DNA of 35,045 nt from assembly GCA_016930445.1 (NCBI GenBank), contig JAFGGT010000065.1:1-35045 (forward strand), written 5' to 3'. A program made the translations under genes and the position numbers. This document shows positions 1 through 35,045 of the stretch, one piece after another (within the stretch, counting starts at the first letter, position 1; each line of letters begins with the position of its first letter). The notes below the pieces were generated by a model. The model was given only the letters and a program-made list of their open reading frames with translations. It was not told the origin of the DNA and made no database searches. The DNA comes from Candidatus Methanofastidiosia archaeon. GTDB lineage: Archaea > Methanobacteriota_B > Thermococci > Methanofastidiosales > NM3.

Positions 1-1
1 A

Positions 2-94
2 GCTGTAGAAGAAGCTGTAGAAGAAGCTGAGGAGCCCGAGGTCGAAAAAGAGCCTGTTAAGGGCTCAGAAGACGAAGACAAGGAGGTTCAATGA
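2..94 (+). CDS. rps3: Ribosomal protein S3 (uS3), C-terminal acidic tail only (5' truncated by window)
   Basis: Open frame [30 protein letters not shown] overlapping the L29 start; S3-L29 order and acidic tail fit archaeal S3. Identity inferred mainly from context. Confidence 0.6.
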
Positions 95-312
95 TGGCCA
101 TACTACGCTCCGGTGATATCAAGGGAATGGGTCTTGATGAGATGGAATCAAAGCTGGAAGAGCTACGTTTCGAGCTAGCGCGCGAAAGGGCCCTTTTAGC
201 GACCGGTTCCGCTCCAGAGAATCCAGGCAGAATCGGCGAACTGAAGAGGACAATTGCCAGATTGAACACAATCATCAATCAAACACAAAGACAAGGAGAG
301 ATGAATAGATAA
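94..312 (+). CDS. rpmC: Ribosomal protein L29 (uL29)
   Basis: [33 protein letters not shown]; position after S3. Confidence 0.9.
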
Positions 313-620
313 TGGCAGAGGTTTGCCCGAAATGTGGACTTCCCATGGAACTTTGCGTGTGCGAAGAGATCGCCATAGAGGACCAGCAGGTCAAGATATC
401 GACCGCACGCAGAAGGTTTGGCAAATTAATAACGATCGTAGAAGGATTTGACAAGGAGATAGACATCAGGGAGCTTGGAAAGGACCTAAAGGCAAGATGC
501 GCCTGTGGCGGCACCATCAAGGATGGCAGGATCGAACTGCAGGGGGATCACAAGAGGAAGGTCAAGATAATACTGGACGAGCTCGGTTATTCAGTGGAGA
601 TGTCTGATGTCAAACGTTAG
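312..620 (+). CDS. Translation initiation factor aIF1 (SUI1 family)
   Basis: N-terminal [13 protein letters not shown] knuckle, SUI1 core [41 protein letters not shown]. Confidence 0.9.
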
Positions 621-867
621 GGAGGTCCTGATTGGTCAAGAGGCAAAGGTTGTCGGCAGTAGCAATCCATCTTACATAGGAATTAAGGGCCTGATAGTTG
701 ATGAAACTGCGAACATGATCGACATCGAGGATGAGAGCGGTCATGTAAGGCGCCTGATCAAGAAGAATGTGGTTTTAGAGATAGAAGGAAAACACATCGA
801 TGGAATTGAGCTTATAGGAAGACCCGAAAACAGGATCAAGAATCGTGTTAGGAAAAAATGGAGATGA
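607..867 (+). CDS. rnp1: RNase P protein component 1 (Rpp29/Pop4)
   Basis: [45 protein letters not shown]; usual position upstream of S17 in archaea. Confidence 0.9.
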
Positions 868-871
868 TGGA

Positions 872-1183
872 ATGATTGGGATCAATGTTGAGGAACCTTC
901 AACCACCTGCGATGACAAGAACTGCCCATTCCATGGACAGCTATCAGTTCGTGGCAGGGTCTTCGATGCAGAAGTGGTCAGCGACAAGATGAGGAAATCT
1001 GTCGTTGTTAAAAGGGAATATATGAAATTCGTGGATAAATATCAAAGGTACGAAAAGAGGACTTCAAGATTAACTGCGCACAATCCGCCATGCATAGATG
1101 CAAAGGTGGGTAACAAGGTCAAGGTAGCTGAATGCAGGCCTCTATCAAAGACCAAGAACTTTGTGGTCGTAGGGGTGATATAG
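872..1183 (+). CDS. rpsQ: Ribosomal protein S17 (uS17)
   Basis: [38 protein letters not shown]. Confidence 0.92.
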
Positions 1184-1184
1184 G

Positions 1185-1607
1185 ATGGCGAAGGGTGCGG
1201 GAGCGACGAGGGGAAGGTCCCCGGTCAGGCCAGCAAGGTCCCTTACGACCGGTTCAAGACTGGTCTGTGCGGACAACACCGGCGCAAAGGAGCTGGAGAT
1301 CATTGCCGTGCTTGGATACAAGGGCGTAAAGAGGAGATATCCAAAGGCGGGCGTTGGTGACATGGTGTTTGCATCTGTCAAGAAAGGTAGGCCTAATATT
1401 AGGAAGACAATTGTGAACGCCGTCATAGTAAGACAAAAGAAGGAGTATAAGAGGCTGGATGGTACCTGCATAAAGTTCGAGGACAATGCAGCCGTCATCA
1501 CTGGACTGGATGGAGTGCCCAAAGGGTCTGAGGCCAGGGGTCCCATCGCCAAGGAATCAGTTGAGAGATGGCTCAAGATATCCGGTATAGCCAGCATCAT
1601 AGTGTAG
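1185..1607 (+). CDS. rplN: Ribosomal protein L14 (uL14)
   Basis: [47 protein letters not shown]. Confidence 0.95.
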
Positions 1608-1615
1608 GTGATATT

Positions 1616-1975
1616 ATGGTTACTAAGTCCCCAAGGAAACAAAGAAAGATGCTCTACAACATGCCAAAACACAAGAAACTGAGATTGTTCACTGCTCGTC
1701 TGAGCAAAGATCTTGGAAACAAGTATGGAGTAAGATCCATGCCTATCAAAAAAGGAGACAAGGTCATGATCCAGCGCGGAGATTATGTTGGGCATGTAGG
1801 GGAGGTCATCTTTGTCGACAGGAAGGCTATCAAGATAGGTGTTGAGGGGGCCACCATCGAGAAGACAGATGGTACTGAGAAGACTTACCCCGTACATCCA
1901 TCAAACGTTGTCATCACCAATCTCGACCTGAGTGATGAGATGAGAAAGAAGAGCCTTGAAAAGAAAGGAGGGTGA
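1616..1975 (+). CDS. rplX: Ribosomal protein L24 (uL24)
   Basis: Internal start MVTKSPRKQRKMLYNMPKHKK; KOW-type KKGDKVMIQRGDYVGHVGEV. Confidence 0.93.
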   Translation: MVTKSPRKQRKMLYNMPKHKKLRLFTARLSKDLGNKYGVRSMPIKKGDKVMIQRGDYVGHVGEVIFVDRKAIKIGVEGATIEKTDGTEKTYPVHPSNVVITNLDLSDEMRKKSLEKKGG

Positions 1976-1979
1976 GAAA

Positions 1980-2705
1980 GTGGGTAGAAAAGGAGAAGGA
2001 AAGGGACTCAAGAGGGAAAAGGCCCCAAGACAATGGAAGATCCCTAGGAAACAGAAGGTATGGAGCATCAGGAACAGGCCAGGACCACACTCATCTGAAC
2101 TATCCGTACCGATCACGTTCATATTGCGAGACTATCTTGGATATGCCAAGAACGTCAGGGAAGTGAAGAGGATACTGAGCGAGGACCTGGTCCTTGTCAA
2201 TGGAAAGTCCAGGAGGGATTACAGGTACAGAGTGGGCGTAATGGATGTGGTAGAGATACCTAGGACAGAGGAGTACTACAGGATAGTGCCGAATTACAAG
2301 GGAAATCTGATACTACACCCCATCACAAAGGAAGAGAAGGACAAGAAGCTCTACAAGGTACGCGATGTAACCCTGCTCAAGGGAGGAAAGTACCAGCTCA
2401 ACTTCCATGACGGAAATAACATGGTATCAGACCAGAAGTATGAGACCTACCAAAGTGTCATAGTCGATATGACCAAGAACGAGATAGTCGAGTCCATCCC
2501 CCTTCAGGAGGGAAGCCTTGTGCTCATCGTTTCTGGTAAGAACGTATCAAAGATAGGGAAGATAGTGGACATAAGGAACTTTGGCATGAATCCGGATGCG
2601 GTCACGCTCGAATCCCCCAAAGGAACGTTCCAGACCCTAAAGGATTACGTTATCGCGATCGGAAGGGAGGACACGCCCTTGATATCTTTGCCGGTAGGTG
2701 AATGA
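1980..2705 (+). CDS. rps4e: Ribosomal protein S4e (eS4)
   Basis: GTG start MGRKGEGKGLKREKAPRQWKIPRKQKVW; VLIVSGKNVSKIGKI. Confidence 0.93.
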   Translation: MGRKGEGKGLKREKAPRQWKIPRKQKVWSIRNRPGPHSSELSVPITFILRDYLGYAKNVREVKRILSEDLVLVNGKSRRDYRYRVGVMDVVEIPRTEEYYRIVPNYKGNLILHPITKEEKDKKLYKVRDVTLLKGGKYQLNFHDGNNMVSDQKYETYQSVIVDMTKNEIVESIPLQEGSLVLIVSGKNVSKIGKIVDIRNFGMNPDAVTLESPKGTFQTLKDYVIAIGREDTPLISLPVGE

Positions 2706-3211
2706 AGATGGCAGTTACAGATCCTAAGGTACAGAAGGTCACCGTTCACATGGGGATAGGGGAATCTGGAGAGCTTCTCCAGAGGGCATCTGCCCTTTTG
2801 GAGGAGATCACACAGCAGAAACCTGTCAACAGGCTTGCTAAGAAGACCAACAGGGATTTTGGCATAAGGAAGGGCGAACCGATATCCGTGCTTGTCACTC
2901 TAAGGGGCGAGGAGGCAGAGGTATTCCTTAGCCGCGCCCTTGAGGCGGTTGAGAACAAGGTGCCTATGAGCAATTTCGACCTTTATGGGAACTTTGCCTT
3001 TGGCATCAAGGAGCATATCGATCTTCCAGGTATCAAGTACGACCCCAAGGTCGGCATATTTGGGATGGACATCTGCGTCACTCTTGAGAGGGTCGGATAT
3101 AGGATCTCCAGGAGAAAGTACAAGCAAAAGAAGATCAATCCCAAGTTCCGCATTTCCAAGGAGGAAGGCGTAGAGTTCATCAAGGAGAGATTCGGAGTTG
3201 ATATCGCATGA
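2702..3211 (+). CDS. rplE: Ribosomal protein L5 (uL5)
   Basis: [58 protein letters not shown]. Confidence 0.95.
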
Positions 3212-3372
3212 GCAAGAAAGGGAAGATCATCAAGACAAAGTTCGGAAGAGGCAGTAGGGTTTGCAGGAGATGCGGAAGCCACGGCCCAGTGATTAGACGT
3301 TATGGCCTCATGATATGCAGGCGCTGCTTTAGGGAAGTGGCACCGAAGATAGGATTCAAGAAATTCAGTTAG
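3208..3372 (+). CDS. rpsN: Ribosomal protein S14, zinc-binding type (uS14)
   Basis: 54-aa ORF below the track cutoff, read directly: [54 protein letters not shown]; two CxxC motifs; between L5 and S8. Confidence 0.95.
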
Positions 3373-3382
3373 GTGATGATTC

Positions 3383-3769
3383 ATGTTGAACGATCCTTTA
3401 GCAGACGCATTGTCGAACATATCGAATCAGGAGAAGGTTAGAAAGAACCAGTGCATGGTACCTGCTTCCAAGACGATAGGCAATGTTTTGCACATCCTTC
3501 AAAAATACGGCTTCGTAGGCGCCTTTGAGCTGATAGACGACGGCAAGTCTGGAAACTTCAAGGTCGACCTCATGGGGAACATAAATCTCTGTGGCGTCAT
3601 AAAGCCAAGATATGCCGTAAAGAAGGGCGGGTACGAGAGCTTTGAGAGGAGATACCTTCCAGCAAGAGGATTTGGTATCCTTGTAGTATCGACCCCGAAC
3701 GGCGTTATGAGCCACCACGATGCTCAAGAGGCCGGCCTGGGCGGTAGATTGCTGGCTTATGTTTATTAG
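3383..3769 (+). CDS. rpsH: Ribosomal protein S8 (uS8)
   Basis: [52 protein letters not shown]. Confidence 0.95.
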
Positions 3770-3778
3770 GTGATATAA

Positions 3779-4330
3779 ATGTTGGCTGATGAGATTAGGG
3801 AAGAGATAATCATACCAAACGGCATTGAGGTAGAGGTAAGCAATCATTATGTCAAGATCAAGGGCCCTTTGGGAAGCCTGGAACGAAGATTCAAGTATCC
3901 TAATGTGAGACTTGAGTCAAAGGCCAACGCCATCGTTCTTGTCGTGGATTATCCTAGAAAGGTGGACAAGGCTGCGATATACACCATAAGGTCACACCTC
4001 AGGAACATGCTCAAGGGCGTGCAAGTGGGTTTCAAGTACAGAATGAAGATAATATACGCTCACTTCCCACTTAACATCAAGTTGGATGGCGACAAGGTCG
4101 TCATCGACAATTACCTCGGCGAGAAGTTTCCAAGGAATGCGAAGGTGGTTGGCACTACAAAGGTCAACATCACCGGTGACGAGATAGTGGTTGAGGGTAT
4201 AAACAAGGAGCATGTGGGACAGACGGTCGGAAATCTTGAGAAGGCCACAAGGGTCATCAAGAGGGATCCCCGCGTATTCCAGGACGGCATATACCTTATA
4301 GAGAGGGACGGAGTTCCATTGAGGTGGTAA
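3779..4330 (+). CDS. rplF: Ribosomal protein L6 (uL6)
   Basis: IIIPNGIEVEVSNHYVKIKGPLGSLERRF; VFQDGIYLIERDG. Confidence 0.95.
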   Translation: MLADEIREEIIIPNGIEVEVSNHYVKIKGPLGSLERRFKYPNVRLESKANAIVLVVDYPRKVDKAAIYTIRSHLRNMLKGVQVGFKYRMKIIYAHFPLNIKLDGDKVVIDNYLGEKFPRNAKVVGTTKVNITGDEIVVEGINKEHVGQTVGNLEKATRVIKRDPRVFQDGIYLIERDGVPLRW

Positions 4331-4332
4331 TC

Positions 4333-4863
4333 ATGAGTGAAAGATTATTGAGATTACGTAAGGAAGCATCCAAGAAGAGGCCCAAGTTCAACAGGCAGGA
4401 AACGCCAAAGCTCAAGAGATTCAAGGACGATCCCAAGTGGAGGAGGCCGAAGGGCCATTCGTCCAAGATGAGAAGGAAGCTCAGGGGCAATCCGGCTGTA
4501 GTGAAGGTCGGATACAGGGGCCCGAAGGAAGTCAGGGGTTTCCACCCGGCTGGCCTTCCAGAGGTTTATGTCAACAACCTCTCTGACGTTGAGGGCGTTG
4601 AGAGCTCCATATTAAGGATATCCTCCTCTGTCGGCAACAGGAAGAAGGCAGATATCCTCCTAAGGGCGAAGGAGCTTGAGCTCAGGGTGGCCAACCCCAA
4701 GGTCAAGTTCATTTACGTTGATTCTACTGAGACGCTTGAGAAGTACGCCCCTATCAAGGAAAATGTCAAGGAGTACAAGATGTCCAAGGTGGATGACAGC
4801 CTGAGGGATGAGATACTCGAGAAGGCCAAGGACCTTAAGATCGAGATAGAGGTCGGTGAGTAA
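4333..4863 (+). CDS. rpl32e: Ribosomal protein L32e (eL32)
   Basis: KFNRQETPKLKRFKDDPKWRRPKGHSSKMRRKLRGNPAVVKVGYRGPKEVRGFHPAGLPEVYVNN. Confidence 0.95.
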   Translation: MSERLLRLRKEASKKRPKFNRQETPKLKRFKDDPKWRRPKGHSSKMRRKLRGNPAVVKVGYRGPKEVRGFHPAGLPEVYVNNLSDVEGVESSILRISSSVGNRKKADILLRAKELELRVANPKVKFIYVDSTETLEKYAPIKENVKEYKMSKVDDSLRDEILEKAKDLKIEIEVGE

Positions 4864-4864
4864 G

Positions 4865-5326
4865 ATGAATCTGGAAGTTCAGAGAAGGATAGCCTCAGAG
4901 GTCTTGGAATGCGGGTTGAACAGGGTCTGGATGGACTCTTCGAAGGCCGAGGAAATTGGGATGGCGATAACAAGGGAAGATATAAGGAATCTTGTCGATA
5001 AGGGGCTTATCAAGAAGAGGCAGGAAGAAGGCGTATCGAGGCATAGGGCCAGGAAGCGCCATATCCAGAAGAAGAAGGGCAGAAGAAGGGGACATGGTAC
5101 CTTCAAGGGTCCGAAGTTCTCAAGGTATCCCAAGAAGAGGAGATGGATAGACACCATCAGGCCGTTGAGAAGGGAGCTCAAGGAGCTCTATGGCAATGAT
5201 AACATAACTACAGAGGTTTACAGGAAGCTTTACGGTATGGCCACAGGTGGCGCCTTCAGGTCCGTGGAATACATGAAGACCTACATGGCCGACCACGATA
5301 TGGTAAAGGAGGGGAGCAACAAATGA
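4865..5326 (+). CDS. rpl19e: Ribosomal protein L19e (eL19)
   Basis: MNLEVQRRIASEVLECGLNRVWMDSSKAEEI; KKGRRRGHGTFKG. Confidence 0.95.
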   Translation: MNLEVQRRIASEVLECGLNRVWMDSSKAEEIGMAITREDIRNLVDKGLIKKRQEEGVSRHRARKRHIQKKKGRRRGHGTFKGPKFSRYPKKRRWIDTIRPLRRELKELYGNDNITTEVYRKLYGMATGGAFRSVEYMKTYMADHDMVKEGSNK

Positions 5327-5901
5327 GCGGACCCAGATATGCTGTGCCTTTCAGGAGGCGCAGGGAGGGGAAGACGGACTTCAGGTCCAGAAGGAAGATG
5401 CTATATTCCGGAAAGCCCAGATTCGTTGTCAGGAAATCGCTCTGCTATGTATGGGCGCAGGTCACAGTCACGGGAAAGAACGGTGATGAGATCCTGGTAT
5501 CCGCACATTCGAAAGAGCTTTCCAACTACGGATGGAAGGGGTCATTCTCAAATACGCCGGCATCCTACCTTACGGGTTACCTGTGTGGCCTTAGGGCCAA
5601 TAAGCTAGGCATATCGGATGCCATACTCGACATGGGGCTATACGATGTCGTAAAGGGTTCAAAGATATTCGCATGCCTGAAAGGATTTGCAGACGGCGAT
5701 GTCGACATACCATTCGATGAGTCGATAGTGCCAAGCGAGGATAGGATATCCGGCCAACACATAGTGACATACTATGAGGGGCTTGATGAGGAAGAACGCG
5801 CAAAACGTTTTTCAAAGTATATTAAGAATGATGTAGTTGTTAACGATTTACCCGATCTTTTTAGCAAGACTAAAAAGGAGATCGGAGAGAAGGAGAGATA
5901 A
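5323..5901 (+). CDS. rplR: Ribosomal protein L18 (uL18)
   Basis: GPRYAVPFRRRREGKTDFRSRRKMLYSGKPRFVVRKS. Confidence 0.95.
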   Translation: MSGPRYAVPFRRRREGKTDFRSRRKMLYSGKPRFVVRKSLCYVWAQVTVTGKNGDEILVSAHSKELSNYGWKGSFSNTPASYLTGYLCGLRANKLGISDAILDMGLYDVVKGSKIFACLKGFADGDVDIPFDESIVPSEDRISGQHIVTYYEGLDEEERAKRFSKYIKNDVVVNDLPDLFSKTKKEIGEKER

Positions 5902-5915
5902 TGGGGAGATCTTAA

Positions 5916-6629
5916 ATGGCACATGATAACTCACAGAGAAATAGGAATGAATCCCCCGCCCAGGTCCATGATTCCTGGAAACCAAAGACAGAGCTAGGAA
6001 AGGCTGTGAAGGAGGGGAAGATAAAGGATATCGGCGAGATCTTCGATATGGGGCTCCCCATTCTAGAGACAGAGATAATCGACAAGCTCTTGCCCGAGCT
6101 CTCAGAGAGGGAATTCCAGGAGGTCTTGTCCGTCAACATGGTCCAGAGGATGACCGACTCAGGTAGGAGGGTCAAGTTCGCATGCATTGTCGTAGTTGGG
6201 AACAAAGACGGATATGTGGGGCTAGGATATGGAAAGGCCCAAGAGGTCGGACCTGCAATCCGTAAGGCGATAACCGATGCTAAGCTGAATCTCATCCAAA
6301 TAAAGCGCGGATGCGGTTCTTGGGAATGCAATTGCGGAACGCCACACACCATACCGTTCCAGGTCGAGGGGGAATCGTCCAGCGTTACAGTGACATTGCT
6401 GCCCGCACCCAGGGGACTGGGGATCACGATGGGCGGTGTTGGAAAGAAGATGTTGGCCTTGGCGGGCATTAAGGACGTATGGTCCCGTTCCTACGGCCAG
6501 ACACAGACCACACTCAACTTTGCAAGGGCGATTTTCGATGCATTGAGCAAGACCAATAACATGAGCGTCCAGAATAGGCACATCGAAAGGATTGGGATTG
6601 TTGCGGGAAGTTCACAAAAGCAGGTGTAA
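5916..6629 (+). CDS. rpsE: Ribosomal protein S5 (uS5)
   Basis: [48 protein letters not shown]. Confidence 0.95.
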
Positions 6630-6632
6630 AGG

Positions 6633-7094
6633 ATGAAACGTTTGGTTGTAGTTAGGATTAGGGGCGAAGTGAACGTTAGGACGATCATAAACGATACGCT
6701 CGACATGCTCAAGCTTTACCATATAGGGCACTGTACATTGATAGACGACAGGGACGCCTACAAGGGCATGCTCCAAAAGTCAAAGGACTATGTCACCTTC
6801 GGCGAGATCAGCCCTGAAGTCCTCAAGAAGCTTGTAATGAAATGGGGAAGGTTGCCCGGGGACAAGAGACTGGATGAGGAGTACGTCAAGCAAAAGACAG
6901 GCCTCTCAGTGGACGAGTTCATAGACTCTGTCCTTAGATTCGAGCATGAGCTGAGCGAGTTGGGCATAAAGGACTTCTTCAGATTGCACCCTCCAAGAGG
7001 CGGGTACAAGGACACGAAGAGAGGATTCGGGCAGGGCGGGTCCTTGGGATACAGGGGCGAGGAGATCAATGCCCTGTTAGAACGAATGATTTAA
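6633..7094 (+). CDS. rpmD: Ribosomal protein L30 (uL30)
   Basis: LVVVRIRGEVNVRTIINDTLDMLKLYHIGHCTLIDD; FRLHPPRGGYKDTKRGFGQGGSLGYRG. Confidence 0.95.
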   Translation: MKRLVVVRIRGEVNVRTIINDTLDMLKLYHIGHCTLIDDRDAYKGMLQKSKDYVTFGEISPEVLKKLVMKWGRLPGDKRLDEEYVKQKTGLSVDEFIDSVLRFEHELSELGIKDFFRLHPPRGGYKDTKRGFGQGGSLGYRGEEINALLERMI

Positions 7095-7095
7095 G

Positions 7096-7551
7096 GTGAT
7101 CCAGGTGATTAGGAAATCCAAAAAGATCAATAAGCTGCGCGGGTCTCGAACCTGTGGTGGCGGATGCTCCAAGAAGAGGAGAGGGGCAGGCCACAGGGGT
7201 GGTAGAGGAAACGCAGGGTCTGGAAAAGAGAAGAAACAGAAGTACACGTGGTTCCAGAAGTACGAACCCGACCATCTCGGGAAGCATGGATTCCAGAGGG
7301 CCAACTTCCTAAGGTCGGATGTACCAAGTGTGAACATATCTTTCCTGGACCAGAACATTGGGAGCTTTGAATCCCAAGGCGTCATAGAGTTCGAGGATGG
7401 CACTCCGGTAGTCGATATTACGAAGATCGGTTTCCAGAAGGTCTTGGGCTCAGGCAAGTTAACAAGGCCCATGATCGTCAAGGCGCCCTTCTTTAGCGAG
7501 AGGGCAAAATTGAAGATTGAGGAGGCAGGCGGCAAGGCCATTAGTTCATAG
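7096..7551 (+). CDS. rplO: Ribosomal protein L15 (uL15)
   Basis: KLRGSRTCGGGCSKKRRGAGHRGGRGNAGSGKEKKQK. Confidence 0.93.
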   Translation: MIQVIRKSKKINKLRGSRTCGGGCSKKRRGAGHRGGRGNAGSGKEKKQKYTWFQKYEPDHLGKHGFQRANFLRSDVPSVNISFLDQNIGSFESQGVIEFEDGTPVVDITKIGFQKVLGSGKLTRPMIVKAPFFSERAKLKIEEAGGKAISS

Positions 7552-7562
7552 GAGTATGTAGT

Positions 7563-8924
7563 ATGTCTTTGCAGGGAGCACTAACACCACTGTTTAGGAT
7601 ATTGCCCGAGGTCACAAGCCCGAAGAGGCACATATCCTTTAGGGAACGTATAACATGGAGTGGGGTAATACTCATATTGTATTTCCTACTTTCAGAGATA
7701 CCACTCTATGGTTTACCGGCATCTATACAGGATATGTTTGCGGGTTTCAGGACCGTACTGGCAGGTAACAGTGGTTCTCTGCTGCATCTGGGTATTGGTC
7801 CGATCGTCACAGCAGGTATAATAATGCAGCTTCTTCAGGGCTCGGACATCTTAAATATGGACCTTTCCACACATCAGGGCAAGGCCACATTCCAGGGCAC
7901 CCAGAAGATACTGGCCATATTCCTATGCATATTCGAGGCCTTCATCTTCGCATTCGCTTGGCGATACCAGGTAAGTTCCGGCATGCTGATGTTTCTCGTG
8001 GCGCAGATGGCGGTCGGCGCCTTGATACTCTTGCTCATGGACGAGGTAGTGACCAAATGGGGTTTTGGCAGTGGCGTGTCGCTCTTCATTGCGGCCAGGG
8101 TCTCTGCGCAGATATTCTGGCAGGCTTTCAGCCCCTTGAAGGATGAGTCGGGCCAGTTCCTTGGAGCTATACCGGACTTCATATCCAAGATAATAAACGG
8201 CGAGACGGTCGACATCCTGTCCAGGCCATATCCTTATCCTGACATGACAGCTTTCCTCTTCACGATAGTAGTATTCCTTATAGTCGTCTATTTTGAAACG
8301 ATGAGGATAGAGATCCCCCTTTCATACGGCAAGTACAAGGGCATAAGGGGAAGATACCCTATAAAGTTCATCTATGCTTCAAACATACCCATGATATTAA
8401 CTGTGGCACTTTTCGCTAATGTCAGAATAATCGCCCAATTGACCAATTGGAACATAATCGGCGCCTTTGATGCGAACGGAAGCGTGACAGGGGGCCTGTT
8501 GTACTACTTGACCCCGACCAGCTCCTTATCTGCATTGGCATCAGAACCACTCAGGGCGATAGTATACTTGGTGATAGTCGTCGTGTTCTGCGTGCTTTTC
8601 GCCAAGATATGGATAGAGTTGACCAATATGGGCCCAAACGCCGTGGCAAAGAGGCTCCAGAGCTCGGGAATGCAGATACCGGGATTCCGTAAGGACATAA
8701 GGATACTTGAGAAGATACTCTCAAGGTACATTCCCCAGGTCACCGTGATGGGTGGCGCATTTGTCGGGCTGATAGCCGTATTCGCAGACTTCACAGGCGC
8801 ATTGGGTACGGGTACGGGTATATTGCTTACAGTAGGTATTATTTATAGGATGTATGAGCAGCTTGCCAAGGAACAGGCTTCAGAGCTATTCCCGGCACTG
8901 AGACAGTTCATAGGCAAGGAGTAG
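7563..8924 (+). CDS. secY: Preprotein translocase subunit SecY
   Basis: PIVTAGIIMQLLQGSDIL; MRIEIPLSYGKYKGIRGRYPIKFIYASNIPMIL; multi-TM; downstream of L15. Confidence 0.96.
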   Translation: MSLQGALTPLFRILPEVTSPKRHISFRERITWSGVILILYFLLSEIPLYGLPASIQDMFAGFRTVLAGNSGSLLHLGIGPIVTAGIIMQLLQGSDILNMDLSTHQGKATFQGTQKILAIFLCIFEAFIFAFAWRYQVSSGMLMFLVAQMAVGALILLLMDEVVTKWGFGSGVSLFIAARVSAQIFWQAFSPLKDESGQFLGAIPDFISKIINGETVDILSRPYPYPDMTAFLFTIVVFLIVVYFETMRIEIPLSYGKYKGIRGRYPIKFIYASNIPMILTVALFANVRIIAQLTNWNIIGAFDANGSVTGGLLYYLTPTSSLSALASEPLRAIVYLVIVVVFCVLFAKIWIELTNMGPNAVAKRLQSSGMQIPGFRKDIRILEKILSRYIPQVTVMGGAFVGLIAVFADFTGALGTGTGILLTVGIIYRMYEQLAKEQASELFPALRQFIGKE

Positions 8925-8934
8925 GAGGAATTAG

Positions 8935-9480
8935 ATGGGAATAATGGATGGTATTTATGGTGCGATGGATGGTCTGTTCGGTTTTCTGCCTTTGGAGGAC
9001 CCTTCACAGATGTATATCGTGGTCATTGTGCTGGCGATAGTTGTCGGCACCTTCATGACCCTGGTCCAGCATTTCATGGTGGACCAGCAAGAGCTAAAGA
9101 AGATGAGGAAGGAAGTCTCTGAATATCAGGGCAAGCTCATGAAGTCCCAGAGGTCCGGCGACAAGAAGGCACAAAGAAAGCTTCAGTTGCAAAAACCACA
9201 GATAGATGCGATGAATCAGAAGATGATGAAACAGAACTTCAAGCCACTCTATATCACTATGATACCAGCATTGATATTCTACTCATGGTTGAGACATACA
9301 TACGAGCCAATGGCAGTGGAGGCGATATTGCACCTCCCATTCTCGTTGTTCAACCTGCCACTCCTTTCATATCTTCATGATGGGACGATAGCAGCGAATC
9401 AGATGGGGGCCATCGGCTGGTACATAGTGTTCGTGTCTTTCTTCAGCAACATAGTGAGGAAGATACTAGACATGGCTTAG
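8935..9480 (+). CDS. DUF106 / EMC3-TMCO1-like membrane protein (Oxa1-superfamily insertase)
   Basis: Three TM segments plus coiled region QQELKKMRKEVSEYQGKLMKSQRSGDKKAQRKLQLQKPQIDAMNQKMMKQNFKPLYITMIPALIFYSWL; classical position between SecY and L34e/Cmk. Confidence 0.88.
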   Translation: MGIMDGIYGAMDGLFGFLPLEDPSQMYIVVIVLAIVVGTFMTLVQHFMVDQQELKKMRKEVSEYQGKLMKSQRSGDKKAQRKLQLQKPQIDAMNQKMMKQNFKPLYITMIPALIFYSWLRHTYEPMAVEAILHLPFSLFNLPLLSYLHDGTIAANQMGAIGWYIVFVSFFSNIVRKILDMA

Positions 9481-9504
9481 GATCACTAAAGCGAGGTGTA
9501 AAAA

Positions 9505-9783
9505 ATGGTAAGAGGAATGTACAGATCAAGATCACTCAAGAGAAAGCAGGTTCGTATACCAAGTGGTACAAGTGTGATACACTATAAGAGAAAGATGACC
9601 TCCAAGCACAAGTGCGCCGAATGCGGCACACAGTTGGGGGGAATCCCAAGGGGAACGCCAAATCAGATAGGCAAGACATCAAAGTCCGAAAGGACGGTGT
9701 CGCGCCCATATGGCGGGTACCTATGCGCTTCTTGTCTGAAGAAAAAGATAAGGAACGAAGTTAGGGCAGAGATGAATCAATGA
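9505..9783 (+). CDS. rpl34e: Ribosomal protein L34e (eL34)
   Basis: MVRGMYRSRSLKRKQVRIPSGTSVIHYKRK; CAECGTQLGGIPRG; RPYGGYLCASCLKKKI. Confidence 0.95.
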   Translation: MVRGMYRSRSLKRKQVRIPSGTSVIHYKRKMTSKHKCAECGTQLGGIPRGTPNQIGKTSKSERTVSRPYGGYLCASCLKKKIRNEVRAEMNQ

Positions 9784-10313
9784 GGATTACCATAGGCGGC
9801 CCACCAGGCAGTGGAACGACCACCATTGCCATGATGCTTGCTAAGAGGTATGGCCTTGAACACATATATGCCGGAAAGATCTTCCGGGAGATGGCCATCG
9901 AGAAGGGCCTTTCCCTTGAAGAGTTCGGTCGTTTGGCAGAGAACGATGAGAGCATCGACAGGTCGGTCGATAAGAGATTGGCTGAGAAAGCAGTTGAGAA
10001 AACGATCACTGAGGGAAGGATGGCTGCCTTTATGGTAGAGGAACCAGATGTAAAGATATGGCTGGATGCTCCTCTAAAGGTCAGGGTATCGAGGATATCG
10101 AGCCGAGAGGGACTGGAAGAGGAGGCTGTGAGAGAGATGACGATAAAGAGACAAGAGAGCGAGAACCAGAGGTACAGGAGGTACTATGGTGTCGACATCT
10201 ACGATCTTTCTCACTACGACATAGTCATAAACACCGAAAAATGGAATGAGGAAGGCGTTTATGCTATAGTGGATTCCGCCATCACCCATCTTGTGAGGGC
10301 GACCCAAGAATAA
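9780..10313 (+). CDS. cmk: Cytidylate kinase
   Basis: MRITIGGPPGSGTTTIAMMLAKRYGLEHIYAGKIFREMA (P-loop); EKWNEEGVYAIVDSAI; genomic context. Confidence 0.92.
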   Translation: MRITIGGPPGSGTTTIAMMLAKRYGLEHIYAGKIFREMAIEKGLSLEEFGRLAENDESIDRSVDKRLAEKAVEKTITEGRMAAFMVEEPDVKIWLDAPLKVRVSRISSREGLEEEAVREMTIKRQESENQRYRRYYGVDIYDLSHYDIVINTEKWNEEGVYAIVDSAITHLVRATQE

Positions 10314-10335
10314 TGTAAGAAAATGGTGATGTAAA

Positions 10336-10578
10336 ATGGTAGTAGAAAAAGGAAGGATAGCAACGAAGCTTCTCGGAAGGGAAGCCGGAAAGGTATGTGC
10401 TATTGTAGAACGTATTGACAGGAACTTCGTAATGGTCGTTGGGCCTGAAGTGAGAAAGCGCCGATGCAACATCAGGCATCTAGAGCTTCATAACAAGGTC
10501 TTGCAGATGCCAGAGAATGCCACGGATGACGACTACATAAACGAGCTCACGAAGCTTTCCCATGAAAGTTCTAGCTAG
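10336..10578 (+). CDS. rpl14e: Ribosomal protein L14e (eL14)
   Basis: GRIATKLLGREAGKVCAIVERIDRNFVMVVGPEVRKRRCNIRHLEL. Confidence 0.92.
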   Translation: MVVEKGRIATKLLGREAGKVCAIVERIDRNFVMVVGPEVRKRRCNIRHLELHNKVLQMPENATDDDYINELTKLSHESSS

Positions 10579-10589
10579 AGGTTGTTCAT

Positions 10590-11567
10590 TTGGGTGAATC
10601 CACGTCCAATTCTATCGAAGTTGCCATGGCAAGGACCAGTCCGAAGTACGGCTGTGCCCCAAAGGACAGGTCTTTGGAGGAGATCCTGCACAATGGGATC
10701 ATAGTACTTGACAAACCTAGGGGCCCAACCTCTCATGAGGTCGTCTCTTGGGCAAAGAAGGTGCTCGGCCTCGACAAGGCAGGCCATAGCGGCACTCTTG
10801 ATCCCAAGGTGACCGGGGTTCTTCCTGTGGCATTGGACAATGGAACAAGGATAGTCAAGAATCTGCTCGATACCGGCAAGGAATACGTCTGTCTCATGAG
10901 ACTTCACGACGATGTCGGCCAGGAGGCCATCATAAGCGCGATGGACTCGTTCCAAGGACAGATATTCCAAAGACCTCCGGTGAAATCGGCCGTCAAGAGA
11001 CAGGTCAGAAAAAGGCGCATATACTCATTGGAGATATTGGACATGATGGACCGATTCGTTCTCTTCAGAGTGGAATGCGAGGCCGGCACCTACATCAGGA
11101 AGCTTGTCTATGACATAGGCATGGTTCTGGGATGCGGCGCCAACATGGCGGAGCTGAGAAGGACCAAGGCAGGATCGTTCACAGAAAGTGACCTTATCAC
11201 CTTGCAGGAGCTTAGCGATGCGTTCCATTACTACACAGAGGGGGATTGCGTCCCTTTGAGCAAGATGATACACCCTATAGAGAGGGCCGTTGACCATCTG
11301 CCAAAGGTGTATCTGCGCGATTCCGCAATCGACGCGATCTGCCATGGGGCAGACGTGGCGGCCCCCGGAGTGGTGAGACTTGACGGGAACGTCAGAAAGA
11401 AGCGCAAGGTAGCGATATTCTCGCTCAAGGGCGAGCTTGTCGCATTGGGCCAGTCAATGGCGGATGCAGAGGACTTCAAGAAGATGAAAAGTGGATTTAT
11501 GATAAACACCCAACGCGTGGTAATGAAGGAGAATACATATCCGAAATACTGGAAAAGTTCCAGTTAA
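10590..11567 (+). CDS. truB: tRNA pseudouridine synthase TruB/Cbf5-type
   Basis: GIIVLDKPRGPTSHEVVSWAKKVLGLDKAGHSGTLDPKVTGVLPVAL; FECEAGTYIRKL-like CEAGTYIRKLVYDIG; C-terminal PUA; TTG start. Confidence 0.94.
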   Translation: MGESTSNSIEVAMARTSPKYGCAPKDRSLEEILHNGIIVLDKPRGPTSHEVVSWAKKVLGLDKAGHSGTLDPKVTGVLPVALDNGTRIVKNLLDTGKEYVCLMRLHDDVGQEAIISAMDSFQGQIFQRPPVKSAVKRQVRKRRIYSLEILDMMDRFVLFRVECEAGTYIRKLVYDIGMVLGCGANMAELRRTKAGSFTESDLITLQELSDAFHYYTEGDCVPLSKMIHPIERAVDHLPKVYLRDSAIDAICHGADVAAPGVVRLDGNVRKKRKVAIFSLKGELVALGQSMADAEDFKKMKSGFMINTQRVVMKENTYPKYWKSSS

Positions 11568-11621
11568 TTTATATTATAGAAAGAGTTAAAAAGGTAAATG
11601 AATCGAGTGTGTAAGACGGTT

Positions 11622-11706
11622 GCCGAGGTTGCCGAGTTTGGAAAGGCGCAAGCCTGGAGAGCTTGTTCTGCATTGCAGAACCAGGGTTCAAATCCCTGCC
11701 TCGGCG
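11622..11706 (+). tRNA. tRNA-Ser (anticodon GGA)
   Basis: Acceptor GCCGAGG/CCTCGGC + G; anticodon arm AAGC-CTGGAGA-GCTT; long variable arm TTCTGCATTGCAGAA; TTCAAAT T-loop; no encoded CCA. Confidence 0.92.
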
Positions 11707-11754
11707 CTTTACACGAATGTTTATCTTTCAACAGAGGAATCATAAGGTGAAAAC

Positions 11755-12210
11755 ATGGCTGAATTCAGGCATATTGTCCGTGTGAGTGGAACTGATCTCA
11801 AGGGGGACATGCAACTTCAATTGGCCTTGACAGGTATAAAAGGGGTCGGACAGATGATGGCCCGCTCGATCGCCATACTGGTAGAATGCAATCCTATGGA
11901 AAAGATGGGAAATCTCTCAGATGAGGATGTGGAGAAGATAGAGAAGGTACTAGAATCTCCCCTTGAAAATGGAATTCCAGCATGGATGTTGAACAGGAGA
12001 ATGGACGCCGAGACCGGTGAGAACCTGCATGTCACAGGCTCAAAGCTGGCTATGGTCTTCCGTGAGGACATTAACAACATGAGAAAGATCAGAGCTTATA
12101 GGGGAATCAGACACGAGTCAGGCTTACCCGTCAGGGGACAAAGGACCAAATCCTCCTTCAGGACAGGGTCATCTATAGGCGTAAGGCGTAAGAAGAAGGG
12201 TGAGAAGTAG
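11755..12210 (+). CDS. rpsM: Ribosomal protein S13 (uS13)
   Basis: EFRHIVRVSGTDLKGDMQLQLALTGIKGVGQMMA; YRGIRHESGLPVRGQRTKSSFR. Confidence 0.95.
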   Translation: MAEFRHIVRVSGTDLKGDMQLQLALTGIKGVGQMMARSIAILVECNPMEKMGNLSDEDVEKIEKVLESPLENGIPAWMLNRRMDAETGENLHVTGSKLAMVFREDINNMRKIRAYRGIRHESGLPVRGQRTKSSFRTGSSIGVRRKKKGEK

Positions 12211-12218
12211 GTGAGTAG

Positions 12219-12803
12219 ATGGGAGATCCAGTTAAGAAGAGAAAAAAATATATGACTCCTACACATCCTTGGCAGAAGGATAGGATCGATGAGGAGAAGG
12301 AAATTAAGAGAAAATACGGTCTCAAGAACAAGAAAGAGATCTGGAAGGCCCAATCATTTCTTAGGAACATGAGGGGGCAGGCGAGAAATCTCTTAGCTGC
12401 CACATCCGAACAGGCCGAGAAGGAGACGAATGATTTCTTGAACAGGCTAAAGAACCTTTCCATACTCAAGGACGATGCAGACCTTGACGGGGTCCTGGCA
12501 TTGGGTATCCAGGATGTCCTTGACAGAAGGCTCCAGTCCCTTGTGGTAAGGAAAGGCATGGCAAAGACCGCCGACCAGGCCAGGCAGATGATCACTCATG
12601 GTCATGTCATGGTGAATGGCAAGAGGGTCTCTGCGCCAAGTTACCTTGTCAAGAAGGAAGAGGAGGAAACGATAGCATTCTTCAACGGCTCTCCGTTCCT
12701 TAACAAGTCATCTGAGCCTGCACATGCACCCGCTCAGAAGCCACCAAAGAAGATGAAAGTCGAAAAACCAAAGGAAGAGGAGGATGAAGAAGATGGCGAG
12801 TAA
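12219..12803 (+). CDS. rpsD: Ribosomal protein S4 (uS4)
   Basis: [57 protein letters not shown]4 domain [33 protein letters not shown]. Confidence 0.95.
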
Positions 12804-13188
12804 GGACCCAAAATGGGGTGTAGCACATATCTATGCCTCTTTCAACGACACCATCATCCATATCACTGACCTTTCCGGTGCTGAGACCATTACCAGGTGG
12901 TCAGGCGGAATGATAGTCAAGGCCGACAGGGAGGAATCTTCCCCTTACGCTGCCATGAAGGCGGCCGCTAAGGCTGCCGAGGAGGCATTGGACAAGGGAA
13001 TCATGGGCGTTCACATTCAGGTAAGGGCGCCAGGCGGCAGCAAATCTAAGAATCCAGGCCCAGGCGCGCAGGCTGCTATCAGAGCGCTTTCACGTGCAAA
13101 GCTGAGGATCGGAAGGATCGAGGACGTCACGCCGATCCCACACGATGGTACCAGGCCAAAGGGTGGCAGAAGAGGTAGAAGGGTATAG
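12793..13188 (+). CDS. rpsK: Ribosomal protein S11 (uS11)
   Basis: [61 protein letters not shown]. Confidence 0.95.
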
Positions 13189-13190
13189 AA

Positions 13191-13955
13191 ATGAGGATCG
13201 AATTTATTCCTGTTGACAAGGATGACACGTTGATGTTCATTGTAGAAGGCATTGACGCTACGTTTGCAAACTCCCTGAGAAGGGCCATCATGACGGAAGT
13301 TCCGGTCTATGCATGCAATGAGGTCGTATTCTATACGAATTCAAGCCCATTGTATGATGAGGTGATCTCTCATAGGATAGGGCTGGTCCCGCTTACCACG
13401 CCTGAGGGAACTGACAAGGACAGCAAGATGGTCACTATGAGCCTGGAGGCCCAAGGGCCTACAACGGTGTATTCGGGAAGCCTTGTCTCAGACGATCCAA
13501 GCGTTCAACCGGTAAACGACGAATTCCCATTGCTCAAGTTAGGCCCAGGCCAGAGCATCTCCCTGAACGCGGAGTGCTATGTAGGATACGGCAAGGATCA
13601 TGTCAAATGGCAGCCAGGCCTTGTCGGCTACAAGAACTATCCGATAATTGATGTCGACAAGCAAAGATGCAATCTCTGCGGCGAGTGTGTGAAGACATGT
13701 CCGACCAAGATACTTGGTATCGAGGAGGGGAGCATCGTTGTTCTGGAGATATTCAAATGCACATTCTGCAAGTCTTGTGAGGACGCGTGCAAGAGGCTCA
13801 ACGAGAACGAGATCATTACCGTAAGGCCAATGAATGACAAGTTCATATTCAGGATCGAGTCATTTGGAAATATGAGCACAAAAGATTTATTAAACACTGC
13901 CTTGAATGTCATTGAAAAAAAGGCAGAGAGGCTTGACCAACTCTTGAATGAATAA
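13191..13955 (+). CDS. rpoD: DNA-directed RNA polymerase subunit D (RpoD/Rpb3-like) with 2x[4Fe-4S]-type ferredoxin insertion
   Basis: FIVEGIDATFANSLRRAIMTEVPVYACNEVVFYTNSSPLYDEVISHRIGLVPL; insertion CNLCGECVKTCP...CTFCKSCEDAC. Confidence 0.95.
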   Translation: MRIEFIPVDKDDTLMFIVEGIDATFANSLRRAIMTEVPVYACNEVVFYTNSSPLYDEVISHRIGLVPLTTPEGTDKDSKMVTMSLEAQGPTTVYSGSLVSDDPSVQPVNDEFPLLKLGPGQSISLNAECYVGYGKDHVKWQPGLVGYKNYPIIDVDKQRCNLCGECVKTCPTKILGIEEGSIVVLEIFKCTFCKSCEDACKRLNENEIITVRPMNDKFIFRIESFGNMSTKDLLNTALNVIEKKAERLDQLLNE

Positions 13956-13956
13956 A

Positions 13957-14041
13957 GCGGGGGTTGCCGAGTTTGGTCAAAGGCGCAGGGCTTAGGACCC
14001 TGTCTTGTAGAAGTCCGTGGGTTCAAATCCCATCCCCCGCA
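13957..14041 (+). tRNA. tRNA-Leu (anticodon TAG)
   Basis: Acceptor GCGGGGG/CCCCCGC + A; anticodon arm CAGGG-CTTAGGA-CCCTG; variable arm CTT-GTAG-AAG; TTCAAAT loop. Confidence 0.92.
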
Positions 14042-14099
14042 CTAGCACACTGGGCGAGCGGATCCCTTATCCGCATAAGTAGTTCGGAGGTGTAAGAGA

Positions 14100-14462
14100 T
14101 TGAAAAAGATAAAGAAGACAAATCCCAATCTCGTCTCCCTCATAGAGGGGATGAGATCGAAGGGTTACAATGACGAGGTTGCTTTATGGGTGGCCCTATC
14201 CAAAAGGCTGTCCAAGCCGACCCGTCACCAGAGCGAAGTCAATATATCGAAGATTAATAGGTTTACCAAGGATGGGGATACCATCGTTGTGCCTGGAAAG
14301 GTCTTGGGATCCGGCGAGCTTGACCACAAGGTCACCGTTGCGGCATACAAGTTCTCACAGGTGGCCAAGGACAAGATAGCGAAGTCCGGCGAGACCTTGA
14401 CGATCCCTGAACTGATGGAGAGGAACCCCAAGGGATCTAAGGTAAGGATTTTTGGGGGTTAA
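14100..14462 (+). CDS. rpl18e: Ribosomal protein L18e (eL18)
   Basis: TNPNLVSLIEGMRSKGYNDEVALWVALSKRLSKPTRHQSEVNISKINR; VTVAAYKFSQVAKDKI. Confidence 0.94.
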   Translation: MKKIKKTNPNLVSLIEGMRSKGYNDEVALWVALSKRLSKPTRHQSEVNISKINRFTKDGDTIVVPGKVLGSGELDHKVTVAAYKFSQVAKDKIAKSGETLTIPELMERNPKGSKVRIFGG

Positions 14463-14465
14463 CAG

Positions 14466-14888
14466 ATGTACATAGATGGTGATAATCTTATACTAGGCCG
14501 CATGGCCAATGAGGTTGCACAGATGCTTTTGGCAGGCGAACCCATCGTCATTGTGAATGCTGAGAAGATAGTCATCTCCGGTAACAAGGAGGACATATTC
14601 AAGCGATTCAAGCACAGGACAGACCTGGCGGACAGAGCGAATCCTCGCAGGGGCCCGTTCTTCCCAAAGACATCTGACAAGTTGGTCAGGAGGACCATAC
14701 GTGGCATGCTGCCTTGGAGGAAACCCTCTGGCCGTGAGGCATTTAGGCGCCTTGAGGTCTACGAAGGCATACCTTCAAAGTACAGCAACAAGGAATTCAT
14801 CAGGATTGAGAATGCCGATGGCAACAATCTTGGGACCCACAAGATCGTGACCGTAGCAGAGCTGTCCCAATACCTGAGGGGTGATTGA
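14466..14888 (+). CDS. rplM: Ribosomal protein L13 (uL13)
   Basis: [50 protein letters not shown]. Confidence 0.95.
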
Positions 14889-14889
14889 T

Positions 14890-15297
14890 ATGAAGATTGT
14901 ACAGTCCAGTGGAAAGAGGAAGACTGCCATCGCCCGCGCCGTCCTAAAGGAGGGCAAAGGCCGTGTCCGCATCAACGACAAACCAATAGTACTGGTCCAG
15001 CCTGAGCTTGCCAGGATAAAAATGTTGGAACCTCTCTTGATAGCTGGGAACGACGTGTCGTCGACATTTGACATCGATGTCAAGGTAAACGGCGGAGGGG
15101 TCATGGGCCAGGCAGATGCCTGCCGAATGGCAATCGCCAGGGCCATCATCTCCTACACGGGTGATATGGACCTTAGGGACCGATACATCGCTGCTGACAG
15201 GTCTATGCTCAAGGGAGATACAAGGAGGACAGAGCAACATAAGCCAAACACGTCCTCACAGGGACCGAGGGCAAAGAGGCAGAAGTCTTACAGGTAG
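14890..15297 (+). CDS. rpsI: Ribosomal protein S9 (uS9)
   Basis: [58 protein letters not shown]. Confidence 0.95.
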
Positions 15298-15302
15298 ATA
15301 AC

Positions 15303-15494
15303 ATGATAATTCCGATAAGATGTTTCACATGCGGGAAGCCCATAGGGCATCTCTTCAAGACATACTCCGAGAGGACCATCAGCGAACACCCTAAGGATGT
15401 TCTCGATGACCTCGGGCTTGAAAGGTATTGCTGCAGGAGGATGTTCCTGACACATGTTAACCTTATAGATGAGGTGTTAGACTTTAGCGTTTAA
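15303..15494 (+). CDS. rpoN: DNA-directed RNA polymerase subunit N (Rpb10-like)
   Basis: [36 protein letters not shown] zinc ribbon. Confidence 0.95.
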
Positions 15495-15501
15495 AGAATG
15501 T

Positions 15502-15579
15502 GGGACCGTAGGGTAGCTTGGACCATCCTCTCACCTTGGGGTGGTGGACACCCGAGTTCAAATCTCGGCGGTCCCACCA
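15502..15579 (+). tRNA. tRNA-Pro (anticodon GGG), CCA encoded
   Basis: Acceptor GGGACCG/CGGTCCC + A + CCA; anticodon arm TCACC-TTGGGGT-GGTGG; TTCAAAT loop. Confidence 0.9.
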
Positions 15580-15606
15580 AAACTATCTGTTGACACGAGG
15601 GATTAT

Positions 15607-16182
15607 ATGAGCATAGTCGAGGACTTTGCATTGCGAAAGCTGTATATCGAATCCAGGAACATGCTGGAGATAGACCTGCTGTCCGCCAATTCATTTGGAA
15701 GGGCGCAGATCAAAAGCGATGTGGACATAGATGACCTATATACGGTCATAGTCCCGGAGCTGATGGGCCTAAACATTCTGGAGCAAGGGGTGTTCGATGA
15801 CATCCTTAGCGACGTGATCGACGACCCAAGGGTCAGATTCGGCTTCTCTTTGGCATGCGCGAAGGCTGCGGCCTCGTTCCTTGGACTTCCGCTATACCAA
15901 TACCTAGGGGGCATCTTCAACAAAGTGATGCCACAGATAGTCCTTGGCGGTTCGCTGATAGATGAGAACTTCGCTGAGCTTGGAAGGGCAGGCAATCTGG
16001 AGTACCTTAGATTGGACACGCTCTCATCGCTGTCCAAGATGGACAGGGCCTCCTGCATCAAGTATGTCGAGGAGGGCAGCTGGCATGTGGCTTACGGCCT
16101 TTCATTCAAGTTCGTGGAGATATATAAGAGAGAAGACATTAATGAATATTTAAGAATTAAAGAACATATGTCGGAGGTGTAA
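15607..16182 (+). CDS. Truncated, catalytically incomplete enolase-like protein (about 191 aa)
   Basis: N-terminal enolase fold signature [25 protein letters not shown] and [10 protein letters not shown]-terminal LRIKEHM resembles the LRIEEEL end of enolase; rpoN-eno-rps2 position. Most of the TIM barrel is absent. Track start at 15541 lies inside tRNA-Pro, so ATG 15607 is preferred. Confidence 0.75.
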
Positions 16183-16184
16183 TT

Positions 16185-16781
16185 TTGACAGATGATATGT
16201 TAGTTCCCCTTGATCAATACCTTGCTTCTGGTATTCACATAGGCACACAACAAAAGACGAAGGATATGGACAAGTACATCTACAGGGTCCGCCAGGATGG
16301 CCTATATGTGCTTGACATCAAGACGACCGACCAGAGATTGAGGTCTGTCGCGAACTTTTTGGCCAACTATGACCCTACGAGGATTCTGGTCGTTTCGACC
16401 CGTGTATATGGTCACAAGCCGGTCAAGACATTTGCGCAGTACATCAATTGCAGGTCCGTTGCCGGAAGGTTCATTCCAGGCATGCTCACAAACCCCAACA
16501 ACAACGACTTCTTGGAGCCAGACCTCCTGATAATCACCGACCCCAGGGCCGACTATCAGGCGCTTAAGGAGGCTTCGAACATCGGCATTCCAATAATAGC
16601 ACTTTGCGATTCTGAGAACATGCTATCAAATGTGGACATATCTGTGCCTACGAACAACAAGGGACGAAAGGCCCTTTCCTTGATATACTACCTTCTAGCA
16701 AGGGAGCTTCTAAGGAAGAAGGGCACGATACCCGAGGACGGGGACATAGATTTCGGTTTCGAGGAATTCAAGCAACCTTAG
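16185..16781 (+). CDS. rpsB: Ribosomal protein S2 (uS2)
   Basis: [81 protein letters not shown]. Confidence 0.95.
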
Positions 16782-16842
16782 AATTCCTTCTCTATTTCTT
16801 GGAATATATTTTTAAATTATGGATTTTGACTATATCTAGCAT

Positions 16843-16986
16843 GCGGGGGTTGCCGAGATTGGTCAAAGGCGCTGGACTTAAGATCTAATGCAGTTCTCTT
16901 CCAGGATGCTATGTGGAAAGGATAGGTGCCTGAGATAGGAAATCCAGTTTCGCAGGAATCCGCGGGTTCAAATCCCGCCCCCCGCA
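16843..16986 (+). tRNA. tRNA-Leu (anticodon TAA) with a 59-nt intron at position 37/38
   Basis: Acceptor GCGGGGG/CCCCCGC + A; CTGGA-CTTAAG|intron|A-TCCAG; variable arm TTC-GCAG-GAA; T arm GCGGG-TTCAAAT-CCCGC. Confidence 0.9.
16883..16941 (+). other. Archaeal tRNA intron (bulge-helix-bulge)
   Basis: Central helix CTTA (16877-16880) with TAGG (16936-16939); 3-nt bulges AG^A and AA^A at the two cut sites; outer anticodon stem CTGGA/TCCAG. Confidence 0.85.
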
Positions 16987-16989
16987 CCT
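16962..16989 (+). repeat. Putative attL: 3' end of tRNA-Leu(UAA)
   Basis: GCGGGTTCAAATCCCGCCCCCCGCACCT, near-identical to 18203-18229. Confidence 0.7.
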
Positions 16990-17244
16990 ATGCGCAACGA
17001 ATAAGAAGGTCTATTGAAGCAGATAAAGGCATTATAGACAAAAATAAGGTAGGAAAACTAGGATTTATAGTATCCGGCTATTCTGTAAGGAAATTCCTGG
17101 AAGATTGTAGGACACAAAACTAAACAAAATAATTAATATTCGTATTTATTAGTGCCCATACAGATGAATCAGCTCTGGATTATAAGAGCACATATAAAAA
17201 CAAAAAACGATAACTTTATATATTTTTGTGCCCATACAAAAAAT

Positions 17245-18186
17245 ATGGTTTACTTAGAGAAGATTGAACGGGGAGACAAGACATATTATTATGTTACGAA
17301 AAACTTCAGAATTAGCAATAAAAAGTGGAAGAAAATAAGAAAGTATGCCGGTGATGAGCCCCCTTCCAAAGAACAGACAAAGAAAGCAGTTGAGGAGATT
17401 GAAAAGGAAGCATTGAAAAAAGGCCTCGTGAAACCTGCCTCTAGATACGCATATTTAAGCGATGAAGAGGCAGAGAAATTGCAAGATTTGAAAGAGGTCT
17501 TCAAGAAGTGGTACGGCAAACTGGATCCTGTTGAAAAAAAGAAGTATGAAGAAGATTTTATTGTTAGGTTCACTTACAACTCAAATGCCATCGAAGGCAA
17601 CCGTTTGAGCCTTCGCGAAACAAGCATGATCCTGATAGAGAATATAATTCCTGCTGGCGCTACTCCAAATGATTACAATGAAGCCATAAACTCAAAAGAT
17701 TGTTATGAGTTCACGAAAGGATATGCTGGTGAGTTTAACCAGAAGTTTTTGCTAAAGATCCACAAACTGCTTACCCAGAACACAAATTGCAAAATTGTAG
17801 GCGGTTATAGGGGCCATGAAGTCAGGATTTCAGGTTCGGAATGGATCCCCCCAACATATGAAAGAGTGAAGGAAGAAATGAGGAAGATTTTCCAGTGGTA
17901 CTATTCTGCAAGGGAGAAATTGCATCCTGTCGAATTAGGGGCGATTCTTCATAATAAAATAGTCAGGGTACATCCGTTTGCGGACGGTAATGGAAGAACC
18001 TCAAGGGTTGTAATGAACTGGATATTGATGAAAAGCAATTTTCCAATGTCCTATATAGAACTAAGAGATAAAATCAAGTATTATGATGCAGTTGAAGAAG
18101 GGGATAAAGGCAATGACGAGGCAATAGTACATTACATTGCCAAATTGCTGATGGAACAGCACACATTTAAATCAGAAGCGAGTTAA
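17245..18186 (+). CDS. Fic domain protein (putative AMPylase)
   Basis: Fic core HPFADGNGRTSR; inhibitory-helix-like motif SNAIEG (S/TxxxE[G/N]); ATG at 17245 preferred over the track start GTG 17152. Confidence 0.88.
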   Translation: MVYLEKIERGDKTYYYVTKNFRISNKKWKKIRKYAGDEPPSKEQTKKAVEEIEKEALKKGLVKPASRYAYLSDEEAEKLQDLKEVFKKWYGKLDPVEKKKYEEDFIVRFTYNSNAIEGNRLSLRETSMILIENIIPAGATPNDYNEAINSKDCYEFTKGYAGEFNQKFLLKIHKLLTQNTNCKIVGGYRGHEVRISGSEWIPPTYERVKEEMRKIFQWYYSAREKLHPVELGAILHNKIVRVHPFADGNGRTSRVVMNWILMKSNFPMSYIELRDKIKYYDAVEEGDKGNDEAIVHYIAKLLMEQHTFKSEAS

Positions 18187-18202
18187 ACAACCTCAGTGAC
18201 TA

Positions 18203-18229
18203 GCAGGTTCAAATCCCGCCCCCGCACCT
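18203..18229 (+). repeat. Putative attR: duplicated tRNA-Leu 3' end
   Basis: GCAGGTTCAAATCCCGCCCCCGCACCT; differs from attL by one substitution and one C deletion. Confidence 0.7.
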
Positions 18230-18310
18230 GAACTGGTATGATATTTCCCTGTAGAATACCGTTCTTTAAATACGGGATAATCTTTAAATAATATTAATCC
18301 TATGATAATT

Positions 18311-18368
18311 AGATGGACGGGATGCCCTCCCTCATATACTGTATATTCCCGTCCGTTTTCTTTTTGTG
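18311..18368 (+). ncRNA. Possible small hairpin RNA or terminator-like element
   Basis: Stem AGATGGACGGGA / TCCCGTCCGTTT (8 Watson-Crick bp plus 4 pairs including wobbles), T-rich tail, TATA-like TCTTTAAATA at 18281-18290 about 26 nt upstream. Confidence 0.35.
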
Positions 18369-18372
18369 TCTT

Positions 18373-18942
18373 TCACACTATTGGTTTCTTCCCTATGGGC
18401 AATGCTTCCCTTCCAAAGGTCTCGTTGATGATATCTGCAGCCGAAAGGTACAAGGCGCTGCCTCCACATATCAGGCCCTCATAGCCGGCGATCGTGTGGA
18501 CGCTAGGGTAGTAGACGCCTATTGCCAATAGGAAGAACAGGATAGTCAAAGTTGAGAACACGACAAATAGTGCCTTAGGCTTCTTCAATGTGGGGATCGT
18601 CATATAGAGCGTGAAAAGCCCCCATCCTGCAAGGAATGCAGAAAGGCCTGCCTTTGGAACGGGCGCGATGACATTGAGATTCTCCAATATCACCATGGTC
18701 GCGAAGGCCAACCAAAATCCCCCATATGCTGTGAAGGCTGTCGACCCGAAGGTGTTGCCAACGGCCACCTCCCTATTTCCGGCAAGGACCTGTCCTAGTC
18801 CCCCAAAGAAGAGGCCTAGGGGCAGCACCATGCCGAGCGACTCATGGGGTATTATCCCCGCGTTGATAAGATTGAGCAGTACTGTGGTAAGGCCAAAGGC
18901 AGCAAGTCCCAATGGCGCAGGATTTATTTTATTTCCTTCCAT
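18373..18942 (-). CDS. Acetate uptake transporter family (GPR1/FUN34/YaaH, SatP-like)
   Basis: NPAPLGLAAFGLTTVLLNLINAG; GLFFGGLGQVLAGNREVAVGNTFGSTAFTAYGGFWLAFA; six TM segments. Confidence 0.92.
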   Translation of the reverse strand: MEGNKINPAPLGLAAFGLTTVLLNLINAGIIPHESLGMVLPLGLFFGGLGQVLAGNREVAVGNTFGSTAFTAYGGFWLAFATMVILENLNVIAPVPKAGLSAFLAGWGLFTLYMTIPTLKKPKALFVVFSTLTILFFLLAIGVYYPSVHTIAGYEGLICGGSALYLSAADIINETFGREALPIGKKPIV

Positions 18943-18996
18943 TTTTTCTGCTATCTAAGATACATATATAAATTTTATTCCGAATTTACGGAACAT

Positions 18997-19524
18997 TTAT
19001 TCGTCCTTGAAGTTGTTCTTGTAAGCATCCGTGGACAGATAACTGTTCTCCACGTAATCGAAAGGTATCGTCTTGACCCATCCTGCCTTCTTGAAGATGT
19101 CCATGAAACATGCCCCAACAATGGTCGTGCCTTCATGCGAAAGGATCTCTATCGCGCCTTTCACCTCTTCGATCTCCCACTTCTCCGGCATTGCCAACCC
19201 GCCCAGGATGACGACTATGTCCACCTTTTCAATGTTCGCTGGTCTGGCCTCCACCCTGTGTTTCCCCAAATAGAGCTCGTAGGCCGTCTTGAAGTCAGAT
19301 TCAGGTATGTAGTACTTCTTCTCGCACATGTCCCTTACTACATAAACGAAAAAATCTACCAGAGGGGTGCAGGTGTACGGGATGCCTATGAAAGCGATGC
19401 TCGACCTGCTCTCGCAGCTCATTACTATATTGGCGAACGAATTTAGCATTCCCTTTATCCCAGGTGCCTTTTGTATGTCCTCTATGTTACCACTGCCTTT
19501 TTTGCAATAAATTATGTGCTTCAT
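18997..19524 (-). CDS. DUF2124 family protein
   Basis: GIPYTCTPLVDFFVYVVRDM; VDIVVILGGLAMPEKW; GACFMDIFKKAGW; start MKHIIYCKKGSG at 19524. Confidence 0.7.
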   Translation of the reverse strand: MKHIIYCKKGSGNIEDIQKAPGIKGMLNSFANIVMSCESRSSIAFIGIPYTCTPLVDFFVYVVRDMCEKKYYIPESDFKTAYELYLGKHRVEARPANIEKVDIVVILGGLAMPEKWEIEEVKGAIEILSHEGTTIVGACFMDIFKKAGWVKTIPFDYVENSYLSTDAYKNNFKDE

Positions 19525-19611
19525 TTTTATTGTTTTCCCTAAAGGCGGCTTCATGCCCCATACCCAAAACCTTATATGAAAATGCATACTATCTTCGAAA
19601 GGTTGATGATA

Positions 19612-20556
19612 ATGGCCCATTTCACGATAGGAGTGCTTGGACAGCAGGATAACGATTTCTTGAAGAGATTAGGCAACAAGGGTACCATTAACGATATAGA
19701 GTTCAGGAACTTCTCTACTGAGAGGGACCTTTTCACATATTGCTCCCCAAAGTCTGACAAGGTCGCCCCCTTGATGCAGATAATGGGCATCATCGACTTT
19801 CCTGTCTTGGTTTTCGACAAGCCGAACAGCTATCTTGGCGAGGCGGTGCTGGCCGTGGACGCCAGAAAGTTCGAGAATGGCATAATATGCGTATCCGAGG
19901 AGTTCGGGGAGGAAAGGGCGAGGAAGTTGATAGAGGGCAGCAATCTGGAGTCCTATGACCTTCTGCCAATGGATGCTGACTCATTGAAGGATCATCTGGC
20001 CTCAAAGGAGTTCCAGGCCACTATTGCGGCCCCTGCAGGGCCAACTAAGATCCCCATTGACAATTACTTTGTGGTGAAGAGTGTCGGCACGGTCATACTT
20101 GGCGTAGTGAAGAGAGGGGAGATAGGCGTCTATACCAAGCTTTCCATATATCCCGATGACATAGATGTGCTCGTGAAATCGATCCAATGCCATGACAAGG
20201 ACGTCAGGAACGCCACTACGCTCCAAAGGGTCGGTCTCTCCCTTAAAGGTGTCAAGGTGGAAGACCTCAAACGTGGCAACGTAATCGCGCAGAAGGGGAG
20301 CATGATGGTATCCAAGTCCATGAGGGTGGGACTGGAGAGGAACAAGGTGCTAAAGGGCGCGATATCGGAAGGGGACAGCTTCTTCGTATCCATTGGGCTT
20401 CAGTCGCCGGTTGGGAGGATAGTATCGATCGATGGCGACGTTCTTACTATCGACCTGGAAAGGGAAGTGGCCTACGATGCCTCTGACAGGGCAATACTTG
20501 CTCTGACCACGCCCAAGCCCCCGAGGATAATAGGCGGCGGGAACATCATAATCTGA
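19612..20556 (+). CDS. aSelBL-like elongation-factor homolog with degenerate GTPase domain
   Basis: Domain II/III PIDNYFVVKSVGTVILGVVKRGEIGVYTKLSIYP...RVGLSLKGVKVEDLKRGNVIA; N-terminal GVLGQQDNDFLKRLG in place of a P-loop; no DxxG or NKxD. Confidence 0.8.
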   Translation: MAHFTIGVLGQQDNDFLKRLGNKGTINDIEFRNFSTERDLFTYCSPKSDKVAPLMQIMGIIDFPVLVFDKPNSYLGEAVLAVDARKFENGIICVSEEFGEERARKLIEGSNLESYDLLPMDADSLKDHLASKEFQATIAAPAGPTKIPIDNYFVVKSVGTVILGVVKRGEIGVYTKLSIYPDDIDVLVKSIQCHDKDVRNATTLQRVGLSLKGVKVEDLKRGNVIAQKGSMMVSKSMRVGLERNKVLKGAISEGDSFFVSIGLQSPVGRIVSIDGDVLTIDLEREVAYDASDRAILALTTPKPPRIIGGGNIII

Positions 20557-20569
20557 CCTTAGAGGAGAA

Positions 20570-20647
20570 TGGTCCCGACGGCCGGATTTGAACCGGCGAT
20601 TCGTGGATCTACAGTCCACTGCCCTGGCCAGACTAGACTACGTCGGG
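20570..20647 (-). tRNA. tRNA-Tyr (anticodon GTA), CCA encoded
   Basis: Reverse complement: acceptor CCCGACG/CGTCGGG + A + CCA; anticodon arm GTGGA-CTGTAGA-TCCAC; TTCAAAT loop. Confidence 0.92.
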
Positions 20648-20694
20648 GTATTTCCTAAATTACGCATTGTTTTTAAAAAGGTTTCGTTTTATGC

Positions 20695-21465
20695 TCATTT
20701 CTCATAAGGAGTGCCAAGCTCCCAGAGGTAGTGGAAGTTCCTCCTGCACCAGAAGATGAACTCCTCGTCGTTGCCCACTATATAGTTTGAGAAGTCGAAC
20801 TCTCCGCTCCTGTTCCTAAAGGAAACGTTAGCCTCCTTAAGGTCAAGCAGCCTGCCGATCATATACATCTGGTCGGCGTCGATCAGCTTTATGCTGATGC
20901 CGTTCTCTATCTGTTCATCCATATATGCCCTGGACTCTGTGTCCTCAAGGGCCTGCTTCGAGTATATGAACTTTATAGGTATCTTCCCAAGCTTGTCCTC
21001 TATGAGGGAGAGGTCTATCTTCGTGACGTTCGGATTGATCGCTCTATACTGGATGTTGCAAGACATTATGGCATCCTTCTCCTTTGCTAGGAAGTCGGTG
21101 GCGTGCATGGCCATGAAATCGACATTCTTCCAGATGCCGAAGTCCTTTAGGATCATTGGTGGTATCCTGTGTATCTGATGATCGTGCACAAAGGACTCGA
21201 ACGCCCACTTGTCGAAAGAGGGCAGGGACGATATCCTTGTTATCAGAAAAAAACCTTTCTCTGTGAGAACATAGCCGGTCCCGACCTTGTTCACTACCTT
21301 GAGCTTTAGCAGATTGTTGAGCTCTGCCGAAGCTGTTTGCCATGAAAGGCCTGTCTTTTTCGAGATCTCCTTGCTCTTCATGAGGTTGTCGATCGATAGG
21401 GTCTTCATGATCTTGATTCTGTTCTTGCTAGAAACGAGGTATCCATAGAGCTTCATTGCCATCAC
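20695..21465 (-). CDS. wHTH transcriptional regulator, FilR1-like
   Basis: N-terminal HTH SKNRIKIMKTLSIDNLMKSKEISKKTGLSWQTASAELNNLLKLKVVNKVGTGYVLTEKG; middle HDHQIHRIPPMILKDFGIWK resembles FilR1/DUF1724. Confidence 0.65.
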   Translation of the reverse strand: MMAMKLYGYLVSSKNRIKIMKTLSIDNLMKSKEISKKTGLSWQTASAELNNLLKLKVVNKVGTGYVLTEKGFFLITRISSLPSFDKWAFESFVHDHQIHRIPPMILKDFGIWKNVDFMAMHATDFLAKEKDAIMSCNIQYRAINPNVTKIDLSLIEDKLGKIPIKFIYSKQALEDTESRAYMDEQIENGISIKLIDADQMYMIGRLLDLKEANVSFRNRSGEFDFSNYIVGNDEEFIFWCRRNFHYLWELGTPYEK

Positions 21466-21516
21466 AAGCTTTAGCTATGTTTAAAAGTATGTACTCTTTT
21501 TAATATTTGTGGTCAG

Positions 21517-21918
21517 ATGGAAAGGCATGTCGTGACATCATTTCTTGCAAAGGAGGGCCTTTTCCTGCTCTTGAAAAGGTCAATGAGGGTATCTTCCTAT
21601 AAGGGAATGTGGGCCGGGGTGTCCGGCTCGATAGAAGAAGGGGAATCTGTGATGCAGGCCGCCCTGAGGGAGGTCCGTGAGGAGACGGGCATAGGGGCCG
21701 GCTCCTTAAATGTGTCTTGTATTGGGGATACGATGAGGATACCCTATACCGAGTTCGATTGGGTGGTCCATCCGGTCCTGTTCGTCTCTGCCACTTTCTC
21801 CGTCTCATTGAACTGGGAGAACGATTCCTTCAGGTGGCTGAAAAGGGAGGAAATGGATGAATTGGAAACAGTTCCTGGATTAATTGACGCTTTAGACAAT
21901 ATTTTATCGAAAAGCTGA
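21517..21918 (+). CDS. NUDIX hydrolase
   Basis: NUDIX box GSIEEGESVMQAALREVREETGI. Confidence 0.92.
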   Translation: MERHVVTSFLAKEGLFLLLKRSMRVSSYKGMWAGVSGSIEEGESVMQAALREVREETGIGAGSLNVSCIGDTMRIPYTEFDWVVHPVLFVSATFSVSLNWENDSFRWLKREEMDELETVPGLIDALDNILSKS

Positions 21919-22132
21919 CGATTTGTCCATTATTATTATAACTGAATATTATTCTGTATATATGGAATATTATATGCCTTTGATGATGACCATATTTTGA
22001 TATCTTTAAATGTAAGAAATATTTTTTACTATAATTTAGGTTTTTTGAACAATCTTCGGTGAATAGTAATTATCATATTAATATTATTATTATATTATAT
22101 ATTCTTAGAAAGGCATTTCAATCATACGTTTA

Positions 22133-22148
22133 CGAAAACTTTTTAAAT
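22133..22148 (+). promoter_or_regulatory. Candidate BRE/TATA promoter of the Hdr operon
   Basis: CGAAAACTTTTTAAAT within the AT-rich intergenic region. Confidence 0.45.
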
Positions 22149-22207
22149 GGAAAATTGAACTCAGAACTAACATTTGATTTCTTCGTTATAGAAATCATTT
22201 TCTTTTT

Positions 22208-22298
22208 ACGGGGGAGGGAAAAGGTGAACAAAAGTGGTAATGTGTAGCAAAAAGCTAGATTTTGTCATATGCCTGACAACAATTCTTTTTCTCCCCGT
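22208..22298 (+). promoter_or_regulatory. Candidate structured 5' leader upstream of the Hdr operon
   Basis: ACGGGGGAGGGAAAAGG (22208-22224) imperfectly complementary to TTCTTTTTCTCCCCGT (22283-22298); inner hairpin TTGTCA-TATGCC-TGACAA. Confidence 0.35.
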
Positions 22299-22360
22299 AT
22301 GTATAGTTATAGCTCTTTGGAGGTATACTACTTTTAGGACGGATTTAGTAAGGTGTTAAA

Positions 22361-25300
22361 ATGAGCAAGGAAAAGAAGACCAACGTATTGGTTATAGGTG
22401 CTGGAATTACGGGTATACAATCCTCGCTAGACCTCGCCGATAAGGGTTATAGGGTTTATCTGGTTGAAAAGTCCCCATCTATTGGTGGTTCGATGGCCAA
22501 ACTGGATAAGACCTTCCCTACTAATGACTGTTCTATGTGCACGCTAGCGCCTAAGATGGTCGAGACATCTAGGCACCCTAACATTGAACTGTTGACATAT
22601 TCAGAGGTTGTAGGACTCGAAGGTACAGCAGGTAACTTCAAGGCAAAGATCAAGAAAAAGCCAAGGTACGTTATAGAGGAGAAATGTACTGGCTGTGGCG
22701 ATTGTATCGAGAAGTGCCCCACCAAGAAGCAGAACATACCGAGCGAGTTTGACCACGGTATGGGCACAAGGAAGGCAATTTACATACCGTTCGAACAAGC
22801 GTCCCCGCTTGTCGCGACGATCGATACTGAGAACTGCCTTCACTTCAAGACAGGCAAATGCGGCATCTGCCAAAAGGTCTGCCTTGCAGAGGCCATCGAC
22901 TTCGAACAAAAGGAGGAGATCATCGAGGTGGACGTAGGTGCTGTCATCGTAGCCACCGGATTCGATGTGCTTGCCCCGACTATGAGGACCGAATATGGCT
23001 ATGGCAAGTACAAGAACGTAATAACCGCAATAGAGTATGAGAGGCTAATGTCTGCATCCGGCCCCACCCGCGGACACATAGAGAGGCCGTCGGACGGCAA
23101 GAAACCTGAGAAGATAGCATGGATACAATGCGTCGGTTCCAGGAGCGGCAGGCTAGGAAATCCATACTGTTCACGCGTATGTTGTATGTATGCCACAAAG
23201 GAGGCGCTCGTTACAAAAGAGCACGACCCGGACATACAACCTTACATATTCTACATGGACCTCAGGGCCTATGGAAAGGAGTTCGAGGAGTACTACCAAA
23301 AGGCGGACTCCACCGGTGTCAAATACGTCAGGGCCCGTCCCGCTGAGGTCTTCGAGACAGACGGCGGAGACATCATGATCCGCTATGAGGACACATACAC
23401 CGGCGAGATCAAGGAAGAGAAGTTCGATCTTCTAGTCCTTTCATCTGCCATAGTGCCATCAAAATCGAACGCAGAGCTGTCCGAATCATTGGGCATAGAA
23501 CTTGACGAGAACGGGTTCTTCAAGGAATGCAATGTCGTGTCGGACCCTATGGAGAGCTCAAAGCCAGGCGTCTTTTTGGCAGGTTGCTCCCAATCCCCCA
23601 AGGACATCCCCGACTCCGTGGCACAGGGCTCTGGAGCCGCTGCGATGGTAATGGACATCTTGCCAAAGCCTGAGATCAAGCCCGTCCAGCAGATTGCCGA
23701 GAAGGTCATGCAATCTGACGAAGAGCCGCGTATCGGCGTTTTCATCTGCATGTGCGGTAAGAACATAGCAGGATACATGGATGTTGACAAGCTCTCGGAG
23801 TTCGCACTTTCACTGCCTAACGTATCCCATTCGGAGATACTCATGTTCGCATGCTCCCAGGATGCACAGGGCAAGATAAAGAAGGCTATCGAGTCTAAGG
23901 ATCTTAATCGTGTGGTAGTGGCCGCATGTACACCAAGGACCCACGAGGGCCTCTTCCAGGACACCATCAGAGAGATCGGCCTGAACAAGTACCTGTTCGA
24001 GATGGCCAACATCAGGAATCAGTGTTCCTGGGTTCACTCAACTGACCCAGAGAAAGCCCTTGAAAAGGCAAAGGAACTTGTAAAGATGTCTGTGGCAAAG
24101 GCAAGGCTTCTAGAGCCACTTAGCCAAGGTCAGATCGAGGTCGAAGGTTCGGCGCTCGTGATCGGCGGCGGAGTTTCCGGTATGAGCACCGCTTTGGCCC
24201 TTGCAGAGGCAGGGATAAAGGTCTACCTGGTCGAGAAGAAGGACAAGCTAGGTGGAATGCTCAACAATCTGACCACCCTCTACCCTTCAGATGTGAAGGC
24301 ACAGGACGTAGTTGACAAGCTGGTCGACGAGATGCAGAAGAACAAGAACATCGACGTATTGCTCAATACTGAGATAGAGGAGATCAAGGGTTACATAGGG
24401 AACTTCGAGGTAGAGGTCAAGGAGCAGGACCCACTATACAAGAACTTCGAGGAACCGCTGAAGGTCGGAACTGTCGTCATAGCCACTGGGGCAGAGCTGA
24501 TAGACCCGGCAGGCATCTACGGATATGGCTCCAGCCCGAAGATCATTACCCAGTACGAGCTGGAGGAGATGCTAAAGAAAGGCTCCTTCCCCAAGGATGC
24601 CAAGGAAGTGCTCTTCATATCCTGTGCAGGAGCCCGAGAGGACAAGGGCAGGACATACTGCTGCAGAGTGGGCTGTGGCACGATGCTGAGGAATGCGAAG
24701 GCATTGAAGAAGCTAAATCCCGATCTGAATCTATTCGTCCTTTTCAGGGACATGAGGTCTTTCGGAAAGAGAGAGGAGGAATACTATGTCGACGTCCAAC
24801 AAAACTACGGCGTCAAGTTCCTCAGATACGAGAAGGACCAGAAACCGGAGGTCAGTGTCGACAACGGCGTTGTCACGCTCAGGGTGCATGACATGCTACT
24901 TGGCGATGATCTGGAGTTCAAACCAGACCTCGTCGTGCTGACTACCCCGACCGAAGGCCAGGCGAACGACATAGCAATGATGCTCAAGGTGCCCACATCC
25001 AAGAACGGAGGCTTCTTCCTAGAGGCCCACGCGAAGATCAGGCCGCTCGACTTCGCCACTGACGGAGTATATGTCTGTGGCAGCGCGCACTTCCCCAAGG
25101 GGGTCGCAGACGCGGTGGCCCAGGCCATTGGCGCCGCCTCAAGGGCAGCTGTCCCGATATTCGAGAGGATCGTGAAGGGAGAGGCTATCGTAAGCGATGT
25201 CGACCAGGAGAAATGCATCGGCTGTGGGATATGTGTGAGCATCTGCCCCTATGGTGCGATGGCGCTGGATGATGGCAAATCACAGTCGAACAAGGCGCTA

Positions 25301-25423
25301 TGCAAGGGATGCGGTACCTGCGCATCTGCATGCCCGATGTTTGCCATTAAGATGCCCCACTTCACCGATGGCCAGATTTTTGAACAGATCAAAGCCGCGA
25401 TTGGTAAGTCCGGAGGTGCATGA
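22361..25423 (+). CDS. hdrA: HdrA-like protein, two fused FAD/NAD modules plus C-terminal ferredoxin
   Basis: VLVIGAGITGIQSSLDLADKGYRVYLVEK...FPTNDCSMC...CTGCGDCIEKCP; second module IGVFICMCGKNIAGYMD...ALVIGGGVSGMSTALALAEAGIKVYLVEK; end CIGCGICVSICP...CKGCGTCASACP. Confidence 0.9.
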   Translation: MSKEKKTNVLVIGAGITGIQSSLDLADKGYRVYLVEKSPSIGGSMAKLDKTFPTNDCSMCTLAPKMVETSRHPNIELLTYSEVVGLEGTAGNFKAKIKKKPRYVIEEKCTGCGDCIEKCPTKKQNIPSEFDHGMGTRKAIYIPFEQASPLVATIDTENCLHFKTGKCGICQKVCLAEAIDFEQKEEIIEVDVGAVIVATGFDVLAPTMRTEYGYGKYKNVITAIEYERLMSASGPTRGHIERPSDGKKPEKIAWIQCVGSRSGRLGNPYCSRVCCMYATKEALVTKEHDPDIQPYIFYMDLRAYGKEFEEYYQKADSTGVKYVRARPAEVFETDGGDIMIRYEDTYTGEIKEEKFDLLVLSSAIVPSKSNAELSESLGIELDENGFFKECNVVSDPMESSKPGVFLAGCSQSPKDIPDSVAQGSGAAAMVMDILPKPEIKPVQQIAEKVMQSDEEPRIGVFICMCGKNIAGYMDVDKLSEFALSLPNVSHSEILMFACSQDAQGKIKKAIESKDLNRVVVAACTPRTHEGLFQDTIREIGLNKYLFEMANIRNQCSWVHSTDPEKALEKAKELVKMSVAKARLLEPLSQGQIEVEGSALVIGGGVSGMSTALALAEAGIKVYLVEKKDKLGGMLNNLTTLYPSDVKAQDVVDKLVDEMQKNKNIDVLLNTEIEEIKGYIGNFEVEVKEQDPLYKNFEEPLKVGTVVIATGAELIDPAGIYGYGSSPKIITQYELEEMLKKGSFPKDAKEVLFISCAGAREDKGRTYCCRVGCGTMLRNAKALKKLNPDLNLFVLFRDMRSFGKREEEYYVDVQQNYGVKFLRYEKDQKPEVSVDNGVVTLRVHDMLLGDDLEFKPDLVVLTTPTEGQANDIAMMLKVPTSKNGGFFLEAHAKIRPLDFATDGVYVCGSAHFPKGVADAVAQAIGAASRAAVPIFERIVKGEAIVSDVDQEKCIGCGICVSICPYGAMALDDGKSQSNKALCKGCGTCASACPMFAIKMPHFTDGQIFEQIKAAIGKSGGA

Positions 25424-26175
25424 TAATGGCAGACGAAAAGTTTGAACCTAAGATTGTGGCTTTCACTTGTAATTGGTGTTCATATGCAGGAGCAGACCTT
25501 GCCGGTACGTCCCGTATACAATATGCGCCCAACATGCGCATAATACGCGTGATGTGCTCTGGCAGGGTTGAACCCAACTTCATTTTGGAAGCGTTCCAAC
25601 AGGGGGCCGACGGAGTATGTGTCCTAGGCTGCCACTTTGGAGATTGCCACTACATAAGTGGGAACTATGAAGCTAACAGAAGGATGGAGCTCCTTACCAA
25701 GCTCTTCAAACACATGGGGCTTGATGAGGGCAGGATAATGATCGAATGGGTCTCCGCATCCGAGGGTGAGAGATTTTCACAGGTCGTCAACAAATTCACG
25801 GAACAGGTCAGGGAACTAGGGCCTCTTCCAGAGGGTTACGCGGACAAGATCGCCCTTCTCAGGGGAGCTATCGAGGGAGAGAGGCTGAGGATAGTCCTTG
25901 GATCGACAAAGAGGGCGTTTGACAGCGGAGGCGTCGAGGAAGAGAAGTACAACAACGCTCTCTTCGACATAGCTAGGGACGAGATAGACAGGGTCAAGAT
26001 GTTCAAGGCCCTTGACAAGGCGGATGCCCCCCTTACGGTGCCTCAATTCTCAGAGATGACCGGCATACCGAAGATGACTATCTGGAGGCATGTCCTTTCC
26101 ATGACGAGGAAGAACATACTCGAGGCCGTCGGCGAGGAACATCACTACATGCTGTATCAAAGGAGGGCTGTGTAA
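25420..26175 (+). CDS. MvhD/FlpD-type iron-sulfur protein with C-terminal wHTH-like extension
   Basis: FTCNWCSYAGADLAGTSRIQYAPNMRIIRVMCSGRVEPNFILEAFQQGADGVCVLGCHFGDCHYISGN; C-term APLTVPQFSEMTGIPKMTIWRHVLSMTRKNILEAVG. Confidence 0.85.
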   Translation: MIMADEKFEPKIVAFTCNWCSYAGADLAGTSRIQYAPNMRIIRVMCSGRVEPNFILEAFQQGADGVCVLGCHFGDCHYISGNYEANRRMELLTKLFKHMGLDEGRIMIEWVSASEGERFSQVVNKFTEQVRELGPLPEGYADKIALLRGAIEGERLRIVLGSTKRAFDSGGVEEEKYNNALFDIARDEIDRVKMFKALDKADAPLTVPQFSEMTGIPKMTIWRHVLSMTRKNILEAVGEEHHYMLYQRRAV

Positions 26176-27350
26176 TGGTTATAAAGGACGAGGAGATGGA
26201 CTTCGAGTTCTCAAAGAAGCTCGAGAAAGAGCTTGCCAACAGCTTTGCCAAGTGCTTCCAGTGCGGTACATGTACAGCAAGGTGTCCGGGCGGAATTATA
26301 TCCGATTACAGGACGAGGAAGTTCATGAGAATGGCCCAGCTTGGCCTCAAGGACAAGATACTCAGTTCCGACGAGATATGGAACTGCACCACGTGTTCCA
26401 CGTGTAAGATCCTCTGCCCATGGGAGGTCGACCCGCTCTCAACGATATTGAAGCTGAGAAGGGAAGCTGTCAGGGCCGGTCACGAGAACAAGAAGCATGA
26501 CCCATTGGTAAAGAGCCTTGCCAACTACGACAACCCCTGGCTGCAACCTAGGTCCGCTAGGAGGAAATGGTACAAGGGGCTCGATGTCGTGGACCTTACA
26601 GAGAATCCAGGCGGAGCCGACGTGCTCTACTATGTTGGCTGCACTGCCACATTCGACAAGAGGCTTTGGGGAATGGCCAGGGCAGTTATCAGGGTTCTAG
26701 GAAAGGCTGGCATCAAGGTCGGTGTTCTCGGCAAGGACGAGAAGTGTTGCGGAGGTACGGTCCGCGGTGTAGGCCATCCCGAGATGTTCGAGGCTTTGGC
26801 GAAGCAGAACGTTGAGGACTTCAACAAGGCGGGCGTCGACACGGTCATCTTCTCCTGCCCAGGGTGTCTCAACACTATCAAGAACACTTACAAGGCAGAG
26901 CAGATGGGCGAGATCAAGCCAAAGCTTGTTCACGTGGTCGAATTCGTTTCCCAACTGATAAAGGATGGCAAGTTGAAGCTTGACAAGGATGTCAAGAGGA
27001 TTGTCACTTACCATGACCCATGTCACTTGGGTAAGCACTGCGAGGTCTTCGATGCCCCACGTGATATCCTAAAGGCCATCCCTGGACTTGATTTCAGGGA
27101 GATGAAGTTTATAATGAAGGATTCCTGGTGTTGCGGCGCCGGTGGGGGCGTAAAGACGGCCTACCCGGAGCGTGCGACGGAATTGGCGGTAAATCGTCTG
27201 AATCAGGCGGAGGAGACGGAGGCGGACACGATATGCAGTGCCTGTTCATTCTGTTACCAGAACCTGTTGGACGGATTGGTCGCCAAGAAGGATTCCAAGA
27301 TGGAGATGAAAGACGTTATGGAAATCTTAGCGGAGGCGATTGAGGAATGA
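26175..27350 (+). CDS. HdrD-like protein (HdrC ferredoxin + HdrB CCG domains)
   Basis: CFQCGTCTARCPGG, CTTCSTCKILCPWEVDP; CCGGTVRG...CPGC; DPCHLG...CCGAGGG...CSACSFC. Confidence 0.88.
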   Translation: MVIKDEEMDFEFSKKLEKELANSFAKCFQCGTCTARCPGGIISDYRTRKFMRMAQLGLKDKILSSDEIWNCTTCSTCKILCPWEVDPLSTILKLRREAVRAGHENKKHDPLVKSLANYDNPWLQPRSARRKWYKGLDVVDLTENPGGADVLYYVGCTATFDKRLWGMARAVIRVLGKAGIKVGVLGKDEKCCGGTVRGVGHPEMFEALAKQNVEDFNKAGVDTVIFSCPGCLNTIKNTYKAEQMGEIKPKLVHVVEFVSQLIKDGKLKLDKDVKRIVTYHDPCHLGKHCEVFDAPRDILKAIPGLDFREMKFIMKDSWCCGAGGGVKTAYPERATELAVNRLNQAEETEADTICSACSFCYQNLLDGLVAKKDSKMEMKDVMEILAEAIEE

Positions 27351-29629
27351 TTGGCGTATTCATTTGTTTCTGTGGACAAAACATTGGTGGTTACATCAAT
27401 GTCCCCGAGCTCACCGACTACTTCAACAACTGGAGAGACGACGTCGTTGCCTTCAACACAACATTCCTATGTTCCGAGATAGGCCAGGACCTCATCAAGG
27501 ACAAGATCGAGGAATTGAACCTGGATGCTGTCGTCGTGGCATCATGTTCACCAAAGCACCATGGCGGGATTTTCCAGAACTGTATAGGTCAGAAGATGAA
27601 TCAGTACAGATGGGAGTTCGCCAACATAAGGGAACAGTGTGCATGGGTGACGCCCAACAAGAAGAATGCCACCGAGAAGGCAAAGGCCATCATCGCCGGA
27701 GCTATCGAGAAGGCAATGCTAATGAACGACATAGGCTCAACTAGGGTCCCTGTGACCAAGGACGTCCTCATCATTGGAGGCGGAATAGCAGGAATGCACG
27801 GCTCATTGGAGCTTACGGACAAGGGATTCCATGTTCATATGGTGGAGAAAAAAGAGACAATAGGCGGACATATGGTGCAGTTCGACAGGGTATTCCCAAC
27901 GGATGACTGTGCAATGTGCACCAGCTCCCCGATACTGGCGGAAGTTGCAATGGACCCGCTGATAGACATATACTCCCTTTCTGAGGTGATAGAGGTTAAG
28001 GGAAGGCCGGGGGAGTACAGGGTCACGATAAGGAGAAATCCTAGGTACATCGATGAGTCTAAATGTACTGCCTGTGGTGACTGTACCACGCACTGCCCTG
28101 TAGAGGCTTGGAGCGAGTGGCACTACGGAATGGCCACTAGGGCTGCGACCTACAAACCGCTGGCGCAGGCGGTACCTCTCAAGAACAGGATCGAGAAGGA
28201 ATCCTGCATAAGGTGTGGGACCTGCGAGAACGTCTGTAAGGCCAATGCGATAATGTACGACCAACAGCCGGAGGAGTTCGAGATCACGGTCGGAGCGATC
28301 ATGATAAGCACAGGGTACGACATCTTGGACCTTTCGAACACAGAATATCACCAGGAGCATCCAAATGTCATATCGCATCTGCAGTTAGAGGCCATAAAGG
28401 TACCTTCAGGCCCTACCGCAGGGGAGATCCTGAGGCCTTCTGACGGAAAGATGCCAAAGCACCTTGTCTTCGTGCTGTGCGCTGGTTCAAGGGACAGGAG
28501 GCATAACGTCTACTGTTCGAAGGTATGTTGCATGTACACTACCAAGAATGCAAGGCTCATAAAGTCGGAGCACCCTGAGATGAAGATCACTATATGCTAC
28601 ATTGACGTTCGTGCCGCCGGAAGGGGTTATGAGGAATACTTTGACAAGGCTCGTGAGATGGGGATCAACTACGTCAGGGGAAATGTATCCGAGATAGTTC
28701 CGAACGGCGAAGACCTCATATTGAGGGTCGAAGACACATTCACTGGAGAACCTCTAGAAATGGAAGCCGATCTAGTAGTCCTATCTTCAGGTATGATACC
28801 CTCACAGGGTACTAGGGATATGTCCGAGGTGATCCACGTCGTATCTGGTGCGGACAAGTTCCTTGCACCTGTGCACGTCAAGATAGCCCCAGTCGACACG
28901 GCCAACACCGGCGTCTACATTGCTGGCACTGTGGAAGCGCCAAAACCGATTCAAGAGTGCATCACTGACGCAGGCCTGGTGGCATCCAGGATATCCACAT
29001 TCCTGAAGGACCCAGAGATAGAGATCGACCTCAAGACTTCGAAGATCAACCCGGAGATATGCATCAAATGCGGCACCTGCGCTGACAACTGCGTATATGA
29101 CGCGATCGATACCACCGGGGAAGACTTCAAGGTCCAGGACGTGTCATGCCAGGCATGCGGTAAATGTTCCGTTGTATGCCCGACAGGCGCGATAGACCTC
29201 CAGTTGTTCACCGAGGACCAACTGATAAAGCAGGTCGATGGCATCTTGGCAGAGGACAAGGACTCTATTATAGGATTCTGCTGCTACCAGTGCGGATACA
29301 ATGCCGCAGACCTTGCCGGGACCGCGAAGGCCTTCATAGACCCCAAGATAAAGGTGGTCTTGGTGCCTTGCTCAGGACGTGTAACAATACAGCACATGCT
29401 CTACCCGTTCTTCAAGGGCGCGAAGGGCGTGTTCGTTGCAGCATGCCTGGAAGGGCAATGCCACTACATCGACGGCAATCTGCAGGCCAAGGAGAAGGTC
29501 AAGCTTGCCAAGAAATCCCTGGACCTCATGGGCATCGGAGGGCGTAAGCTGAATCTGTTCAACATGTCGTCCGCTGAAGGTCCCAAGTTTGTCGCAGCTT
29601 CGAAGAGGATGGTGGAAATATGTCAGTAG
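27347..29629 (+). CDS. hdrA: HdrA with C-terminal fused MvhD domain
   Basis: IGVFICFCGQNIGGYINV; DVLIIGGGIAGMHGSLELTDKGFHVHMVEKKETIGGHM; DDCAMCTSSPILAEV; ferredoxins; C-term FCCYQCGYNAADLAGTAKAF...PCSGRV...CLEGQCHYIDGN. Confidence 0.92.
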   Translation: MIGVFICFCGQNIGGYINVPELTDYFNNWRDDVVAFNTTFLCSEIGQDLIKDKIEELNLDAVVVASCSPKHHGGIFQNCIGQKMNQYRWEFANIREQCAWVTPNKKNATEKAKAIIAGAIEKAMLMNDIGSTRVPVTKDVLIIGGGIAGMHGSLELTDKGFHVHMVEKKETIGGHMVQFDRVFPTDDCAMCTSSPILAEVAMDPLIDIYSLSEVIEVKGRPGEYRVTIRRNPRYIDESKCTACGDCTTHCPVEAWSEWHYGMATRAATYKPLAQAVPLKNRIEKESCIRCGTCENVCKANAIMYDQQPEEFEITVGAIMISTGYDILDLSNTEYHQEHPNVISHLQLEAIKVPSGPTAGEILRPSDGKMPKHLVFVLCAGSRDRRHNVYCSKVCCMYTTKNARLIKSEHPEMKITICYIDVRAAGRGYEEYFDKAREMGINYVRGNVSEIVPNGEDLILRVEDTFTGEPLEMEADLVVLSSGMIPSQGTRDMSEVIHVVSGADKFLAPVHVKIAPVDTANTGVYIAGTVEAPKPIQECITDAGLVASRISTFLKDPEIEIDLKTSKINPEICIKCGTCADNCVYDAIDTTGEDFKVQDVSCQACGKCSVVCPTGAIDLQLFTEDQLIKQVDGILAEDKDSIIGFCCYQCGYNAADLAGTAKAFIDPKIKVVLVPCSGRVTIQHMLYPFFKGAKGVFVAACLEGQCHYIDGNLQAKEKVKLAKKSLDLMGIGGRKLNLFNMSSAEGPKFVAASKRMVEICQ

Positions 29630-31611
29630 ATAATTCAAAGGTCAAAGAGGCCAAAGAGGCCCCAAAAGCTCCTGAAGAGGAAATTAAGCCGATCAAAGTG
29701 GCCGGCGAATGTGAGATTGGGACCGTCCTCGACTGCGCGACCTGCAAGAGGTGCTCGCTTGTATGCCCGACAGAGCTGAACCTTGAGAAGGTGGTGAGGA
29801 TATCCCGATACCTAAAGGATCCCAAGGGTTCCCACAGGAATGTTTTCAAGGTGACATCCAAGCTAGCCGGTATGGCCGAGACACAAAGCTGGCTCAAGAA
29901 GGGAGAGACAGGTACGGACATAGCCTACTTCCCTGGATGCTCGGCGCTCTTTGACATACTCCTTCAGAGGGACACGAACTACTCTGGCGCGGCAGAGGCC
30001 GCAGTGCTGTCATTGAACAAGCTTGGATTCAAGCCGGAGATCATCTATGGCTGCTGTGGGCACGACCTCTATTACTCAGGCGCACTCGATGAGTTCGAGA
30101 TCGTTAAAAAGGAGCTTTCAAAGAAGCTGGAAGGCAAGAAGATAGTGGTCGGCTGCGGCGAATGCTACCACATGCTAAAGAACGTATACAATGCCGATGT
30201 AATCACATTTGCAGAGTTCGTCTTTGAACAGCATCCGAAGTTCGAGAAGACCGACCTCAAGACGACCTACCATGACCCTTGCAGGCTCGGAAGGTACAAC
30301 GAGATCTATGACGCACCCAGGGAGCTTCTGAAGAAGGCTTCAGACTTCAGGGAGATGGAGAACATCAGGGAAGAGGCCATCTGCTGCTCTGTGTCAGCAT
30401 GGCTGAACTGCAACAAGCATGCCAGGGAGGTCAGGTTCAACAGGATAAGGGAAGCAAAGGCGACTGGCGCGGATTATATTGTGACAGCTTGCAACAAATG
30501 CTCCATACACCTGGACTGTGTGCACTATGAGCTCAACAAGGAGGAGGTCAAGGACCTCGAGGGGATAAAGATCATCGGACTTGAGGAGGTCGTAGGATAC
30601 GCGCTAGGCGTCTACGATCCATTCAAGGAGGAGAAGTCCTACGAGGTGTCCGAGATCAAGGGCAAGTTCCTTGAACCAATTACGATAGAAAAGGACCTGG
30701 AAAGGTACATCGATGAGGATCTAATAGAACAGGCGTTCAGGTGCACATCCTGTAAGAATTGCACGATAGTATGCCCAGTGCACTATGACACACCAGGCCT
30801 GATGATGGAGGTCTTCAGGCCAGAGCTCGTCAAGAGGGGCTATGCGCCGGAAAAGCACACTAAGATAGCAAGCGTTCTCAAGAAGACAGGAAACGCCTTC
30901 GGCGTCGAGACCGGCGTCAAGTCAAAGGTCAATCCAAAGGCAAAGTACATCTACTTCCCAGGCTGCGTCGCACAATACAGGCGTGACGATGTGTTCCAGG
31001 CAACGGTGAAGATCCTGGACCTCCTAGGCGTCGACTATGAGATACCTGAGGGGCTTGTCTGCTGCGGTTCCGTCCTCAAGAGGACAGGACACCCGATGGA
31101 CTTCCTGATAGAACAGAACATGAAGGTGCTCAAGGGCAAGCCCATAATCACATCATGCTCGGGATGCTACGCGACACTTAAGAAGGACTATGAGGGGCTA
31201 GATGTCCACCACATAACGGACATCATAAAGGAGAACATCGGCAAGCTTCCACTCAAAGAGGTCAAGAAGAAGGTCATGTACCACGATCCTTGCCACCTTG
31301 GAAGGAAGTTCAGCTACTACGATGTGCCCAGGGAGATAATCAAGGCCATCCCAGGAATTGAGCTGGTGCCCTTCGACAAGGAGAAGGAGAACGCGCAGTG
31401 TTGTGGCGCCGGCGGCGGAGTAAAGTCTGCAAAGCCGGACCTGGCCAACGATCTTGCAAAGAAGAAGATGGAAGAGGCAAAGGGCAAGGATGTCGACATG
31501 GTGGTATCATCATGTCCCTTCTGCGAGCTGAACCTTGCTGATAACTGCGAGGACATCCCTGTGGTAGACATCCTTAATCTCATAATGGAATCACTGGGGG
31601 TGAAGGCATGA
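29620..31611 (+). CDS. Tandem-duplicated HdrD-like protein, four CCG-type domains
   Basis: Copy 1 CATCKRCSLVCPTEL / YFPGCSALFD / CCGHDLY / DPCRLG / CCSVSAWLNC; copy 2 CTSCKNCTIVCPVHYDTPG / YFPGCVAQYRRDD / CCGSVLKRTG / DPCHLG / CCGAGGGVKSA. Confidence 0.88.
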   Translation: MSVDNSKVKEAKEAPKAPEEEIKPIKVAGECEIGTVLDCATCKRCSLVCPTELNLEKVVRISRYLKDPKGSHRNVFKVTSKLAGMAETQSWLKKGETGTDIAYFPGCSALFDILLQRDTNYSGAAEAAVLSLNKLGFKPEIIYGCCGHDLYYSGALDEFEIVKKELSKKLEGKKIVVGCGECYHMLKNVYNADVITFAEFVFEQHPKFEKTDLKTTYHDPCRLGRYNEIYDAPRELLKKASDFREMENIREEAICCSVSAWLNCNKHAREVRFNRIREAKATGADYIVTACNKCSIHLDCVHYELNKEEVKDLEGIKIIGLEEVVGYALGVYDPFKEEKSYEVSEIKGKFLEPITIEKDLERYIDEDLIEQAFRCTSCKNCTIVCPVHYDTPGLMMEVFRPELVKRGYAPEKHTKIASVLKKTGNAFGVETGVKSKVNPKAKYIYFPGCVAQYRRDDVFQATVKILDLLGVDYEIPEGLVCCGSVLKRTGHPMDFLIEQNMKVLKGKPIITSCSGCYATLKKDYEGLDVHHITDIIKENIGKLPLKEVKKKVMYHDPCHLGRKFSYYDVPREIIKAIPGIELVPFDKEKENAQCCGAGGGVKSAKPDLANDLAKKKMEEAKGKDVDMVVSSCPFCELNLADNCEDIPVVDILNLIMESLGVKA

Positions 31612-32234
31612 GCGAGGCTGAAGCAAAGAAGGTGGAGCAGATGGAAGAGGACCCATACGAGCTTGAGCAGTTCCATAAGATCCTTGAGGACAGCAAGATC
31701 CTCAGCTGTGTCCAGTGCGGAAAGTGTACCGGTGGATGCCCGGCGGGAAGGCAGTCAAGGATAAGGATAAGGGAACTTGTACATCTTGCCCATGAGGGCC
31801 ACGACATCAAGGACTGCAAGGAGCTTTGGTTATGCACCACTTGCTACAACTGCCAGGAGAGGTGTCCAAAGGGGGTTGACACGACAGAGGCGATCATATC
31901 CCTAAGGAACAGGGCGATAAGGAAGGGTGACCACAACTTCCCAGAGATCCACACAACGGCCATAACGTCGTTGCGTGACCAGGCCGACGGTTTCCCCCTA
32001 AGCCCGGATGTTGAATCCATAAGGAGCGTCATCGGCCTTCCAAAGCACCCTCACGACCTTGCCCACGATCCAGAAGGCCTAAAGAAGTTCCAAGCGCTGA
32101 TGGACGATCTGGGGATCGTCGAGCTTGTGATGAAGAAACAGTGCGGAGAGGGCAAACCTTGGAAATATGTCGATATCAAGTACAAACCCTCGGTGGCAAG
32201 GGGAACCAAGAAGGAAGGTGAGTCAAATGAGTGA
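31608..32234 (+). CDS. hdrC: Heterodisulfide reductase subunit C
   Basis: CVQCGKCTGGCPAGRQSRIRIRELVHLAHEG; CTTCYNCQERCPKGVDTTEAI. Confidence 0.9.
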   Translation: MSEAEAKKVEQMEEDPYELEQFHKILEDSKILSCVQCGKCTGGCPAGRQSRIRIRELVHLAHEGHDIKDCKELWLCTTCYNCQERCPKGVDTTEAIISLRNRAIRKGDHNFPEIHTTAITSLRDQADGFPLSPDVESIRSVIGLPKHPHDLAHDPEGLKKFQALMDDLGIVELVMKKQCGEGKPWKYVDIKYKPSVARGTKKEGESNE

Positions 32235-33135
32235 AGCGGAAATGCAGGAGACATATTCCCTATTCCCAGGATGCATTGCCAAGAACATGTACCCGTCGAT
32301 AGAGAAGTCAACGTACACCGTATTCGAGAAGATAGGTGTCAAACTCCTCAATCACAGATACTCCTGCTGTCCAGCACCAGGCGTATTCAGGGGATATGAC
32401 AGGAAGACGCACATGACACTTGGTGTCAGGAACATCGTAATGGCCAGGCAGGACAACGTGGATGTAATGACGATATGCAACGGCTGCTACGGTTCGCTAT
32501 GGGAAGCGAACGAGATGTTCCGTAAGAGCAAGGAGAATCAGGACTTCGTGAACGAGAAGCTGGCGAAGATCGGGCTTTCATATGACGGCAAGACCAACGT
32601 ACTTCACTTTGTCGATGTCCTGCACAAGCATCTGGAGGACGTGAGGAACGCAAAGGAGGTGGATCTCGGTCTGAAGGTCGCCGTGCATTATGGCTGCCAC
32701 TACCTGAGGCCGTCAGAAAAGCATCCGGACATAAATCCTGAGAGCCCGCACGTCATAGAGGATGTCGTGGAGGCGCTTGGATGCGAGAGCGTAGACTTCA
32801 AAAACAAGCTCTCCTGCTGTGGAGCGGGAGGAGGCGTCTGGAGCGGCGCTGAGGAGCTAGGCCTTAGGGTCCTTGACGAGAAGCTGAAGAATGTCAGGGA
32901 TTCGGGCGCTGACTGCATCGTCAACATATGCCCCTTCTGCCACATGCATCTTGACCAGAGCCAGGGCAAGCTTGAGGAGAGGTATAAGATACCTGTCCTG
33001 CACTTGAGCGAGCTCACGGGTCTTGCGTTCGGCATCAGGCCAAAGCACCTTGCGATGCACACGCACCTCATATCCACGCGTGACATAGAGAAGAAGATCA
33101 AGAAGTCGAAGAAGGGCTCGGATTCCGAGGAATAA
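32227..33135 (+). CDS. hdrB: Heterodisulfide reductase subunit B
   Basis: YSLFPGCIAKNMYPSIEKST; SCCPAPGVFRG; CNGCYGSL; HYGCHYLRP; LSCCGAGGGVWSG...CPFCHMHLD; ATG 32227 preferred over track start 32167. Confidence 0.92.
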   Translation: MSEAEMQETYSLFPGCIAKNMYPSIEKSTYTVFEKIGVKLLNHRYSCCPAPGVFRGYDRKTHMTLGVRNIVMARQDNVDVMTICNGCYGSLWEANEMFRKSKENQDFVNEKLAKIGLSYDGKTNVLHFVDVLHKHLEDVRNAKEVDLGLKVAVHYGCHYLRPSEKHPDINPESPHVIEDVVEALGCESVDFKNKLSCCGAGGGVWSGAEELGLRVLDEKLKNVRDSGADCIVNICPFCHMHLDQSQGKLEERYKIPVLHLSELTGLAFGIRPKHLAMHTHLISTRDIEKKIKKSKKGSDSEE

Positions 33136-33141
33136 ACCTTC

Positions 33142-33195
33142 TGGCTTTTATTCTTTTTCTATTTTTATATCTCTTTTTCAACAATCTTTTTATTA
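33142..33195 (+). terminator. T-rich transcription termination region after the Hdr operon
   Basis: Serial T-tracts GCTTTTATTCTTTTTCTATTTTTATATCTCTTTTTCAACAATCTTTTTATT after the hdrB stop. Confidence 0.5.
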
Positions 33196-33215
33196 ATTGA
33201 ATTAGAATCGTTCTG

Positions 33216-34985
33216 ATGCAGGGACTTGACTCTCCAGGCGGCCTATTCAAGGGCTTCGACTTCCACAGGATCGGTCTCATCCTCGGGATAGTGGCATTTG
33301 CCATATTGCTATTGGTCCCGTCATCGTCCATGGACGAGAACAGCATGGATGTGATATACCCCAAGCTGTCAGCTGCGATTGCAGGGGACATATCCAGGGA
33401 CTTCGGCACAATAACTGACGATAACTTCCCTCAGTTCATGGAGTATTCAAAGACAATCAATGTGGCGGTGTCAACGAGCAAGGCGTCCTTCATCTCTGAG
33501 AGCGAGTATGATGCCCTGTCCTCCAAGTCCTCTTACAAGGACCCGATACCCCTCTATGATGTGGTAAGGGGCCAAAGCAAGGCACAGATGAAGGTGCTCG
33601 CAATCGCATTGCTGATGGCGATATGGTGGATAACGGAGGCCCTGCCGGTGGCCGTCACCGCGCTTCTGCCCGCAGTGCTCCTGCCAGTTCTTGGGGTCTG
33701 CCATTATAGCAACAGCTCCTACCCAGGATACTTTCCCGCATTCGTAGAGTATTCAAATTATCTGATATTCCTGTTCTTGGGAGGATTCGTTATAGCTGCC
33801 TCGATGAGGAAATGGGGTCTTGATAAGAGGATATCATTGAACATCCTTCGGATATTCGGCACAAAACCCTCAAGGATAATACTGGGGTTCATGGTGGCGA
33901 CGGCATTCCTTTCGATGTGGATATCTAACACGGCCACTGCCGCTCTCATGATGCCGGTGGCGCTTGCAGTGCTCACCCAGGCGGAGGTAATACCTGAAAA
34001 GAGCTCATTTGGTCTGGCCTTGATGCTTTCAATCGCATACGCTGCATCGATAGGTGGCATAGGGACCTTGATCGGTACCCCCCCGAACGGCATAGCCGTT
34101 GGTTTCATAGCCCAGTATCTCGGAAAGGACATAACATTTGCGGACTGGATAAAGATAGGCCTTCCGCTTGTCATCATATTCCTGCCCATAGCTTGGCGCT
34201 ACATCCTATGGAGGTCTCCGCCGGAGATCAAGGAGATCTCTGGTGGCAGGTCCGTGATAAAGGACAATCTCCAAAAACTTGGAAAGCTATCAACTGGGGA
34301 GAAGACCACGCTCTTCGTATTCGTTTTCACTGCACTGGCATGGGCCACTAGGTCTTCGATACAGGTCGGCGACTTCACGATACTTAAAGGATGGTCGACT
34401 TGGTTTGGAGGCTATTTCTCCTACGTTCATGACAGCACCATATCGGTCCTTGCCATAGTGCTGCTATTCCTCCTGCCAGTCGGCAGGGGCAAGTTCACCA
34501 TGGATTGGGCCACTGCCAACAAGTATGTGCCATGGGGCACGCTGATTCTGTTCGGCGGCGGGCTGACATTGGGCAAGGCCATAGCGAACACCGGGCTATC
34601 ATCATGGATAGCATCGTACCTTACCATGTTCGGCGACCTCGACATATTTGTCCTCATCCTCGTGATAGCGGCGATGAGCGCGCTGCTCTCAGAGGTGACC
34701 TCCAACACCGCCACGACATCGATGCTGATGCCGGTGATGTTCGCGATGGGTATGGCACTCAACAGGGACCCGATGATATTCATGATCACTTCCGCAGTCG
34801 CGACCTCGCTTGTCTTCACACTGCCTGTGGCCACCCCTCCCAACGCCATTGTGTTCGGCACAGGGTATGTTAGCATAGACAAGATGGCAAGGGTAGGCAT
34901 CCTTCTTGACGTGATCGGGATGATGGTCTGGAGCCTTATCGTATACTTTATAATCGGTGTGTTCTTTGGAGTAGTATCCGTATGA
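33216..34985 (+). CDS. DASS/SLC13-family Na+-coupled anion (dicarboxylate/sulfate-type) transporter
   Basis: IWWITEALPVAVTALLPAVLLPVLGV; MWISNTATAALMMPVAL; IGGIGTLIGTPPNGIAVGF; LSEVTSNTATTSMLMPVMF; substrate not inferable. Confidence 0.9.
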   Translation: MQGLDSPGGLFKGFDFHRIGLILGIVAFAILLLVPSSSMDENSMDVIYPKLSAAIAGDISRDFGTITDDNFPQFMEYSKTINVAVSTSKASFISESEYDALSSKSSYKDPIPLYDVVRGQSKAQMKVLAIALLMAIWWITEALPVAVTALLPAVLLPVLGVCHYSNSSYPGYFPAFVEYSNYLIFLFLGGFVIAASMRKWGLDKRISLNILRIFGTKPSRIILGFMVATAFLSMWISNTATAALMMPVALAVLTQAEVIPEKSSFGLALMLSIAYAASIGGIGTLIGTPPNGIAVGFIAQYLGKDITFADWIKIGLPLVIIFLPIAWRYILWRSPPEIKEISGGRSVIKDNLQKLGKLSTGEKTTLFVFVFTALAWATRSSIQVGDFTILKGWSTWFGGYFSYVHDSTISVLAIVLLFLLPVGRGKFTMDWATANKYVPWGTLILFGGGLTLGKAIANTGLSSWIASYLTMFGDLDIFVLILVIAAMSALLSEVTSNTATTSMLMPVMFAMGMALNRDPMIFMITSAVATSLVFTLPVATPPNAIVFGTGYVSIDKMARVGILLDVIGMMVWSLIVYFIIGVFFGVVSV

Positions 34986-35045
34986 GGCAAATTCATTGAT
35001 TGAGAATACCATCATGCGACTTTAGAATTCTAAATTTAAATAATA

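Follow-up and report, generated by a model that had tools for sequence, protein, structure and literature searches.

The short open reading frame between tRNA-Pro(GGG) and rps2 in the window (the whole stretch of 35,045 nucleotides analysed here, from a Candidatus Methanofastidiosia archaeon) almost certainly encodes a conserved, non-catalytic and strongly reduced operon enolase. As to its role, the sequence suggests a reduced enolase that works as a dimerisation module, a partner or adaptor, coupled to rps2. We give this reading a probability of about one half.

A miniature enolase of about 191 amino acids had been described at this place in an earlier note made from the letters alone, and the ORF is confirmed. 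Its product (mini-enolase below) consists of an intact enolase N-domain, a variable linker and the last ~55 enolase residues (Table 1). The linker was delimited by alignments, by its dN/dS of 0.26 and by low model confidence. The N-module bears R10 and E21, equivalent to R8 and E20 of yeast enolase, and the C-module ends in a helix with N179, R183 and E186 (yeast N410, R414 and E417). A GTG start at position 15541 was rejected: it lies inside tRNA-Pro, and the common start of the homologs sits just before [S/E/T][IV][IV]ED. In the window and in the homologs the stop codon of the mini-enolase gene overlaps the rps2 start (TAATG) or nearly touches it. Moreover, the homologs have GGAG-like purines ahead of the stop, resembling the Shine-Dalgarno site of rps2.

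Table 1. Positions in the window of the mini-enolase gene, its parts and the adjoining genes
Feature	Positions	Strand	Remarks
Miniature pseudo-enolase gene	15607..16182	+	191 aa, ATG start, TAA stop
N-module, residues 2-111	15610..15939	+	Enolase N-terminal domain, active-site loop shortened
Variable linker, residues 112-136	15940..16014	+	In place of most of the enolase barrel
C-module, residues 137-191	16015..16179	+	Remnant of the barrel's last strands and helices (alignment)
GGAGGTG in the last codons of the gene	16173..16179	+	Likely Shine-Dalgarno site of rps2
tRNA-Pro(GGG)	15502..15579	+	Directly upstream of the mini-enolase gene; ARAGORN; same position in relatives
rpoN (RNA polymerase subunit N)	15303..15494	+	ORF and synteny marker
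rps2 (ribosomal protein uS2)	16185..16781	+	Starts 2 nt past the mini-enolase stop; synteny marker

Some other features of the neighbourhood were seen. An intron-containing tRNA just past rps2 (16843-16988, + strand) was missed by the default ARAGORN run. It was called Ser(TGA) with a 59-nt intron; we suggest that it is tRNA-Leu(TAA) with an anticodon-loop intron, because of the anticodon-loop sequence and because relatives have tRNA-Leu(TAA) there. At 13191-13955 (+) an rpoD-like RNA polymerase subunit carries two ferredoxin-type Cys motifs (CNLCGECVKTCP and CTFCKSCEDAC), as is familiar for rpoD of other archaea. A 344-aa ORF with a Fic-like HPFADGNGR motif lies downstream of the operon (17152-18186, +).

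The enolase N-domain is retained, as the earlier note had it: TIGR01060 (enolase, EC 4.2.1.11; ~420 aa) matches the mini-enolase over this domain with E=8e-10, the best PDB match in phmmer is an enolase (3e-11), and a profile search gives 4e-19. The TIGR01060 score of 37.9 bits is below the curated cut-off of 300. PF03952 scores 26.9 bits on the window protein (E=6e-6), below the gathering score of 35, and matches 10 of the 10 family members scanned at E<=0.1, the best at 3e-10. Enolase_C has no match in the mini-enolase, nor anywhere in its own assembly in a family search. The C-terminus, which had been called enolase-like, does align with the final part of operon enolases and of 342-aa relatives described below. 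Structure prediction, one of the checks proposed in the earlier note, gave a divided answer. In the AlphaFold2 model residues ~1-110 form the enolase N-domain with pLDDT mostly >90; this part has a PF03952-type fold (three strands plus helices) and matches enolases in Foldseek with E=1e-6. The fold of the C-module was not modelled confidently (pLDDT <50); the model alignment took in the window protein, a homolog (L052) and enolase N-domains, with a single aligned relative over the C-module. The best Foldseek matches of the model are enolases, among them some in moonlighting complexes, e.g. E. coli enolase with an RNase E segment (2fym), and a lower match is the GlucD/GlucDRP heterotetramer of E. 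coli (PDB 4gyp).

The active site is gone. The earlier note had listed the PSGAST loop, the metal ligands and the catalytic Lys and His as missing, and in alignments all of these are absent or substituted, as is the SHRSGE motif. More specifically, the three Mg ligands, the catalytic Lys/Glu/His, the loop Ser, SHRSGE and the Lys of IKTG are absent or substituted in all 18 mini-enolases found (see below). The lost residues are S42, H158, E167, E208, D245, E289, D316, H369, R370, S371 and K392; 3 of the 18 carry a stray Ser in the S42 column, and the base-Lys column is unreliably aligned.

Two further checks proposed earlier, short homologs and dN/dS, came out in favour of a gene under selection. 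In a search of 60 related genomes, homologs of 191-200 aa occur in 18 genomes of one order, the window's included; the order is probably Methanofastidiosales or a near relative. They are spread over three families (f1, f2 and f4) and, leaving aside the window's own genome, share 36-63% identity with the window protein. The gene order is rpl13-rps9-rpoN-tRNAPro(GGG)-X-rps2 for each of them (X being the mini-enolase gene), as far as the contigs extend. The expected place of eno in archaea, between rpoN/rpoK and rps2, was found in part: rpoN and tRNA-Pro are present, and rpoK was not seen between rpoN and the mini-enolase gene. None of the 18 genomes has a stop or frameshift in the gene, down to 36% identity. 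In seven f4 genomes the whole gene has a mean dN/dS (as a ratio of means) of 0.089, close to 0.09, and by part the values are 0.067 for the N-module, 0.262 for the linker and 0.077 for the C-module; the controls, rps2 and full-length enolase, give 0.024 and 0.027. Thus selection acts on the protein sequence of both modules, some three times less strictly than on housekeeping genes, and is weak in the linker. The catalytic residues are lost while purifying selection persists, as is expected of a pseudoenzyme. The earlier claim of a non-catalytic homolog that is not in recent decay is borne out by the short homologs, synteny, purifying selection and loss of all catalytic residues. The retention of the gene is observed directly; that it has been neofunctionalised we infer.

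Regarding genomes of the order that do not have the gene, one f2 genome (G011) also lacks rps2, i.e. the locus was not assembled. In family f3 (L136, L137) rpoN and rps2 are present with no enolase remnant between them. This is a real and complete loss of the operon enolase, so the mini-enolase is dispensable in some lineages. Note that mcrA is present in the genome of the window and in most f1 and f4 genomes, and none was seen in f2 and f3 genomes; carrying this gene, the window's lineage and most f1/f4 genomes are probably methanogens.

Other archaea hold larger proteins in the same slot. In f5 genomes, which belong to the same class and were called Thermococcaceae-like from their PRK08350 matches, it is occupied by a 342-aa protein of NCBIfam NF006223/PRK08350, a family annotated only as 'hypothetical protein' (341 aa). 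The f5 genomes listed have three matches each to an operon-type enolase query, which would fit a single full-length enolase along with a 342-aa protein hit in separate segments; the f5 matches shown are all either full-length enolase or 342-aa protein. The catalytic and metal positions of the 342-aa proteins are lost or changed except for the base Lys and, partly, E167. In a 60-genome sample of Methanogenium's phylum a roughly full-length enolase adjoins rps2 in 27 of the best 30 loci, a set biased by the query to operon-type enolases. The operon enolase of a Bathyarchaeota genome has the catalytic motifs and is the sole enolase found there. A different state is seen in G103, with a 368-aa degenerate enolase in the slot (L211, G103:C9, 1506-2609) and a full-length one elsewhere. 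G103 is from another archaeal phylum, and its degenerate enolase is an independent case.

In a tree built on 168 shared columns the operon-type enolases, the 342-aa proteins and the mini-enolases are split from other enolases (100/100). The far side of the split holds the enolases of bacteria and the remaining archaeal ones, among them the full-length enolases of this class. Mini-enolases form one clade (100/99) and 342-aa proteins another (100/100); a common clade of the two is not rejected (p-AU 0.22). Origin of the mini-enolase from the order's own full-length enolases was rejected by the AU test (p=0.02), and synteny is also against it. The tree and the AU tests indicate that the working enolase is of another type and that the copy in the operon is the one that was displaced. 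It is close to certain that the mini-enolase descends from the operon-type enolase of archaea and is a reduced form without catalysis. In the simplest history the operon enolase was displaced by a second one, ceased to be catalytic and became shorter: the second enzyme would have taken over metabolism, the operon copy would then have lost its active site, in one event before the two orders diverged or in two, and most of the barrel would have been deleted afterwards in the order of the mini-enolase.

A full-length enolase elsewhere in the genome, which the earlier note had recommended looking for, is present in 14 of the 18 genomes with the mini-enolase and was not found in the window's own assembly, which is fragmented and 84%-complete. 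Among f1 and f4, the genomes examined have a Hel308-like helicase gene next to the full-length enolase. This neighbour is also missing from the window's own assembly, pointing to a gap, and the mini-enolase as the sole enolase of this genome is not supported. In the four mini-enolase genomes without a full-length enolase the Hel308-like gene is missing (G000 and G007), cut by the contig edge (G015) or followed closely by the contig end (G002). Because the usual neighbour is missing or at a contig end, these absences are probably assembly gaps. A second, divergent full-length enolase paralog was seen in two genomes (L038/L157 in G003:C18 and L041/L156 in G011:C135). It has SERSGQ for SHRSGE and PCGRSxGK for PSGASTG, adjoins a glycerate 2-kinase-looking gene and possibly catalyses a different reaction of the enolase superfamily.

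Residues of the dimer interface have a different fate from those of the active site. R8, E20, R414 and E417 (yeast numbering, as below) make the salt bridges of the enolase dimer interface, R8 presumably pairing with E417. These four, together with N410, are invariant in 18 of 18 mini-enolases and in 7 of 7 342-aa proteins; E417 varies among full-length enolases. Of the 54 columns that full-length enolases conserve, mini-enolases keep 19, and all four salt-bridge residues are among them, which has a probability of ~1% by chance in a simple count on residues chosen post hoc. In the degenerate enolase of G103 R8 is replaced by S and E417 by Q, while E20 and R414 are unchanged; this paired change, a single case, is suggestive of co-loss. 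Previously it has been shown that the dimer of S. aureus enolase involves beta1-3, alpha5 and alpha12, the last helix (PMC4667285), and E20 and R414 have been named as residues allowing the enolase homodimer (PMC9452966).

Since interface residues are kept while the active site is lost, we propose that the function of the mini-enolase lies in dimerisation. The N-domain and the last helix would be kept because together they form the dimer interface. The protein might be a regulatory subunit without catalytic activity that pairs with full-length enolase, or an adaptor that pairs with itself, and may be made in step with rps2 through translational coupling. Retention of these residues could serve folding instead of pairing, and the gene is gone altogether from family f3. 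The more specific form of this proposal, in which an enolase reduced to its dimer interface is a dedicated non-catalytic subunit pairing with and controlling the separately acquired working enolase, its dose tied to ribosomal-protein synthesis via rps2, is tentative, perhaps one chance among several.

Equally tentative is an adaptor, homodimeric or monomeric, that is unrelated to enolase activity and acts on the ribosome, RNA polymerase or RNA. Throughout the class the gene has stayed in the rpl13-rps9-rpoN-rps2 operon, without a break and tightly coupled to rps2, which is in line with it, as are the Foldseek matches to moonlighting complexes such as the one with the RNase E segment. However, the catalytic enolase of other archaea already occupies this place in the operon, so that the location is inherited and need not mean a role in translation; nor did we see any new conserved motif for RNA binding. 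It is rather unlikely that the gene is a relic being eroded stepwise, which persists mainly since its 3' end carries the ribosome-binding site of rps2 and the coupling. The stepwise series from full-length through 342 and ~190 aa to absence, the purines within the last codons and the independent degenerate enolase of G103 would fit erosion, but the N-module, distant from rps2, has a dN/dS of 0.07, and reading frames are intact in 18 genomes that are as little as 36% identical. A minimal enzyme of another reaction, using residues of the N-domain and C-module, is very improbable: polar residues off the interface are invariant (e.g. E51, E59, Q60, D64, K86, H160), but there is no barrel and no metal site, neither H160 nor K86 corresponds to an active-site position of enolase, and catalysis in the enolase superfamily requires the barrel. 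Assembly error or recent deletion can be dismissed, although the genome itself is fragmented, because 18 assemblies of three families share the short form.

We found no paper in the literature on archaeal enolase pseudoenzymes, on a Thermococcus enolase-like protein or on the enolase of Methanofastidiosa. Among known systems, GlucDRP (4gyp), presumably of low activity, is an enolase-superfamily paralog in complex with a relative, the heterotetramer with GlucD, and a weak fold match to the mini-enolase; it differs in being full-length and of another subgroup, and the pairing of the mini-enolase is putative. The canonical TIGR01060 enolase elsewhere in these genomes shares the N-domain fold and the dimer-interface residues with the mini-enolase, but it belongs to the other enolase clade and is catalytic. 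The operon-type archaeal enolase (phosphopyruvate hydratase; e.g. Bathyarchaeota L056 and many Halobacteriota) has the same slot and the same side of the tree, but is full-length with catalytic residues present. Together these proteins give a series for a displaced central enzyme, from full-length enolase to 342 aa, to ~190 aa and to absence, in which a protein that lost its active site and was trimmed to ~190 residues is still under selection in a core operon. PRK08350/NF006223 has in common with the mini-enolase the slot (rpoN-tRNAPro-X-rps2), the class, the N-domain, the C-terminal helix, the dimer quartet and the lost active site. It differs in keeping most of the barrel and being ~150 aa longer, and the NF006223 model scores 27.5 bits on the mini-enolase, below its cut-off of 624. 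The comparison makes the PRK08350 family interpretable, with enolase-type dimerisation as a prediction for the genetically tractable Thermococcales.
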